DNA of 64,000 bases, taken from assembly GCF_003970675.1 (NCBI RefSeq), contig NZ_CP034562.1, positions 1,116,001 to 1,180,000 of the forward strand. The letters are read 5' to 3'. Origin of the DNA: Flammeovirga pectinis (GTDB lineage Bacteria; Bacteroidota; Bacteroidia; Cytophagales; Flammeovirgaceae). A program made the position numbers and the translations under genes. The notes under the pieces were generated by a model. That model saw only the letters and a list, made by a program, of their open reading frames with translations, made no database searches and was not told the DNA's origin. Shown here piece after piece: positions 1 through 64,000 of this stretch. Within the stretch, counting starts at the first letter, position 1, and each line of letters begins with the position of its first letter.

Positions 1-557
1 GGTACATGCTGAAATTTACATCCCTCTTGCCATCTGTTAAAGATGAAATGAAAGTCTGCAGAAATCTTCCAATTTTTCCATTCAAAAGGATGAGAAAGTA
101 AGAGATTTCTTTTTACAAATAATGCTTGATGACTACAAATCATCCCTTTCCATAAATTTTCAGCAGGAATACCACTCTTTATTTTAGTCAAATGATCGTA
201 AACAACTTCATGATCACCATAAAGTAATTGAGTGTCTTTATCTGCTTTATTCATTATAGAAGAAATTGCTTTCTCATTATAAAAAGTATCTCCAGCATTC
301 ATAAAAATAACCCAATCTCCAGATGCTTTTTGCACACCTTTGTTCATTGCATCATAAATTCCTTTGTCAGCTTCAGAAACCAATACATCAATATTATTTT
401 TGTAGCGTGAAATAATGTCAAAAGTTGTATCTTTTGATGCACCATCAATCACTACAAACTCAATAGCTATGTAGTCTTGAGCAATAACACTTTTTAGTGT
501 CGGCTCTATTTCTGATTCACAATTGTAAGAAATTGTAATGACGCTCACTTTTTGCAT
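1..557 (-). CDS. Family 2 glycosyltransferase, C-terminus beyond window
   Basis: The reverse strand is open from an ATG at 557 to the window edge, about 185 codons. The N-terminus VSVITISYNCESEIEPTLKS is the usual GT-A opening strand. It is followed by VVIDGASKDTT, by SEADKGIYDAMNKG (the conserved DKGIYDAMNKG motif of WcaE-like GT2 enzymes) and by VIFMNAGD in the place of the DXD metal site. GT2 enzymes of this kind transfer sugars from nucleotide donors to lipid-linked glycans at the inner face of the inner membrane. The donor and acceptor cannot be told from sequence. The next gene lies on the other strand, so this is the first gene of its leftward unit. Confidence 0.88.
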   Translation of the reverse strand, partial: MQKVSVITISYNCESEIEPTLKSVIAQDYIAIEFVVIDGASKDTTFDIISRYKNNIDVLVSEADKGIYDAMNKGVQKASGDWVIFMNAGDTFYNEKAISSIMNKADKDTQLLYGDHEVVYDHLTKIKSGIPAENLWKGMICSHQALFVKRNLLLSHPFEWKNWKISADFHFIFNRWQEGCKFQHV

Positions 558-858
558 AGCCGCAAAGATACTAACTGATTGAAGAACTACTTCAAAAAAA
601 TGAAATGATTTAAAACCATTAGCGAATAGGCAATGTATTCTAAGAATTCCTGTATCGAAAATGCGAATCTAGAAGTCTAACATAACTATAACAGGACATT
701 ATTGCAACGTGGAGTAAACGGAGTGATTTTAAAAAATAGAATTTAAATCAAATAAATATTAACAGAGCTGTTCGTTTCTTCCTTATTTACCGTAACCTAT
801 GTTAGAACAAATGTTGTGTTCTTATTCAATTTTATATTTCATCTATCTACTATTCATC
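558..858. other. Divergent intergenic region
   Basis: About 300 bp between the leftward glycosyltransferase and a rightward small ORF. It is AT-rich and should hold two divergent promoters. I see no convincing TAnnTTTG box, repeat or hairpin here. Confidence 0.4.
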
Positions 859-1038
859 ATGAAAAAAATATTCCTTTTTTTCTCATTACTATCAATGTTA
901 TTTGTGGCATCAGAAGCGGCTTATTTTGCCACAGTTGCAGAAGATAACATAGAGTTAACTTTTTCTATTTTGGTATTTGTGTCAGTAATAGTTGCAACTA
1001 TTTTGGTCTATCCGATAGCTCTTGAGCATAATCGCTAA
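859..1038 (+). CDS. Small two-helix membrane protein, unknown
   Basis: A 59-residue ORF. I prefer the ATG at 859 (MKKIFLFFSLLSMLFVASEA) because it starts directly with a signal-peptide-like segment; an ATG at 799 would add 20 hydrophobic residues. A second hydrophobic stretch (ILVFVSVIVATILVYPI) spans about residues 37-53. The product should be a tiny inner-membrane or secreted protein. Size and layout resemble the 57-residue protein encoded at 7632-7805, but the sequences are too short to prove kinship. No function can be assigned. Confidence 0.45.
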   Translation: MKKIFLFFSLLSMLFVASEAAYFATVAEDNIELTFSILVFVSVIVATILVYPIALEHNR

Positions 1039-1076
1039 TAAAAATCAAAAAAGATAGAACTATTAAGGATGTTGTT

Positions 1077-1106
1077 TTTGACTTTAGATGCAAAGAACTA
1101 ATTTTG
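1077..1106 (+). promoter_or_regulatory. Promoter of argS
   Basis: TTTG at 1077-1080 and TAATTTTG at 1099-1106, 18 bp apart, match the Bacteroidota pattern (-33 TTTG, -7 TAnnTTTG). Transcription would start near 1113. This excludes the upstream TTG at 1104 and supports the ATG at 1152 as the argS start. Confidence 0.55.
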
Positions 1107-1151
1107 CAGACTGAATTGTCGGAAGACAACTTATTTTACATAAAAAAGAAA

Positions 1152-3068
1152 ATGGAGCAACAAATCATAAACGGTATTGCAGAAGCGGTAAAAGAACTCT
1201 ACGGAATTGAATTACCAACTTCTAGAATTACTTTACAGCCTACAAAAAAAGAATTTGACGGTGCATTAACGTTCGTCACTTTTTCTCTTACAAAACAGTT
1301 AGGTAAAAACCCTGTGCAAATTGGAGAAGAAATTGGTGCGTATTTAAAAGAAAATAATGCAGCTGTTTCTGATTTTAATGTTGTGAAAGGTTTCTTAAAC
1401 TTAGTAATCAGTAATACTGTTTGGGTAGAGACTTTAGCAGAAATTTCTAAAGATACTGCTTATGGTCGTGTTGCTAGAAATGGAGAAAAAGTAATGGTCG
1501 AATATTCTTCGCCAAATACAAATAAACCATTACACTTAGGTCACCTTAGAAATAACTTTTTAGGACACTCCGTCTCATTAATTTTAGATGCGGCTGGTTA
1601 TGATGTTCAAAAAGTGAATCTAGTAAACGACCGTGGTATCCATATTTGTAAGTCGATGTTGGCTTACACAAAGTTTGGAAAAGGTGAAACTCCTAGCGAA
1701 ACTTTAAAAGGTGATAAGTTAGTAGGGAACTATTACGTAGCTTTTGATAAACACTATAAAGTGGAAGTCAAAAACTTGATAGAAGAGAAAAAAAGCGATT
1801 ACCCTTCTTTAGCTAATGTAGAAGATCTTAAAGCACTAAAAGCAGAGATTGAAGCAAAAGGGGCGTCAAAGAAAAATAAAATTCCTTTAACGGATGATGA
1901 GAAAGTTCAGATAAAAGATATCAAGGCTTTATTTGAATATGCGGAGAAAAACGCACCTCTATTAGTAGAAGCGCAAGAAATGTTGCGTAAATGGGAAGCT
2001 GGTGATGAAGAAACAGTTTCGCTTTGGAAAAAAATGAACGACTGGGTGTACGCTGGTTTTGCACAGTCTTATGAAATGATGGGTGTAGAGTTTGATAATA
2101 TATATTATGAATCTCAAACTTATTTATTGGGTAAGGACATTGTTAAAGAAGGTTTAGATAAAGGTATTTTCTTTAAAAAGGAAAATGATTCTGTTTGGAT
2201 TGATCTTAAAAAAGAAAAGTTAGACGAAAAATTAGTTTTAAGAGGTGATGGTACTGCCGTGTATATGACACAGGATATGGGTACTGCAGATCTTAAATAC
2301 AAAGATTTCGGCATGACAAAATCTGTATACGTTGTAGGTAACGAACAAGATTACCATTTTAAGGTATTACAGGCTATCATGAAACACATGGGACGTTCTT
2401 ATGCTGATGGTATTTTCCACCTTTCTTACGGAATGGTAGAATTACCTGAAGGTAAAATGAAATCTCGTGAAGGTACAGTTGTAGATGCTGACGATTTGAT
2501 CCAAGAGATGATCGACACAGCACAAGAACGTACGGAAGAATCTGGAAAGATTGATGGGTTTACTACAGATGAAGCAACAGTATTGTTTAAGCAATTAGCT
2601 TTAGGAGCACTTAAATATTATTTATTAAAAGTTGATCCTAAGAAAACAATGCTTTTTAACCCTAAAGATTCAATTGATTTCCAGGGAGATACAGGTGTTT
2701 ATATTCAGTATAACCATGCAAAAATTCAAGCGTTATTAAGACGTGCCGATAAAGATGGTATTACTTATTCAGCAGAATCTTTTGCTGGACTTACAGATAT
2801 TACTGCTGCTGAAGCAGATTTAGTTGCTTTATTAGGTAAACTAAATGATAAGATCTCTGAATCAGCAGATGCATATGCACCATCAATTGTTGCAAACTAT
2901 GCTTTTGATGTTGCTAAACAATATTCTAAAGTATATTCTGAGTCTCCAATCTTTAATGAAGAAGACGCGAAGAAAAAAGCTTTTAGAATTGCTTTGTCTA
3001 AACAATCTGCAGATGCTATAAGAATTGCTTTACAGCTAATTGGTGTTCAAGCGCCATCTAGAATGTAG
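1152..3068 (+). CDS. argS: Arginyl-tRNA synthetase
   Basis: Class Ia synthetase that charges tRNA-Arg with arginine in the cytoplasm; 638 residues from the ATG at 1152. The N-terminal ArgRS domain is followed by the HIGH-type motif KPLHLGHLRNN (HLGH near residue 128) and the KMSKS-equivalent GKMKSREGTVV (near 435). The C-terminal helical DALR anticodon-binding domain contains YIQYNHAKIQALLRRA and ends IGVQAPSRM. A lysine-rich insertion, about 215-255, lies between the catalytic halves. A TTG 48 bp upstream is in frame but falls in the promoter box. The gene is monocistronic and is followed at once by a strong terminator. Confidence 0.97.
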   Translation: MEQQIINGIAEAVKELYGIELPTSRITLQPTKKEFDGALTFVTFSLTKQLGKNPVQIGEEIGAYLKENNAAVSDFNVVKGFLNLVISNTVWVETLAEISKDTAYGRVARNGEKVMVEYSSPNTNKPLHLGHLRNNFLGHSVSLILDAAGYDVQKVNLVNDRGIHICKSMLAYTKFGKGETPSETLKGDKLVGNYYVAFDKHYKVEVKNLIEEKKSDYPSLANVEDLKALKAEIEAKGASKKNKIPLTDDEKVQIKDIKALFEYAEKNAPLLVEAQEMLRKWEAGDEETVSLWKKMNDWVYAGFAQSYEMMGVEFDNIYYESQTYLLGKDIVKEGLDKGIFFKKENDSVWIDLKKEKLDEKLVLRGDGTAVYMTQDMGTADLKYKDFGMTKSVYVVGNEQDYHFKVLQAIMKHMGRSYADGIFHLSYGMVELPEGKMKSREGTVVDADDLIQEMIDTAQERTEESGKIDGFTTDEATVLFKQLALGALKYYLLKVDPKKTMLFNPKDSIDFQGDTGVYIQYNHAKIQALLRRADKDGITYSAESFAGLTDITAAEADLVALLGKLNDKISESADAYAPSIVANYAFDVAKQYSKVYSESPIFNEEDAKKKAFRIALSKQSADAIRIALQLIGVQAPSRM

Positions 3069-3093
3069 TAGTACTCTTATATATTATAATAGG

Positions 3094-3128
3094 AAACCAC
3101 GCTAAAGCAATTTAGGGTGGTTTTTTTT
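3094..3128 (+). terminator. argS terminator
   Basis: AAACCAC (3094-3100) pairs with GTGGTTT (3117-3123), and the stem is extended by GCTAAA against TTTAGG. A T-run follows. It lies 25 bp after the argS stop. Confidence 0.75.
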
Positions 3129-3139
3129 ATGTAAAATTA

Positions 3140-3180
3140 AAAAGCCTTTGTTTGAGACATAATCACAAACAAAGGCTTTT
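3140..3180. terminator. Perfect 15-bp hairpin, bidirectional
   Basis: AAAAGCCTTTGTTTG (3140-3154) and its exact complement (3166-3180) surround an 11-nt loop. A and T runs sit at the two edges, so it can end both argS read-through and the convergent thioesterase gene. Confidence 0.75.
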
Positions 3181-3204
3181 AATAGAAAGTAATAATTGTA
3201 TGTA

Positions 3205-3618
3205 TTAATGAACAGCGTGTTCAGCAGGTATTTGCTTCGGCTTTTTATCATCATCAATAGATACATAAATAAACATACCTTCTGTTACCAGATAACTATT
3301 ATTAAAGTCATGTCCTTTAATTAGAGGCTTTGCCCAGACTTCTAAATGGATCTTCATAGATGTTTTACCCGTCTTTAAAACTTCTCCATATACACAAACA
3401 GCATCTCCAACAGAAACAGGTTTATGGAATGTCATACCATCTACTGCAACAGTTACAGTTCTTCCAAGAGCAGTTTCTTTGGCAAGTATTCCTCCTGCAA
3501 TATCCATTTGAGACATAATCCAACCACCAAAAATATCACCATTGGCATTGGTATCAGCAGGCATGGCTAAAGTTCTTAGTAGTAGTTCTCCTTTTGGAGT
3601 TGGTTCGTTTGTAGACAT
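3205..3618 (-). CDS. Acyl-CoA thioesterase, hotdog fold (YciA-like)
   Basis: A 137-residue single hotdog domain. TLAMPADTNANGDIFGGWIMSQMDIAGG is the family core: the Asn/Gly loop and the catalytic Asp on the hotdog helix. It is followed by VDGMTFHKPVSVGD and the strand VYGEVLKTGKTSMKIHLEVW. YciA-type enzymes hydrolyse medium and long acyl-CoA to CoA and fatty acid as oligomers in the cytosol. The ATG at 3618 (MSTNEPTPKGEL) fits the family start; an upstream ATG at 3690 would add 24 unlike residues. The gene stands alone and converges on argS. Confidence 0.9.
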   Translation of the reverse strand: MSTNEPTPKGELLLRTLAMPADTNANGDIFGGWIMSQMDIAGGILAKETALGRTVTVAVDGMTFHKPVSVGDAVCVYGEVLKTGKTSMKIHLEVWAKPLIKGHDFNNSYLVTEGMFIYVSIDDDKKPKQIPAEHAVH

Positions 3619-3911
3619 CAAATTTTCGTTTTCGTGAATAATATTGCTAATATAATGTAGAAATTTTGATACTCCTTTAAATTTGTTCACAATTTAAAAC
3701 GTCTTAAGTACAGTTTAAAGAGTGCGTAAAGTAATTTTCTTGATTAAACTTGAGGAGGTCGAAGTAAAATAATTTGGTGCAAAATCCTCTTTTAAACCCT
3801 AATTTTACTAACTAATTGATATTCTGAGTGCTAATTGTTAATAGAAAGCAGGTATTTTGTGAATAAAGTAGACTTTTTTTAGAAAATAGTGGAAACTTCT
3901 AATTTTTATCT

Positions 3912-3919
3912 TACCTTTG
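3912..3919 (+). promoter_or_regulatory. -7 box upstream of the RRM gene
   Basis: TACCTTTG matches TAnnTTTG. Transcription would begin near 3926 and leave a leader of about 115 nt before the ATG at 4040. No clear -33 TTTG is seen. A long leader is common in cold-responsive RNA-binding protein genes, but that role is inference here. The rest of 3619-3911 shows no gene. Confidence 0.35.
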
Positions 3920-4039
3920 GAAAAGATTGAGTTGGGTCATATTATGAATCGATATTTTAAAGAGGAGCAATCCTATTTTTGTTATTTTTCTAATTGGTAT
4001 TTCTTCTCACATATTTTATAACCTTTTTATTTGTTTGAG

Positions 4040-4360
4040 ATGAATATCTTTGTAGCAAAATTGAATTACAGTACTCAAGAAGAGACACTGAGAGAATTAT
4101 TTGAAAGCTTTGGCGAAGTATCTTCTGCTAAAGTTATTATTGACCGTGAAACAGACCGTTCTAAGGGTTTTGGCTTTGTAGAAATGCCAAACGACGAAGA
4201 AGGAATGAACGCAATCGAGCAATTGAACGAATCAGAGCTTGATGGTAGAACTATCGTAGTTAAGCAAGCGCGTCCGCGTGAGTCTAACGGCGGTGGCGGC
4301 GGTGGCCGTGGTGGTTACGGTGGTGGAAACCGTGGCGGTTACGGTGGCGGAAGATACTAG
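4040..4360 (+). CDS. RRM-type RNA-binding protein with Gly-rich tail
   Basis: A 106-residue protein with one RNA recognition motif. RNP2 is IFVAKL (residues 2-7) and RNP1 is KGFGFVEM (about 43-50), both with the aromatic residues that stack on RNA. From about residue 85 the chain is Gly/Arg/Tyr repeats (GGRGGYGGGNRGGYGGGRY), as in the cold-induced Rbp proteins of cyanobacteria and Bacteroidota. It probably binds single-stranded RNA as a chaperone or stability factor. I use the ATG at 4040 rather than a TTG three codons upstream. It is transcribed alone. Confidence 0.9.
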   Translation: MNIFVAKLNYSTQEETLRELFESFGEVSSAKVIIDRETDRSKGFGFVEMPNDEEGMNAIEQLNESELDGRTIVVKQARPRESNGGGGGGRGGYGGGNRGGYGGGRY

Positions 4361-4403
4361 TATCTTTAGCAACCAAACCATCTGAAGCACTTCAGATATT
4401 CCG

Positions 4404-4442
4404 AAAGGCGTAGTAAATTTAATATTTACTACGCCTTTTCTT
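4404..4442 (+). terminator. Terminator of the RRM gene
   Basis: AAAGGCGTAGTAAAT pairs perfectly with a complement ending at 4438 and is followed by T-rich sequence. A second small hairpin (TCTGAAG/CTTCAGA, 4381-4396) precedes it. The remaining bases to 4752 hold no gene, only a possible -7 box, TACTTTTG, at 4605-4612 for the next gene. Confidence 0.75.
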
Positions 4443-4752
4443 TTATGCCTAATTTTATTATATTCCTTAGCTATTAAGTAGAAAACGTACTTTTGTTGTT
4501 TTACTACTGTATTAAACCTTATAGATCAATCTTTGAAAAAGTGTTCAATGTTAATTCTTTTTCAAACAATATTTAAGGTAAATCTAGATAATGAGATAAG
4601 TTATTACTTTTGTGATATAAGATACTGCAATTGATTTTAGGCTAATTAATTAGGTCTTGTAACTATTGCAGTGATAAAAGTTCTACTTTATTAACCCATA
4701 ACTTTATAAGTAACACTTTATATTACTTAGATAAAGTTCTAATTACTACGCA

Positions 4753-6531
4753 ATGATCAAAAGAAAGGCCTTTTTGTGTCTATTATTTTGCCTTTTAGGT
4801 ATTTTGTCAAATTCTTTTGCACAAAAATCTACTCCACAACAGAGGGAGAAAGAACAATTAGAAGTTTACAATGAAATCAAAAGTTTAATTGTAGCAGATT
4901 CTATATATAGAGTTTACTTAAGGGAACAAATTGCTCGTTTAGATTCCCTTTCAGGAGCTAAAAAGAAAGTGAAACAGGTTTTCTTGGCAAATGGTATTCC
5001 TGTAGCTCCCTTTAACGATACTTTATTCTATGTACACAGAAGAAAGGCTGTATCAGCTTCAATAAGAGCAAAATCTCTTGAAGATACTTTACGAAAAATT
5101 GCAGATAATACACTTTATCTTATTGATTCTGTAGATCTTGAACCATTTGAAAGTACATATAAACTAGTATTTAAAGGGGAAACTATTCATGTTGTGGATA
5201 CTGTTGACGCGAAGTTGGCGCAAATGTCAAAAATAAATTTAGCGAGAGAAAGACAGTATGCAATTAATTTATCTTTACATGAAAAGATAAATTATCAGGG
5301 TAAGTATGCAGGAATGATTGCTTTGATAGGGCTTTTCCTTTTATTGTTCTTTTTTAAAATGATTGGAAAAGGATATCGATTAGCACTCATAAAAGTAGTT
5401 CGTGACAACAATGGATGGTTTAGAAATAAGCGTGTAAAAAATGTAAAAATTCTGACAGAGGAAAATCAAATTAATATAGCTAGATACCTTTTACTAATCA
5501 TTCGATTTGGTTTAATATTTATTCTTATCTCTCTTTATTTACCAATAGTTGGACGGTTTTCTCCACCACTGAGAGATATTTCTGATGAGTTTTTCGGATA
5601 CATTTTTAACCCTTTTATAGATATATTGAAATCATTTATTGAATATACTCCAAATTTATTAAAAATTGGAGTAGTCATTTTTGTTTTTCATTATACAATA
5701 CAATTGGTGAAAACATTTGCAGATGCAATAGCAGATGGACGATTAAAAATACAAGGTTTTTACCCTGATTGGGTGCCACCTACTTTTAAGATTATAAAGT
5801 TTGTGCTTTATACATTTATGGTAATAATGATTTTTCCACTTCTTCCTGGTGCCGAATCTCAAGAATTTAAAGGTATATCTGTGTTTGTCGGTGTTTTATT
5901 GTCTATAGGTTCTACCTCTGTAATTACCAACGCAATAAGCGGAATAGTAATTACCTATATGCGTAGATTCACAATTGGTGATTGGATAAGAATTGGCGAT
6001 ATAATGGGAGAAGTAGTAGAACGCTCACTTTTTGTTACTCGCTTAAAAACATCTAAGAATGAAATTGTTACTATACCAAATAGCAAGATTTCTGAATCTA
6101 ATACTATTAATTATTCTCAGCCAATAAATCGATTTAAATTAATAATTCATACTACTGTTACTATCGGTTATGATGTTCCATGGAGAAAAGTGCATGCTTT
6201 ATTAAAAGAAGCTGCAGAGATTACAGAAGGCTTAATTGCAGGTGAAATTCCTTTTGTATTACAAACTTCATTAGATGATTATTATGTAAGTTATCAATTG
6301 AATGCTTATACAAAACAACCCGAAAAATTAGCACGAATATATTCTCGTTTACATCAAAACATTCAAGATATTTTTGCTAGAGATGAAGTTGAAATCATGT
6401 CGCCACATTACAGGGCAAATAGGGAAGATAATGAGATTACAATCCCTGATTTTAAGCTAATGCATGATGCTCCGAAAGAAGAAAAACCTCCAATGGACAA
6501 TTCTAAAACAGAGAATAAACCTGATCATTAA
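4753..6531 (+). CDS. MscS-family mechanosensitive channel
   Basis: A 592-residue membrane protein that should relieve hypo-osmotic pressure. A signal peptide (cut after NSFAQ, residue 24) leads into a ~150-residue charged periplasmic part and then several membrane helices (about 190-205, 245-270, 300-320, 345-365, 375-400). The MscS core follows: a Gly/Ala-rich pore helix region (VLLSIGSTSVITNAISGIVITYMR) and the beta domain GDWIRIGDIMGEVVERSLFVTRLKT, then PNSKISESNTINYS. An acidic, lysine-rich cytoplasmic tail ends the protein. It is larger than E. coli MscS (about 286) because of the N-terminal periplasmic domain, as in MscK/YbiO-like channels. The substrate-free channel role is family knowledge. 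Confidence 0.9.
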   Translation: MIKRKAFLCLLFCLLGILSNSFAQKSTPQQREKEQLEVYNEIKSLIVADSIYRVYLREQIARLDSLSGAKKKVKQVFLANGIPVAPFNDTLFYVHRRKAVSASIRAKSLEDTLRKIADNTLYLIDSVDLEPFESTYKLVFKGETIHVVDTVDAKLAQMSKINLARERQYAINLSLHEKINYQGKYAGMIALIGLFLLLFFFKMIGKGYRLALIKVVRDNNGWFRNKRVKNVKILTEENQINIARYLLLIIRFGLIFILISLYLPIVGRFSPPLRDISDEFFGYIFNPFIDILKSFIEYTPNLLKIGVVIFVFHYTIQLVKTFADAIADGRLKIQGFYPDWVPPTFKIIKFVLYTFMVIMIFPLLPGAESQEFKGISVFVGVLLSIGSTSVITNAISGIVITYMRRFTIGDWIRIGDIMGEVVERSLFVTRLKTSKNEIVTIPNSKISESNTINYSQPINRFKLIIHTTVTIGYDVPWRKVHALLKEAAEITEGLIAGEIPFVLQTSLDDYYVSYQLNAYTKQPEKLARIYSRLHQNIQDIFARDEVEIMSPHYRANREDNEITIPDFKLMHDAPKEEKPPMDNSKTENKPDH

Positions 6532-6540
6532 AAATTGTAT

Positions 6541-6582
6541 CTTCACAGTTCCATTAGTCACTTAGATAATGGAACTGTGAAG
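6541..6582. terminator. 16-bp perfect hairpin after mscS-like gene
   Basis: CTTCACAGTTCCATTA and its exact complement (6567-6582) lie in the 68 bp before the next gene. No strong T-run follows, so it may be a weak terminator or an mRNA-end stabilising hairpin rather than a full stop. Confidence 0.5.
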
Positions 6583-6599
6583 CTTAATAATAAATAATT

Positions 6600-7568
6600 T
6601 TGCCATTTCAACTTATCTTAAAAATAATAATAGCACTTTATAAGCAGAAGAAGTTTATAGCGAAATATCTTACTTCAGATTTAATTACTTTTCGAAAAAG
6701 TGATACATCTTTATCTGAAAAAGATTTTATTAAAATAAAAAGTTATTACGGATTAGCAATAACGGGAATATTAGGTACTTCTATTTGTTTACTTCGGGGT
6801 AAAAAAATGTCTTTTAAGGAAAGGTATACAAGTACTTTCCAAGCGAGTATTACAGGACTTGTAGACGACTACTATGATGAACAGGGAATGACAGAAGAAA
6901 GAATGCAAACTTTCTTTCTTCAACCAAAAAATGTGATTCCTAAAAATGATGCAGAACGTTTGGGTATAAATTTATACCTCAAGAGTTTGAAGTATATATC
7001 AAATTTTTCTGAATTAGAACCTTACTTGACAGATGTCAATAAAGCACAGGCCGAAAGTGTAGCACAATACAATTCAGAAATAACATTTTCAACATTAAAG
7101 GCTCTTACTTTGTTTAAAGGTGGAAGCTCATTTTCATATTTTAGAACAGCTTATAAAAATAAGGTCCTTGATAAAGAAGCGGAAATGTTTTATTTATTAG
7201 GAGGGATTACGCAGTTAGGAAATGATATTTTCGACGTTTATAAAGATAGAGAAAACAATGTAAGTACTTTATTAACTACTTGTACCTCTATAAATGATGT
7301 GAAAGATATTTTTACATTATGGCTAACTCAAATAAAAGCTCTTTTATTGGGATTGGGTTACCCTGATAAGAATAAAGAAGAATTTTGGAACTTATATTAT
7401 TTAGGAGTATTCTCAAGGTGTTTCACTTGTTTAGAGCAACTTGAAAAATTAGAAATAGAAAATCAGTTTAAGTTGTCTCAATATACTCGCAAAGAATTAA
7501 TTTGTGATTTGGAAAAATGGAGTACTTTTAAAAGGGCACTTTGTTTTTACAAAGAAGGGAGATTATAA
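6600..7568 (+). CDS. Class I isoprenoid (terpene) synthase-like enzyme
   Basis: A 322-residue all-helical soluble protein. VDDYYDE at 88-94 fits the first Asp-rich motif (DDxxDE) that binds Mg-diphosphate in class I prenyl and terpene synthases. GNDIFDVYKDRE at 207-218 has the place and shape of the second metal motif (NDxxSxxxE), with Asp at the Ser and Glu positions. The sequence is otherwise far from IspA-type prenyltransferases, so the substrate is unknown. No ATG exists near the start: the frame opens at a stop at 6591 and the first usable codon is TTG at 6600, while the first ATG (6807) would delete 69 residues of helix. It follows the channel gene by 68 bp. Confidence 0.6.
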   Translation: MPFQLILKIIIALYKQKKFIAKYLTSDLITFRKSDTSLSEKDFIKIKSYYGLAITGILGTSICLLRGKKMSFKERYTSTFQASITGLVDDYYDEQGMTEERMQTFFLQPKNVIPKNDAERLGINLYLKSLKYISNFSELEPYLTDVNKAQAESVAQYNSEITFSTLKALTLFKGGSSFSYFRTAYKNKVLDKEAEMFYLLGGITQLGNDIFDVYKDRENNVSTLLTTCTSINDVKDIFTLWLTQIKALLLGLGYPDKNKEEFWNLYYLGVFSRCFTCLEQLEKLEIENQFKLSQYTRKELICDLEKWSTFKRALCFYKEGRL

Positions 7569-7585
7569 ATTGCTAGAGAAAAATA

Positions 7586-7620
7586 GCTAACAAGGCTATT
7601 TCAAGAATTGCCTTGTTAGC
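7586..7620. terminator. Hairpin between convergent genes
   Basis: GCTAACAAGGC pairs perfectly with GCCTTGTTAGC (7610-7620). It sits between the isoprenoid-enzyme stop and the stop of the reverse small membrane gene. No clear T-run is present. Confidence 0.5.
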
Positions 7621-7631
7621 GGAGTGAAGAT

Positions 7632-7805
7632 TTAGCTATTCTTTATTAAAGAGTAACTACCTAATGTTACAATAGAAATAATTACAACGGTAATCGAAGC
7701 GTAGATCATACCTACTAAAGAGTCCGCGTGAATTGTAGAATCAATTACTTTGATATCTAAAATTAGAAGTGCGACAGGTACGATAACTAATAATAACTTT
7801 TTCAT
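7632..7805 (-). CDS. Small two-helix membrane protein, unknown
   Basis: An ORF of 57 residues, too short for most gene callers. It starts MKKLLLVIVPVALLILDIKV (a first membrane segment or signal anchor, residues 3-18) and has a second hydrophobic segment, MIYASITVVIISIVTLGSYS (33-52). The regular frame with lysines only at the N-terminus and near the C-terminus looks like a real membrane miniprotein. It lies between two convergent or divergent units and has its own 190-bp upstream region. It resembles the protein at 859-1038 in layout. Function unknown. Confidence 0.5.
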   Translation of the reverse strand: MKKLLLVIVPVALLILDIKVIDSTIHADSLVGMIYASITVVIISIVTLGSYSLIKNS

Positions 7806-7860
7806 TTTACTATCTGTTTGTTTATAACTTAATTTAATGATTTTAAGTGGGTTAATGAAC

Positions 7861-7889
7861 TTTGTTAAGCTTTGATAGGAATACTTTTG
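7861..7889 (+). promoter_or_regulatory. Promoter upstream of hemB
   Basis: TTTG (7861-7864) and TACTTTTG (7882-7889), 17 bp apart, match the Bacteroidota -33/-7 pattern. The leader to the hemB ATG at 8000 would be about 105 nt. Confidence 0.45.
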
Positions 7890-7999
7890 TAATACTTACT
7901 TGTAGAAAACTTGATTCTTGATTTAGTAAAGAATAAATTCGGGTAAATTCGACTTTTATCGAAAATTCTGAAAGAAATCATACTATAAATATAGATCCT

Positions 8000-8974
8000 A
8001 TGTTAACTAGAAGACCACGTCGTAATAGAAAATCTGTAGGTGTTCGCCAAATGGTACAAGAGACACAGCTAACAGTAGATGACTTTATTTTTCCTTTGTT
8101 TCTAATTGAAGGAGAAAATAAGAAAGAAGAGGTAAGTTCAATGCCAGGTATTTACAGGTACACATTGGATCTTTTGTTAGAAGAAGTAGGAGAGTGTGTT
8201 GCATTGGGTATTAATTCCTATTGTATTTTTCCATCATTAGGAGAAGATAAAAAAGATAGTTTAGCCACTGAAGGGAGCAATCCAGAAGGTATTTACCAAA
8301 TTGCATTGCGTAGCATTAAGGAAAAATATCCTGATACTGTTGTAATGACAGATGTTGCCATGGATCCATACAGTTCTGATGGACATGATGGCATTGTGAA
8401 AGAGGGTAAAATTGTAAACGATGAAACTTTAGAAGTTTTGGGCAAAATGGCATTAGCTCAGGCTAAAGCTGGTGCGGATATCATTGGACCTTCTGATATG
8501 ATGGATGGTAGAATTGGGTATATTAGAGATGTACTTGATGATAATGGATATACGGATGTATCTATCATGTCTTATTCTGCAAAATATGCGTCCGCATTCT
8601 ATGGTCCGTTTAGAGATGCATTAGATTCTGCGCCAAAATTTGGAGATAAAAAGACCTACCAAATGGATCCAGCTAATGTGAAAGAAGCATTGATTGAAGC
8701 AGAATTGGATTATGTTGAAGGTGCAGATTTCTTAATGGTAAAACCAGCTTTATCTTATTTAGATGTTATTAAAACATTAGCAGATAATTTTGATGTGCCG
8801 ATTACTGCTTACAACGTATCTGGTGAGTATGCAATGTTAAAGGCCGCTGCTCAGAACGGTTGGTTAGAAAATGATAAGACAATGTTAGAAATGCTTTTGA
8901 GTATTAAACGTGCTGGCGCGAGTGCTATCCTAACGTATTTTGCAAAAGAAGCAGCAGTTTTATTGAATAAGTAA
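8000..8974 (+). CDS. hemB: Delta-aminolevulinic acid dehydratase (porphobilinogen synthase)
   Basis: Joins two 5-aminolevulinate molecules into porphobilinogen, the second step of tetrapyrrole synthesis, in the cytosol. It has 324 residues, the usual length. The two Schiff-base lysines are K195 (SYSAKYASAFYGPFRDA) and K248 (FLMVKPA). The active-site metal loop reads DVAMDPYSSDGHDG (118-131): the three cysteines of Zn enzymes are absent and Asp/Ala take their place, as in the Mg/K-dependent Pseudomonas type. No other heme gene is nearby. It has its own promoter and terminator. Confidence 0.97.
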   Translation: MLTRRPRRNRKSVGVRQMVQETQLTVDDFIFPLFLIEGENKKEEVSSMPGIYRYTLDLLLEEVGECVALGINSYCIFPSLGEDKKDSLATEGSNPEGIYQIALRSIKEKYPDTVVMTDVAMDPYSSDGHDGIVKEGKIVNDETLEVLGKMALAQAKAGADIIGPSDMMDGRIGYIRDVLDDNGYTDVSIMSYSAKYASAFYGPFRDALDSAPKFGDKKTYQMDPANVKEALIEAELDYVEGADFLMVKPALSYLDVIKTLADNFDVPITAYNVSGEYAMLKAAAQNGWLENDKTMLEMLLSIKRAGASAILTYFAKEAAVLLNK

Positions 8975-9015
8975 ACACTAAATTAAGGTATATTTCTATT
9001 TTTATAGATAACATT

Positions 9016-9047
9016 GAGGGGTGTGATGAAAATTACACCTCTTTTTT
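9016..9047 (+). terminator. hemB terminator
   Basis: GAGGGGTGT against ACACCTC with a one-base bulge, followed by six T. Confidence 0.6.
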
Positions 9048-9121
9048 AATATCAATTAGTTATTGATTTAAGTAATAGCTGAAGCTCTTTTTGTTGAAAT
9101 ATTGACCAAATAACATATATC

Positions 9122-10759
9122 ATGATTTATAATATTACTTCGTCTAAAACACATCCTTATTTTTTAGATTTCAAAATTACATTTATTGCAAAAGAAGATA
9201 ATCAAGTTCTTCAATTACCACTATGGCGACCAGGGAGGTATCAGGTGCAGACTTTTGCAAAGAATATACGTTCAATTAAAGCATCTTGTAAAGGAGCTAA
9301 CTTAAAAGTGCAAACTGTAGCAAGGAATACTTGGAGTGTATTAAATAGTAAGAAAGGAGATGAAATAGAATTGTATTATGAATATTACGCGAGACATCAA
9401 GATGCTGGTGGAACTTGGGTAAGTGAAACTTTTTGGTTAATCAATTTTATTGGGGCAGGAATACTACCAAGAGGTTTATCAGAAGAGGAAATTAAAGTGA
9501 ACATTGCTTTTCCAAGTACATTTGATGTGGCAACTTCTGCAAAAGAAGTGAATGGAACATATAGCTACCAGAATTTTGACGAGTTAGTGGATACTCCTTT
9601 CATGGCAGGGAGGTACATGCATCATAAAACATTCGAAATGGCATCGACGACATTTCATATTTGGTTACATGGTCGAATAACTCCAGAATGGGAGAAAATT
9701 ATCACAGACTTTAGACTTTTTACAGCACCTCAGTTATCAATTTTTGGAGGTTTTCCACACAAAGAATTTCATTACCTATGTTTAATACCACATTTTAAAC
9801 ATTACCATGGAGTGGAACATCAGAAAAGTACTGTAATCACTTTGGGTCCAGATACTGAATTTTCATCAGCTACTTTTTACGAGAATTTATTAGGAATTTC
9901 ATCGCATGAATTATTTCATGTTTGGAACATTAAAAAGATAAGACCTGTTGAATTATTACCTTATAATCTTTTTGAAGAAGTATATTTTGATACAGGTTTT
10001 GTAGCAGAAGGTGTAACGACATATTATGGTGATGCGTTATTGTACCGTTCAGGAGCCTACTCTGTTGAACAATATAAAAAGGAGCTAAATCAATTGTTAG
10101 CGAGGCATTTTGAAAACCAAGGAAGGTTTAATTTATCTGTGGCAGATTCGTCATTAGAATTATGGACAGACGGCTATGAAAAAGGAATTCCTGCAAGAAA
10201 AACATCTATTTATGTAAAAGGGGCTGTGGGAGCATTGATTTTAGACGCGAAAATTCAAAAACAGACAAATGCTACTAAAAGTCTAGATGATGTAATGAGG
10301 TTGATGTGGGAGAGGTTTGGAAGTAAAGATGTAGGATATACAGCAAAGGATTATCAGAATATAGCTGAAGAAGTAATCGGATGCTCTTTAGAGAAGTATT
10401 TCGAAGAAGTAATCTTTGGTGATCTATCACTTGAAAATGAAGTAGAAGAAGCGTTGGTTTATTTAGGTTGGGAAGTTGAAGTGACGCCTCCTAAAGAAGC
10501 TTTTGCAGCAAATTATGGCGTTAAAATAGATGCGTCTGCAAAAGTAATTGATACTTCATATAAACTAGATAAACAAAGGCTTGTAGAAGGAGATCAGATT
10601 ATGGCTATCGATGGTGTAAAAACAGATGCAAAACATCTTCAGCAATTTGTCTCTTCCAAAGAGATGCTCACCATTACTTTTATAAGAGATAGTACTTTAT
10701 GTCAAATAGAGTTATTTAAGAAGAATATGTTGCATTATTTAAAGATAAATGTAACCTAA
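9122..10759 (+). CDS. M61 family metallopeptidase with PDZ domain
   Basis: A 545-residue protein of the glycyl-aminopeptidase family. The N-terminal beta domain (about 1-170, with LPLWRPGRYQVQTFAKNI) is the M61 N-domain. The zinc site HELFH is at 262-266, and the third ligand is probably E296 in TGFVAEGVTTYYGDALL. About residues 460-540 form a PDZ domain (LVEGDQIMAIDGVKTDAKHLQQF). Family members cleave N-terminal Gly or Ala from peptides. No signal peptide is visible, so it should act in the cytoplasm. It stands alone between hemB and a TPR gene. Confidence 0.92.
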   Translation: MIYNITSSKTHPYFLDFKITFIAKEDNQVLQLPLWRPGRYQVQTFAKNIRSIKASCKGANLKVQTVARNTWSVLNSKKGDEIELYYEYYARHQDAGGTWVSETFWLINFIGAGILPRGLSEEEIKVNIAFPSTFDVATSAKEVNGTYSYQNFDELVDTPFMAGRYMHHKTFEMASTTFHIWLHGRITPEWEKIITDFRLFTAPQLSIFGGFPHKEFHYLCLIPHFKHYHGVEHQKSTVITLGPDTEFSSATFYENLLGISSHELFHVWNIKKIRPVELLPYNLFEEVYFDTGFVAEGVTTYYGDALLYRSGAYSVEQYKKELNQLLARHFENQGRFNLSVADSSLELWTDGYEKGIPARKTSIYVKGAVGALILDAKIQKQTNATKSLDDVMRLMWERFGSKDVGYTAKDYQNIAEEVIGCSLEKYFEEVIFGDLSLENEVEEALVYLGWEVEVTPPKEAFAANYGVKIDASAKVIDTSYKLDKQRLVEGDQIMAIDGVKTDAKHLQQFVSSKEMLTITFIRDSTLCQIELFKKNMLHYLKINVT

Positions 10760-10924
10760 ATTTAGGATTGATAGTAAACAACTGTGAATATATACTTAGA
10801 GTGTAATTAGTTAGTTAAATTGCACTCGTACTTTTTAACTGTAACTATTGCTATAAATAGATAAGGTATATCAATTAAATTGGTTACTGTATACTAAATT
10901 AATAACATTTTTTTTGAGCTAACT

Positions 10925-12244
10925 ATGCAAAAAATATTACTCTTTATATTCATGGTACTGCCATTGTTTTCTTATTCCCAAGAGAAAAATGCAGTTGAAC
11001 TATTTTTTAAAAATGCCGAGAAATTTAGGCAAGCAAAAGAATATTATCGTGCCATTGTAGAATACGAACAAGCTATTGCAATTGCGGATACTACTGCTAA
11101 AGTCCATTATTGGAAAGGTGTCTGTAATTTATTAGTAAAAGATACTGCAAAAGCAATTAATGATTGGGACAGAACTTTAGTGATTGATAAAAAGTATATG
11201 CCTGCATATTCTGCTATCTCTAAGGTATATGAGACAAGAAATGATTACACTAATTATAAAAGAAACATTGATTTTTGGTTATCAGTAGAGCAAGATCCTG
11301 TTAAACAAATTAACCTATGTTTTGAAACGGCTACGTATTTTTTTAAAGAAAAGCGTTACAATGATGCTCATGTATATACTAAGGCAGGAATGGGGCTTTC
11401 TTCTTCTAATGTTGAAATGCTCTTTTTAGATGCTCAGATTTCTAATAACATTAAAAAACATCGAGAAGCTATTGCTACCATCGATTTGATTTTAGTGCAA
11501 TTGCCACAAAACTCTCCTTTAAATCAGTTGGCAAAATACAACTATGAAAAAGGAATTGCTTACTACGGATTAGAAGAGTATGAAAAGGCAATGCCTATTT
11601 TAGAAAAGGCGAACTTAGGTCCTTATAAATCGAGAGTGACTAAATTAAAACCGGATTATTTCTTTGCTGTAGCTTCTGCTTTTGAAGATATCTATGCTTT
11701 TGATCAAGCAAAAAGCTTGTTGAATAGAGCAATGAAAATAGACAAGACTTATATTAAGGCTAATATATTAATGGCGGATATTATTGTAAAAGAGGAACAT
11801 CATCATAAAGGAATTCATCTTTTTGAATTAGGTCTTGAAGGATATAAAGGGAGAGATAAGACTTTCTTGAAAGCATATAACGAATTTATTGATATTCTTC
11901 TTTCTTCAAAGAAATACGAAACAGCATTAGCATATTCTGATTATTGTTTAGCCAATTTTAAAGGTGCTAGAGATATAATGTTTTATAAAGTAGTTGCTTT
12001 ACATAAATTAGGAAGAAGAGAAGAGGCTATTGCTATAGGTTTAGACCTTTTAAGCGATTCTAATATCACTCCTAAAGAATATGTTAAGTGTAGCTTATTA
12101 ATGTCGTACGTTTATGGCGTTGAAGATATGCAAAAGTGTAAACAATCTTTATTAGATTGTCGTAAAGGACCTTATTACCCAGTAGGTACTTATGTACTAG
12201 AATATTTTGATAGAATAAGCAGTGATTTAAGAAATGACATGTAA
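10925..12244 (+). CDS. Secreted TPR-repeat protein
   Basis: A 439-residue protein with a signal peptide (MQKILLFIFMVLPLFSYSQ). Tetratricopeptide-like repeats run through the chain, for example AKEYYRAIVEYEQAIAIAD, YEKAMPILEKANLGPYKS, AFDQAKSLLNRAMKIDKTYIKANILMADI and LGRREEAIAIGLDLL. TPR solenoids bind other proteins; location should be periplasm. No catalytic domain is present. It is monocistronic, with a strong terminator right after. Confidence 0.8.
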   Translation: MQKILLFIFMVLPLFSYSQEKNAVELFFKNAEKFRQAKEYYRAIVEYEQAIAIADTTAKVHYWKGVCNLLVKDTAKAINDWDRTLVIDKKYMPAYSAISKVYETRNDYTNYKRNIDFWLSVEQDPVKQINLCFETATYFFKEKRYNDAHVYTKAGMGLSSSNVEMLFLDAQISNNIKKHREAIATIDLILVQLPQNSPLNQLAKYNYEKGIAYYGLEEYEKAMPILEKANLGPYKSRVTKLKPDYFFAVASAFEDIYAFDQAKSLLNRAMKIDKTYIKANILMADIIVKEEHHHKGIHLFELGLEGYKGRDKTFLKAYNEFIDILLSSKKYETALAYSDYCLANFKGARDIMFYKVVALHKLGRREEAIAIGLDLLSDSNITPKEYVKCSLLMSYVYGVEDMQKCKQSLLDCRKGPYYPVGTYVLEYFDRISSDLRNDM

Positions 12245-12264
12245 TATTTGTTTGTTTAAACAAT

Positions 12265-12312
12265 AAAAAACGACCAAAAAGTATAATGTAACTTTTTGGT
12301 CGTTTTTTTTAT
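12265..12312 (+). terminator. Terminator of the TPR gene
   Basis: A run of A, CGACCAAAAAGT, an 8-nt loop, ACTTTTTGGTCG and eight T: an 18-bp perfect stem usable in both directions. Confidence 0.85.
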
Positions 12313-12890
12313 TTTATTTTCTTTGTGATTCGCTTTTTAATGTATTAATACTATAAAGTATTGATAATTGTTACTTTATGATTGTTTTAGTTATGTACTA
12401 TTATTGAGGTTATTTGCTGTTAATTGAAAAATAGTGCTGTTTAAATTTGTTTGTAAATGTTTTTCGTGTTAATATTGTATTATCAAAATATGTGTAATAT
12501 TTTGATAGAATAATAAAAAAAACATCATGTTTATACAATAACTTGACTAAGCTAAAACCATAACATTGAATAGTATAAATTAAAGGCTGACTGTTACTCA
12601 TAAAATACTCGCCAGATGTTCTTTACCTCTTTATATTTAGTATAAAGAGGTTTTTTTTATGCACTTTTTTTAGCTGTCAATTTAAAAATTAATAAAGCCT
12701 TTTATATTGGAGAAGGCTTTAATAGCGTTGTTTAGAGTGATGATATAGGTTTTATATTATTTGGCTATTAGAGCCTTCAGAGACGTTGTATAGGCCCATT
12801 GCTAATGCCTTTATTCACATTTCTGTTAACATATAAATATTAGATAACCTAATGTAGGCAGATTATTAAAATCTACTATTTATTATAGAT
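12313..12890. other. AT-rich intergenic region
   Basis: No convincing protein gene. A 63-codon reverse frame at 12410-12601 lacks family features. Two hairpins stand out: CCTCTTTATA/TATAAAGAGG plus T8 (12625-12658), a proper rightward terminator with no gene before it, and AAAGCCTT/AAGGCTTT (12694-12720). The first suggests a short rightward transcript in about 12320-12625. Confidence 0.4.
12625..12658 (+). terminator. Orphan terminator
   Basis: ACCTCTTTATA and TATAAAGAGGT around a 5-nt loop with eight T. No annotated gene precedes it on this strand for 380 bp. Confidence 0.65.
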
Positions 12891-12899
12891 CATTTTAGT

Positions 12900-13330
12900 G
12901 GAATTCTTAAATAAAAAAACACCTCATACAAGATTGTACAAGGTGAAAAATAAATGCCTGTAGAGTTGGAGTAGGTAATAGTCCTTTCACAGTAAAATCT
13001 TCACTATAAAACATATAATATTCTCGATTGAAAAAGAGAAAAGAAACATAATTTTGCATGAAAATATAATCAGTTATTTTTTTTGAATCGCTAATAAATG
13101 CTAGTAATGGTTATGAATCGTTCAGCTTTCTTCTTAGCTAAACTGTTGATACAATGTTAGTAACAATTTATAGAATCCGCAAATAAGATGTGCATAAAAT
13201 AACCTATTAATCACATTTTTATAAAGTTGATAATTATGTAAAGTGTTATTAAAAATTTCATAAATGTATGTGGTGATTTACTTAGAATATTTTCGAGAAA
13301 AGTTGTAGAAATTAAGTTAGTAGATACATT
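12900..13330 (-). repeat. Diverged noncoding repeat, copy A
   Basis: About 430 bp that resemble 14350-14790 (copy B) in order and partly in sequence. Shared blocks are an ACACCT...AGGTG hairpin next to an A7 run at the left end, GAATCG-type short repeats in the middle (13085, 13115), and TTATTRAAAATTTCATAA plus TTTACTTAGAATATTTT at the right end. Read leftwards, the left hairpin followed by T7 is a terminator, so each copy could be a short leftward transcript. No conserved ORF is shared by the two copies. Copy A lies just downstream of HepT. Confidence 0.5.
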
Positions 13331-13386
13331 TAGTCTACTAAACGTGTGTACTTTTACGTTCTTGATTGCATTGTTGAGGTGGAAAA

Positions 13387-13731
13387 TTATTGATCTCTTT
13401 TAGAGATTTCATTGTTTACTTCTTGTAACAATTTAGGGAGTTGATTAATTATGATATTCCAGATTATTTGATCATCAACAAAGTCATAACCATGTATCAC
13501 CCAATTTCGAGTATCCACAATTTTTCGTGCATTTGATATAGGAAAGTTTGCATCAATTTTTAAAATCCGTTGAGTGGCTTCTCCTATAATTTCAATTTCT
13601 CTTTCTATAGCTCTTTTGAGGAGTCGATTATTTTTATAGATGTAAAAATCACGTTTCCCTTCTAGATAATCAAAAATAGCAAGTATGGAGTCTTTTATAT
13701 CAAATAAGCTTTTTAAGATATTATACTTCAT
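13387..13731 (-). CDS. hepT: HepT-like HEPN toxin
   Basis: A 114-residue all-alpha HEPN protein (DUF86). The RNase signature RX4HXY is present as R75-NWVI-H80-G-Y82. In characterised HepT proteins R and H cut tRNA or mRNA, and the Tyr is the residue that MntA modifies with AMP to switch the toxin off. AIEREIEIIGEATQRI is the family's second helix. It overlaps the upstream mntA by 11 bp, so the two are translated together. A second pair of the same kind lies at 46794-47451. Confidence 0.88.
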   Translation of the reverse strand: MKYNILKSLFDIKDSILAIFDYLEGKRDFYIYKNNRLLKRAIEREIEIIGEATQRILKIDANFPISNARKIVDTRNWVIHGYDFVDDQIIWNIIINQLPKLLQEVNNEISKRDQ

Positions 13732-14026
13732 AGATTAGTAATTTTGTTTCATCAACTTCTTTTTTAAAATAAGGATTCTGAATACTAGGTTCGGTTACTA
13801 CGTCTATTTCTCTTTTAAAAAGGTTTCTTAGTGCATACTGAAGGTTAAAATAACTATCAGAGTAATCTTCGAAACTTATATTTTCTTTTAATTTTACAAT
13901 AAAATCAATATCACTACTCGTAGTAAATTTATCTGTAACTACCGACCCAAAAACATATAATTTTGTTATGGGTAATTTTTTGCAAATTTCGATTATTTGT
14001 CCCTTATATTGATCTATATAGCCCAT
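13721..14026 (-). CDS. mntA: MntA-like antitoxin nucleotidyltransferase
   Basis: A 101-residue minimal nucleotidyltransferase. LYVFGSVV (GS at 27-28) followed by SSDIDFIV (D39, D41) is the GSx10DxD catalytic pattern of the polymerase-beta fold. In known MntA/HepT systems this enzyme transfers AMP from ATP to the toxin tyrosine and neutralises it. It is the first gene of the pair and overlaps hepT. The pair points away from the polysaccharide locus, as does the other copy. Confidence 0.9.
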   Translation of the reverse strand: MGYIDQYKGQIIEICKKLPITKLYVFGSVVTDKFTTSSDIDFIVKLKENISFEDYSDSYFNLQYALRNLFKREIDVVTEPSIQNPYFKKEVDETKLLIYEV

Positions 14027-14340
14027 ACTATTTTTCTAGAAATTTTAAATAATTTTTTGCGGATTCGATAGAAATTAATTTTTTCTAATTTACAGATATT
14101 AGTTTGAACATAAAAGTTTAGATCTATTTATAAAACTCCACGTATTTTTAATAAAGACTTCAGTTATTGATCGATGATACAATACATATTATTTTTACAT
14201 ATAGTTGAAACCATGGATTAATGATATAAATCAACTACCTGCACCACCCGTTCGTGAATTAAAAGCCTAGCTTTTTTTGTATTTTCAGCAATGGAAAAAA
14301 TGAAGAAGCATGAATAAATAGCAAGCACCTAATTAACAAC
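14027..14340. other. Intergenic region with a degraded element copy
   Basis: No gene. It contains a partial copy (14260-14309) of the repeat family that ends CAGCAATGGAAAAAATGAAG; here the CTTCG half of the terminal hairpin is altered to GTAT. The rest is AT-rich with no clear signal beyond the promoter that mntA must have. Confidence 0.4.
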
Positions 14341-14349
14341 AAAAAATAT

Positions 14350-14790
14350 ATATAATCTTGATATAAAAAAACACCTCGCATATTTCTATACGAGGTGAAA
14401 ATAACTTTTGTATCGTTGGAATTATAATAAAACCAGAACAGTACAATAAATATTTTTCAATCAAAAACGTAGATCTTGTTTGGTTATAGCGTTAGCTAGA
14501 ATCGTAAGCTCTTGAATGAGAAATTAGTTATTTTTTTCATGAATCGTCGTTAGTAAAATTATGAATCGTAAAGCTAATATGTTTTTATTATCATTTGTTT
14601 TCATTCGATACGCAATGTTAATAATCGTAAACGTAATAACAAAACAATTAAGTAATAAATTATAAATCAATTGCTATTTTTAGATAGATTGAAAATATGC
14701 ACTTTGTTATTGAAAATTTCATAAAATAAAAGCTGTAATTTACTTAGAATATTTTTTTTAATTAATCTTAATTTTACCAGATGTATTTAG
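14350..14790 (-). repeat. Diverged noncoding repeat, copy B
   Basis: Counterpart of 12900-13330. The left hairpin is CACCTCG/CGAGGTG (14366-14396 region) with an A7 run, a leftward terminator. Four iteron-like GAATCGTAA words lie at 14499, 14541 (GAATCGTCG), 14563 and 14622 (TAATCGTAA). The right end shares TTATTGAAAATTTCATAA and TTTACTTAGAATATTTT with copy A. Together the two copies bracket the MntA/HepT pair as direct repeats. Confidence 0.5.
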
Positions 14791-14796
14791 TCATGT

Positions 14797-15036
14797 AAGG
14801 GAGTAGCACTGTTACGTCATTACTTTACAAAGTAAATGATAATGAAATATCTACTACAGTATTCCAATTGAGATGGACGTTTTTTAGTAAAACGTCCCTA
14901 CAAGCAACATTGATTTCCAACACGAATATAAATCAATGACTACGTATCATCAAGCCCAATTGAAAAACAAAACCCCGAGAACTCACAGCCTAGCTTTTTT
15001 TGCTTCGTTTTTTCAGCAATGGAAAAAATGAAGAAG
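14797..15036 (+). repeat. Structured repeat element, left copy 2
   Basis: Contains GGGAGTAGCACTGTTACGTC, the hairpin GGACGTTTT...AAAACGTCC (near 14880-14897), then GCCTAGC, a T-run, and the end hairpin CTTCGTTTTTTC/GAAAAAATGAAG that encloses CAATGG. It stops at 15036, touching the fcl stop codon at 15042. Same family as 20407-20676 and the inverted copies at 43-50 kb. Confidence 0.75.
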
Positions 15037-15041
15037 AAAGA

Positions 15042-15983
15042 TTACCTTTCGACAAATTCATTCTTAGCAACAAAGTCTTTATAGGTTAATTTGATACCCT
15101 CTTTAAGTTCAACTTTATGTTTAAATCCAAGGTTGTTTAATTTTGATACATCCATTAATTTTCTTGGAGTACCATCAGGCTTAGAAGTATCCCAGACTAA
15201 TTCACCTTCAAAACCAACGACTTCTTTTATGGTTTCAGCTAATGCTTTGATACTAAGATCTACTCCAGTACCTATATTTACAAATTGCTCTCCATTGTAA
15301 TTTTGCATGAGGAAGAAACCAGCAGCAGCTAGATCATCAACAAACATAAATTCTCTTAATGGTGCTCCTGACCCCCAAACTTCTACAGTGGGTGCATTGT
15401 TTTCTTTTGCTTCATGGAACTTACGTAATAGGGCAGGGAGTACATGAGAATTTTGTGGATGATAATTATCGTTATACCCATATAAGTTAGTCGGCATAGC
15501 AGAGATGAAGTTACAGCCATATTGTGCTCTGTAAGCTTCACACATTTTAATGCCCGAAATTTTGGCTACGGCATATGGTTCATTCGTTGGCTCTAAAACC
15601 CCTGTTAGCAGATAATCTTCTTTTAAAGGCTGAGGAGCCATTTTAGGATAGATGCAAGAAGAACCTAAAAAGAGTAATTTCTTCACTCCATGCACATAAC
15701 TTTGATGAATGACGTTGTTTTGTATCATCAAGTTTTCATAGAGAAATTGTGCTCTGTAAATGTTGTTAGCTTGAATACCTCCAACTTTTGCAGCAGCTAA
15801 AAATACATATTCTGGCTTTTCTTCCCCAAAGAATGCTGTTACAGCCACTTGATCTTTTAAGTCTAATTCAGCTGATGTACGTACGACTATATTGTTGTAT
15901 CCTTCTGTAACTAATTTTCTATGTATTGCAGAGCCTACCATACCTCTGTGACCTGCAATGTATATTTTTGATGCTTTTTGCAT
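15042..15983 (-). CDS. fcl: GDP-L-fucose synthase, copy 1
   Basis: 313-residue SDR enzyme that epimerises and reduces GDP-4-keto-6-deoxymannose to GDP-L-fucose with [14 protein letters not shown] (11-19) is the GxxGxxG cofactor site, GSSCIYP supplies the catalytic Ser, and [10 protein letters not shown] the Tyr-Lys pair. By my hand count it differs from the second copy (22464-23405) at 18 of 313 residues, about 94% identity. It follows gmd copy 1 but is separated from it by 755 bp of relics and palindromes, unlike the 254-bp spacer of copy 2. Confidence 0.95.
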
Positions 15984-15994
15984 TATCTTTTTAT

Positions 15995-16240
15995 TTTCAG
16001 AACTATGATGGCGTGATTTATTTTGATGTTTCTCAATAACATAAGTATTGAAATGGGCAATTAATGCTTTATTATCAATACCTTGTTAGTTGAATAACTG
16101 ACTTTGTGAAATAACCCCCAAAAACGATGATCAATATCAGAACCTCTTTTGAAGTTGCCCATAATCCTAGAGTCAAATACTTTTTGTAGTTCAAGAAATA
16201 ACGAAAAAGTATCTTTTGAGTAACGCTATAAATAGTGTTA
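15995..16240 (-). pseudogene. Nucleotidyltransferase relic (MNT type)
   Basis: Read leftwards, FLELQKVFDSRIMGNFKRGS followed by DID closely matches the FGSRAMGNYKRGSDID catalytic block of MNT nucleotidyltransferases, with Asp for the first Gly. The frame then fails; [19 protein letters not shown], typical of the C-terminal half, appears in another frame just before fcl. There is no full frame and most of the middle is missing, so it is an eroded gene. It lies directly after the small ORF at 16242-16394. Confidence 0.4.
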
Positions 16241-16241
16241 A

Positions 16242-16394
16242 CTATTTAAAATCTTCTACTTTTACTTGAATAGCTTTTCCGTTTTTAGATATTACAATAG
16301 GAGTATTTTTTTCTTTTTTAAAATCAAGAAGTTTTTTTCGGCTTAATGCTAAACCTTTTATTATATCTTGTCTTTTTTTATCTAAATGATTCAT
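16242..16394 (-). CDS. Small ORF beside zeta-toxin relic
   Basis: 50 residues, MNHLDKKRQDIIKGLALSRK..., ending NTPIVISKNGKAIQVKVEDFK. It begins within 17 nt of the zeta-toxin relic stop (the frames overlap), as in a two-gene toxin-antitoxin operon. Lysine-rich helix followed by a short beta hairpin with KNGK is a pattern I associate with small partners of Bacteroidota zeta toxins, but this is recollection and not proven. With the toxin truncated it is likely an orphan. Confidence 0.4.
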   Translation of the reverse strand: MNHLDKKRQDIIKGLALSRKKLLDFKKEKNTPIVISKNGKAIQVKVEDFK

Positions 16395-16599
16395 TACTAT
16401 ATATCGTTTTTATTTTTAGAAATAGTTCAGAATTATGATATTCTATAGGTTGTCCTTTTTTACATTGTGCAATTAATTCATGTTTTCCTTCTGAATTATT
16501 GAAAAACATCCAATCATCTACTTGTTCAACAAAGATACGGAAGAAATTTGTTAAGCCATTTTTATATCTTCTTTCTTCTTGAGCTTTATGGTGTATACT
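16378..16599 (-). pseudogene. Zeta-toxin-type C-terminal fragment
   Basis: About 70 codons open up to a TAG at 16600-16602: RRYKNGLTNFFRIFVEQVDD, then WMFFNNSEGKHELIAQCKKG. The pattern (R/Y)NGLxNFFxxYxxxxDxWxxxDNS is the C-terminal end of Bacteroidota zeta-toxin/UDP-GlcNAc-kinase-like ATPases. The Walker A part is absent. The break falls exactly at the start of a palindromic repeat (from about 16599), suggesting truncation by that repeat's arrival or by recombination there. Confidence 0.5.
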
Positions 16600-16722
16600 C
16601 TATCGCAAGTGTTAAGCCGTCAGGCGTCACTTGTGATTCATCATTGAAGAAGTCTCCAGACTTCAAACGATATATTTCCATTATCATCAGCCCAGGACTT
16701 AAGTCCTGGGCTGATGATAATG
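16599..16722. repeat. Composite palindrome block between fcl and gmd, copy 1
   Basis: Three hairpins in series: GCAAGTGTT...CACTTG, AAGTCT-CC-AGACTT, and a 44-bp perfect palindrome (16679-16722) built on CAGCCCAGGACTT. A near-identical block stands at 23474-23597 in the second fcl-gmd spacer. Confidence 0.75.
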
Positions 16723-16738
16723 TTATTAATATTGTTAT

Positions 16739-17851
16739 CTATTCATACTGATTCAAAATATCATGCCCTCCATCACGTAAATACTTCTCCTTTTTAAATA
16801 ACTTTACATCCGATGTCATCATATCTTTAACAAGTGCAGGAAGGTCGTATTCTAATTCCCAACCTAATTGTTTTTTTGCTTTAGTAGGGTCTCCAATAAG
16901 TAAATCTACTTCTGTAGGACGGAAGTACTGAGGGTCTACTTTTAAAACTACTGTCCCTTCTTTTACTTGAAATCCAGGGTTAGTACATTTTTTGACGGTA
17001 GCAATTTCATCAACACCCTCTCCAGAGAATGTTAATTCAATACCTACTTCAGCAAAGGCCATTTTTACAAAGTCTCTGATTGAAGTAGTAATTCCTGTGG
17101 CAATACAAAAATCTTCTGCCTTTTCTTGTTGCAAGATTAACCACATGGCTTTTACATAATCTTTGGCATGTCCCCAATCTCTTTTTGAGTTAAGGTTTCC
17201 TAGAAAAAGACAATCTTGTAAGCCTAGAGCAATCTTTGCCACAGCACGTGTAATTTTTCGCGTAACAAAAGTTTCTCCACGTATAGGAGATTCATGATTA
17301 AAAAGAATACCATTACAAGCGTACATGTTGTAAGCTTCACGATAATTGACTGTAATCCAATAACCATAGAGTTTTGCTACTGCATAAGGAGAACGAGGGT
17401 AGAAGGGAGTGGTTTCTTTTTGAGGTACTTCTTGTACTAAACCATACAATTCTGAAGTAGACGCTTGGTAGATACGTGTTTTCTCTGTTAAGCCTAATAG
17501 ACGTACAGCTTCTAATATTCTTAATGTACCCAAGCCATCAACATTACCCACATATTCTGGTGTATCGAAACTTACGCGTACATGCGACATCGCTCCTAAA
17601 TTATAGATCTCATCTGGCTGTACTTCTTGAATAATTTTTGTGAGATTCATAGAATCTGTAAGATCTCCATAATGTAATTTTAATTTTACATCTTCCTCAT
17701 GTGGATCTTGATATAAATGATCTATTCTATCTGTATTTAATAATGATGAACGACGTTTAATACCGTGTACTTCATATCCTTTTTCTAATAATAATTCTGT
17801 GAGGTAAGCGCCATCCTGACCTGTGATACCTGTTATGAGTGCTTTTTTCAT
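16739..17851 (-). CDS. gmd: GDP-mannose 4,6-dehydratase, copy 1
   Basis: 370-residue extended SDR that turns GDP-mannose into GDP-4-keto-6-deoxymannose, first step to GDP-L-fucose. [10 protein letters not shown] (8-17) binds NADP; STSELYG and [12 protein letters not shown] carry the Thr/Ser, Tyr and Lys of the active site; [17 protein letters not shown] is the family loop. It differs from copy 2 (23660-24772) at 23 of 370 residues by hand count. Its upstream region is the tandem hairpin array at 17960-18600. Confidence 0.96.
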
Positions 17852-17959
17852 TTAAGATGTATAATCAATCGTATTTTGAATTTCTTTATAATCAAAAATA
17901 GTTTATTTAATTAGTATTGAAAAACAATTATCAAAACTGTGTTTTAAAGAAGTAGTAAT

Positions 17960-18600
17960 GTATTGATTTTTCAAAATAAATATGATTAACAACCTTCTGC
18001 AGTATTTAAATAGAGATGGACGTTTTTTAGTAAAACGTCCCTACAGGCATTTAAACAAAAGTAGTTTTTTTTGTAGGGAAGTAGCACTGCTACGTCCTAG
18101 TCCACATTGTATTTTTCCCGATTTGAAACGGTTAGCTTACGATATACATTTAATCTCAATATAATTAATTACCCTTTATAGTGTTTCAATTGAGCCGGAC
18201 GTTTTTTAGTAAAACGTCCCTACAGGCATTTAAATAAAAGTAGTTTTTTTGTAGGGAAGTAGCATTGCTACGTCCTAAACCATATTGTATTTTACCTCTG
18301 GACTGAACCGATTAGTTTACGATATACATTTAAATTTACTCTAAATATGATTAACTACCTTCAACAGTACTTCAATTGAGATGGACGTTTTTTGGTAAAA
18401 CGTCCCTACAAGGATTTAAAATTAGGTAGTTTTTTTGTAGGGAAGTAGCATTGCTACGTCATAAACCACATTGTATTTTACCCCCAATTTTAAATAATTG
18501 GCTGACGGTATATAATTTAATTTCACTATAAATAAATGAATTACTTTCTACAGTAGTTAAATTGAGCCGGACGTTTTTTAGTAAAATGACCCAACAGGCA
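17960..18600 (+). repeat. Tandem array of ~186-bp units (3.5 copies)
   Basis: Units start near 18015, 18194, 18380 and 18566 (steps 179, 186, 186). Each holds two hairpins: GGACGTTTT...AAAACGTCC followed by CCCTACAGG, then GTAGGGAAGTAGCATTGCTACGTC (GTAGC/GCTAC). The last unit is decayed (TAAAATGACC). The first hairpin is the same one found at one end of the structured repeat elements. The array fills the gap between gmd copy 1 and the DUF1703 gene; a short frame inside it is not a gene. Confidence 0.85.
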
Positions 18601-18714
18601 ACATCGATTTTTAATACGAATTGGGACATCGACTAAATAAAAAACTACGTACCCAAAGTTAACGATTAACTACTTTCAATGACCTAATCCTAATTTATTT
18701 CATAACTTTATAGT

Positions 18715-20406
18715 ATGAGAAAGTTTCCAATTGGCCTATCAGATTTTAAAGAAGTAATACAAGGAGATTATTACTATGTTGATAAATCTTTATTTATTGA
18801 AGAAATTATTGATAGTAGTAGCAAATCAATGCTTATTCCAAGACCTAGACGTTTTGGGAAAACGATCAATATGTCAATGTTGAAGGCTTTTTTTGATAGT
18901 AACGAAACTAATGAGGAACTTTTTGAAGGACTAAAAATCAAGAAATCAGAAACTTGGCAACATCAAGGGAGGTGTCCTGTAATTTTTCTTACTTTTAAGG
19001 ATATAAAAGAGGATTCTTTTCTAGAAGCAATAAAGAAAATAGCAGATTTAATTAAAGAGTATATTAAGACTTGTGATCTTACTTATATTAAATCTAGGAT
19101 TGATGTGGACGACCAAAATTATATTGATCAGTTTTTTACTGGGGAAATCTCGAAAGGGGAAATTTCATTTTTCTTGAAGCATTTTTCTACAATTTTAGAG
19201 AAAGTATACAACCAAAAAGTGGTTATCCTTATTGATGAATACGACTCTTGTATAATTAAAGCATGGACAGAAGGATACCATAAAGAAATGGTTGATTTTA
19301 TGCGTAATTTCCTTTCTGGTGGCTATAAAGACAATACTTCTTTGTATAAAGGAATTATTACAGGAATTCTAAGAGTAGCGAAAGAAAGTATTTTTTCTGG
19401 GTTAAATAATCTTGATATTTTTACGGTATTAGAATTTAGTGTAGCCGATAAGTTTGGTCTTACGGAAAGTGAGGTGCAACAGTTGTTAGAAGATGCCAAT
19501 ATTCAAACATCATTTGCTGATGTAAAAAAGTGGTACAATGGGTATACCATCGGTTTACAAACAGGTATGTATAATCCATGGTCAATTTTAAATTTTGCAG
19601 ATAAACCTGCCCAGGGTTTAAAACCGTATTGGGTGAATACATCCGCTAATGAATTGATAGAAGAACTACTCACTAACGCTAGTGCTGATCTTGAAAAGAA
19701 ACTTACCAGGTTTATTGATGGACAAGTGATGACTTGTGAGATTGAGGAGACGACTATCTTTAAAGATTTGGATGTCGGACATGAAAAAACGGTATTGGGC
19801 TTATTACTTTTTAATGGTTATTTAACTGCAGTCTCAAGAAACCAACAAGATAACGGCTTTTTTGAATATGGTTTAAAAATACCTAACAAGGAGGTGAACA
19901 TGGTTTATAAGCAGATGTTGGAACGCCTTCTTAATAAAGCAAACAACGTAAATAGCAGTGAGATTTTATCTTCTTTATTAGAGCAAGATGCAGATGGTTT
20001 TGAGTACTACCTCTCGCAATACTTGATGAATGCTTTTAGTTATAATGATTTCAATATGAAAAGCTTTCCCGAAAGGGTCTACCATGCGTTTGTATTGGGA
20101 TTAATGGCACATCTTTCAAATCAGTTTATTGTAAAATCTAATCCAGAAACAGGACTTGGTCGTGCAGGTTTATTGATTTATCCTAAAGGTAACAATGATA
20201 TGCGTGGTTGGGTTTTAGAGTTTAAAGCAAAAAAGCCTTTCCATAAAAATAGTTTAGAGGAGATAGCCCAAGAGGCAATAAATCAAATTCATACTTCCCA
20301 ATATATTACTACTCTAAAAGAATTAGGAAAGACAAAAATTATGCTTGTGGGGGTTGCTTTTGATGGTAAAGAAGTGAGTTGTGCAATTGAAAGGAATGTT
20401 TTTTAG
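18715..20406 (+). CDS. DUF1703 AAA-ATPase/PD-(D/E)XK nuclease protein
   Basis: 563 residues, full length. MRKFPIGLSDFKEVIQGDYYYVDKS is the family N-terminus. RPRRFGKT (43-50) is the divergent Walker A and VVILIDEYD (169-177) the Walker B of the AAA-ATPase-like domain (PF09820). The C-terminal PDDEXK_9 domain has GRAGLLIYP and WVLEFKAKK, giving the E-x-K of a nuclease core. Such genes are very common in Bacteroidota, often in many copies. Their biological role is not established; defence or mobile-element housekeeping is conjecture. It is flanked by repeats on both sides and lies opposite to the polysaccharide genes. Confidence 0.88.
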   Translation: MRKFPIGLSDFKEVIQGDYYYVDKSLFIEEIIDSSSKSMLIPRPRRFGKTINMSMLKAFFDSNETNEELFEGLKIKKSETWQHQGRCPVIFLTFKDIKEDSFLEAIKKIADLIKEYIKTCDLTYIKSRIDVDDQNYIDQFFTGEISKGEISFFLKHFSTILEKVYNQKVVILIDEYDSCIIKAWTEGYHKEMVDFMRNFLSGGYKDNTSLYKGIITGILRVAKESIFSGLNNLDIFTVLEFSVADKFGLTESEVQQLLEDANIQTSFADVKKWYNGYTIGLQTGMYNPWSILNFADKPAQGLKPYWVNTSANELIEELLTNASADLEKKLTRFIDGQVMTCEIEETTIFKDLDVGHEKTVLGLLLFNGYLTAVSRNQQDNGFFEYGLKIPNKEVNMVYKQMLERLLNKANNVNSSEILSSLLEQDADGFEYYLSQYLMNAFSYNDFNMKSFPERVYHAFVLGLMAHLSNQFIVKSNPETGLGRAGLLIYPKGNNDMRGWVLEFKAKKPFHKNSLEEIAQEAINQIHTSQYITTLKELGKTKIMLVGVAFDGKEVSCAIERNVF

Positions 20407-20676
20407 TGAAAATATTCCTACAATACCATTTCCAAAATAGTAAATTATTAAACATCTACTACATCACCCTATTGAAAAACAAAACACTGAGCACCAACAA
20501 ACGTCCTTGAAGACAAAAACGTCAAAAATTTATGAAGTGAAATCGATTAGAGTAATTCACTGTTTGAGGCTTTAGCCGAGTTTGAATTGCTCCGATTACA
20601 CGAAATAAATTTAGTTTTTAGCTTCACAGACTAGCTTTTTTTGCTTCGTTTTTTCAGCAATGGAAAAAATGAAGAA
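20407..20676 (+). repeat. Structured repeat element, left copy 3
   Basis: Starts right after the DUF1703 stop. Order: CAAACGTCCTTGAAGACAAA, a stem GAGTAATTCA/TGAATTGCTC (20550-20559 with 20583-20592, one G-T wobble) around GAGGCTTTAGCC, then the end hairpin with CAGCAATGG near 20655. Confidence 0.8.
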
Positions 20677-20809
20677 GTACCCTGTATTGTAAAGGGAGCA
20701 CCCCATTAACATCAAAGACCAAGATTTACAGGATGGATTAAAGGATGGAGAAAATTTACATAAAAAATAATTGATATTTTACATACATAGAGACGCAAAG
20801 CATTTCGTC

Positions 20810-21050
20810 TCTTCAGCATCGGTTTCCAAAATAGTAAATGATTAAACACCTACTACATCATTCCAATTGAAACGCAAAGCAATGCACATCTCATAACGTC
20901 CTTAAAGAAAAAAGCGTAAAAATTTATGAAGTGAAATCGATTAGAATAATTCACTGTTTGAGGCTTTAGCCGAGTTTGAATTGCTCCGATGGAACGAAAT
21001 AAATTTAGCTTCCCAGCTTCGTTTGTGCAGCAATGGAAAAAATGAAGAAA
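20810..21050 (+). repeat. Structured repeat element, left copy 4
   Basis: Same order as copy 3 with more changes: the internal stem GAATAATTCA/TGAATTGCTC has one true mismatch, and the end hairpin is reduced (CTTCGTTTGTGC). It ends within 10 bp of the wecA-like stop codon. The 130 bp between copies 3 and 4 hold nothing recognisable. Confidence 0.7.
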
Positions 21051-21058
21051 GAAAATAC

Positions 21059-22189
21059 TTAACCAACATTTCTTTCTACTTTAAACTTTGCCGACTCTTT
21101 TGCCTTTTTACGCTGCACCTTTTTAGTAATTTCTTCCTTATTATTCTTGTAATAATAAACCCTCCATTTTAACAATAGAGGTATCATGTATAAGGCAGTA
21201 AGAATACATGCTAAAAGTAAAAGATCTTGAATATAGAAATTAGCGAAATAACATACTATTAAGAATAGAGTAGAGATTGAGGCAATAATTGTTGATGTTG
21301 CAGCATGGCTAAACCCTGTTCTTATAAAAATATGATGTATATGTTTTCTATCAGGGGAAAATGGAGACCTACCGTTTAATATACGAATGGTAAATACTCT
21401 TAATGTATCTATAATAGGGTAGATGAATAAAGCTACAGCCATACTTACGGCATCTGGTAATTTATAGGTGTGTTCTACAGGAAGAGCATAATCTGTATTG
21501 ATAAATAGTACGAGACTACAGGAAAGGAAGAAACCTAATATCATAGACCCTGTATCTCCCATAAATATTGTAGCTCTGCCCCAATTGTAATACAAGAAGC
21601 CAAGTACACCACCAAGCATTGCTACCATCATAATAGCATAAGAGTGGTTACCAACAAGAAAGAACCATGCACCTAAAGAAGCGGTAATAATTAATGCTAT
21701 TGCTCCGGCTAGCCCGTTTATTCCATCAATAAGGTTAAAGGCATTTGTTAATGCGATGATTACAAATACAGTTGTTGCAAAGCTAAACCATTCTGGAAAG
21801 TTTAAATTTTCGTACAAAGAATAGAAAGATTTTATTTGTACGTCTCCAAAGCCTACTACTACTGTTGCAGCAATTAACTGTATAATTAGTTTATTTCTCG
21901 GACTCATTGCGAGCATATCATCTCTAACGCCCATAAAGAAGATGAGGATGATACCAAAGAAAAGAAAACGTAATTCTATTGCGGAACTCATGGGTATCCA
22001 AATGCAGCAGCTTAAAAGGAAAGCAATAAAAATTCCTACTCCTCCCATTGATGGGATAAGCTCCGTATGTACTTTTCTACCTCCAGGTAAATCGAAGACA
22101 TTATTTTTAGTAATGACTTTTATTACTTCTGGTGTTGAAATTAAGGCAATAGTAAGTGAGGTTAGTAAGGTAACTATAAGTCTAAGCAT
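21059..22189 (-). CDS. wecA: Undecaprenyl-phosphate sugar-1-phosphate transferase (WecA/TagO type)
   Basis: 376 residues with about ten membrane helices. It should start the lipid-linked unit by moving HexNAc-1-phosphate from a UDP-sugar to undecaprenyl phosphate. Family motifs: GVRDDM (D90, D91; Mg/substrate), NAFNLIDGINGLAG (149-162), FMGDTGSM (209-216) and RKHIHHIF with the HxHH element (about 281-288). A lysine-rich cytoplasmic tail ends the protein. With wecB, wecC and wecG here, GlcNAc-1-P is the likely cargo. It is downstream of a terminator, so it is probably transcribed separately from the main operon. Confidence 0.93.
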   Translation of the reverse strand: MLRLIVTLLTSLTIALISTPEVIKVITKNNVFDLPGGRKVHTELIPSMGGVGIFIAFLLSCCIWIPMSSAIELRFLFFGIILIFFMGVRDDMLAMSPRNKLIIQLIAATVVVGFGDVQIKSFYSLYENLNFPEWFSFATTVFVIIALTNAFNLIDGINGLAGAIALIITASLGAWFFLVGNHSYAIMMVAMLGGVLGFLYYNWGRATIFMGDTGSMILGFFLSCSLVLFINTDYALPVEHTYKLPDAVSMAVALFIYPIIDTLRVFTIRILNGRSPFSPDRKHIHHIFIRTGFSHAATSTIIASISTLFLIVCYFANFYIQDLLLLACILTALYMIPLLLKWRVYYYKNNKEEITKKVQRKKAKESAKFKVERNVG

Positions 22190-22404
22190 GTTATTTTATT
22201 TATTATTCTTTTATGCAACTAGTATACCATTAATAAATAGTAGAACTTCTAAATTGTAATGTATAATGTACTGATTTAAGAATAATATTCATTTTTGTAA
22301 TGTTAAGTGCGCTCTATTTAAGAATCTTGTGGCAAATATAAGTAACTGAATTATAAGAATCTATTAAGAGTTGTTTTTACAATTATACTAATAGCTTTGG
22401 AATA

Positions 22405-22442
22405 ATAAAAAAGCCATCAATTTAATAAAATATTGATGGCTT
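22405..22442 (-). terminator. Leftward terminator after fcl copy 2
   Basis: AAGCCATCAAT (22411-22421) pairs with ATTGATGGCTT (22432-22442); an A-run on the left becomes the T-run on the reverse strand. It should end the main polysaccharide transcript before wecA. Confidence 0.7.
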
Positions 22443-22463
22443 AATTTTTATGTTAAAAAAGGA

Positions 22464-23405
22464 TTACCTTTCCGCAAATTCATTCTTTGCAACAAAGTCT
22501 TTATAGGTTAATTCAATACCCTCTTTAAGTTCCACTTTATGTTTAAAACCAAGGTTGTTTAATTTTGATACATCCATTAATTTTCTTGGAGTACCATCAG
22601 GCTTAGAGGTATCCCATACTAGATCACCTTCAAAACCTACAACTTCTTTTATGGTTTCTGCTAATTCCTTGATACTTAAATCTACTCCTGTACCTACATT
22701 GACAAATTGCTCTCCATCGTAATTTTGCATAAGGAAGAAACAAGCGGCAGCAAGATCATCTACAAACATAAATTCTCTTAGCGGTGACCCAGATCCCCAA
22801 ACTTCTACAGTGGGGGCATTGCTTTCTTTTGCTTCATGGAATTTACGCAATAGGGCAGGGAGTACATGAGAATTTTGTGGATGGTAATTATCGTTGTACC
22901 CATAAAGGTTTGTAGGCATAGCAGAGATAAAGTTACAGCCGTACTGAGCACGGTAGGCTTCACACATTTTAATACCCGAAATTTTGGCTATGGCATAAGG
23001 CTCGTTCGTTGACTCTAATATTCCTGTAAGAAGGTAGTCTTCTTTTAAGGGTTGAGGCGCCATTTTAGGGTAGATACATGAAGAACCTAGAAACATTAAT
23101 TTTTTCACTCCATGCACATAACTTTGATGAATGACGTTGTTTTGTATCATCAAGTTTTCGTACAAGAATTGTGCTCTGTAAATGTTATTGGCTTGGATAC
23201 CTCCAACTTTAGCCGCAGCTAAAAATACGTACTCTGGCTTTTCTTCTTCAAAGAATGCGGTAACAGCGACTTGGTCTTTTAGGTCTAAATCTGCTGAGGT
23301 ACGTACAACAATATTGTTATATCCTTCTGCAACTAATTTTCTATGTATTGCAGAACCTACCATTCCTCTGTGACCTGCAATGTATATTTTTGATGTCTTT
23401 TCCAT
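22464..23405 (-). CDS. fcl: GDP-L-fucose synthase, copy 2
   Basis: Same 313-residue enzyme as the copy at 15042-15983: GHRGMVGSA cofactor loop, GSSCIYP, and [10 protein letters not shown] catalytic Tyr-Lys. All catalytic residues are kept in both copies, so both should be active. It closes the long leftward operon, just before a terminator. Spacer to gmd copy 2 is 254 bp and holds palindromes only. Confidence 0.95.
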
Positions 23406-23428
23406 GATTCTAATTATTTCTTTTATAC

Positions 23429-23597
23429 ATCAAAAGCCCAAGAGAGAAGTCCTGGGCTTTTGATAGTGTTTTTAATCTATCGCAAGTGTTAAGCCAACAC
23501 TTGTGATTTGTCATTGAAGAAGTCTCTAGACTTCAAACGATATATATATATCCGCATCATCAGCCCAGGACTTAAGCCCTGGGCTGATGATGCGGAT
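23429..23597. repeat. Palindrome block between fcl and gmd, copy 2
   Basis: An imperfect palindrome ATCAAAAGCCC...GGGCTTTTGAT (23429-23464) is followed by a block matching 16599-16722: GCAAGTGTTAAGCC, AAGTCTCTAGACTT and a 48-bp palindrome (23550-23597, one mismatch) built on CAGCCCAGGACTT. Confidence 0.75.
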
Positions 23598-23659
23598 GGA
23601 GTTCTAGTAGTTATAAACTATTGACAGTTCTTAACTCTTAATTCTTAACTCAAAAAAGC

Positions 23660-24772
23660 CTATTCATATTGATTCAAAATATCATGCCCACCTTCCATAA
23701 GGTATTTATCTTTCTTAAACAAAGCAACATCAGAATCCATCATATCTTTCACCAATGCAGGAAGATCATATTCTAATTCCCAACCTAGTTTTGTTTTAGA
23801 TTTTGTAGGGTCACCAATTAGTAAGTCTACTTCTGTAGGACGGAAATATTGAGGATCTACTTTTAAGACTACTGTACCTTCTTCTACTTGGAATTCAGGG
23901 TTAGAACATTTCTTGATGGTAGCAATTTCATCTACACCTTCACCAGAGAAAGTTAATTCAATACCTACCTCTGCAAACGACATTTTCACAAAGTCTCGAA
24001 TAGTTGTAGTAATACCCGTAGCAATACAAAAATCTTCAGCAGTATCTTGTTGTAAGATTAACCACATGGCTTTTACGTAATCTTTGGCATGTCCCCAATC
24101 TCTTTTAGAGTTTAAGTTACCTAAGTACAAGCAATCTTGTAAGCCTAAAGCAATTTTAGAAACTGCTCTTGTAATTTTACGTGTAACAAAAGTTTCTCCA
24201 CGGATAGGAGATTCATGGTTGAAAAGAATACCATTACAAGCGTACATGTTGTAAGCTTCACGGTAATTGACAGTAATCCAATACCCATATAATTTCGCTA
24301 CAGCATAAGGAGAACGTGGATAGAAAGGTGTAGTTTCCTTTTGAGGTACTTCTTGCACTAAACCATATAACTCTGAAGTAGATGCTTGGTAGATACGTGT
24401 TTTCTTTGTTAAGCCTAAAAGTCTAACGGCTTCAAGTATACGTAAAGTGCCTAACCCATCTACATTACCTACGTATTCTGGTGTGTCAAAACTTACACGT
24501 ACATGAGACATTGCCCCTAAGTTGTATATTTCATCAGGTTGTACCTCTTGTATAATACGTGTTAAGTTCATTGAATCTGTTAGATCTCCATAATGTAATT
24601 TTAATCTTACATTTTTCTCATGAGGATCTTGGTACAAATGATCGATTCTATCTGTATTTAAAAGTGAAGAACGGCGTTTAATACCGTGTACTTCATATCC
24701 TTTTTCTAATAATAGTTCTGTTAGGTAAGCTCCATCTTGCCCTGTGATACCTGTAATGAGTGCTTTTTTCAT
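23660..24772 (-). CDS. gmd: GDP-mannose 4,6-dehydratase, copy 2
   Basis: 370 residues; makes the 4-keto-6-deoxy intermediate for the neighbouring Fcl. [17 protein letters not shown] and [12 protein letters not shown] are intact. The start codon directly abuts the stop of the upstream wecG-like gene (24772/24773), so it is co-translated in the operon. Divergence from copy 1 (about 6%) equals that of the fcl pair, which fits one duplication of the whole gmd-fcl block. Confidence 0.96.
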
Positions 24773-25468
24773 CTATATTTTATTTCTTCTTAGTTTATAA
24801 TAAAATTTAAACAAGTCTAGATTTCGTTTTGTTCTTAACCTAGGCTCTTTAATCCACCTATATAGCCATTCTAATTGTAAATCTACCCATATTTTGGGTG
24901 CTCTTTTTACACTATTAGTATAGACGTCAAAACTACCACCTAGACCTTGGTATATTGCGGGGTTGACCTTTTGTAGTTGTTGCATAAGTAGTTCTTGTTT
25001 TGGAGAACCCATTGCAACAAATACAATATCAGGTTTTGTATTTTGAATATCTGAAATTAATATTTTTTCAGTATTAGAATCTAAATATCCATTTCTGAAA
25101 CCTTTAATTTTTATAGTAGGATAGTCAATTTTTAGTTGACAGATAACCTTTTGAATGACTTCTTCTTTACCTCCAACCAGATAAAATGTTTTAGAATTCT
25201 GGTATTTTTGGATGAGATCTAACCAAATTTCACACCCAGGTATTTTGATCGAAGGAGCATTTTTCTTTTTCAAAGCTAAAACTGCACCTGCACCATCTGG
25301 ATAACCTATATTATTATTAATTATTTCTCTAGTCTGATCTGTAGCATGAAGAATTTTATGTGCATTAATAGCAACAAGCATTTTTTTTTCTTTTGCTACC
25401 AACTCCATTAATTCATCTTTAGAATTGAATGAATAAGTTTTGACATTATTCAATAAAGTACTTTTCAT
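24773..25468 (-). CDS. wecG: WecG/TagA/CpsF family glycosyltransferase
   Basis: 231-residue GT26 enzyme. YPDGAGAVLALKKK (with the conserved Asp of the active site) and the C-terminal half FVAMGSPKQELLMQQL, QGLGGSFDVYTNSVKRAPKIW and LEWLYRWIKEPRL are the family signatures. WecG transfers ManNAcA to undecaprenyl-PP-GlcNAc, the second step after WecA. wecB and wecC upstream make the UDP-ManNAcA donor, so that role fits well here. It is followed without gap by gmd and preceded by an 8-bp gap. Confidence 0.92.
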   Translation of the reverse strand: MKSTLLNNVKTYSFNSKDELMELVAKEKKMLVAINAHKILHATDQTREIINNNIGYPDGAGAVLALKKKNAPSIKIPGCEIWLDLIQKYQNSKTFYLVGGKEEVIQKVICQLKIDYPTIKIKGFRNGYLDSNTEKILISDIQNTKPDIVFVAMGSPKQELLMQQLQKVNPAIYQGLGGSFDVYTNSVKRAPKIWVDLQLEWLYRWIKEPRLRTKRNLDLFKFYYKLRRNKI

Positions 25469-25475
25469 TATAAGA

Positions 25476-26654
25476 CTATTTATTGTTTTCTAATAAATAA
25501 TAACTTAAGCCATAGAACATAAACGCTTGACTCCATCTCATATAGGGTATTTTAGATGATACACCTTTCTTCATTTGATAATAGAAGTACCCCTTCTTAT
25601 CTTGCATAGTAGTAACACACCAATTAGTGACATTATCTACTAAGTTCTGATGTTCTTTAAATAATCCTAATGTACTTAAAGTTACAGGTAATTGACCGGG
25701 ACAATGAATATCGATAGGGTAGGTTTTATTATGATAATACTTTGGAGTACCGTCTTCTTCGAAGAAGTGATTAATATAATAATTAAATCCTTTTTTGATA
25801 TTTTCTTGGAATTGATTATCTCCTGTATATTTCTGGTAATAAGCCAAGGCATCTAGGTTATAACCGGTATGAAAACTGTCTATCCAGTTTTGAACAGGTA
25901 GTTCTCCATAAAGCCAAGAACCATCTTCTTTCTGTGCATTAATACAAGCAATTACAGATTGATAAGCAGCTTCTTTATATCTGTTATCTTTTGTATAATG
26001 ATAACAAATAGCTAATGTCTTGCTTCCTAGTAATGAGGCATTATATACGGTATTGTTACCGTTAAGAGGAGAATAAGAAAATAAGAATCCTTCTTCTTTA
26101 TTCGTTCTATTAAGGTCGTTTAAAATAAACTCAGCTGATGATAACGCAGTTTTTAAAATAACATCATTTTTAGTGATTTCGTATGCTTTTATTAGTGCAT
26201 CAACAGCAAAGCTTGTAGCAACTACAGTAGGGGTCTCTTTTTTAAATAGAAATAACCTTCTCGCTTGCCAATCAAAATTGTAACCCCAACAAGCACCAGA
26301 ATACCCTTCTGTTTTTAAAGATATGAGTAATTGAGAGAGTTCTTTTATTTTCTTTAAGAGTTTATCTTTAGTGCCATATTCAAGATTGCCATTTTCTGCA
26401 ATTTTATATAAGTTACAATACCCATTTAGAAAAAGACCTACACCTTTTGCATTGTATTGTTTAGGAACTAAAAGTAATTTTCTGAAATTAAAAGGGCTCC
26501 TTTTGAAACCTTGAATCCAAGCTAACCTAGCAATATCCCAATGTTTGAAAGGAAGAACTTGAAATATTTTAGAGTTGAGACCATCGTATGGATCCCAACC
26601 TTTAAAATTTTCTTTTTCACAATATTGTTTTAATAGATTAAAACTTTTTCTCAT
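25476..26654 (-). CDS. Six-hairpin (alpha/alpha)6-type protein, unknown
   Basis: 392 residues of repeated helical hairpins rich in aromatic and Gly residues: CWGYNFDWQARRLF, SFAVDALIKAYEIT, LLGSKTLAICYHYTKDNRY, DGSWLYGELPVQNWIDSFHT and MRWSQAFMFYGLSYYL. This is the look of a six-hairpin glycosidase or polysaccharide-lyase fold. No signal peptide is seen, so it would be cytosolic. Sitting between glycosyltransferase genes, it may modify or edit the glycan, or be a maturation factor. I cannot name catalytic residues or a substrate. Confidence 0.6.
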   Translation of the reverse strand: MRKSFNLLKQYCEKENFKGWDPYDGLNSKIFQVLPFKHWDIARLAWIQGFKRSPFNFRKLLLVPKQYNAKGVGLFLNGYCNLYKIAENGNLEYGTKDKLLKKIKELSQLLISLKTEGYSGACWGYNFDWQARRLFLFKKETPTVVATSFAVDALIKAYEITKNDVILKTALSSAEFILNDLNRTNKEEGFLFSYSPLNGNNTVYNASLLGSKTLAICYHYTKDNRYKEAAYQSVIACINAQKEDGSWLYGELPVQNWIDSFHTGYNLDALAYYQKYTGDNQFQENIKKGFNYYINHFFEEDGTPKYYHNKTYPIDIHCPGQLPVTLSTLGLFKEHQNLVDNVTNWCVTTMQDKKGYFYYQMKKGVSSKIPYMRWSQAFMFYGLSYYLLENNK

Positions 26655-26674
26655 AATGCTAAAGTAAAAAAGTG

Positions 26675-27727
26675 TTAACTTGTAAGTAATTGTTTATAGT
26701 CGTTATCAATGTTTTTGATAACGATTGATGATAAATATAATGAATTTCCAATCTTTTTGTTATTATTAGATATCGTCTGCCTTAACTTGGTGTTATGAAT
26801 TAATTTAATTAATTTATCCTCATAATCAATTAAATTATGTTCATTAATAATAAAACCCATGCCATCTTTTAGTATTTCCTTTATTGCACCTACGTTGCTT
26901 GCAACAACAGGTAAACCAAAGCAGAATGCTTCTAAAACAGAAGTAGGCATGCCTTCATAATAAGAAGGAAAGAGGTAGATGTCTGAAGATTGGAATATTT
27001 TTCTTTTTTCTTCTCCCGAAACGTGACCAATAATTTTAATATTTGGTTCATTAGAAAATTTATTTAAGATATTTGAATATTCAGGACCATCTCCCGCAAT
27101 TATAAATTCAATATTTTTATTGGTTTTTTCTAATTTTTTAAATAAAGTAATAGATTCATAGATACCTTTGTTTTTTGAAATCGTCGATAAAAAAAGAATT
27201 CTTATTTTTCCATCTTTTTGTAAAGTATGACTACCAATGAGATCATCATCAACAAATGTACTGCCAATCGTAATTTTCCCGTTAAAATCATATTTTTGAA
27301 TTACTTTTTTAAATTTCCGAGATAAAACTTTAATATGGTCAACTTTGAAAAAGGAATTTTTAATTAAAGATGAGTATTTAGAAAAAAGAAATTCATTACT
27401 TTCATTCCAACCATGCCAATGAATGTATATTTTTTTTTTAAAAAGGCGACTTATTATTATATAAAAAGAATCTCTTACTATTGAAAATTCACCCAGAGAA
27501 GGATTAATATGAACAATGGAATTTTTATTGGTGGATAATACTTTTATAAACCTTAAGTAATCAAGTAGAAGGTATAAAACTTTATTTATAACTTTATCTT
27601 TAAGAGAAGATCTAAATTCAAATAATATAAATTTATTTGAAGAATATTTGATAAGATTTCTATTGAATTCAACAACTCCTCCTTTAAGTGAAAATGGTGG
27701 AGTTAAGAGTAATATTTTTTCTGACAT
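26675..27727 (-). CDS. GT4 family glycosyltransferase
   Basis: 350 residues from the ATG at 27727 (MSEKILLLTPPFSLKGGVVE). An upstream ATG at 27763 would add 12 unlike residues. GT-B fold: an N-terminal domain with IYIHWHGWNESNEF, and a C-terminal domain with ILFLSTISKNKG, FIIAGDGPEY and SDIYLFPSYYEGMPTSVLEA, the E-x7-E donor site of GT4. It retains anomeric configuration in family terms. Donor and acceptor unknown. It is the first intact gene after two pseudogenes in the operon. Confidence 0.9.
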   Translation of the reverse strand: MSEKILLLTPPFSLKGGVVEFNRNLIKYSSNKFILFEFRSSLKDKVINKVLYLLLDYLRFIKVLSTNKNSIVHINPSLGEFSIVRDSFYIIISRLFKKKIYIHWHGWNESNEFLFSKYSSLIKNSFFKVDHIKVLSRKFKKVIQKYDFNGKITIGSTFVDDDLIGSHTLQKDGKIRILFLSTISKNKGIYESITLFKKLEKTNKNIEFIIAGDGPEYSNILNKFSNEPNIKIIGHVSGEEKRKIFQSSDIYLFPSYYEGMPTSVLEAFCFGLPVVASNVGAIKEILKDGMGFIINEHNLIDYEDKLIKLIHNTKLRQTISNNNKKIGNSLYLSSIVIKNIDNDYKQLLTS

Positions 27728-27808
27728 TTTATTCAATTCCTCTGATTTTTGTAATAATTCCATTCTCCAATATATTGAATTTTGTCGCCTTTAATGCCAT
27801 TTTTGAAA

Positions 27809-28361
27809 TTATAAATAGTATCTGTTGCATGATTGTTTTTTATATTTAGTTAATTCTTCTTCGTTAAATCTATTTTTAATTACTTTACATGGGTTTCCAA
27901 CGGCAATTGAATATGGTGGAATTGATTTTGTTATAATACTTCCTGCTCCTATTATTGCCCCCTCATTGATAGTAACTAGTAACTCCAGGGAGTATTGTTA
28001 CATTAGTACCAATCCACACATCATCTTTAATAGTTACGCCTGATATATTACGTATATTTCTTATTTCAAACATAGTTTTACCTGTCATATTGAAAACGTG
28101 ATTGTCACATTCGATAACAACATTAGGACCAATCATAATATTACTACCAAATATTAAATTTCTGGCAGAAATATGAAAATTTGATGAGATGAATATATTT
28201 GAGCCCATGCTTATTTCATCAGGTCTAATAAAAATAACTCCTTTTGACAAAAAAATATTTTCTCCTCGAGTTTTAAAATTTTTAAAACTGTTGAAATAAT
28301 TTTTTTGTCTAAATAGATCTTTTATATGATCAATAATTGTTAATAATGATTAGAAAGTCAT
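27809..28361 (-). pseudogene. Hexapeptide acyltransferase, frameshifted by a 7-bp duplication
   Basis: Left-handed beta-helix acetyltransferase of the Maa/CysE kind: [55 protein letters not shown]. The frame then breaks and resumes as [18 protein letters not shown] with [11 protein letters not shown] in another frame. The cause is visible: TAGTAAC is present twice in a row (27970-27976 and 27977-27983); removing one copy restores [19 protein letters not shown] second lesion is a TAA at codon 4 after the ATG at 28361. The trimer-forming coil that makes the active site would be lost. Confidence 0.85.
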
Positions 28362-29412
28362 CATTTAATCTTTTAGATAACTCTAAACTAAAAGATGATT
28401 TATGTCCTAGTTTTAATCCATTGATGATTTTTTTGCAAAAACCTGAGGATCTCTAGCCTTAACTATATATCCATTTTTCCCATTAACTACCATGTATTTA
28501 GCTCCACTAACATTAGTTGTTACAACATTTTTACCACAACCTATTGCTTCAACCATTGAAGTTGGAAAGCCTTCAGTCAAAGATTCCATTATTAATAGAT
28601 CACTAATATTTAAGAAGTGACTTATTTCTATTTGACTTTTACGTCCTAAAAGTATAATTCTTTTATTCTGAATTTCATCCTTAAAATATTCTTTTATATT
28701 CATCCTCTCCAGATCCAATAAATACTAATTTTAAAGTAGGTTTTTCTAAATACGTAATTCTATAACTATCAATTAATAGTCTCCAGCCTTTTATATTGGA
28801 GAGTCTTCCTGTAGTAATAAGTAATATATCTTCCTTAGTAAACCCAAGTGAAATTTTATCAATATGTTTTACTTTGAATATTTCAGGGTCAAATCTTGTA
28901 GGAAATTGAATTATAGAGCATTTTTTAAGTTTATAATATTTTTCTTTTGAAGTAATTTTATTGATACTTGAAGCTACTAAAATAGTATTAAATTTTTTCA
29001 GATTCTTAAATAGTAAACTTTCGTAAATATCTCCGAACACTCTTAATAATTTATATTTTGATAATCCAATTGAATTTACTGATAACAAAAACAAATTGAG
29101 GTGTTTGTGAAAATACTATTTCAATATTGTCTGTTGTATTATGAATTATTTTTATATAATGTTTTAATTTTAAGTAGCTAAATAATCTTTTGGGCAATTT
29201 TGTCCTTTTTATTTCACTTTCTTTACATATTGAAAAGAAATTTACTTTCTAATTGTACATTGACACCATTCATCAACTGGAGAGTTATCTGAGTCAATAC
29301 CGACTAAGTAATAATCATAATTAATATCTTAAATAAATTGTTTTGAAAATGATAAAGTTCCTCCTAATGGATAGTCTTTAAAGTTAGTGCATTCAAAATA
29401 TAATAATCTCAT
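28330..29412 (-). pseudogene. GT4 glycosyltransferase, multiply frameshifted
   Basis: Starts at ATG 29412 (MRLLYFECTNFKDYPLGGTL). A TAA follows QFI near 29330, then single-base shifts occur at AGAAAGTAAATT (29244 region), at a T5 run near 29096, at a T4 run near 28685 and at an A7 run near 28431. Fused by eye it reads as a GT-B enzyme: LLITTGRLSNIKGWRLLIDS, LVFIGSGEDEYKRI, then ISDLLIMESLTEGFPTSMVEA with the E-x7-E donor site, ending RLNDDFLIIINNY. Its ATG overlaps the stop of the upstream GT2 (ATGA), a sign of former translational coupling. Confidence 0.85.
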
Positions 29413-30362
29413 GATTTTTCTTTTATATACTTTTCATTTTTATTTTTTGGGTGAAAAATTATTAACCCAATTAATGAAGTGAAATCAATCAAAATTTGAT
29501 TAATCAGTTGATTCAGATAATTTGTTGAAATTTTTTGTTTTGAAACTTTAATACACATAAAAAATAAATAAAATATTATTGGTAAGATATTTCCCGATGT
29601 AATACTAATTATTATACAAAAAAATAATACTAGAAGAGAATAATATTTACGCAAAAATGAAGGGTATAAAAATTTGTTAAATAAATGTTCTCGTATTATT
29701 AGTGAATTAGAATATAAATTACTTCCGTCAAAAAGCATTTTCCACATTCTACTTTTATCATTATATGCTATGGTATGATGTTTAACGAATAATCTATTTT
29801 TCCTCAATAAAGGAATCCCAATGTTAGATAATCTTAAACCAAAATCAATATCTTGTGATCTTCTAAACTTTGTTTTCATCCCATTAACTAAAAACCATGC
29901 TTCTCTATTAATAATAAAATATCCTCCAGTAGTATATTGATAAGAATCTTTATTTAGATTTTTATGAAGATAGTCTTCAGATAAATAATTCCAATTTTCA
30001 TCATAAAATAGATTTTTTAATTGACCAGAAACAAAGGGGTGAATTAATTTATTGTTATTTAATATTGAATCAATGAAATCTACTTCAATTTCCATATCAG
30101 CATCTAAAAAACATAATATATTGCCTTTTGATTCCAAAGCACCTATATTTCTAGCAATTGCAGCATTACAATCGCCTGTTATTTTATAGGTTTTGATATT
30201 GTTTGAATTGCATATTTCTAAGCTGTTATCTTTGCTTTTAGAATCAACATAAATTATTTCATAATCATATTTGTACTTATTTATAACTAGATCTATACTA
30301 TCAATACACATTTTTAAAGTTTTACCTTCATTTTTCCCAATTATTATAAAAGAAAGTTTCAT
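29409..30362 (-). CDS. GT2 glycosyltransferase with C-terminal membrane helices
   Basis: 317 residues. LSFIIIGKNEGKTLKMCIDS opens the GT-A domain; IIYVDSKSKDNSLEIC, AARNIGA-like AIARNIGALESKG and ILCFLDADMEIE (DADM as the DXD metal site) follow, then FRRSQDIDFGLRL, the ED-type acceptor-site motif. Two hydrophobic segments near 235-285 anchor it. It overlaps the upstream GT by 4 bp (ATGA) and the downstream pseudogene by 4 bp, so it is inside a tightly coupled operon. Sugar specificity unknown. Confidence 0.9.
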   Translation of the reverse strand: MKLSFIIIGKNEGKTLKMCIDSIDLVINKYKYDYEIIYVDSKSKDNSLEICNSNNIKTYKITGDCNAAIARNIGALESKGNILCFLDADMEIEVDFIDSILNNNKLIHPFVSGQLKNLFYDENWNYLSEDYLHKNLNKDSYQYTTGGYFIINREAWFLVNGMKTKFRRSQDIDFGLRLSNIGIPLLRKNRLFVKHHTIAYNDKSRMWKMLFDGSNLYSNSLIIREHLFNKFLYPSFLRKYYSLLVLFFCIIISITSGNILPIIFYLFFMCIKVSKQKISTNYLNQLINQILIDFTSLIGLIIFHPKNKNEKYIKEKS

Positions 30363-31468
30363 GAATGATTATTTAAATAGTTGTTTTTATTTTTATTTGT
30401 TTCAATAATAATCTTTTTTTTGTTTTCTACTGCTATTTTGGAGAAAGCATGTGAATTAATATTTTTTACTGAAATATCAGAAAAAATATTAATAAGATCA
30501 TTTTGTGTATTATAAACAATACATTGATTATATGAATAATTTATTGGGATAAAATCACCTTTAATTATACATGGTTTCTCATAATCGATCATTAATGCTG
30601 AGATACCACTTTCTTTAGTTATACCATATATTTCTGGAGTTTTTGAATTATTATAGTAAGTATTTAAGTTTGATAAGAGAAAGTCACACAATTCTAAATG
30701 TTGATTAAAAACATTTTCAGGAATAAATGAAGTAAAGTAAATGATAGAATTAGTATATTTTTGATTGATGTCACTTATTTTTTGAATAATTGTGGACTTA
30801 TTAGGGTTTAATTTACCTAGTAATATTAATTGAATATTATTAACTCCATTATTAAGAGATACCAAAAAAGCGTCAAGTATAGAGTCGTATTCTCTTCGTT
30901 TTGTATCGATCATTCCAGGAATAATAATTTTAATCTTCTCATTATTTATATTTGATCTACTAACAAAATTAACATTTGGATGTTTGAATGGAAAGAAATA
31001 AATATTTTTATCTAGGACTAATTTGTCTAAATAATGTTTGAGATTCGGACTTACAACTATTATATCATTTGAGAATTTATAAATAATTTGCCTTATAATA
31101 TTATAAATTAAAATTTTTATTTTTGCTGTACCAACAGGGAAACACCAAGTATTAATGTTATGTATTACTAATGTTTTATTAGTTTTTAGAGATAAGATAT
31201 TTATTATTAAAGAGAAAAAATAGGTATATGGTTGTTCAATAATTATAGAGTCACTATTATTTAGATTTTTTCTATTTTTTTTCAAAAACTTAAAAACACT
31301 TTCATTATCATTCATTACAACAAATTTTATGTCAGAATTTAAAATTTTTTCTTCTATTAATTTAGTTGTGTATACAATAATACTTTCTCCTTTGAGTATT
31401 TGAAAAAGAGAATTATAAAAAGATAAATGGTTGAAATTATTTTCTAATACTAAAATACTTATTTTCAT
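30359..31468 (-). CDS. GT-B type glycosyltransferase, weakly conserved
   Basis: About 369 residues from the second ATG (MKISILVLENNFNHLSFYNS); an ATG two codons earlier is equally possible. The N-terminal domain has TLVIHNINTWCFPVG; the C-terminal domain has KIIIPGMIDTKRREYDSILDAF and IQLILLGKLNPNKS, the usual beta-strand/donor region of GT4-like enzymes. ISALMIDYEKPCIIKGDFIPI resembles the donor-binding tail. No clear E-x7-E motif is visible, so GT family number is uncertain. It overlaps wzy upstream. Confidence 0.75.
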   Translation of the reverse strand: MKISILVLENNFNHLSFYNSLFQILKGESIIVYTTKLIEEKILNSDIKFVVMNDNESVFKFLKKNRKNLNNSDSIIIEQPYTYFFSLIINILSLKTNKTLVIHNINTWCFPVGTAKIKILIYNIIRQIIYKFSNDIIVVSPNLKHYLDKLVLDKNIYFFPFKHPNVNFVSRSNINNEKIKIIIPGMIDTKRREYDSILDAFLVSLNNGVNNIQLILLGKLNPNKSTIIQKISDINQKYTNSIIYFTSFIPENVFNQHLELCDFLLSNLNTYYNNSKTPEIYGITKESGISALMIDYEKPCIIKGDFIPINYSYNQCIVYNTQNDLINIFSDISVKNINSHAFSKIAVENKKKIIIETNKNKNNYLNNHS

Positions 31469-32753
31469 TGTCAAAAATATTTAGATCATAATAAGACATT
31501 CCTAATGAAATTATTATTACAAAATTCAAAGAATGTTTAAATAAATCACCTCCTGAAGAGAAGGTTAAGAGTAAACTGAAAATTATAAATAAGAAGATAA
31601 TCATTGACATATCTGAATGCCTTCTAAAGAAAAAATATCTTAATAATAATATCATATTGAATACAAATATAATACTTCCAAAAAGCCCAGTAGTTACAAA
31701 TAAATTAGGCCAAAAAATATCAGGGTGAATTACTCTAAATGTATCAGTCTTTAATGGAATTTTATAAGCTTCATTATTACTAATATAGCCAATCCCAAAT
31801 AATGGATTTTCTTTAAGAGTAAGAGTTATTCTATCAATAGTTACTTCACTTCTTGAATTTAAATTTTGAATATTATTGATCGAAGTACCTTCTGAAAACC
31901 GTTCAATAACAACATTAATGTTTTTATTGAAAAACGTTGTTAGAAAAACAAATCCTAATAGAATGAATATTAAAAACTTTAATTTGTGTGTTATATTTAC
32001 TTTGTTTTTTCGTGATATTAATTCAAAAACTAGTATCACAATAAAGTATGAAATTATTATTGATCGGGTATAAGTTAGTATTATTGATATTATCGATATT
32101 GCAAATAATATAAAATTTTGAAGATTTATTCTCCTCCTAAAATTTATATAAAGTATTGGAAATAAAAATTTGAAGAAAAAGGGAAATCCTTCTAAAGATC
32201 TTTCAATATTATTTCCAATTATCATACTTTTAGAAGATGTGTAAAAATTCAAAAAGTGTAGATAATTAAGAATAAAGATACCTGTATTAAAAATCGATAA
32301 TACTATTATTAATTTCAAAAAAAATAAAACCTCTTGTTTTTCAGTTTTTTTAAATAAAATGAATAGTGGGAATATATATATATATGTTACAAAATCAAGA
32401 AATGGCATTAAACTTTGTGTAAAAGAAAAGCCACCAGACAATGTTAAAATAAAAGATAAAATTTGTATGCCAAAAAATAAAAAGTATAAAATGAAAACAT
32501 TAGTAAAATTGTTGTTGAATTTTTTTTTTAAATCAAATAAGATATAATTTTTAGTCAATGCAATAATTATAAATATCTGCGAGATATAATTAATAAAATT
32601 ATATTTTCCATTAACTAATAAATCTTGTTTTTCTAATACACCAAAAAAATGTGTTGATATTAGTACAGCAATATATATTAATTGGAGTCTTTTTAATTTA
32701 AAAGTTAAACTTAATAAAATTAAAATTGAAACTATTTGTAGAATTTGATTCAT
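31437..32753 (-). CDS. wzy: O-antigen polymerase (Wzy-like)
   Basis: 438 residues, almost wholly hydrophobic, with about ten to twelve membrane helices and one large loop, IERFSEGTSINNIQNLNSRSEVTIDRI, before the last helices. GIGYISNNEAY sits where Wzy/WaaL proteins carry their conserved loop (ENPLFGIGY). Wzy joins flipped repeat units in the periplasm. Very low GC like its neighbours, typical for polymerase genes that turn over fast. Its 3' end overlaps the GT-B gene by 32-38 bp; its start overlaps the acyltransferase stop by 4 bp. Confidence 0.85.
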   Translation of the reverse strand: MNQILQIVSILILLSLTFKLKRLQLIYIAVLISTHFFGVLEKQDLLVNGKYNFINYISQIFIIIALTKNYILFDLKKKFNNNFTNVFILYFLFFGIQILSFILTLSGGFSFTQSLMPFLDFVTYIYIFPLFILFKKTEKQEVLFFLKLIIVLSIFNTGIFILNYLHFLNFYTSSKSMIIGNNIERSLEGFPFFFKFLFPILYINFRRRINLQNFILFAISIISIILTYTRSIIISYFIVILVFELISRKNKVNITHKLKFLIFILLGFVFLTTFFNKNINVVIERFSEGTSINNIQNLNSRSEVTIDRITLTLKENPLFGIGYISNNEAYKIPLKTDTFRVIHPDIFWPNLFVTTGLFGSIIFVFNMILLLRYFFFRRHSDMSMIIFLFIIFSLLLTFSSGGDLFKHSLNFVIIISLGMSYYDLNIFDNENKYFSIRK

Positions 32754-33349
32754 AAATTTCTAATAAACTTACATGGATTCCCTCCCCAAATTTCATTAGC
32801 AGGAATATTTTTAGAAACAATACTTCCAGCTGCAATTATTGAGTTTTTACCTATGGTTACACCTTTGAGGATTATTGAATTTGAACCTATGAAAACATTA
32901 TCGTTTATAATTATTTCTTTTTTTGCTGCTTTAAAATAATCATCGTCTGAATTTCTAGTTTCAACATCCAATGAATGAAAATCGGTATCCCAAAATTTAC
33001 AACCTCCACCTATTAATACATTATTTCCAATTAAAATTTTCTTACTACAGAAAATAGTTGAATTTGAAATGCCTACATTATTTCCAATAATTAAAACACT
33101 ATCCTTTTTTGATATTAACCTTAATACAATATCACCGCCAATAGGGTTGAAATTTACACCAGAATTAGCTCTAAAAGAATCGCCAATTTTTATAGAGCCA
33201 TTATTAATAATCTTTATTTTACCTTTGATTCTATAATTAGGTTCTATTTTGACAAGCTGTTCATATAAAGTAATCCTATTAAAAATATTAGAGGTGAATT
33301 TATTAATCAAGTTGAGTATTATACGTATATAAGTTATTATTTTTATCAT
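32750..33349 (-). CDS. Hexapeptide-repeat acyltransferase
   Basis: 199 residues. Left-handed beta-helix turns: IGNNVGISNSTIFCSKKILI, IGNNVLIGGGCKFWDTDFHS, INDNVFIGSNSIILKGVTIG, KNSIIAAGSIVSKNIPANEI with WGGNPCKFIRN at the end. The HS-LD segment (DFHSLDVETR) carries the catalytic His typical of NodL/WbbJ-like O-acetyltransferases. It probably acetylates a sugar of the repeat unit from acetyl-CoA. Unlike the broken acyltransferase at 27809-28361 this one is intact. It sits between wzx and wzy. Confidence 0.9.
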   Translation of the reverse strand: MIKIITYIRIILNLINKFTSNIFNRITLYEQLVKIEPNYRIKGKIKIINNGSIKIGDSFRANSGVNFNPIGGDIVLRLISKKDSVLIIGNNVGISNSTIFCSKKILIGNNVLIGGGCKFWDTDFHSLDVETRNSDDDYFKAAKKEIIINDNVFIGSNSIILKGVTIGKNSIIAAGSIVSKNIPANEIWGGNPCKFIRNL

Positions 33350-33350
33350 T

Positions 33351-34682
33351 TTATTTATTCCAAATACCTGTTGCTTTATTATTAATTATCTTAGTGTATT
33401 GTATAACAAAAAGTATGAGAGATAGTATATTAGTAGCAAGTGTTGCCATAATAACCCCTGACAAACCAAAATTTAATCTCTTAGCAAAATAAATAGATAA
33501 AGGAATGTTTATAATTGCAGAAAGTGTACCTGAATATAATTGTATTTTAATTTTACTAGATCCATTTAAAAACATTGAAAATACCTGTAAGTACATTGTA
33601 CATATTATATATATTCCCATTATTATATTAAGTTCATTAGGTATAGTAATGTTATTTCCAATCCAAAGAGCAAAGATCTCATTTGCAAAAAACATTGATA
33701 TTAGAACTATTACTGAGATAAGAGTAACAAAAATTAATGATTTATTTATTGTATTCTTTATCCAAATAATATCATTTTTTGTTATTGCAGTTGTGAAAGC
33801 AGACCAGAGTGGAATTAAAATCAGACTTGTACCCACTTTAAAGATGCCAAAAAATTTGTAAGGTATATTATATACAGTTACTTGGTCTGGACTAAATATT
33901 TGAGTAATAATTAAGTTATCAGATGAAAATAGAATTACAGCACAGATTTGTATTAAGAAGAAATTCATACCTAAACCAAATATTTTTTTTAAGTGTTTTT
34001 TCTTAAAACTTTTAAAGTTTGGTTTAATAGTGTTGAATTTAAAGCGAAATAGAAAAATATTAGCTATTACATATGTCATTATTTGGGTAAATGCAATTGT
34101 GTATCCATAATATACTATTGAATTAGATTCTAAATTATTAAGTATATATATTATTGTAAATGAACATAAACTATTTATGAAGATTAAAATTCCTGGGAAT
34201 GATGATTTATGATTAGAATATGAAATTATATCAATGCACTTGAATGTTAAATTAAAGAAGAAGCATATATAAATAATTTTGATAATTAGAATAAAGTTTT
34301 GAGACTCAACTGAGTTGAACTTAAAAATACTCTGCCAATCAATTAAATTAAAAAATAAAATAAAAATGCTGGATAAGCATATACTAATAACTAAAAGTGT
34401 TATATAAGTTGTACTTACATATTCTTTTGCAAGAATAATTTTGTTTTTTGATAATGCAGTAGTAAGGTTATTTCTTAAACCATGCCCAATCCCAAAATCA
34501 AAAAAAGTAAAAAATGATAAAAAAGAAAAAAGAGTTAACCAAATGCCATAATTCTCACTCCCTAAATAACTTATAGATAGAGGTATGAAGAAAAATGATA
34601 AAATTATTGAAAAACCTTTAACAATTACATTTATTCCAATTTGTTCGATAATTTTTTTCGAGAAACTATTTTCTTTTTTCAT
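33351..34682 (-). CDS. wzx: Flippase of the MOP/PST family (Wzx-like)
   Basis: 443 residues and about twelve to fourteen hydrophobic helices. IEQIGINVIVKGFSIILSFF, YLGSENYGIWLTLFSFLSFF, FDFGIGHGLRNNLTTALSKN are the Wzx N-terminal helices with their charged loop. It should carry the undecaprenyl-PP-linked repeat unit across the inner membrane for Wzy. Start overlaps the upstream GT2 by 17 bp; the stop is 1 bp from the acyltransferase start. AT-rich codon use like wzy. Confidence 0.9.
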   Translation of the reverse strand: MKKENSFSKKIIEQIGINVIVKGFSIILSFFFIPLSISYLGSENYGIWLTLFSFLSFFTFFDFGIGHGLRNNLTTALSKNKIILAKEYVSTTYITLLVISICLSSIFILFFNLIDWQSIFKFNSVESQNFILIIKIIYICFFFNLTFKCIDIISYSNHKSSFPGILIFINSLCSFTIIYILNNLESNSIVYYGYTIAFTQIMTYVIANIFLFRFKFNTIKPNFKSFKKKHLKKIFGLGMNFFLIQICAVILFSSDNLIITQIFSPDQVTVYNIPYKFFGIFKVGTSLILIPLWSAFTTAITKNDIIWIKNTINKSLIFVTLISVIVLISMFFANEIFALWIGNNITIPNELNIIMGIYIICTMYLQVFSMFLNGSSKIKIQLYSGTLSAIINIPLSIYFAKRLNFGLSGVIMATLATNILSLILFVIQYTKIINNKATGIWNK

Positions 34683-35580
34683 TTAAATATAAAATTATTG
34701 AATAAAAATAATATTTAATTTTCTCTATGGTATTCAAATTTTGGAAGTATATAGTGTGATAAGTCATTTTATAATTTCTAAATCCTTTTTTATTTCTTTT
34801 TTTGAAATAGTATTTAAATAATCGATCATATGTTATTGGGAATACAACATCTAAAAATTTTTTATATTCTTCTTTATTTAAATCGAAGTTTATGTGTGAT
34901 AAAGTTGTAAGACCTAAACCAACTTTTTCAAAGGACCAGAAATTATCTCCTGGATCTATGTATTTTACAATTTTTTGACTACTAAAAGTCATTAATTGTT
35001 TTTCATCTAAAGCATAAAAAATTGGAATTAAATGGCCAATAAAGGTATATGAATATTCAAATGCTTTACCCAAATAAGGATATAACGTCTCTAGATTTAA
35101 TACATTATTAGAAATAAAGACTAAGTTTCCCCTCCTGATTTTTTTGTCAAATTTATAATAATTTATCAATTCTTGAAGTGATTTAATACTTAAATCTTTC
35201 TCTAAACCTGTTGTTGAAGTTCCTTCAGTTGAAAATTTAAATGCACAATTATTAGGTTGATCTTTAATTTTATTATTAATAATGTTAATTGAATTATTAA
35301 GTGTAATATCATCATCTGATAATATCCACATCCATTTTGTTTTACAATGTAAAAATGGATTTACAATGTTGGTAGACATACCAACATTGATATTATTTCT
35401 AATTATTCTTAATTTTTCATGAGTATAAAATTCAGAGATGTTGTAATCTGAGCAATTGTCTATTACTACAACTTCATAGAGTGTTGTAATGTCTTGTGAA
35501 AAAATACTGTCTAAAACTTTTATCAATTGTTCTTTCCTATTATAACTTGGAATAACAATTGAGAGTCCATCATTATACAT
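34666..35580 (-). CDS. GT2 family glycosyltransferase
   Basis: 304 residues. GLSIVIPSYNRKEQLIKVLD, EVVVIDNCSDYNI, LRIIRNNINVGMSTNIVNPF and WMWILSDDDIT (SDDD as the metal site) define the GT-A domain. The C-terminal half carries FISNNVLNLETLYPYLGKAF and has no membrane helix. It is the first glycosyltransferase after the dideoxyhexose genes and is therefore a candidate for the CDP-dideoxyhexose transferase, but that is only position-based inference. Confidence 0.88.
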   Translation of the reverse strand: MYNDGLSIVIPSYNRKEQLIKVLDSIFSQDITTLYEVVVIDNCSDYNISEFYTHEKLRIIRNNINVGMSTNIVNPFLHCKTKWMWILSDDDITLNNSINIINNKIKDQPNNCAFKFSTEGTSTTGLEKDLSIKSLQELINYYKFDKKIRRGNLVFISNNVLNLETLYPYLGKAFEYSYTFIGHLIPIFYALDEKQLMTFSSQKIVKYIDPGDNFWSFEKVGLGLTTLSHINFDLNKEEYKKFLDVVFPITYDRLFKYYFKKRNKKGFRNYKMTYHTIYFQNLNTIEKIKYYFYSIILYLNEKRK

Positions 35581-35611
35581 AACTTAAAAACTTAATAGAA
35601 TTCATTAAATG

Positions 35612-36493
35612 TTAATATCTCTTTAAACCATTCTTAAGACTAATTTTGGGATTCCAATTTTTTAATATGGTAATTGTATTGTTTGGTTTCATGACTTCTC
35701 TTTTTCGATACAACCTAGAACCCCAATTAATATTAACTTTTTTATTAGTTAATATTTCAAAAGTTTGAATAATCTCTTTTAATGAATATGACTTCTCAGA
35801 TCTAATAGCATAAGAAGTTAAATGACTTTCTATAGACTGTATATTTAGATATGCTTGATGATAAGCTTCGCAAATATCTGAAATATGAGTTAGATATAGC
35901 TTTTGTTCACCAGCTGACATGTCTAATACTTTACCTTCATCTGCAAATTTGTGAAGTAAATTAATTAATTTAGGCCGAGTGTCATTTTCTCCATAAGTAT
36001 CATAAAGCTTTAGAGTCATGACTTTCAAACCTTCTGCTTCAACATAATATTTGATTATTTTTTCAAAAGCTTCCTTAGTTGAAGCGTATAAATCTACAGG
36101 ATTATATTCATCACTTTGATAATATTGCCAATAAGTACCAGTATTAATGAAGTACTTTATAGAAGCTTTAGAACACGCTTCTAAAATTTCAGTTGAAAAT
36201 AGTACATTACTATTAATAAGCTTGATAATATCTGAAGGTTCATGTTCAGTTTTAATATAAGAGGCTAGATGATATACTACGTCAGAATTTGTTGTTTGAA
36301 AATATTCGATTAATGCTGAAATATTATTGTCATGATAGAATATTGATATCTTATCTATGATATCTTCGATGTTAGTTGTATTCGAAGATTTTCTTAAAAT
36401 TAGATGTATATTCCATCCTTTCTGAAGAAGAAATCTAGCCAAGTTTGATCCAACAAAACCCGAGCCTCCAGTTATTATCGCTGTATTTGACAT
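35612..36493 (-). CDS. CDP-3,6-dideoxyhexose synthase-type reductase/epimerase
   Basis: 293-residue extended SDR: GGSGFVGSNLARF is the GxxGxxG cofactor loop; NTGTYWQYYQSDEYNP and YASTKEAFEK supply the Thr, Tyr and Lys of the site. It begins 2 bp after the DdhC gene, so it fills the slot of abequose or paratose synthase, which reduces the C4 ketone of CDP-3,6-dideoxy-4-ketohexose. Sequence alone does not tell the C4 configuration, so abequose and paratose are both possible; ascarylose or tyvelose would need another epimerase, not seen here. Confidence 0.8.
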   Translation of the reverse strand: MSNTAIITGGSGFVGSNLARFLLQKGWNIHLILRKSSNTTNIEDIIDKISIFYHDNNISALIEYFQTTNSDVVYHLASYIKTEHEPSDIIKLINSNVLFSTEILEACSKASIKYFINTGTYWQYYQSDEYNPVDLYASTKEAFEKIIKYYVEAEGLKVMTLKLYDTYGENDTRPKLINLLHKFADEGKVLDMSAGEQKLYLTHISDICEAYHQAYLNIQSIESHLTSYAIRSEKSYSLKEIIQTFEILTNKKVNINWGSRLYRKREVMKPNNTITILKNWNPKISLKNGLKRY

Positions 36494-36495
36494 GC

Positions 36496-37818
36496 TTAGA
36501 AATTTAGACCAAAAAACTCTTCCAATTTTTCTGCAACAAATTCAAAATGTTCTGTGCCTAATGCAGGGAAAAGACCAATCCAAAATGTATTATTCATTGT
36601 TTCATCCGTATTTTTTAGTTCTCCCACTACACGATAGTCAATATCTTTAAAATAAGGTTGTTTTGTTAAATTACCAGCGAAAAGTAATCTAGAACCTATT
36701 TTATGACTATCTAAGAAACGTAATAAATCAACACGGTTGACACCAGATGATTTTTTTAACGTTATAGCAAAACCAAACCAAGAAGGGTTACTATTTTCTG
36801 TTGCTTCAGTAAGTTGTAGAAAGTCTCCTAATGTAGAAAGCCTATTCTTTAGGTAGTCAAAATTCTCTCTTCTTTTTTGAATGAATTCTTCCACTCTATC
36901 CAATTGAGCTAAACCACATGCCGCTTGCATGTCAGTGATTTTTAAGTTGTAACCCGTATGAGAATATACATACTTATGGTCATAACCAAAAGGCAAATTT
37001 CCATGCTGTTGTTCAAATCGGCAACCACATGTGTTATCGCATCCTGGAGCACAATAGCAATCTCTGCCCCAATCTCTGAACGATTCAGCAATTAATTTTA
37101 ACTCAGGGTTATTGGTAAATACAGCACCACCTTCACCCATTGTAATATGGTGTGCAGGGTAGAAGCTTAATGTAGCTATATCTCCGAATGTACCTACCAA
37201 TTGATCGTTATATGTAGCACCTAAAGCATCACAACAATCTTCAACTAACCAGAGGTTATATTTATCACATAACTCACGGATTTTACCCAGGTTGAAGGGA
37301 TTCCCTAAAGTGTGCGCTAGCATAATCGCTTTTGTCTTTGGAGTAATAGCCGCTTCAATTAAGTCGGCATCAATATTATGTGTTTTAATATCCACATCTA
37401 CAAAAACAGGAATAGCTCCAAATTGAACAATTGGGTTTACTGTTGTCGGAAAACCTGCTGCTACACCAATTACTTCATCTCCCTTTTTAATTGCACGATC
37501 TCCTAATTTTGGAGAAGTTAAAGCACTAAATGCAACTAAATTAGCGGATGAACCAGAATTGACAGATAAACAGTATTTTACTCCTAAAAATTCAGCTAAT
37601 TTTTTTTCAAACAATTGATTGAAACGTCCTGTCGTTAACCAACCATCTAAAGAAGCATCTACCATATTTTGGAGCTCTTCTTTCCCAATTACTTTACCTG
37701 CAGGAGGGATGATTGTATTTCCACCTTCAAAAGCTACAGGCGTATATTTTTCTAGAGCATATTGCTCTACCAAACCCTTAATTTGTTTGCGTAATTCTTG
37801 TGCTTTATTAGATTCCAT
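36496..37818 (-). CDS. ddhC: CDP-4-keto-6-deoxyglucose 3-dehydrase (DdhC/E1)
   Basis: 440-residue PMP-dependent [2Fe-2S] enzyme that removes the C3 hydroxyl with DdhD. The aminotransferase-fold Lys is replaced by His in SFYPAHHITMGEGGA (H223/H224), the hallmark of E1. The cluster cysteines C196, C254, C256 and C264 keep the C-x57-C-x-C-x7-C spacing. VNSGSSANLVA and WLTTGRF are the conserved binding loops. It shares one base with the upstream ddhB stop (TAATG-type junction). Confidence 0.95.
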   Translation of the reverse strand: MESNKAQELRKQIKGLVEQYALEKYTPVAFEGGNTIIPPAGKVIGKEELQNMVDASLDGWLTTGRFNQLFEKKLAEFLGVKYCLSVNSGSSANLVAFSALTSPKLGDRAIKKGDEVIGVAAGFPTTVNPIVQFGAIPVFVDVDIKTHNIDADLIEAAITPKTKAIMLAHTLGNPFNLGKIRELCDKYNLWLVEDCCDALGATYNDQLVGTFGDIATLSFYPAHHITMGEGGAVFTNNPELKLIAESFRDWGRDCYCAPGCDNTCGCRFEQQHGNLPFGYDHKYVYSHTGYNLKITDMQAACGLAQLDRVEEFIQKRRENFDYLKNRLSTLGDFLQLTEATENSNPSWFGFAITLKKSSGVNRVDLLRFLDSHKIGSRLLFAGNLTKQPYFKDIDYRVVGELKNTDETMNNTFWIGLFPALGTEHFEFVAEKLEEFFGLNF

Positions 37819-38903
37819 TAGTATTGATTCTGATATTTTTTAATTTCTAAAAGACATTGTTCTTGCATGTTAGCGCCCGCTTTAAAAGCATGTTGCCAAT
37901 GATTTATTGAAGATAATGTTTGTTCTAATCTCCATTTTGGTTCCCATTTTAAGCTATTCTTTGCTTTAGAACAATCCAGTTTTAAAAAACCTGCTTCATG
38001 AGGGTTACTATTTTTATCTAACTCCCATGAGGCTCCTTCTCCCCAAAGTTTAACCATTTTGTTTAATATCCACTCTACAGATTTACAATCCTCATCTAAA
38101 GGACCAAAATTCCAGCCTTCAGCAAGGGTATTATCTTCATAAAGTTGCTCAGCTAAGACTAAGTATCCTGAAAGAGGTTCTAAAACATGCTGCCATGGTC
38201 GAGTAGATAATGGGTTACGAACAATTACAGGTTCTTTATTCTCAAAAGCAGTAAGTATGTCTGGGATTAAACGATCATCTGCCCAATCGCCACCACCTAT
38301 TACATTACCAGCTCTAGCAGATGCAACATTGGCGGTTTCCGACGTAGAGAAAAATGACCTTCTAAATGAAGATGTTATCAACTCTGCACACCCTTTGCTA
38401 CTACTGTAAGGATCGTGACCACCCATAGGTTCATTTTCTCTGTAACCCCAAGCCCATTCTTTGTTTTCGTAACACTTATCAGTCGTCACTGAAACAATAG
38501 ACTTAAGGTTCGAGCAATATCTTGCAGACTCAAGTACATTTACAGTACCCATTACATTAGAAGAATAGGTGTCAACAGGGTCTTTGTAAGATAAACGAAC
38601 TAAAGGTTGAGCAGCCATATGAATTAAAACTTCAGGATTAAAAGAAACCATACTCTCTTTTAATTGCTCAAGCTTTCTAATATCACCAATTTCAGACTCT
38701 ATATTATCAGCAACATTTGCTGTTGAAAATAATGCTGGAGCCGTATTCTCTTCTAAAGCATATCCTTTTAACACAGCTCCCAAAGATTGAAGCCACAATG
38801 CTAACCAACTTCCTTTAAAACCTGTATGCCCAGTTAAGAAGACTTTTTTTCCTTTCCAAAATTCTGGATTCACTTGTCCTTTTATTAATCCCATAATTTC
38901 CAA
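37818..38903 (-). CDS. ddhB: CDP-glucose 4,6-dehydratase
   Basis: 361-residue SDR that makes CDP-4-keto-6-deoxyglucose. KKVFLTGHTGFKGSWLALWL is the NAD loop; VSVTTDKCYENKEWAWGYRE and HDPYSSSKGCAELITSSFRR carry the Thr, Tyr and Lys of the active site. RAGNVIGGGDWADDRLIPDI is a family block. Its start overlaps the ddhA stop by 19 bp; a second ATG four codons in would still overlap. Second step of the CDP-dideoxyhexose route. Confidence 0.95.
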   Translation of the reverse strand: MEIMGLIKGQVNPEFWKGKKVFLTGHTGFKGSWLALWLQSLGAVLKGYALEENTAPALFSTANVADNIESEIGDIRKLEQLKESMVSFNPEVLIHMAAQPLVRLSYKDPVDTYSSNVMGTVNVLESARYCSNLKSIVSVTTDKCYENKEWAWGYRENEPMGGHDPYSSSKGCAELITSSFRRSFFSTSETANVASARAGNVIGGGDWADDRLIPDILTAFENKEPVIVRNPLSTRPWQHVLEPLSGYLVLAEQLYEDNTLAEGWNFGPLDEDCKSVEWILNKMVKLWGEGASWELDKNSNPHEAGFLKLDCSKAKNSLKWEPKWRLEQTLSSINHWQHAFKAGANMQEQCLLEIKKYQNQY

Positions 38904-39658
38904 GGTGCTTTTTTAGTTTCCCACAATTCTTCTAAATGCATCTTATCCCTTAATGTATCCATTGGTTGCCAGAAACCTTCATGTTTGAAAGCCATTAATT
39001 CTGCATCTGCAGCCAAACTTTTAAGAGGCTCCTGCTCCCAAGTGGTTAAATCCCCTTCAATTCTATCTAATACTTTTGGAGATAAAACAAAGAACCCACC
39101 ATTAATTAGAGCACCATCTCCTCTTGGCTTTTCTTGAAATTGCTTTACTTCATTATTTTGAATATCTAATGCTCCAAAACGTCCGGGAGGAAATGTAGCT
39201 GTTAATGTTGCTTGTTTACCATGGGAGGTATGGAAATCTATTAATTCTTGTATGTTAATATCAGCGACACCATCACCATAGGTAAAACAAAATGCTTCTT
39301 CATCTTTAATGTATTGTTCTACTCTCTTTAAACGTCCGCCTGTAAGAGAATTATCACCTGTATCCACCAATGTTACTGTCCAAGGTTCTGCTCTCTTTTC
39401 ATGAACAATTATTTCATTGTCTTTCATGTTAAAAGTAAGATCAGACTGGTGATTAAAGTAATTCGCAAAATATTCTTTTATAATATACCCTTTATAGCCA
39501 CAGCAAATGATAAAATCATTAATACCATATTTTGAATATATTTTCATAATGTGCCAAAGAATTGGTTTTCCACCAATCTCTACCATTGGTTTAGGCTTGG
39601 TAACGGTCTCTTCACTTAGTCGAGTACCAAGACCACCTGCAAGAATAACAGCTTTCAT
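38885..39658 (-). CDS. ddhA: Glucose-1-phosphate cytidylyltransferase
   Basis: 257 residues. MKAVILAGGLGTRLSEETVT with KPKPMVEIGGKPILWHIMK is the nucleotidyltransferase signature; VHEKRAEPWTVTLVDTGDNS is typical of the CTP-specific RfbF branch; FCFTYGDGVADI holds a metal Asp. It couples CTP with glucose-1-P to give CDP-glucose, the entry to 3,6-dideoxyhexoses. Located between ddhD and ddhB in the order D-A-B-C. Confidence 0.95.
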   Translation of the reverse strand: MKAVILAGGLGTRLSEETVTKPKPMVEIGGKPILWHIMKIYSKYGINDFIICCGYKGYIIKEYFANYFNHQSDLTFNMKDNEIIVHEKRAEPWTVTLVDTGDNSLTGGRLKRVEQYIKDEEAFCFTYGDGVADINIQELIDFHTSHGKQATLTATFPPGRFGALDIQNNEVKQFQEKPRGDGALINGGFFVLSPKVLDRIEGDLTTWEQEPLKSLAADAELMAFKHEGFWQPMDTLRDKMHLEELWETKKAPWKLWD

Positions 39659-39680
39659 TGTATTGATTTTTTATTGAGTA

Positions 39681-40667
39681 TTAGTTAGAACAAATAAAGG
39701 CATCTGAATAGAAGTTCATTTCATCAAGTTGATGTTGTATTAAAAGTTGTTTTGCACTTTTAATCATTTGGTCAGAACCACATGCAAAAACTTGTGAAAA
39801 TACTAAATTATATTGATCTTTTATTAGTAAATCTTGTATATAACCGCTTTCTCCTTTCCAACTAGCACAAGGCTTAGATAGAACAGGTATAAATTTAATA
39901 TTTATGTTTTTGAAAGAATTTGTCCAAAATAGATCTTTTTCAAACCTAGCACCAAAGTAGATGATAATGTTTTTACCTTCTATCAGTTGTGGATTTTGAT
40001 CAAAATTTTGAAGTATTGCATTAATTGGAGCAATACCAGTACCTGTACCTAAGAATATGATATTTTCTATATTCTCTTTAGGTCTGTAGAAAAAAGTGCC
40101 TAATGGTCCTTCCATTCTTAATAAATCATTTGGTTTAGCCTCATTAAACCAGTATTTACTCATGACTCCACTTTCATAATTCTTAATATAAAAAACTAGT
40201 GTTTTATCAGTTCGTACTTCTGCAATTGAATAACTTCTTTTAGTAGTTCCTTTTATTAAATTGATATATTGTCCTGGGTTAAATTTGAAATTTACAGTAG
40301 GAGGTAAACGTAATTCAACTTGAATAACATCATCAGTCAACTTATCAATAGCATTAATTTTAGCAGGAACTATTTTAGATTCAAATAATTCTATGTTGCC
40401 TAAATCTTCAATATCTAAAATAACATCAGAAAGTGCTTTAGTATTACATGATAAAATATATCCTTCTTTTCGCTCGTTATTAGAAAGTATTAAATCATTC
40501 TCAATAACTTCAGTTTCTCCATCTACAACTTTTACTTTACAAGCACTACATCTTGCTTTTAAACAACTATGTTCAAGATGAATATTGTTCTTTTTTGCTG
40601 CCTCGAAAATAGTCTCATTATCTGAGGCAGTGAAAGTTGTATTGTTTCTTAGTTTTATAGAATACAT
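39681..40667 (-). CDS. ddhD: CDP-6-deoxy-delta-3,4-glucoseen reductase (E3)
   Basis: 328 residues. An N-terminal plant-type ferredoxin domain with C35, C40, C43 and C74 (SCLKARCSACKV...LSC) holds a [2Fe-2S] cluster. An FAD domain with RSYSIAE and an NAD domain with FLGTGTGIAPINAIL follow, ending YSDAFICSN. It passes electrons from NADH to the DdhC intermediate so that C3 deoxygenation can finish. The start lies 3 bp from the upstream dehydrogenase stop. Confidence 0.93.
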   Translation of the reverse strand: MYSIKLRNNTTFTASDNETIFEAAKKNNIHLEHSCLKARCSACKVKVVDGETEVIENDLILSNNERKEGYILSCNTKALSDVILDIEDLGNIELFESKIVPAKINAIDKLTDDVIQVELRLPPTVNFKFNPGQYINLIKGTTKRSYSIAEVRTDKTLVFYIKNYESGVMSKYWFNEAKPNDLLRMEGPLGTFFYRPKENIENIIFLGTGTGIAPINAILQNFDQNPQLIEGKNIIIYFGARFEKDLFWTNSFKNINIKFIPVLSKPCASWKGESGYIQDLLIKDQYNLVFSQVFACGSDQMIKSAKQLLIQHQLDEMNFYSDAFICSN

Positions 40668-40670
40668 AAA

Positions 40671-41936
40671 TTACAATCTATCAGAAATAAGTTCTTTTGG
40701 TAATACGCTTTTTACATCATAAATAATTGTAGATGGTGTTTTAAGAGCAGCCCAATCTAAATTTTTGAATTCAGCATGTGAAACCGTTAATACAATGGCA
40801 CTATACTCAGAAGAAATAGAGTCTATTAAATCAATTCCATATTCTTCTTTTACCTCTTCTTTAGAAGCGTAAGGATCATAAACATCTAAATCGACACCAA
40901 ATTCTTGAAATTCTTGAATAACATCAATTACTCTAGAATTTCTAATATCAGGACAATCTTCTTTAAATGTGATACCTAATACTAATACTTTATTCTTTTT
41001 AATAGAATGTCCTTCTTTAAGCATCAATTTAATGACTTGATTTGCTACATGAGGTCCCATGCTGTCGTTAATTCGTCTACCCGCTAAGATTACTTCAGGA
41101 TGATAGCCTAATGCTTCAGATTTATATGTAAGGTAATAAGGGTCAACACCAATACAGTGTCCGCCTACTAAACCGGGACGAAAAGGAAGGAAATTCCACT
41201 TTGTACCCGCAGCTTCTAATACCTCTAAAGTATCAATACCTACCTTATCAAATATCTTTGATAATTCGTTTACAAAAGCAATATTCAAATCACGTTGAGA
41301 GTTCTCAATTACTTTCGCTGCTTCTGCCACTTTTAAACAAGAGGCTTTATGTGTTCCAACCGTTACAATAGAAGCGTATAAACTATCTACTATATCAGCA
41401 ATTTCGGGCGTAGAACCAGAAGTGACTTTCATGATGTTATGTACTCTATGTACATGGTCTCCTGGGTTAATTCTTTCTGGAGAGTAACCTGCAAAGAAAT
41501 CTGTATTGAATTTTAAATTTGCCGTCTTTTCTACCACTGGAATACATTCTTCTTCCGTACATCCAGGGTATACTGTAGATTCGTAAATAACAATGTTTCC
41601 TTTTGAAATTACTTTACCAACTGTCTCACTTGCTTTTTTAAGCGGCGTAAGGTCTGGTGTTTTATATTGATCTATTGGAGTGGGGACAGTAACAATGTAT
41701 ATGTCACAATCTTTTATGTTATCAAGGTTATAAGAGTAAGATAAGCCTGTAGCTTCTTTCATCTCCTCCGTTGTAACCTCTAAAGTTGCATCTATATTTT
41801 TTTGTAATTCTTGGATTCTAGGTTGGTTAATATCAAAGCCAATTACTTCGTAACCATTTTTACCGAACTCAACTGCTAGAGGTAAGCCTACATAACCTAA
41901 GCCGATGATACCTAATTTTTTAGTCTTAATATCCAT
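40671..41936 (-). CDS. UDP-HexNAc C6 dehydrogenase (TviB/WbpO type)
   Basis: 421 residues. IGLGYVGLPLAVEFGKNGYE is the NAD Rossmann loop, STVYPGCTEEECIPVVE and YSPERINPGD the family blocks, and GLVGGHCIGVDPYYL holds the catalytic C261. It oxidises the C6 of UDP-GlcNAc or UDP-GalNAc twice to the uronic acid. No TviC-like 4-epimerase is seen beside it, so the epimer is open. It is distinct from the WecC-type enzyme just upstream, so two different amino-uronates can be made. Confidence 0.9.
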   Translation of the reverse strand: MDIKTKKLGIIGLGYVGLPLAVEFGKNGYEVIGFDINQPRIQELQKNIDATLEVTTEEMKEATGLSYSYNLDNIKDCDIYIVTVPTPIDQYKTPDLTPLKKASETVGKVISKGNIVIYESTVYPGCTEEECIPVVEKTANLKFNTDFFAGYSPERINPGDHVHRVHNIMKVTSGSTPEIADIVDSLYASIVTVGTHKASCLKVAEAAKVIENSQRDLNIAFVNELSKIFDKVGIDTLEVLEAAGTKWNFLPFRPGLVGGHCIGVDPYYLTYKSEALGYHPEVILAGRRINDSMGPHVANQVIKLMLKEGHSIKKNKVLVLGITFKEDCPDIRNSRVIDVIQEFQEFGVDLDVYDPYASKEEVKEEYGIDLIDSISSEYSAIVLTVSHAEFKNLDWAALKTPSTIIYDVKSVLPKELISDRL

Positions 41937-41942
41937 CTTTAC

Positions 41943-43145
41943 TTATTTTTTAATCCCACAAAAATCTAAAACAGTTGCTTCACTATTCACAACTAAATTT
42001 TTAAATTCATCATGAGCGACCAAGTAAGCAATAATGTCTGCTTGTTCAGCAGCAACTTTATAATCTGTTAATTTATAAACTGGATGTTCTTCAACGTTAG
42101 GTTCCACAATATAATGTACCTCTTGATTGGCATCTTGTAATACTTTTTGAGCGATATATTTAGCGGGAGCTTCACGTAAGTCATCAATATTGGGCTTGAA
42201 TGCTAACCCCATTAAAGCAACAGATGGTTTACGACCATGTTTTAATTCAAATTCTAGTTTGGCTGTTTTGATTTTTTCTGCACACCAGAAAGCTTTATAG
42301 TTATTGATTTCTCTTGCTTTACCAATAATTTGAGATTCCATAGGGTAATCAGCTACTATAAAGTAAGGGTCTACTGCGATACAGTGTCCTCCAACACCAC
42401 AACCCGGTTGTAAAATATTCACACGAGGGTGTTTGTTGGCCAATTCAATCAATTCCCAAACATTGATATCTGCCTTGTCACAGATTAAAGACAACTCGTT
42501 GGCAAAAGCAATTTGTACATCTCTAGATGAGTTTTCTACCAACTTACACATCTCAGCTGTACGTGCATTCGTAGGATGTAATTGTCCTTTGACAAAATTA
42601 GCATAAAAGTCGATGGCTTTTTGAGTAGAGACCTCATCAACACCACCAATTACTCTATCGTTATGTACTAACTCGTACATTACATTACCTGGTAATACAC
42701 GTTCAGGACAGTACGCAATATGTAATTTGTCTTTTAATTCAGCCCTTTCAGAATAGATAAGATTGGCCATCTTTTCTGTAGTACCTACAGGAGAGGTAGA
42801 TTCAATAATATATAAATCACCTTCTTTTAATAAAGGCAATACCGCTTTTGTTGCAGCCTCTACAAATGAAATATCAGGTTCGTTTTTATCTTTAAACGGA
42901 GTAGGAACTACAATAAGGTAAACATCTCCTACTATTGGTGTAGTGCCTGCTTTTAAATAGCCTTTTTTTACTGCATTAGCAACAGCGGTATCTAATTCTG
43001 GTTCTACAATATGTATTTTTCCTGCGTTAATGGTGTCTACTACCTTTTGATTGATGTCGACGCCATGTACGGCTACTTTATTTTGTGTAATGAGTGCTGC
43101 GGTGGGGAGGCCGATGTATCCTAGGCCGACTACTGTTACTTTCAT
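41943..43145 (-). CDS. wecC: UDP-N-acetyl-D-mannosaminuronate dehydrogenase
   Basis: 400 residues from ATG 43145 (MKVTVVGLGYIGLPTAALIT). The frame runs on upstream only because it enters the structured repeat, so the longer start is rejected. Motifs: IIESTSPVGTTEKM, YCPERVLPGN, and GCGVGGHCIAVDPYF with catalytic C255. It oxidises UDP-ManNAc, the product of WecB, to UDP-ManNAcA with two NAD. The 331-bp gap to wecB is filled by repeat copy R1 and a palindrome. Confidence 0.93.
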   Translation of the reverse strand: MKVTVVGLGYIGLPTAALITQNKVAVHGVDINQKVVDTINAGKIHIVEPELDTAVANAVKKGYLKAGTTPIVGDVYLIVVPTPFKDKNEPDISFVEAATKAVLPLLKEGDLYIIESTSPVGTTEKMANLIYSERAELKDKLHIAYCPERVLPGNVMYELVHNDRVIGGVDEVSTQKAIDFYANFVKGQLHPTNARTAEMCKLVENSSRDVQIAFANELSLICDKADINVWELIELANKHPRVNILQPGCGVGGHCIAVDPYFIVADYPMESQIIGKAREINNYKAFWCAEKIKTAKLEFELKHGRKPSVALMGLAFKPNIDDLREAPAKYIAQKVLQDANQEVHYIVEPNVEEHPVYKLTDYKVAAEQADIIAYLVAHDEFKNLVVNSEATVLDFCGIKK

Positions 43146-43220
43146 TTTTTTTATTTTAGAAACATTCTTTTCATAATTAGTATGAAATAATTGAATGCTT
43201 TTGTTTTTCAATCGTGATTC

Positions 43221-43424
43221 TTCTTCATTTTTTCCATTGCTGAAAAAACGAAGCAAAAAAAGCTAGGCTTGGAATTCAAAAGCTAAATATCTCTTCAGTT
43301 GCCTAAATGATTCTAAACTCGCTTTGCTCAAACAGAGAATCATTTTTTACGGCGCCTTTCGATACATTTTTAACGCTTTTGTCTTCAAGGCCGTTTGTTG
43401 TAAACTGAGACTTTTGTTGTTCCA
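43221..43424 (-). repeat. Structured repeat element, right copy R1
   Basis: Reverse orientation relative to the left copies. End hairpin with CCATTGCTG, GCTAGGC, GCCTAAATG, a 10-bp stem AAATGATTCT/AGAATCATTT (43305-43314 with 43336-43345), GGCGCCTTTCG and CAAGGCCGTTTGTTG. Its end lies 76 bp upstream of the wecC ATG. Confidence 0.8.
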
Positions 43425-43464
43425 TCATCATAAGCCTAGGACTTAAACCTGGCCTTATGATTGA
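43424..43464. repeat. Imperfect REP-like palindrome
   Basis: ATCATCATAAGCCTAGGACT against a mirror ending TTATGATTGAT. It is a decayed member of the CCAGGACTT palindrome family and lies just after the wecB stop (43477). Confidence 0.6.
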
Positions 43465-43476
43465 TATTAGAATATC

Positions 43477-44610
43477 TTACTGAGGAACTACTTCTAGGTC
43501 TCTCATGAAGTTTACAACTCTTTCACTCGCTTTACCATCTCCGTAAGGATTATGTAATTGGCTCATTTGTTTGTAACGTTCTTCATTTGTTAGGAGGTCT
43601 AGTCCTTCTTGAGTGATTTTTTCTGTGTTTGTACCTACAAGAATTACTGTGCCGGCATCTACTGCTTCAGGTCTTTCTGTGGTATCTCGCATTACTAATA
43701 CAGGTTTACCTAGAGAAGGGGCTTCTTCTTGAACACCACCACTGTCGGTTACAATTAGTTTTGCCTTGTCCATTAACCATACAAATGAAGGATAGGAGAG
43801 TGGATCTATTAAATGTACATTGTCTACGTCAGATAGTATCTCATAGACTGGTTTTTGTACATTTGGGTTTAAGTGAACAGGGTAGATGATCTGTGCATCC
43901 GACTGCTCAGCTATATTTTTTAATGCTTGGCAAATATTTAAGAAACCTTGTCCGTGATTTTCTCTACGGTGTCCTGTAACAAGTACAAGGTCTTTAGAAG
44001 TATCTACTAAGTTTTTTAATTTTTCTATTTCAGGATGGTTTTCTAATTGATTTACTTTCTCTACGCTAAAGTAAAGGGCATCAATTACGGTATTACCTGT
44101 TACCAATATATTTTCTGCAGGTGTCTTTTCAGACAATAAATTCTCCTCTGATGTTTTAGTAGGGGCAAAATTATAATCCGCAATACGTCCAGTAATTTGT
44201 CTATTGATTTCTTCAGGGAAAGGAGAAAGCTTATTGTACGTTCTTAACCCTGCTTCAATATGACTTACCTTAGCTCCACTATAAAATGCAGCTAAACTAG
44301 TTGCCATTGTTGTAGTGGTGTCACCATGTACAAAAACATGATTTGGTTGAAATTCATCTAATATGGGTTTCATACCCGTAATAATGTCGGCAGTAAGTGT
44401 AAATAGATTTTGATTGGGTTTCATTAAATCCAAATCGTAATCTGGGGTAATTTCATAGAAATTTAATACTTGGTCAAGCATTTCGCGGTGTTGAGCGGTT
44501 ACACAAACCTTTGTGTCGAAATTTTCTTGATCTTTTTGAAATTCTTTGACTAGAGGAGCCATTTTTATGGCTTCTGGTCGGGTTCCGAAAACGAGTAATA
44601 TTTTTTGCAT
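43477..44610 (-). CDS. wecB: UDP-GlcNAc 2-epimerase (non-hydrolysing)
   Basis: 377 residues from ATG 44610 (MQKILLVFGTRPEAIKMAPL). It interconverts UDP-GlcNAc and UDP-ManNAc in the cytosol. FVHGDTTTTMATSLAAF, SHIEAGLRTYNKLSPFPEEI with NRQITGRIADYNFAPT, VLVTGHRRENHGQGF and VTDSGGVQEEAPSLGKPVLV are the epimerase blocks. In-frame codons upstream (MEKMKKTT) come from the end of repeat R2; the second, repeat-derived ATG could add eight residues. Confidence 0.96.
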   Translation of the reverse strand: MQKILLVFGTRPEAIKMAPLVKEFQKDQENFDTKVCVTAQHREMLDQVLNFYEITPDYDLDLMKPNQNLFTLTADIITGMKPILDEFQPNHVFVHGDTTTTMATSLAAFYSGAKVSHIEAGLRTYNKLSPFPEEINRQITGRIADYNFAPTKTSEENLLSEKTPAENILVTGNTVIDALYFSVEKVNQLENHPEIEKLKNLVDTSKDLVLVTGHRRENHGQGFLNICQALKNIAEQSDAQIIYPVHLNPNVQKPVYEILSDVDNVHLIDPLSYPSFVWLMDKAKLIVTDSGGVQEEAPSLGKPVLVMRDTTERPEAVDAGTVILVGTNTEKITQEGLDLLTNEERYKQMSQLHNPYGDGKASERVVNFMRDLEVVPQ

Positions 44611-44617
44611 GGTAGTT

Positions 44618-44825
44618 TTCTTCATTTTTTCCATTGCTGAAAAAACGAAGCAAAAAAATCTAGGCTTGGAATTCAAAAGCTAAATTTATTTTCATTCAAG
44701 CGGAACAATTCAAACTCGGCTAAAGCCTCAAACAGTGAATTGTTCTATTCGCTTTCTTTTCAATAAATTTTTAACGCTTTTGCATTCGAGGCCGTTTGTT
44801 GTAAATTGAAACCTTTGTTTTTCAA
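44618..44825 (-). repeat. Structured repeat element, right copy R2
   Basis: Same order as R1, but the internal stem reads GAACAATTCA/TGAATTGTTC (44703-44712 with 44736-44745), a perfect 10-bp stem with different bases. Its inner loop is CTCGGCTAAAGCC. The element runs to within 8 bp of the wecB ATG. Confidence 0.8.
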
Positions 44826-44905
44826 AGGTGTTTGTTATATCGTTGATAGAGAATTAGTAATGAAACTTGCAGGATACCTACTTAAAAGTATTAGCATCTT
44901 TGGAT

Positions 44906-45064
44906 CTATATACCCAAATCATTAAAAAGAGCATTAATGTTAGCAGATGTAGTAGATTTTCCTTTCTCTATTTCTTCTAAGGAAGCATTTAAATTATCTC
45001 GATTGGCTTTTGTGCTCAATAAATATTTTATTTCCTCTAAGCTATTATTTTTACTTTTTGCCAT
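44906..45064 (-). CDS. Small antitoxin-like protein, orphan
   Basis: 52 residues: MAKSKNNSLEEIKYLLSTKA followed by NRDNLNASLEEIEKGKSTT and a short acidic tail. The middle resembles the C-terminal half of Phd/YefM antitoxins (LLSxxANRexLxxSIexxxxGK), which wraps the toxin. No toxin gene is next to it: the neighbours are repeat R2 and upxY. It is either an orphan antitoxin or a remnant. A short protein, so the family call is tentative. Confidence 0.5.
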   Translation of the reverse strand: MAKSKNNSLEEIKYLLSTKANRDNLNASLEEIEKGKSTTSANINALFNDLGI

Positions 45065-45089
45065 TTTAAGATCATTTTAATCCTCCTTC

Positions 45090-45125
45090 ATCAATAGCCC
45101 AGGACTTAAGTCCTGGGCTATTGAT
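45090..45125. repeat. Perfect 36-bp REP-like palindrome at the upxY stop
   Basis: ATCAATAGCCCAGGACTT and its exact mirror. The TAG stop of upxY (45120-45118) lies inside it, so the palindrome supplies the end of that gene. Confidence 0.85.
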
Positions 45126-45627
45126 TGAGTGTATCTATATCTTCATGTTGACATACCAACTTAATACCCAATTCGGGTAGAAGTAGGGTGATGTCTTTTT
45201 TATTTATCTTTAAAATATTGGCTTCAGTACCATCAAAGTTTCCTTTTTTAATGAGTACACGGTCGCCAGAAGTGAGGTCAGCCATGTTTACTGTACTTGT
45301 ATCAGAAAGCTCACCCATAAAACGTCGAAACGCTTCTATGTGTTCGTCTCTAAGAACAGCTGGTTTTCCTTGCCAAAATACGAAGTTTAAGGCAGCAGTA
45401 TCTTTCAAGACCTCCCAACGAAGGTTTTCTTGAATTCTAATAAATACATAAGAGGGAATTGCGGGAAGCGTTACCTTTTTTTTTCGGTCGCTCCATTGGC
45501 GAAGAGTGGTGTAAGTAGGGCAGTAGACTTCATAACCTCTATCAGCGAGGCGCTCTGCTACTTTTTTTTCTGCACGAGGTTTCGTGTAGATCGCCATCCA
45601 TTGTTCTGCTTGTTTGTTAGTTTGCAT
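45118..45627 (-). CDS. UpxY/RfaH-type transcription antiterminator (NusG family)
   Basis: 169 residues. The NGN domain has WMAIYTKPRAEKKVAERLAD, GYEVYCPTYTTLRQWSDRKK and VFIRIQENLRW; a KOW domain follows (DLTSGDRVLIKKGNFDGTEANIL). UpxY proteins ride with RNA polymerase and let it read through the long capsule or O-antigen operon. It is second in the locus and overlaps the winged-helix gene by 11 bp, which fits operon-specific control of the ~24 kb below. Confidence 0.92.
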   Translation of the reverse strand: MQTNKQAEQWMAIYTKPRAEKKVAERLADRGYEVYCPTYTTLRQWSDRKKKVTLPAIPSYVFIRIQENLRWEVLKDTAALNFVFWQGKPAVLRDEHIEAFRRFMGELSDTSTVNMADLTSGDRVLIKKGNFDGTEANILKINKKDITLLLPELGIKLVCQHEDIDTLNQ

Positions 45628-46150
45628 TTGTATCTTCCCAAATTTTTAATGAGGGGACAGGCAAAGAATGTTCATTAAATAGTGGAATACTTTCTATGGT
45701 ATAGCATATTGAACGCTTTATTGTATTCTCTACTTTATGGATGGTCGACTGCAGATACTCTTCATTTACTTCGCCTACAATCAATAACTCAATGGTTTTG
45801 TTATTGGTGCCATTGGCTAGATCGCCTACTAAAAATACTTGTTGTACCTCACCAAGGTTGTTTAATACCTTTTCAATTATAGCATCAATACCTACATATT
45901 TTAATACAATGGTTTGTATGTCTGTATATAAAGGGTGCTTGGTGTTGGCCTTGAAAAGTTTTTTATTTCCTTCTACAAAAGACATCAGCATGTCAGCTTT
46001 CTCTAAACGGTTCAGCTCCACTCGTACCGAATTGGTAGACTCTGAAAATTCAGTTGCTAATCCTCTAAGGTAAGATGTGTTTGTAGGATTGATAAAAAAC
46101 TTAAGGAGTAATTTAAGGCGGGTTTTTGAAGTTATTAGTGCGTCTAACAA
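45617..46150 (-). CDS. Winged-helix regulator with degenerate nucleotidyltransferase-like domain
   Basis: 177 residues, TTG start at 46150: no ATG exists between the upstream stop and residue 54, and LDALITSKTRLKLLLKFFIN fits a complete N-terminus. Residues 1-70 form a winged helix (YLRGLATEFSESTNSVRVEL, NRLEKADMLMSFVEGNKKLF). From about 90, VFLVGDLANGTNNKTIELLI has the shape of an MNT domain but lacks GS and DxD. It begins the polysaccharide operon and overlaps upxY, so it may set promoter activity. DNA target unknown. Confidence 0.75.
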   Translation of the reverse strand: MLDALITSKTRLKLLLKFFINPTNTSYLRGLATEFSESTNSVRVELNRLEKADMLMSFVEGNKKLFKANTKHPLYTDIQTIVLKYVGIDAIIEKVLNNLGEVQQVFLVGDLANGTNNKTIELLIVGEVNEEYLQSTIHKVENTIKRSICYTIESIPLFNEHSLPVPSLKIWEDTNAN

Positions 46151-46375
46151 GTGATTAAGAGTAGTTTGTTCCTTTGTTTTATTTATTATTTAGTTCATAC
46201 CGGGCATGGCTTCGCCACGTCAGTCACACATTTTTTTCTTTTTGTATGACCTCTATTTCGTAACGAGCGTAAATTTGTGTGGTTTTTTTTTGTTTTGCAA
46301 GGTTGTGAGTATTTTTTTTACTCGAAATTTTTATTAGGGGTGTTTTAATGGGGTGGTTGCTTTTTAATTTGGTTG
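46151..46375. other. Leader/promoter region of the polysaccharide operon
   Basis: About 225 bp upstream of the first operon gene. It holds GTGGCGAAGCCATG (a short hairpin on GGC/GCC near 46205-46225), long T and A runs and CGTTACGAAAT. I see no clear TAnnTTTG box on the reverse strand. If UpxY needs a leader element, it should be here. Confidence 0.4.
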
Positions 46376-46712
46376 TTCTTCATTTTTTCCATTGCTGAAA
46401 AAACGAAGCAAAAAAGCTAGGCTGTGAAGCCAAAAGCTAAATTTTCCTTCAGTTGCCTAAATGATTCTAAACTCGCTTCGCTCAGACAGAGAATCATTTT
46501 TTAAGGCGCCTTTCGTTAAATTTTTGATGCTTTTTTCTTCAAGGCCGTTTGTTGGTGCTCGTTATTTTGTTTTTCAAATTGGGTGATGTGGTTGGTTTTA
46601 ATTGGATTCTATTTTGGAAATCGATGCTGTTGTAGGGACGTTTTACTAAAAAACGTCCATCTCAATTGGGATGCTGTAGTAGGTGTTTTATCATAATTTA
46701 CTTTGGAAATCG
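46376..46712 (-). repeat. Structured repeat element, right copy R3 (full length)
   Basis: Full element: end hairpin, stem AAATGATTCT/AGAATCATTT (46459-46468 with 46490-46499), GGCGCCTTTCG, CAAGGCCGTTTG, then GGGACGTTTT...AAAACGTCC near 46638-46660 and TTTACTTTGGAAATCGAT. It shows that the GGACG hairpin of the tandem array belongs to the same element. Confidence 0.85.
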
Positions 46713-46725
46713 ATGTTATATCATC

Positions 46726-46752
46726 AGCCCATGGTTTCAACCGTGGGTTTTA
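46726..46752. repeat. REP-like palindrome, GCCCATGGTT type
   Basis: AGCCCATGGTTTCAACCGTG mirror with two mismatches, 30 bp upstream of the mntA -7 box. A near-identical palindrome lies at 47521-47545. Confidence 0.6.
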
Positions 46753-46781
46753 GAAGGGTTATATATTAGGGCGAAATTTCT

Positions 46782-46789
46782 TATCTTTG
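46782..46789 (+). promoter_or_regulatory. -7 box of the second mntA
   Basis: TATCTTTG matches TAnnTTTG exactly and lies 5 bp before the ATG at 46794. If used, the mRNA would be leaderless or nearly so. No -33 TTTG is visible. Confidence 0.45.
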
Positions 46790-46793
46790 CATT

Positions 46794-47096
46794 ATGAATA
46801 TAATTAACGAAATTCATAGTATTCGAATACAAAACTTGTGTGAGAAATATAATGTTGAAAAATTATTTCTCTTTGGATCTGCAGTAACAGGTTCTCTAAA
46901 AAAGGATAGTGATATTGATTTTTTGGTGAGGTTTAAGAGGGGTGAGCTATCTAGTTATTTTGAAAATTATATGGCTTTAAAAGAAAATTTGAAATTACTT
47001 TTTAATAGACGAATTGATCTCGTTGAAGAGCAATCTCTTCGTAATCCAATTTTCATAAACTCTATTAATAAACAAAAAGAGCTCATTTATGGATAA
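46794..47096 (+). CDS. mntA: MntA-like antitoxin nucleotidyltransferase, second copy
   Basis: 100 residues. LFLFGSAVTGSLKKDSDIDF carries GS (28-29) and D40/D42 of the nucleotidyltransferase site. It should AMPylate the HepT tyrosine encoded by the next, overlapping gene. Related to but clearly different from the copy at 13721-14026, so not a recent duplicate. It points rightwards, away from the polysaccharide locus. Confidence 0.9.
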   Translation: MNIINEIHSIRIQNLCEKYNVEKLFLFGSAVTGSLKKDSDIDFLVRFKRGELSSYFENYMALKENLKLLFNRRIDLVEEQSLRNPIFINSINKQKELIYG

Positions 47097-47451
47097 CAAA
47101 ACATTAAAATGGTTGTTTGATATAAAGATTGCAATAGAAGAAATTGAATCTTATTTTTCAGACATACCTAAAGATTTTTTTGTTTATCGTGAAAATATAA
47201 TGTTAAAAAGAGCAATTGAACGAGATTTGGAAATTATTGGTGAAGCAATGAATCGGATTATAAAATCAACTCCTTTAATTCAAGATCAAATAACAAGTGC
47301 TAAATCAGTAATTGGCTTGAGAAATCAAGTTATTCATGCTTATGATAATATTTCAGATGAAATGATTTGGTCTGTTTTAATAAAGCATCTGCCTATTCTT
47401 AAGAAAGAAATTGAAGTTCTTATTAATGATTTTAATATTTCAAAGAAATAA
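47089..47451 (+). CDS. hepT: HepT-like HEPN toxin, second copy
   Basis: 120 residues, HEPN/DUF86. The RX4HXY motif is R78-NQVI-H83-A-Y85. RAIERDLEIIGEAMNRIIKS is the partner helix. It overlaps mntA by 8 bp. It should be an RNase toxin kept silent by AMPylation. Followed by a palindrome and repeat R4. Confidence 0.9.
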   Translation: MDNKTLKWLFDIKIAIEEIESYFSDIPKDFFVYRENIMLKRAIERDLEIIGEAMNRIIKSTPLIQDQITSAKSVIGLRNQVIHAYDNISDEMIWSVLIKHLPILKKEIEVLINDFNISKK

Positions 47452-47520
47452 GTATACTTTTAACAAGTGTTATGCCCTTAGTCTTTGTATCAATTTTCTT
47501 GGCGATGATGCTTTATTATC

Positions 47521-47545
47521 AGCCCATGGTTTCAACCGTTGGGTT
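47521..47545. repeat. REP-like palindrome, GCCCATGGTT type
   Basis: AGCCCATGGTTTCAACCGTT, near-identical to 46726-46752. It touches the start of repeat R4. Confidence 0.55.
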
Positions 47546-47882
47546 CTTCATTTTTTCCATTGCTGAAAAAACGAAGCAAAAAAATCTAGGCTGTGAATCC
47601 AAAAGCTAAATTTCTCTTCAGTTGCCTAAATGATTCTAAACTCGCTTTGCTCAAACATAGAATCATTTTTTACGGCGCCTTTCGTTAAATTCTTAACGCT
47701 TTTGTCTTCAAGACCGTTTGTTGGTGCTCGTTGTTTTGTTTTTCAAATTGGGTGATGTGGTTGGTTTTAATTGGATTCTATTTTGGAAATCGATGCTGTT
47801 TGTAGGGACGTTTTACTAAAAAACGTCCATCTCAATTGAAATGCTGTAGTTGGTGTTTTATCATAATTTACTTTGGAAATCA
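47544..47882 (-). repeat. Structured repeat element, right copy R4 (full length)
   Basis: Full-length copy, nearly identical to R5. It contains the AAATGATTCT/AGAATCATTT stem and the GGGACGTTTT...AAAACGTCC hairpin near 47810-47832. Confidence 0.85.
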
Positions 47883-47965
47883 ATACCTATCATTTCTCAT
47901 GGTTTTAACTGAGGAAGGAAATTGATTTGATGTTAATGGCTTGCTTGCTTTTCAACACGTGGTTG

Positions 47966-48303
47966 TTCTTCATTTTTTCCATTGCTGAAAAAACGAAGCA
48001 AAAAAATCTAGGCTGTGAATCCAAAAGCTAAATTTCTTTTCAGTTGCCTAAATGATTCTAAACTCGCTTCGCTCAAACACAGAATCATTTTTTACGGCGC
48101 CTTTCGTTAAATTCTTAACGCTTTTGTCTTCAAGACCGTTTGTTGGTGCTCGTTGTTTTGTTTTTCAAATTGGGTGATGTGGTTGGTTTTAATTGGATAT
48201 TATTTTGGAAATCGATGCTGCTTGTAGGGACGTTTTACTAAAAAACGTCCATCTCAATTGAAATGCTGTAGTTGGTGTTTTATCATAATTTACTTTGGAA
48301 ATC
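47966..48303 (-). repeat. Structured repeat element, right copy R5 (full length)
   Basis: Near-identical to R4, 422 bp further on. The short stretch between them (47883-47965) and 48304-48363 hold no gene. Confidence 0.85.
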
Positions 48304-48363
48304 GATAGTAAAATCTTCTCCATCCTTTAATCCTGTAAATCTTGGTCTTTGTTGGATGTTGAA

Positions 48364-49254
48364 TTACAATTGTAATTTTTTCACATCTTCAATAGATAAC
48401 CCAGAATATTTAGAGACTATTTTAATTGATAATCCATCAGAGAGCATTTTTTTTGCAGCTTTAATGGCATTGTTGTACTCGCCAATTTCAATACCTTCTT
48501 CTTTTCCAATCTCTCTACCTATCTCAATTCCTTCACCTTTTGCAGTATCTAGGGAATTTTTTAGGTCTCTGTAATATTTTAAACTGTCTTCGTAGGAGAG
48601 GAGCTCTTGTTTTGTCATTTTTGAAATTTCGGCCGTTTGAAAGAATTGTTCAAATATTTTTTCCTGTAGTTCTACTGGGATTCGGTCTAGTTTATTAAGG
48701 TTTCTAATAACGTAAAGCCATTTTTCATATCTGTTTTTAAGTTCAGTAATGTCTTTATTGAATTTAGGCATTTCTAGGTATATAAATGTGAGCTTATCAT
48801 AGAATACTTTATTTGTATCTATATCTGTAAGCTTTACATCGTATCTGTATTTTTCTTTGTTTTCTTTATCTTCATCAAATACAAAATCTAATATGCCAAT
48901 GGTGTAAACAGCTTTTAATTCATAGTTCCAGTTGGACCTTTTAGCTTGTTCTACAATAGGGAAGGTTGAATAATAGAGTGTTCTATCTTTAAAGAAATTT
49001 TGTTTCGTTTTTTGTAATTCAACAATAAATTTCTCTCCTTTATCATTTTCACAATAAAGATCAAATATTGCTTTTCGATCTACATCACTAGATCCTAAAT
49101 GTTCATTTTTTAAGTAGGTGAGTGTTTTAATTTCTCCTTCTTGTTCTTTTAGGAGTTCATTTAAGAAATCGATAAGTATATTTTTATTAGGCTCATGTCC
49201 AAAAAGGCGTTTGAAGCCGTAATCTGTAAAGGGGTTAATATATTTGTCTTGCAT
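48364..49254 (-). CDS. Rpn-family PD-(D/E)XK nuclease/putative transposase
   Basis: 296 residues. NPFTDYGFKRLFGHEPNKNI opens the family (PF12784). D65 (RKAIFDLYCEN) and E79-x-Q81 (FIVELQKTKQ) form the nuclease core with Gln in the Lys place, as is usual here. A charged, GKEEGIEIGE-type coiled stretch leads to an HTH-like end (AKKMLSDGLSIKIVSKYSGL). Rpn proteins of E. coli raise recombination in vivo; the role in this bacterium is unknown. It is surrounded by repeats R5 and R6. Confidence 0.88.
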   Translation of the reverse strand: MQDKYINPFTDYGFKRLFGHEPNKNILIDFLNELLKEQEGEIKTLTYLKNEHLGSSDVDRKAIFDLYCENDKGEKFIVELQKTKQNFFKDRTLYYSTFPIVEQAKRSNWNYELKAVYTIGILDFVFDEDKENKEKYRYDVKLTDIDTNKVFYDKLTFIYLEMPKFNKDITELKNRYEKWLYVIRNLNKLDRIPVELQEKIFEQFFQTAEISKMTKQELLSYEDSLKYYRDLKNSLDTAKGEGIEIGREIGKEEGIEIGEYNNAIKAAKKMLSDGLSIKIVSKYSGLSIEDVKKLQL

Positions 49255-49331
49255 GATTGTATCTATTTATGGTGTTACATTTTACTTTGTAATTATCCTA
49301 AATTTATCATTTTGCAAGATACAAAAATCTG

Positions 49332-49625
49332 TTCTTCATTTTTTCCATTGCTGAAAAAACGAAGCAAAAAAAGCTAGTCTGTGAATTTAAAAGCTAAATT
49401 GATCTTCAGTTGCCTAAATGATTCAAACTCGGCTAAAGCCTCAAACACTGAATCATTTTTTACGGCGCCTTTCGTTAAATTCTTTACGCTTTTTTCTTCA
49501 AGGACGTTTGTTGTTGCTCGATGTCTTATTTTTCAATTGGGGTAATGCAGTAGGAGTTTAATCATTTACTATTTTGGCAATCGATGCTGTTGTAGGGACG
49601 TTTTACTAAAAAACGTCCATCTTGC
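49332..49625 (-). repeat. Structured repeat element, right copy R6
   Basis: Internal stem AAATGATTCA/TGAATCATTT (49416-49425 with 49449-49458) around CTCGGCTAAAGCCTC, then GGCGCCTTTCG, CAAGGACGTTTG and GGGACGTTTT...AAAACGTCC near 49595-49617. It stops at the IS3 relic boundary. Confidence 0.85.
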
Positions 49626-49639
49626 ATTTGCAATAAAAA

Positions 49640-50684
49640 ATTGGACAAATAATTAAGCCACCTTAAACTTTTTATAATTGTAGTAAAAATAGGGACTGAC
49701 ATACCTCAATTTTGAATGAGGTCTCTTTCTATTATACCAAATTTCAATATACTCTGCCACTTTCAATTTCACATGAAATAAAACATGATTTGTATATTCA
49801 TATTTTAAAATCTTAAAGAAATGTTCTGCTACAGTATGTTTTGTACCCAAAACTGCGTTTTCTTCTCTTAATCTCAAATCCTTTCTAGACATACTCTTTA
49901 CTACATTATGATTACTAAGTATTCTTAGAAAACTCTTGCTAGAGTACTGTACACTTCGATCAGAATGAAAGATTAAACCATGAGATGGTTTTCTATTTAA
50001 TATAGACATTTCCCATGCTCGGTTTACCGTTTCATCCATAGTCATTGTATCTGATATGGACCAACCTTTAATTTGTCTATCAAATAAATCCATAATGATT
50101 GTCAGGTAAGTCCATCCTTTAGAAGTCCACAAATAAGTGATATCAGATACCCACGCTTTTGATGGTAAATGTGGATTAAAATTTCGATCTAAAAGATTTG
50201 GAGATATTCTAAAATCATGATCTGATAAAGTAGTTTGAACTTTAAATTTCCGACTTATAATACTTATTAAATCCTCTTTTTTCATCATCCTAGCTATTTT
50301 AGGTCTAGAAACATGAAAGCCATTATTATTTAATATTTTGGTTACTTTAGGACTCCCAAACCTTCCTTTTGATTCTTTATATACAGCCTTTTTTAATATC
50401 TCACGTTCCTCTTCTGCTTCTTTTAAAGCTTTACGTAAACGTGCATTTTCGTATTCAAGATCTGTCATTACAGGCTTGCCATTTCCTTGAAAACTATTCT
50501 CTCCATATTTTTCTTCCTCTCTAATTTAACGAGTGACCATATTAGAATTTAATTCTCTACTCACTTCTTGAATTGATTTACCTGTCTTATGAAGATTAAC
50601 AACCATCTGTTTAAACTCCTTGTCGTAAGCTGTTTTTTTCTCATAATTAAAGATAATTATTTAAGGCTTAACTTACTGTCCAAT
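49640..50684 (-). mobile_element. IS3-family insertion element, inactive
   Basis: Terminal inverted repeats ATTGGACAAATAATTAAGCC (49640-49659) and its counterpart (50665-50684) match at 16 of 20 bases and end in TG...CA like IS3 elements. The single relic transposase lies inside. About 1.05 kb, short for IS3 (usually 1.2-1.5 kb). No clear target-site duplication is visible. Confidence 0.75.
49653..50640 (-). pseudogene. IS3 transposase OrfA-OrfB, deleted and disrupted
   Basis: Upstream, AYDKEFKQMVVNLHKTGKSI is the OrfA helix-turn-helix; it ends at a TAA where VTRW is expected (50529 region). EREILKKAV then runs straight into YKESKGRFGSPKVTKIL, so roughly 60 residues that normally join OrfA and the OrfB front are missing. 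The DDE parts remain: WVSDITYLWTSKGWTYL, LIFHSDRSVQYSS and AEHFFKILKYE, but SMSRK...NAV is lengthened by about nine residues before the catalytic Glu. The longest intact frame is 49653-50468. Confidence 0.8.
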
Positions 50685-50877
50685 CAAATATAGCAGGTCT
50701 AGAGTTATCAATTTGGGTCAAGTGAATGATCAAAAATATAACACTACTGGTTTAGCAATTAAACACGCTTAACCGCTGTTATAAAGCACTTAGTTATAAC
50801 GGGTTGTGTTAGTTTGGTTTAAACGGTTATGAATCACAGGATTGAAAAATCTTTATTACTTTTATCAGAAGTATTTT
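50685..50877. other. Short region between IS relic and terminator
   Basis: A 26-codon frame (ending TTGLAIKHA) runs from the IS edge to a TAA near 50770 and could be the tail of a gene cut by the insertion, but I recognise no family. Confidence 0.25.
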
Positions 50878-50908
50878 AAACCCTGCTTAACGGCAGGGTT
50901 TTTTTTTA
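50878..50908 (+). terminator. Terminator
   Basis: AAACCCTGC and GCAGGGTTT around a 6-nt loop with a T-run. It would end any rightward transcript from the IS relic region and insulate the following lipoprotein gene. Confidence 0.75.
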
Positions 50909-50940
50909 TATATTTACTATGCAAAACGTAAATCTATATT

Positions 50941-51957
50941 ATGACACTAAAGAACCTATTTATATATATAATCTCATTTATCTTTTGTTCTTGTACCTCA
51001 ACAATAGAAGATCCAAAATATACTTTAGGTACAATGTATTACCCAATAGAAGAGGGCTGGTATATTACGTATACGATAGATACAACATTTATTGATTTTG
51101 ATGATCAGAATGCTGATAAAGATGGCGTTGTTAATATTAGTTCAATTCAGTTAAAAGAATTTATTTCTTCTCCTTACGATGATGGTTTTGGTGGACAGAA
51201 TTTTAAACTTGATAGATATAAACGTTTAGATGAATCTATGGAGTGGGAATTAGACTCTGTTTGGGCTTTAGCGTATAGAAAAGGACAGGTGATTAAATAT
51301 GAAAATGGTATTCCATATATCAAAATAGTTAATCCTTTAGAAGATAGAATGAAATGGAACCAGAATGCTTATAATAATCAAGGAGCCACATCAAGTAGTG
51401 GGTTTGATTTAAGATATGAAGTAGCGTCTGTGGGAAGAGTTTATGTTTTTGGGAGCCAAACATATTCACCCACAGCTGTTATTAATGAAGTGGATCAAGA
51501 GAATGATATTACAAATTCATCAGTGAAATTAGTATCAGTCTATGCAAAAGATATAGGGTTAGTTTATAAAGAGTATAAGCTGTCTAAAAAGAGATATTAT
51601 CAAGCTAAATCTTCTGATGCTACACTAACGGGTAATCCATATTGTGGAAATAATGAAAACAGCGAATTAATTACGCTTGGAAATGGACAGAGAGTTGTTA
51701 ACCCATTTTTTGAACAAGACGTTTGTGAAGAGAATCCAATCTATAATGTAAGTGCAGATAGTATAGAAAGATGGATAGCAAGATGGGAAGATGGAGTTAA
51801 TAATGCTGTTGTAGATTGGGAGACGCAATCTAACGGAGTAGATACGGTTTATGTAGTGTCTATGTACCATCCAGATTATAAAAATGGCTACAATGAGGTA
51901 GGCACGGAAATTAAACAATCTATAATTGAGTACGGAATAGCATTCCCTACTGAATAA
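50941..51957 (+). CDS. Lipoprotein, unknown
   Basis: 338 residues with a lipoprotein signal: MTLKNLFIYIISFIFCSCTS (lipid Cys after FIFCS). The rest is beta-rich with many aromatic residues: YYPIEEGWYITYTIDTTFID and GQVIKYENGIPYIKIVNPLE. Two cysteines (PYCGNNEN, QDVCEENP) may pair. No conserved domain recognised. It should sit in the outer membrane or periplasm. It precedes holA by 79 bp on the same strand. Confidence 0.7.
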   Translation: MTLKNLFIYIISFIFCSCTSTIEDPKYTLGTMYYPIEEGWYITYTIDTTFIDFDDQNADKDGVVNISSIQLKEFISSPYDDGFGGQNFKLDRYKRLDESMEWELDSVWALAYRKGQVIKYENGIPYIKIVNPLEDRMKWNQNAYNNQGATSSSGFDLRYEVASVGRVYVFGSQTYSPTAVINEVDQENDITNSSVKLVSVYAKDIGLVYKEYKLSKKRYYQAKSSDATLTGNPYCGNNENSELITLGNGQRVVNPFFEQDVCEENPIYNVSADSIERWIARWEDGVNNAVVDWETQSNGVDTVYVVSMYHPDYKNGYNEVGTEIKQSIIEYGIAFPTE

Positions 51958-52036
51958 GTCTTTATAGATTTTTTATTATTAAAAAACATGATCTAAATTG
52001 CACTTGTATTTTTAGAACCGTATTATAAACTTTTTT

Positions 52037-53056
52037 ATGGCATTTACTGCAGAATCTATATTAGCAGACATGAAAGCAAACAAGTTCGCACCTATGTATG
52101 TATTACAAGGTGAGGAACCGTTTTATATAGATAAAATTACTTCTTACATTGAAGAAAATGCTTTAACAGAAGCGGAGAAAAGTTTTAACCAGACAATTTT
52201 GTATGGCAAAGATACTACGTTAACTCAAGTTTTAGAGAGTGCTCGTCGATTTCCTATGATGGCAATGAGGCAAGTAATTATCGTAAAAGAAGGACAAGAT
52301 TTACCTGATCTGAATAGAAAAGGAAGTCAAGAAATTTTTGCTCAATATGCTGCAAACCCTGTTCCTACAACAGTGTTAGTTATTGCTCTAAAAAATAAAA
52401 AGTTAGACGGTAGAGGTGCTGCAAAAAAAGCTATTGATAAGAATGCTGTTCTTCTTGATACTAAAAAGATGTACGACAACAAGATTCCTAGTTGGATCAA
52501 ATCGTACTGTAAAGATAAAAATTATAAGATCAAGGATAGGGCAATTAATTTAATTGCTGAATATATAGGTAACGATCTCATTCGTATTACGAACGAACTA
52601 GAGAAGTTAATGCTAAACTATTCTAACGATACAGAAATATCTGAAGCTTTAATCGCAAAGCATATCGGAATAAGTAGAGAATATAATGTATTCGAATTGC
52701 AAAATGCTTTAGGCAAAAAGGATATCTTAAAAGCGAACAGAATTGTTATGTATTTTAATGAGAATCCTAAAAGTAATCCGTTTGTAGTAGTGGTTGGTAC
52801 TTTATTTTCATATTTCTCTAAGGTGTTAGTAGTGCACGAAAATTATAGTCAGGCAGACCAAGTGTTGTCAAAACTATTGGGTGTTAACCCTTATTTTATT
52901 AAAGATTACAAATCTGCCGCAAATAATTACCCAAGAGAAAAGGTTTTAAATGTAATTGAATCTCTACAAGATGCTGATTTAAAGGCTAAAGGTATTCGTG
53001 CGTCACTTTCTGATGACGAAAATCTTAAAGAATTGGTGTTTAAAATCCTCCATTAG
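52037..53056 (+). CDS. holA: DNA polymerase III delta subunit
   Basis: 339 residues. ILADMKANKFAPMYVLQGEE begins the HolA domain; the delta-fold AAA-like part lacks Walker residues, as it should. RRFPMMAMRQVIIVKEGQDL, AKKAIDKNAVLLD, EYIGNDLIRITNELEKLMLN and IGISREYNVFELQNAL are the typical segments. HolA opens the beta clamp inside the clamp loader at the replication fork. Start ATG 52037; spacing to queD is 57 bp. Confidence 0.93.
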   Translation: MAFTAESILADMKANKFAPMYVLQGEEPFYIDKITSYIEENALTEAEKSFNQTILYGKDTTLTQVLESARRFPMMAMRQVIIVKEGQDLPDLNRKGSQEIFAQYAANPVPTTVLVIALKNKKLDGRGAAKKAIDKNAVLLDTKKMYDNKIPSWIKSYCKDKNYKIKDRAINLIAEYIGNDLIRITNELEKLMLNYSNDTEISEALIAKHIGISREYNVFELQNALGKKDILKANRIVMYFNENPKSNPFVVVVGTLFSYFSKVLVVHENYSQADQVLSKLLGVNPYFIKDYKSAANNYPREKVLNVIESLQDADLKAKGIRASLSDDENLKELVFKILH

Positions 53057-53113
53057 AATTTAATAAATAGTATATCTTCGCGTGATTTTATTAAACCTGT
53101 AATTTATCACACT

Positions 53114-53470
53114 ATGAAGATTTTTAAATCATATACTTTTGAGGCAGCTCATTTTCTTCCTCATATGCCAGAAGGACACCCATGTAGAAGAATCCATGGT
53201 CATTCTTGGAAAATGGAACTACATTTTGATGGAGAATTAGTTATGCCATACGAATGGTTAATTGATTTTCATGAAATTGATACTGCAGTTGATCCAATTT
53301 ATAAAATATTAGATCACAACTTCTTAAATGAAGTAGAAGGATTAGAGAATCCAACATCTGAAGTAATTTCTATATGGGTTTGGAATAAAGTAAAAGCAAA
53401 ACTACCTGCACTTTATAAAGTTGTAATTTTTGAAACACCTGAAGCTGGATCAGAATACTTAGGTGAGTAA
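53114..53470 (+). CDS. queD: 6-carboxytetrahydropterin synthase
   Basis: 118 residues of the T-fold. AAHFLPHMPEGHPCRRIHGH with SW carries the zinc His residues and the catalytic Cys (PCRRIHGH). LIDFHEIDTAVDPIYKILDH and NPTSEVISIWVW are the family middle part; EYLGE ends it. It makes 6-carboxy-tetrahydropterin from dihydroneopterin triphosphate for queuosine. Confidence 0.92.
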   Translation: MKIFKSYTFEAAHFLPHMPEGHPCRRIHGHSWKMELHFDGELVMPYEWLIDFHEIDTAVDPIYKILDHNFLNEVEGLENPTSEVISIWVWNKVKAKLPALYKVVIFETPEAGSEYLGE

Positions 53471-53508
53471 TTTATATATCTTAGATTCTAGAAAATCAGT
53501 AACTATTT

Positions 53509-53546
53509 AAAAGGTTATTCTACATTATAAAGTGGGATAACCTTTT
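53509..53546. terminator. Hairpin between queD and the convergent gene
   Basis: AAAAGGTTAT pairs with ATAACCTTTT across an 18-nt loop; it overlaps the stop of the reverse gene. Confidence 0.5.
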
Positions 53547-53829
53547 ATGGTTTATACATCGAAAATGCTTCTGGCTTATCATTAAACATTTTTTTTGTTT
53601 TTACCCACGTCTGTTTAAAAAAATCAGAACCCCTATAATTGTTTAATGCTTCTTCATCGTCCCAAATACTAAATGTCATAAATTTATTCACGCCATCTTT
53701 ATCTTGAAGGAGAATAACAGAATGACACCCTTCAAAAGCTTCAATGGTAGATTGAATAGTAGTAAACATCTCCTTAAAATCTTCAATTTTGTCTTCTTGG
53801 AAAGACATACGGACAAATCTATGTAACAT
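53545..53829 (-). CDS. Antibiotic-biosynthesis-monooxygenase-fold protein
   Basis: 94 residues of the ABM ferredoxin-like dimeric fold. MLHRFVRMSFQEDKIEDFKE, IEAFEGCHSVILLQDKDGVN and FMTFSIWDDEEALNNYRGSD are the three beta-alpha units. Such proteins are often small oxygenases or stress proteins with unknown substrate. It stands alone between queD and gldC and is divergent from gldC. Confidence 0.85.
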   Translation of the reverse strand: MLHRFVRMSFQEDKIEDFKEMFTTIQSTIEAFEGCHSVILLQDKDGVNKFMTFSIWDDEEALNNYRGSDFFKQTWVKTKKMFNDKPEAFSMYKP

Positions 53830-53925
53830 CTTAAAAACAGCTTATTAAAAATTGTAATTTATGCTTGAAAATATGCAACTTTGCATGAATTTACAATCAA
53901 GCAGAAGATAAAAATTTTAATATAT

Positions 53926-54267
53926 ATGAAAGAGTCAAATATCCGTATCAAAGTTGAACTTGATGAAAAAAGTATTCCGGAAAAGATTTTTTGGAAGGCA
54001 GACGATTCTGACCAAGTAGGTTTGTCAGAAACTAAAGCATTTGATTTGAACATCTGGGATCATGAGCGTAAAGAAACATTACGTATTGGTTTATGGGGTA
54101 AAGAAATGACTGTAGAGGAAATGAAATTTTTCTACATTGATGCTATTGGAGGTATTGCTCAAAATATCTTTACTGCAACAGGTGATGAGAAAATGGCTTC
54201 TGAGATACATAAAATGTGTCAGAAACTTTCTGACCATGTAAAAGAAACAACAAATAAAGGGAAGTAG
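53926..54267 (+). CDS. gldC: Gliding motility protein GldC
   Basis: 113 residues from ATG 53926 (MKESNIRIKVELDEKSIPEK). An upstream ATG at 53881 would add 15 unlike residues. IFWKADDSDQVGLSETKAF, NIWDHERKETLRIGLWGKEM and TVEEMKFFYIDAIGGIAQNI match the GldC layout (WxA...KAxxLxxWDHxxKETLRxDLWxKxMxVxEMKxFYxxxL). GldC belongs to the Bacteroidota gliding and type IX secretion gene set; its mechanism is not settled. It stands alone here, without gldB. Confidence 0.88.
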   Translation: MKESNIRIKVELDEKSIPEKIFWKADDSDQVGLSETKAFDLNIWDHERKETLRIGLWGKEMTVEEMKFFYIDAIGGIAQNIFTATGDEKMASEIHKMCQKLSDHVKETTNKGK

Positions 54268-54290
54268 TTATCTACATTCTTTATGATACT

Positions 54291-54326
54291 AAAAACGGAC
54301 TGTAAAGTAATTTACAGTCCGTTTTT
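54291..54326. terminator. gldC terminator, bidirectional
   Basis: AAAAACGGACTGTAAA and its exact complement around GTAA, with A and T edges. Confidence 0.85.
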
Positions 54327-54328
54327 GA

Positions 54329-54934
54329 TTAGGAGAAGAAAGCTTTTATTCTATCCCAGAATGTTGGGTCTACCTTTTGTATTGCACCAACTTTATTTGT
54401 ATCTCTCTTTCTTTTTCTATCCTTTGATATTGGGATAAGGTTAGCTTCTAATCTTTTATAAATATTTCGTTTTTCAATTTGCATTAGATAGTCTTCAAGA
54501 GGTAAATCTTGTCCTTGTGACCACATGTCTGTTAATTGCTGTATTCTATTGGTCGCATCCTTAGGGGTAAGCTCACAACGTGCTGATATAGCTTCTATGG
54601 ATAGCTTATTTGTATAATGCATCTGTAGTAGCAGTAAATCTTTGTCATTAAACTTAATTTCAACATCTTCAACAATATAATTGTCCTTTTCTTTAGGGAA
54701 GTATTCTAGAATTTTATCCGGAAAATGATCGTCTTCTGTTAAAGTAGTTGCATTAAAAATCAAAGTGGTGAGTGCCTTGCAATACCCTTTCTGAAAAAGA
54801 ACAGGATCTGTAATTTTCAATTCGTCTTGAATTTGAAAAAAGAAATCTTTGTAAGTTCTTTGAATAAGACGTTCTTCTCGGTTCTTAAAACCTAAAATAT
54901 ATCTGATATTGGGTAGTAATATTGTTGTGCTCAT
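54329..54934 (-). CDS. Unknown protein with sigma-region-4-like helix-turn-helix
   Basis: 201 residues, mostly helical. The N-terminal part is YILGFKNREERLIQRTYKDF; the middle, LLLLQMHYTNKLSIEAISARC with ELTPKDATNRIQQLTDMW, has the layout of sigma-70 region 4 (Leu-rich helix, helix-turn-helix). The tail is basic (ISKDRKRKRDTNK) and ends WDRIKAFFS. It may be a divergent ECF sigma-like or DNA-binding protein, or no transcription factor at all. It is bounded by perfect terminators on both sides, so it is monocistronic. Confidence 0.55.
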   Translation of the reverse strand: MSTTILLPNIRYILGFKNREERLIQRTYKDFFFQIQDELKITDPVLFQKGYCKALTTLIFNATTLTEDDHFPDKILEYFPKEKDNYIVEDVEIKFNDKDLLLLQMHYTNKLSIEAISARCELTPKDATNRIQQLTDMWSQGQDLPLEDYLMQIEKRNIYKRLEANLIPISKDRKRKRDTNKVGAIQKVDPTFWDRIKAFFS

Positions 54935-54947
54935 ACTGTAAAAATAA

Positions 54948-54980
54948 AAGGCTTAGGTTAATTGTTTTAACCTAAGCCTT
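54948..54980. terminator. Perfect 14-bp hairpin upstream of the helix-turn-helix gene
   Basis: AAGGCTTAGGTTAA and its complement around 5 nt. It is the leftward terminator of the purF-like gene. Confidence 0.75.
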
Positions 54981-55018
54981 AATTTTTGGAAAAAATAACC
55001 AATTAGAGTAAAATACTA

Positions 55019-56905
55019 CTAGTAAGCTCTTATTTCTTTTCCTTCCATATAGTTTACAAATGCTTGATTTGCGACCTTCATACCTCCATGAGTAGGGAAG
55101 TTACCTGTGAAGTACCAATCTCCAAGGTGATGAGGGCAGGCTTCGTGTAAGTTATCTACTGTTTGATAGATTACTTCTACATCAGCTTTAATGTGATCAA
55201 GTTTTATGATTTCAGCAATTTCTTGACTGATTTCCTCGTCAGAGAATTGATCATAAAGTGTTTGTACTAAATTCTCATCAATTACATCTTTACGAAGAAT
55301 TGATTTAGAACGATAATACACTTCATCCAATAGCTCGTCCATGTTTCTTTTTTTCACCAATTTGATCATTGCTCTAAAAGCAACAAACTCCTTCATCTTA
55401 GACATATTGATACCATAGCAATCAGGATATCTAATTTGAGGTGCTGAAGAAACAACAATAATACGTTTTGGTTCTAATCTATCTAACATCTGAATGATAG
55501 ATTTTTCTAGAGTAGTACCTCTTACGATAGAATCATCGATAACTACAAGAGTATCAACTTTCTTTTTAATTACTTCGTAAGTCGTATCATATACGTGAGC
55601 AACCATGTCGTCACGCATAGTATCGTCTGCAATAAATGTACGCGCTTTAACGTCTTTAATTACAAGCTTTTCTTGTCTTGGACGGAACGTCATCATCTTT
55701 TCAAGCTCCTCTCCAGATACGCCATTTTCAATAGCTTCTAGACGTTTCTTTACAAGATATTTATCCATTCCTGCCATCATACCTAAAAATGCTGTTTCAG
55801 CAGTGTTAGGGATATAAGAGAAAACAGTATTTTCAAGGTCGTAGTCTAAAGCTTTAAGTACTTTAGGTACAAGAAGTTCACCTAATTTTTTACGCTCTTC
55901 GTAAATTGCAGGATCAGTTCCACGAGAGAAATAGATACGCTCAAAACTACAAGATAGCTTTTCTTGAGGCGTTAAATATTCTTTCTCTTCGTAAGAAGAA
56001 TCTTTGTTTACAATTAAAGCATGACCAGGTTGAATTTCTTTGATTAGATCATAATCTGCATTAAAAGCGGTTTTAATAGCCGTTTTTTCTGATGCTACAA
56101 CAACAATTTCATCATCAGCATAGTAGTATGCTGGACGAATGCCGTTTACATCTCTTGCTACAAAACTTCCGCCATAACCAGTTAGACCCATGATAGCATA
56201 ACCACCATCAAAATCCTTACACGAACGAGTTAGTACCTTGCATAGATCAAGTTCTTCCTCAATTTTGTTCGAAATTTCAATATTAGTTAAACCAGAGTTG
56301 TTGTTTTTTTGGAAGAGATCTTGTACTTCTAAATCCAAAAAATGACCGATTTTTTCCATCACAGTAACAGTATCCACATTTTCTTTTGGATGCTGACCAA
56401 GGTGAACAAGCTTGTCGAAAAGCTCGTCAACATTTGTCATGTTAAAGTTACCGGCCATGATGAGTTGTCTGCTTCTCCAATTGTTATTACGCATGAAGGG
56501 GTGACAGTGAGCAATTGTATTTTTACCATGAGTACCATAACGAAGGTGTCCCATGTATACATCGCCCATAAAAGGGATGTTTTGTCTGAGGTAGTCAGCA
56601 TCGAAGTACTTCGTGTTGTCTTTGCTGATCTTGTTTAGTTTTTTGCCTACCTTTTTGAAGATGTCGTTAATTGGATCTGCTTCCACTGACCGAGCTCTAT
56701 CTACAAATGGAAATCCCGGTTCTAAGTCTAGTTTAATACTAGCAATACCGGCTCCATCTTGACCACGGTTGCGTTGCTTCTCCATCAAAAGGTACATCTT
56801 GCTGATAGCATACGTTGGAGTACCATATTTCTCAATAAAATAAGAAAGAGGTTTCCTAAGTCGTAGCATTGCAATGCCACACTCGTGTTTTATGACTTCA
56901 CTCAC
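55019..56905 (-). CDS. Amidophosphoribosyltransferase family protein, long form
   Basis: 628 residues. An N-terminal class II glutaminase domain begins HECGIAMLRL (nucleophile C9, which implies removal of a propeptide-like MSEVIKHE) with NRGQDGAGI and MGHLRYGTHG. The C-terminal phosphoribosyltransferase domain has VVIDDSIVRGTTLEKSIIQM (PRPP loop) and DCYGINMSKMKEFVAF. Classical PurF is about 470-510 residues; this is a longer Bacteroidota variant with inserts (about 55-100 and 160-215) and an extra tail. It makes 5-phosphoribosylamine in purine synthesis by family, or a related reaction. Confidence 0.85.
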   Translation of the reverse strand: MSEVIKHECGIAMLRLRKPLSYFIEKYGTPTYAISKMYLLMEKQRNRGQDGAGIASIKLDLEPGFPFVDRARSVEADPINDIFKKVGKKLNKISKDNTKYFDADYLRQNIPFMGDVYMGHLRYGTHGKNTIAHCHPFMRNNNWRSRQLIMAGNFNMTNVDELFDKLVHLGQHPKENVDTVTVMEKIGHFLDLEVQDLFQKNNNSGLTNIEISNKIEEELDLCKVLTRSCKDFDGGYAIMGLTGYGGSFVARDVNGIRPAYYYADDEIVVVASEKTAIKTAFNADYDLIKEIQPGHALIVNKDSSYEEKEYLTPQEKLSCSFERIYFSRGTDPAIYEERKKLGELLVPKVLKALDYDLENTVFSYIPNTAETAFLGMMAGMDKYLVKKRLEAIENGVSGEELEKMMTFRPRQEKLVIKDVKARTFIADDTMRDDMVAHVYDTTYEVIKKKVDTLVVIDDSIVRGTTLEKSIIQMLDRLEPKRIIVVSSAPQIRYPDCYGINMSKMKEFVAFRAMIKLVKKRNMDELLDEVYYRSKSILRKDVIDENLVQTLYDQFSDEEISQEIAEIIKLDHIKADVEVIYQTVDNLHEACPHHLGDWYFTGNFPTHGGMKVANQAFVNYMEGKEIRAY

Positions 56906-56933
56906 TGGACTATAGAGGTTTAAGTTAAATCCT

Positions 56934-57019
56934 GCACAAAAAAAGTCTTATTTCTACCTTTAACCAAATAACTATCAATAAAATATTGATTAATAGTAAT
57001 GAAAAAGGGGAAATAAGAC
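56934..57019 (-). terminator. Long-loop leftward terminator of the LRR gene
   Basis: GTCTTATTTC (56945-56954) pairs with GAAATAAGAC (57010-57019); the loop has its own TATCAATA/TATTGATA stem. On the reverse strand a T7 run follows. Confidence 0.5.
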
Positions 57020-57127
57020 GTTTTTATGTTCTTTTATCAATATTCTGCCTTAAGTATTGGCTTAATATAATTTAAAAGATAAGTAATATGATTTTCCAAG
57101 GTTGTAAAACAAGCTTGCTTTTAGATG

Positions 57128-58231
57128 CTAGAAAAAGTCAGTTTCTACATTAGGTCTTTCTACTTTAAATTTATCAATATCTTCTTTAGAAACTTGCGTA
57201 TCTCTGAAGTACATAATTGATAAAGATTTTACACCAACCATTGCAGAAACATCTTTTACTTTAGTTCCTGTAATAATAAGTATACTTAAATTTTCTAATG
57301 TAGAAAGAGAGTTTAGATCTGTAACGTCTGTGTTAGAGAATGTTAGCTCATTCATTGCTATACTATTAGAAAGAACTGAAATGTCAGAAACTTTACTATC
57401 CGAAAAGTAAAAAGTATGTAATTTCTTTAGTTTTGCTAAAGCAGAAATATCTGTAATTGCTGTATTACTGATGTTTAAATGCTCTAGATTTTTACTTTTT
57501 TTGATAGGAGATAAATCAACTATCTGAGTTTTTTGAATTTGAAGTAGCTTTAATTTTTTCAACTTCTTTATTGGAGTTAAATCAGCTACTTTAGTATAAG
57601 ATAATTTTAACTCTTCTAACCCTTTTATAGAAGACACAAAAGATAAATCTTCCGCATTTGTTTCGTCAATAGAAAGAGACTTTAGTGTTTTGAAATTAGA
57701 AATAGATGCCCAATCTTCGAATGCTTTGTCCTGGAATAAATCTAAACTTTCTAGAGGGATATTAGCAATAGGAGCTAAAGATTTTACTCTTGTGCCTGAA
57801 AGGAATAATTCATGTATTGTCATAGAATGATTTAACGCTGTTAAATCATTTACTCTAGAATACGCTAAATTTAACCTTTTAAGATTTTGCATGTTTTTTA
57901 GAGGTGACAAATCTTTCACTCTAGTGTAAGAAATATCAATATCTTCTAAGTTTGTTAATGCAGCAATAGGTTCTAAAGTAGTGATAATTCTTTCATCACC
58001 ATAATCATCATAAGCGGAGGCATTGATAGAAGTAAGTGCTTTAATTTTCTGCAAGCCTTCTTCTGTCATAGTATCTTCCTGCCACATTAATTGAGATGTA
58101 AATATGCCTTTCCAGTATTTGTCAAGACCATTCCACCATTCCATTGATAAATTATCTTGTGCAAAAGAAGGTGAAGCAAATAAGCAGATCATAAAGACTA
58201 AAAAGCCTTTTTTAATGTTTTTAGTAATCAT
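57128..58231 (-). CDS. Secreted leucine-rich-repeat protein
   Basis: 367 residues: signal peptide ending SPSFAQ, a short helical cap, then about eleven LRRs of the internalin/SDS22 22-residue kind, for example LEDIDISYTRVKDLSPLKNM, LKRLNLAYSRVNDLTALNHS, LEELKLSYTKVADLTPIKKL. LRR faces bind proteins. No anchor or sorting signal is seen at the end (VERPNVETDFF), so it is likely periplasmic or released. It has its own terminator. Confidence 0.88.
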   Translation of the reverse strand: MITKNIKKGFLVFMICLFASPSFAQDNLSMEWWNGLDKYWKGIFTSQLMWQEDTMTEEGLQKIKALTSINASAYDDYGDERIITTLEPIAALTNLEDIDISYTRVKDLSPLKNMQNLKRLNLAYSRVNDLTALNHSMTIHELFLSGTRVKSLAPIANIPLESLDLFQDKAFEDWASISNFKTLKSLSIDETNAEDLSFVSSIKGLEELKLSYTKVADLTPIKKLKKLKLLQIQKTQIVDLSPIKKSKNLEHLNISNTAITDISALAKLKKLHTFYFSDSKVSDISVLSNSIAMNELTFSNTDVTDLNSLSTLENLSILIITGTKVKDVSAMVGVKSLSIMYFRDTQVSKEDIDKFKVERPNVETDFF

Positions 58232-58308
58232 TACTATATTATATAGAGTTCTGAATTTTCGTTCCTGTGTATTTTTAATACGAACAAAACGAGATCATAT
58301 TGTATAAA

Positions 58309-58719
58309 CTACTTATTGGAGGCGGTATATTTTTTATTTTGATGAATCAATTCGCATGTATCCGTTTTTTTGCCAAATAGTTTATATCTATACTTTGCAA
58401 TAAGATCGTACCAAAAATTATTGAACTTTTCAGGTAAGAATTTACCTAAAGCGATAATTGATAGAGGAAATTTTAGATGTTTAGCAATTTTTAATGCAGC
58501 ATTTGATTTAGTAAATGCCTTATTTTCAGAAATTAAGACAATACTGTCAGTATAATCAAGTGGAAGATTATAGTGTTTTAAAAGATGCATACCTTCTTCA
58601 GATTGCAAAGAACAAAATTGAAAAATATCACTTTTTTCATTTCTTATAATAAACTGCACGCTATGATCGCATAGATTACATATTCCATCAAAAAGAATAA
58701 TTTTTTTTTCTTCAATCAT
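58309..58719 (-). CDS. DCC-family thiol-disulfide oxidoreductase-like (DUF393)
   Basis: 136 residues. LFDGICNLCDHSVQFIIRNE carries the D-x-x-C-x-x-C motif that names the DCC family; FQFCSLQSEEGMHLLKHYNL and SNAALKIAKHLKFPL follow. The fold is thioredoxin-related; substrates are unknown. It is 2 bp from the upstream LRR-like gene, so co-transcribed with it. Confidence 0.9.
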   Translation of the reverse strand: MIEEKKIILFDGICNLCDHSVQFIIRNEKSDIFQFCSLQSEEGMHLLKHYNLPLDYTDSIVLISENKAFTKSNAALKIAKHLKFPLSIIALGKFLPEKFNNFWYDLIAKYRYKLFGKKTDTCELIHQNKKYTASNK

Positions 58720-58721
58720 AC

Positions 58722-59225
58722 TTATCCTGTAATTACCTCACAATTGGGGTGTCTTAATAGAACAGTATCAATCTGATTTTGTTCGATAGATAACCCTGTT
58801 ATGTTCAATACTTTTAAGGGCGCTTCAAAAATTGGCGTTAAGTCATCTATTTCAGATCCGTTAAGAAAAACTTTTTCTAGACTAGCGGTTAACATTAATG
58901 CATCTAGTTCTGCAACTGGTGTGTTTTCTAAATGTATTTCTTTAATTAAGGGGAAATACATAATAGGATCAATTTCTTCTAAAGGAAGATTTGCAGCATA
59001 GATTTTCTGTAAAACGATAAGTCTATTGAAAAATGTAAAATCAGGCCAATCGTTTAACGTTAGGTCTTCGTTAAAAAGGTGTTTATAAACTACCTTAGCA
59101 TCTTTTTCTTTTGCTAATAATGATAAAATTTCATTAGTATCTGTTTCAGTTTCTTGAGCCTTAATACTTAAAATGATGATTTCTTTCCATAGATTGGAAA
59201 ATTTTCTCCAGCTAGTAACTTTCAT
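58722..59225 (-). CDS. Short LRR-like protein
   Basis: 167 residues, no signal peptide. The second half shows degenerate repeats, LIKEIHLENTPVAELDALML, LEKVFLNGSEIDDLTPIFEA, LKVLNITGLSIEQNQIDTVL, like the LRR protein two genes downstream. It may be a cytosolic partner in protein-protein contact. Operon with the DCC gene. Confidence 0.65.
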   Translation of the reverse strand: MKVTSWRKFSNLWKEIIILSIKAQETETDTNEILSLLAKEKDAKVVYKHLFNEDLTLNDWPDFTFFNRLIVLQKIYAANLPLEEIDPIMYFPLIKEIHLENTPVAELDALMLTASLEKVFLNGSEIDDLTPIFEAPLKVLNITGLSIEQNQIDTVLLRHPNCEVITG

Positions 59226-59286
59226 GATCGTATTTTTAGGTGATTAGTATTAATTTGACTGCAATTTACAAGATCAAAATTGAAAT

Positions 59287-60234
59287 ATGATACCAAAAAT
59301 AGTTTTTTTAGATACAAATACATTAGGAAATGATGTAGTTGATCAACTCGAAGAATTTAAAAAATTAGGAGATGTTACTTTCTACGATTCTACGTCTCCC
59401 GAAGAAATTTTAACTCGAGTTAAAGATGTAAGTGTTATTGTTACAAATAAAGTTGTAATCACAAAAGAAATAATGCTTAAGTGTAAGCATTTGCAGTTGG
59501 TGGCCATTACAGCAACAGGTACAAATAATGTAGATTTATTGGCAGCAAAAGCATTAAATATTAATGTGAAAAATGCTGTTAATTATTCTTCAGAAAGTGT
59601 AGCACAACAAACGTTTGCTATGTTACTTTCTTTAGTAAATGGAATTTATAGTTACGATCAACGTGTAAAATCTGGTCAATATTCAGAAGAGTCTTCATTC
59701 ACTTGGATTGGAAATAGCTTTTCAGAAATTGCAGGAAAACGTTTTGGAATAATAGGTTTAGGTAATATCGGAACTAGAGTAGCCGAAATTGCCACCGCTT
59801 TTGGAGCAGAGGTTGTGTATTATTCTACCTCTGGTATTGCAAGAAATGAAAGATATAAATTGGTTGATAAAAAAGAACTTTTCTCTACCTCGGATATTAT
59901 CTCAATTCACTCTCCATTGAATGTTAAAACAGCTGACTTTGTAGGAGAAAATGAATTTAATTTAATGCGTAAATCAAGTATTTTGATTAATACAGGGAGA
60001 GGTGGCATAGTAAATGAGCCTGCATTGGCTAATGCTCTAAATAAAGGAGAAATTAAAGGAGCTGCAATAGATGTATTTGCAATAGAACCAACACCTCTTG
60101 ACAACCCATTATTGAAAATCAACTCACCAGAAAAGTTATTATTATCTCCTCATGTTGCATGGGCAAGCAAAGAAGCGAGAAAGAAATTATTGGAGATTAC
60201 TTATGCTAATATTAAAGAGATGAAATTGAATTAA
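59287..60234 (+). CDS. D-2-hydroxyacid dehydrogenase, NAD-dependent
   Basis: 315 residues. FGIIGLGNIGTRVAEIATAF is the Rossmann NAD loop; the catalytic Arg (INTGRGGIVNEPALA), Glu (AIDVFAIEPTPLDNPLL) and His (LSPHVAWAS) are in place. Layout is that of glycerate/phosphoglycerate dehydrogenase-like enzymes; YYSTSG after the NAD motif carries no Asp, so NADP cannot be excluded. Substrate not inferable from sequence. It is divergent from the LRR/DCC operon. Confidence 0.9.
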   Translation: MIPKIVFLDTNTLGNDVVDQLEEFKKLGDVTFYDSTSPEEILTRVKDVSVIVTNKVVITKEIMLKCKHLQLVAITATGTNNVDLLAAKALNINVKNAVNYSSESVAQQTFAMLLSLVNGIYSYDQRVKSGQYSEESSFTWIGNSFSEIAGKRFGIIGLGNIGTRVAEIATAFGAEVVYYSTSGIARNERYKLVDKKELFSTSDIISIHSPLNVKTADFVGENEFNLMRKSSILINTGRGGIVNEPALANALNKGEIKGAAIDVFAIEPTPLDNPLLKINSPEKLLLSPHVAWASKEARKKLLEITYANIKEMKLN

Positions 60235-60240
60235 TTTTAG

Positions 60241-60585
60241 CAGTATTATAGTGAAGATGTAACTTGTTTTGTTATTGAATCAGGTGATTTTATTTTTTTT
60301 GAAAACCATAATGTAATTTACAATAGAAGTCATGCAGCTCAATTTTTATGGGGAAGAGCAATGAGAAAATCAGGCGTTGATTTTTATGATACAATACGTG
60401 GAGCTCATGGACATAATCTTATCTCTTTTTTCTTTGGAACAGGAGGAGATTATTTTGATTCACCTGCTGATCAAAGAGCTATATTTAGAGGTTACCATTA
60501 TAATAAGTACATTCCTTCACCTCCAACTAAATTTGCCAATTCTATAATACTACCTACATACAATCTAAACAATCCAATGAATTAA
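60241..60585 (+). pseudogene. C-terminal fragment of a toxin-like protein
   Basis: The frame is open from 60241 but has no ATG until 60361, and YSEDVTCFVIESGDFIFFEN before that ATG looks like real protein. AAQFLWGRAMRKSGVDFYDT, then SPADQRAIFRGYHYNKY, ends with PTYNLNNPMN. It looks like the end of a larger gene cut at its front, as in polymorphic-toxin tail relics; I can only suggest this from size, position and the lipoprotein that follows 1 bp later. A 74-residue gene starting at 60361 is the alternative. Confidence 0.4.
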
Positions 60586-60586
60586 A

Positions 60587-61363
60587 ATGAGAATATATTA
60601 TTTATTATTATTTGTTATTATGTTATTTTCATGTGATAATGAAATACACTCTGATGGATATTATAAAATCTTTATAGAAGAAGAACTGAATGATAAAAAG
60701 GTTAGAAGTTATGTAATTTATGTTGATTCTGTAGGTCGTACAATAAAAGATGTTAACGATGTTTTCTATGAGTATGAAAATAGTACTTTAAAAATTAAAG
60801 AAGGCTATACTTTTTATATTGATTGGCTTAGTATCGAAGGTAAAAGTAAATACCTTACATACCATTATTATTACAGTAATTCTTTGTTAGATAGTATTAA
60901 AACCTCTAGAAGAAAGAGTATTCTATTCTATTCAAATTACCCAAAAAGTGAATTAATTGTAACTAATAGTTATGATGAAAAAGGTCGAAGAATTAATGAA
61001 ATATACTCAAATGGAATTACAATGAATTATCTATATAAAGATCAGATTATGAAACCATATTTAGGTGAAATAATTAATGATTTTGACACAACAATAGTAG
61101 AATTTAATTATAACAGAAACTATAATAAAAGATTTTATTATGACAATAAAATTAACTATTCGGCACATAAGCCAACCAAAATAATTATTGATTCAGTTAA
61201 TAATGAGTTTGGTATTTATAAAGTAGTAATTCAAAAATATATTATTGAACAAAATTTCAGTAAGTTAAATTATGTTCAAACCTTTAAGCTTGATATAAAC
61301 TATTTAATGAAGAATAATATTGAGTTAAGTAATCCTTTTATTGGATTTAATGCAAGGTATTAA
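60587..61363 (+). CDS. Lipoprotein, unknown
   Basis: 258 residues, lipoprotein signal MRIYYLLLFVIMLFSCDNEI (Cys after LLFVIMLFS). The body is Lys/Tyr-rich and beta-like: YYKIFIEEELNDKKVRSYVI, LKIKEGYTFYIDWLSIEGKS, YSNSLLDSIKTSRRKS. It begins 1 bp after the toxin-like fragment, which is how immunity lipoproteins often sit behind toxins, but I do not recognise the family. It may be only a cell-envelope lipoprotein. Confidence 0.5.
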   Translation: MRIYYLLLFVIMLFSCDNEIHSDGYYKIFIEEELNDKKVRSYVIYVDSVGRTIKDVNDVFYEYENSTLKIKEGYTFYIDWLSIEGKSKYLTYHYYYSNSLLDSIKTSRRKSILFYSNYPKSELIVTNSYDEKGRRINEIYSNGITMNYLYKDQIMKPYLGEIINDFDTTIVEFNYNRNYNKRFYYDNKINYSAHKPTKIIIDSVNNEFGIYKVVIQKYIIEQNFSKLNYVQTFKLDINYLMKNNIELSNPFIGFNARY

Positions 61364-61414
61364 AATATATATTCCCCTGTGTTCTTTTATTCTAAATCCC
61401 TGTGTACCATTTGA

Positions 61415-64000
61415 TTAAAACAACGCCGTTAAGTTCATACTACCAATATGTATGATATCTGTATCTTCAGATTTTCTGCCGTCGTACTGCATTCTGAGTT
61501 GTAGACCAGAAAAAAGGCTTTGTGTCCAGGATACGTTCCATTTAAAGTTGGTGCCGACGGATAATGCATCGAGCATTTCGTAGGCGATGGCTGTGTTTTC
61601 TTCACCGGTGTAGGATTGGAAAATGGCACTGGCTTTTGTACTGATAGTGAAGGCGGATGCTTTACTCCATTTGGCTTCTAGTGATGTTTCTTGAGTGTCA
61701 GTATATTGAGAGAGGTTGTTTTCACTTGTGATACCTTCTTTTCTTTTGAGTTTATAGCCAAGTGTGAAACGCATGTATATTGAGGGTTGAAGTGCTATGG
61801 AGGGTTGGAGACTGTATTCGTCAATTGTATAATTTCTATCAGAAAGGTAATCTGATGCACTATTAATATCACGTTGGGTTCCTTCTAGTTTACAAGTAAT
61901 TTTTCTGCCTAAATTTATTCTTCCTCCTAATGTATATTGATGGTCTTGCCTATTTTCTCTGCCTTGAGTTAATAGTTGTTGGTTTTCTAGTATTACCACT
62001 CTAAAATCAGCACCATAAATGGGGTTGCTTCTGTTAAAGAATAAGGTGTTTCTTAGTGAATATTTGTAGGCCAACATATCATTAGCAGCTGTGCTGTTAG
62101 GGAAAGGTGAGTAGCGCCCAAGGATATCTTCTGCTAATGATTTTTTGTCGACTAGGAGTGCAGAGGTATTTGAAAATCGTGAGACTAACTTTTTAATGCC
62201 AATTTCTTTTTTCCAGTTTCTTGGTGTGGTTAATGTTAACCGTAAATTTAAGGTAGCCCGGTAGGCAGGGAGGTATTCATCTGTTGGCGTGTAAAAACGT
62301 GCATATTGTCGTTCGTCTGGGTTTTGAGCCAAGAAAAATTCATTCTGATCTTTGATGCCATCGTTATTAAGGTCTCGCCATGTATGCGTACCTCTACCGT
62401 CTTCTACACGTACATATACAAATTCTCTTGCGAGTTCTCTACTAGAAGAAACCGTGTAAGTACCGTTCAGGCGACCAATTCCTTGACCAAAATTAAGGCC
62501 TCCAACTATACGTCCTTGAATACTTTCTTCATTTAAAGGCGTTGAAGAGAAATAATCCGTCCACTTTCTATAGGTTAAGCCAACGGATAATTTTCCATTT
62601 CTACCTGTTTTACCCACATCTATTTTATAGGTATCTGCTACTGTTTGTTTTTGTAATGCACCTTCTTTTGGGGCATTGTCTTCACGGTGGGCAAAACTCA
62701 ATTGATAATTCCATTTTAAGCTGTCCCCTTGTTTTATGTAGGCAAAATGTTCTTCGTAATTCATCCAGGAAGAAGCAATAGAATCTGTCTGGGTATACTT
62801 AGTCTGTTGTTTATCTGTGGTATACCTGTAACCTGGCTGAATAAAATCACCTTTCCAAAAAGTATGAGCAATCAGTCGTTGCCATTGAGAATGCTGTTGT
62901 TCTTGCAATAAGTTTGCAGACATCTCAAAACCTTTGATATCCCAATTTAGACGACCAAGAGAGTAGTTGAGCTGTGCATTTTGTTGTCTACCAAAAATTA
63001 CATCTTCATGGTCACGGTGAGCATAAGAATAAGAAAAAGACCTTTTACGCTCATCAGTAAGTGTGACTCCTCCTTTTACATAGACTTCATTTTTATAAGG
63101 AATGCTATCGTAGTTTAACGACCAGTTTCTATCAAATTCTATGGAACGAAAACGATCAATTTGACGGAAATTCTCATCAATATACATCATATTGGCAAAA
63201 GTAGAAATATTGATTTTATCCGTAAGTACCCTTTCTTTAGAGGTGAAATTTACTGCAATTGCTTTTCCTTGATCATCACCATCATCTTTATCAGAAAATA
63301 AATTTTGATCTTGATTAGAAAATGCTCCTTCAATACCAATACTTTCATGCTTTGTAAGATGGATATTTCCACCTAAAGAGATCATTTGTTTTTTGTTAGG
63401 TGCTACCAAACGCCTTACTGGTAAATACCGTCCTTGTCGAATTCCTTGTTCTGGAGAAACCCATTTATATACTCGCCCAAAAGGAGTGATTTCCTGTAGA
63501 ATATAATCTCCTCTATTATTCCCTATATCAGAAAACCCTGCACTATACAATGGTGTGTCATTTTCGTTCGCTCTTCGAAGACAAAGAACAGGAGTACCAT
63601 CACTTTGTAAAGTATCTACAGCCGTATATAAAATTCTATTGGGATCATATACTTTTACAGAATCAATTGCTGGAGCGATAGCATTTTGTAGACTATCGCC
63701 AATACCCGCTAGTATATATTTGTCCTCATCAGACAGAGAATAGAATAAGCTACTGTTTTTATCATCTTTCTCTTGGTAAAAGTTAAAATAGCCCTCCCAA
63801 GCTTTGCCTTTCATTTGATGGCTCGCTTCAAAAATAGTTCTACTATAATATTGAGTAGCATATTCATAATCCACTCGAATACGCGTGTACTGCGTAATGA
63901 CTATATTTTCATTAAAAGTTATTTCCGATAAATTATAATCAATGGTATAATCATTATCAAAACCCCTCTCTTTTAAAACACCATCAATATATACCTTCTC
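61415..64000 (-). CDS. Large outer-membrane beta-barrel-type protein, N-terminus beyond window
   Basis: The frame stays open to the window edge, more than 860 residues; an internal GTG near 63874 is not its start. Tyr/Arg/Asp-rich beta strands alternate throughout: NRGDYILQEITPFGRVYKWV, LQLRMQYDGRKSEDTDIIHI with the end SMNLTALF, a terminal aromatic residue as in outer-membrane barrels. An EF-hand-like DLNNDGIKDQNEFF lies near the middle. Family not recognised. It should be in the outer membrane. Confidence 0.75.
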   Translation of the reverse strand, partial: EKVYIDGVLKERGFDNDYTIDYNLSEITFNENIVITQYTRIRVDYEYATQYYSRTIFEASHQMKGKAWEGYFNFYQEKDDKNSSLFYSLSDEDKYILAGIGDSLQNAIAPAIDSVKVYDPNRILYTAVDTLQSDGTPVLCLRRANENDTPLYSAGFSDIGNNRGDYILQEITPFGRVYKWVSPEQGIRQGRYLPVRRLVAPNKKQMISLGGNIHLTKHESIGIEGAFSNQDQNLFSDKDDGDDQGKAIAVNFTSKERVLTDKINISTFANMMYIDENFRQIDRFRSIEFDRNWSLNYDSIPYKNEVYVKGGVTLTDERKRSFSYSYAHRDHEDVIFGRQQNAQLNYSLGRLNWDIKGFEMSANLLQEQQHSQWQRLIAHTFWKGDFIQPGYRYTTDKQQTKYTQTDSIASSWMNYEEHFAYIKQGDSLKWNYQLSFAHREDNAPKEGALQKQTVADTYKIDVGKTGRNGKLSVGLTYRKWTDYFSSTPLNEESIQGRIVGGLNFGQGIGRLNGTYTVSSSRELAREFVYVRVEDGRGTHTWRDLNNDGIKDQNEFFLAQNPDERQYARFYTPTDEYLPAYRATLNLRLTLTTPRNWKKEIGIKKLVSRFSNTSALLVDKKSLAEDILGRYSPFPNSTAANDMLAYKYSLRNTLFFNRSNPIYGADFRVVILENQQLLTQGRENRQDHQYTLGGRINLGRKITCKLEGTQRDINSASDYLSDRNYTIDEYSLQPSIALQPSIYMRFTLGYKLKRKEGITSENNLSQYTDTQETSLEAKWSKASAFTISTKASAIFQSYTGEENTAIAYEMLDALSVGTNFKWNVSWTQSLFSGLQLRMQYDGRKSEDTDIIHIGSMNLTALF

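Follow-up and report, generated by a model that had tools for sequence, protein, structure and literature searches.

A predicted class I isoprenoid synthase family of Flammeovirga related to trans-prenyl-diphosphate synthases

A stretch of 64,000 nucleotides of the Flammeovirga pectinis genome (hereafter the window) contains, at positions 6600–7568 of the + strand, an open frame of 322 amino acids that opens with TTG and whose product is very probably some class I isoprenoid synthase. Within that class, the reading we lean towards is that of a terpene synthase (a diphosphate lyase or cyclase) whose substrate would be a prenyl diphosphate, for instance FPP or GGPP. This is supported by the predicted fold, the invariance of the putative metal-site residues, kinship with trans-prenyl-diphosphate synthases, the missing hallmarks of an isopentenyl diphosphate (IPP) site, the presence in the genome of two synthases that could supply the substrate, and the dN/dS ratios between congeners.

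The open frame and its predicted fold

The frame had originally been picked out as a gene with a TTG start, and was recovered as such on the + strand; its status as a gene is supported by the open frame, homologues, purifying selection and the fold. TTG is the only ATG, GTG or TTG codon in frame before residue 70, and a sister genome (G006, 72% identical protein) has TTG at the same position. In three relatives of 50–53% identity the corresponding codon is a TTA, read as Leu and followed by Pro, that lies downstream of an ATG or GTG of their own, so that the true start is unproven and TTG is a plausible candidate for it. The F. pacifica homologue (L057) has an ATG of its own. The codon may be a former Leu codon turned start, or the real start may be a rarer codon slightly upstream; the TTG adds nothing to the case for an isoprenoid synthase. 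Ratios of dN/dS were 0.148, 0.132, 0.041 and 0.107 in four of the six pairs of congeners, and are rough, dS being high in two of these four; for the remaining two pairs no dS was obtained. The frame is a working gene under purifying selection.

Searches of Pfam (E ≤ 1) and NCBIfam (E ≤ 10) gave no match for the 322-residue protein. Its structure was predicted with AlphaFold2 from 14 aligned sequences (pLDDT 91.2, pTM 0.90) and from 52 (pLDDT 94.9, pTM 0.92), the latter giving a confident helical model. For both models, all 50 VIA-align matches listed were class I isoprenoid synthases by title, among them two of SVS_A2 type, which we take to be terpene synthases. The best of those listed were chains of MoeN5 (Z 18.2 and 18.0 for the two models); the class IB terpene synthase 6loo scored 17.7, the diterpene synthase Sat1646 17.4–17.6, prenyl synthases about 15.5–17, and epi-isozizaene and plant terpene synthases about 15.5–16.6. 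At rank 50 the Z value was still 15.5 and 15.4, to be compared with helical models devoid of a clear match, for which the best Z is about 14 and that of rank 50 about 6 (up to 13). VIA-align re-aligns only the candidates proposed by Foldseek, whose own top row was in both runs the C30 dehydrosqualene synthase CrtM (3ae0; E 2.9e-3 and 3.4e-3, probability 1.00), no match at E ≤ 0.001 being found in either run.

In class I synthases the two metal motifs sit at characteristic ends of helices. In the AlphaFold2 model, DDxxD lies at the C-terminal end of helix 72–93, and NDxxDxxxD spans the last part of helix 191–211 and the break into helix 213–218, which are positions of this kind. A new terpenoid or prenyl product, originally suggested as a possibility, would fit this picture. 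The original prediction of a class I synthase fold was supported: a fold devoid of the metal-binding helices of the class was sought in the two AlphaFold2 models and not found, motif placement being read from helix boundaries rather than from coordinates. Because Z values within one unit are ties, the modelled fold does not choose between prenyl transfer and terpene synthesis.

Conserved residues and kinship with trans-prenyl-diphosphate synthases

Conservation was assessed in two alignments. The 20 rows of A2 were drawn from the 25 sequences found in genomes of the order through similarity to the whole protein or the whole profile, motifs playing no part; the near-duplicate or damaged sequences L009, L010, L051, L052 and L055 were excluded. 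A4 combines these 20 rows with 32 of the 80 loci kept from a pattern scan, to a total of 52 rows; the 32 were retrieved through the peptides LICDMEK and Q[LF][GSL]NDIFD, so that the second and C-terminal motifs are partly selected for in them.

The first Asp-rich motif is DDYYDE (residues 89–94; 6864–6881, + strand), with D89 and D93 present in 52/52 rows of A4 and D90 in 49/52. The second metal motif, Q205xxN208D209xxD212xxxD216 (7212–7247, + strand), has its Gln and its three Asp in all 52 rows, position 208 being Asn in 44 and Asp in 8. The sequence GNDIFDVYKDRE begins at residue 207 of the protein, and the distance of 114 residues from DDYYDE that had been claimed for it agrees with a count from residue 94 to the Asn of NDIFD (208). 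A third conserved element, K173-G174-G175 (7116–7124, + strand), contains a Lys that profile alignments pair with the one conserved in trans-prenyl synthases. Eight positions (D89, D93, K173, G201, Q205, D209, D212 and D216) were invariant across the 52 members; E74 was found in 50, Q150 in 49, Q156 in 50 and T223 in 51 of them. Expressed as patterns, DxxxD and QxxxDxxDxxxD occurred in every member and DDxxD in 49. Since the same eight positions are invariant in the 20/20 rows of A2, found without motif selection, the conservation of both Asp motifs exceeds that expected by chance. By contrast, R297, C302 and D303 of the C-terminal motif RKELICDLEK (residues 297–306; 7488–7517, + strand) are present in 46/52 rows of A4 but in only 14/20 of A2, and the motif therefore marks the main branch and not the family as a whole.

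The nearest family by sequence appears to be that of the trans-prenyl-diphosphate synthases (PF00348). Profile–profile comparison with 30 trans-prenyl synthases of the order gave E 8e-5 (probability 61%), the better match of the two families compared, versus E 0.078 with 30 squalene/phytoene-type proteins. Among PDB sequences the family profile retrieved the geranyltranstransferase 1rtr (E 0.0013). At E ≤ 0.01, PF00348 was matched by 8 of the 52 members (lowest E 4.4e-6); the window protein did not match it at E ≤ 1. Single members matched Terpene_synth_C (E 0.0096) and NCBIfam HpnD (E 0.0023). The F. pectinis genome encodes two trans-prenyl synthases, one of which is the only other match of the family profile in it at E ≤ 10 (E 0.04). 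Besides fold, DDxxD and the aligned Lys, the family shares with these enzymes a second Asp motif that pairs with theirs in the profile alignments, whereas the form of this motif (QxxNDxxDxxxD) and the spacing of the two motifs, 117–126 residues in members and 130–135 in trans-prenyl controls, set it apart. A further difference concerns the residues that hold IPP in prenyl synthases, namely a GKxxR preceding the first motif and an RR following it; these were present in 30/30 trans-prenyl controls and in 0/52 members. We read the family as a relative of prenyl synthases in which the allylic diphosphate site would have survived and the IPP site disappeared, and prenyl synthases may have been its ancestors.

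Candidate catalytic roles

Because the hallmarks of the IPP site are absent from all 52 members, the protein is predicted to ionise an allylic diphosphate without elongating it with IPP. Under the terpene synthase reading, D89, D90 and D93 together with N208, D209, D212 and D216 would bind Mg2+ ions, and these in turn the diphosphate of an allylic substrate (e.g. FPP or GGPP) supplied by the trans-prenyl-diphosphate synthases of the cell; the leaving diphosphate would be clamped by K173, perhaps also by the C-terminal segment containing R297 and D303, and the resulting carbocation would be quenched within the helical barrel to yield a linear or cyclic terpene. We infer catalysis as such, metal binding, the nature of the substrate, the functions given to K173 and R297, and a terpene product rather than a prenylated acceptor. 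With canonical bacterial class I terpene synthases (PF19086) the family would thus share the expected chemistry, in addition to the fold and DDxxD. Unlike them, the window protein does not match PF19086, and the NSE/DTE triad of canonical enzymes is lacking to the extent that the NSE pattern occurs in 0/52 members, residues 212 and 216 being Asp in all. The lack of the triad counts against a terpene synthase, as do the modest Foldseek E-values, the tie in fold with MoeN5, which is a transferase, and the failure to find a terpene-tailoring gene among the 30 representative neighbours annotated.

MoeN5, the head-to-middle prenyltransferase of moenomycin biosynthesis, provides the model for the leading alternative, in which the ionised allylic chain goes to a non-IPP acceptor, for example a lipid, glycolipid or small molecule. 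We consider this unlikely, albeit the most credible of the alternatives. MoeN5 chains head the VIA-align matches listed in both runs, superposing over 246–247 residues with an rmsd of 3.4–3.5 Å, and the accessible text of PMC7839719 describes an enzyme with DDXXD and DXXXD motifs that uses a non-IPP acceptor, which parallels the two Asp motifs and the missing IPP hallmarks of the present family. However, identity over the structural alignment is 10–11%, the lead of MoeN5 over terpene synthases is smaller than one Z unit and hence a tie, the 24 sequences matched by the family profile at E ≤ 1 include no MoeN5 entry, and glycolipid assembly genes do not adjoin the gene in the genus neighbourhood.

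A trans-prenyl-diphosphate synthase that elongates with IPP through an altered site would fit the profile evidence, which places that family nearest (profile–profile comparison, PF00348 and 1rtr, as given above). It is nevertheless improbable, given the loss of GKxxR and RR from every member, the shorter motif spacing and the two ordinary trans-prenyl synthases already encoded by the genome. Slightly less probable again is an enzyme of the squalene/phytoene type, joining two prenyl diphosphates head to head. CrtM is the Foldseek top row in both runs, one member matches HpnD, and YisP appears at E 0.086 with the A2 profile; despite that top row, membership is ranked low because of the profile evidence, namely the weak profile–profile match and the lack of PF00494, both as a match of the window protein and among the families listed at E ≤ 0.01 for the 52 members; F. 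pectinis also carries a PF00494 gene of its own (E 1.2e-43). A role as non-catalytic partner to a prenyl synthase, comparable to the small subunit of a two-part enzyme, is very improbable: chain 3krf_D of the heterotetrameric mint GPP synthase matches (Z 17.1), a likeness of fold that says nothing on function, but non-catalytic subunits usually lose the Asp motifs and the Lys, and here both motifs and K173 are invariant in 52/52. Lastly, NDxxDxxxD is a motif of the UbiA intramembrane prenyltransferases, of which the homologues 4tq3 and 4tq6 appear among the Foldseek rows; this identity was rejected on hydropathy, the window protein having no membrane-like segment (GRAVY −0.21, no 19-residue window above 1.6) and no PF01040 match. 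At least one 19-residue window above 1.6 is found in 12 of the 52 family rows.

Terpene synthases that escape sequence models and are recognised by fold have already been described, in classes IB to IF and with members outside gene clusters, in the available portion of PMC11234867, and the present family is a variant of that known kind of finding. Class IB enzymes (BalTS; 5yo8, 6loo) resemble it structurally (Z 17.3–17.7 over 272–285 residues) and are likewise recognisable through fold and not through canonical motifs, according to the same portion of PMC11234867, which gives their motifs as DYLDNLXD and DY(F,L,W)IDXXED; the patterns DYLDN and DY[FLW]ID occurred in 0/52 members. The structure-mined classes ID, IE (SalTPS) and IF (NpsTPS) (Abe et al. 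2024, PMC11234867, as far as its available text goes) share with it the class I fold, the lack of a canonical sequence model and, often, of a gene cluster. The class ID motifs are listed there as D(N/D), ND and RXXKD (PMC11234867); RXXKD is absent from the window protein and present in 1/52 members, and ND is present in 44/52. The IB and ID motifs thus differ from those of the family, in a comparison confined to these two of the published classes. The family was not named in the literature found on terpenes of Flammeovirga and Bacteroidota, on non-canonical terpene synthases and on MoeN5, in a search that mostly lay outside subscription journals and largely outside the full texts of the papers found. 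The NCBI pipeline gives the name 'class 1 isoprenoid biosynthesis enzyme' to some proteins, and the window protein may already bear it.

Distribution and genomic surroundings

One copy of the gene was found in each of the 9/9 Flammeovirga genomes searched, F. pectinis included, and homologues in 14 of 58 genomes of relatives overall, these nine among them. Profile searches gave matches in 25 of 390 genomes at the level of the order and in 12 of 395 at that of the phylum; four of the latter matches are short or partial (G598 short with internal stop codons; G505, G646 and G722 partial), leaving 8/395 as the firm number. A pattern scan of named species genomes (alignment A3) yielded 119 relatives, of which 80 were kept, and a scan of genome contigs with the single protein as query found no relative. 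By title or label, the scan relatives and tree rows belong to Bacteroidota, apart from two metagenome-assembled genomes filed as Chlorobiota and one uncultured bacterium; the scan patterns derive from this branch and say nothing of absence elsewhere. The Flammeovirga rows come together as a single supported group of 14 (99/99) in a tree built from 103 rows (97 of them different), in which deeper branching is weak with long branches. The family is scattered over Bacteroidota. An arrangement of two divergent members adjoining each other (6846–7847 and 7938–8933) was seen in Foetidibacter luteolus (L136).

Terpene mining relies largely on sequence models. PF19086 was matched in 1 of the 58 genomes (that of F. 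pectinis itself), as against 14 for the synthase-like family, and therefore misses an isoprenoid enzyme kept genus-wide. Should the family make a terpene, Flammeovirga and numerous other Bacteroidota would contain an unrecognised terpenoid whose synthesis takes place outside gene clusters; a prenyltransferase would instead point to a prenylated compound not yet known. A prenyl-synthase-like protein with its allylic site kept and its IPP site lost would also clearly illustrate how terpene synthases can arise from chain-length enzymes. The F. pectinis genome also holds a canonical terpene synthase at L210 (G000:C1:4927733-4928287, minus strand; PF19086, E 1.2e-21).

Upstream of the gene a mechanosensitive channel had been predicted, and the frame at 4753–6531 is indeed of MscS type (PF00924, E 1.6e-20); the gene at the 3' side encodes delta-aminolevulinate dehydratase (hemB, PF00490). 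With a few insertions, the order argS, thioesterase, RRM protein, mscS, synthase-like gene, hemB, M61 peptidase, TPR protein is kept in the genus, and mscS is the upstream neighbour in 9/9 genus genomes. The surrounding genes being kept as well, adjacency to mscS is not independent evidence, and a functional tie to the channel was rejected on the conservation around it of the argS, thioesterase, RRM, hemB, M61 and TPR genes. Clustering of neighbours placed mscS within eight genes of the synthase-like gene only at genus loci; outside the genus the gene sits in many unrelated places among the 94 loci examined (6 of them repeating an already counted genome). Thirty representative neighbours were annotated with Pfam, and no P450, prenyl synthase, terpene-tailoring or other terpene gene was found among them.

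A family of SAM methyltransferases (48–91% mutual identity) adjoins the synthase-like gene in 8 of the 94 loci, in two layouts: in the same direction, overlapping or within 40 bases (L095, L101, L106), or convergent (L068, L070, L073, L074, L083). Loci L094 and L100, although related, lack it. Among solved structures it is closest to small-molecule methyltransferases (6uv6, E 9.4e-22), and it also matches, lower down, a geranyl-diphosphate C-methyltransferase (E 1.6e-9). A pathway to a methylated terpenoid is possible where the two genes adjoin. As a partner in F. pectinis the methyltransferase was rejected, its genome containing no match at E ≤ 1e-40. At that threshold it was found in 6 of the 58 relatives, of which only G004 also has the synthase-like family; we therefore treat the pairing as a lead limited to some lineages, the two genes not forming a fixed pair within this order.

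A more far-reaching proposal, improbable when taken as a whole, is that the family constitutes an undescribed class of terpene synthases that would have descended from trans-prenyl synthases through disappearance of the IPP site, and that bears the signature DDxxD, QxxSxxQ, KGG, QxxNDxxDxxxD and, in the main branch, RKxLICDMEK. It would be a core, cluster-free gene in Flammeovirga, scattered over Bacteroidota, and in some lineages would act with the adjoining SAM methyltransferase to make methylated terpenoids that break the C5 rule.

A strong hairpin folds between the mscS stop codon and the synthase-like gene (6541–6582, + strand; MFE −24.8 kcal/mol for 6525–6610, z −5.55, with 0/200 shuffles as good). 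A similar one, with altered letters, folds in the sister genome G006; in G002 the two genes lie 2 bases apart and there is no hairpin. A terminator, an attenuator or a processing site are its candidate roles. Elsewhere in the window, positions 18715–20406 encode an AAA-ATPase_like/PDDEXK_9 protein (PF09820, PF08011).
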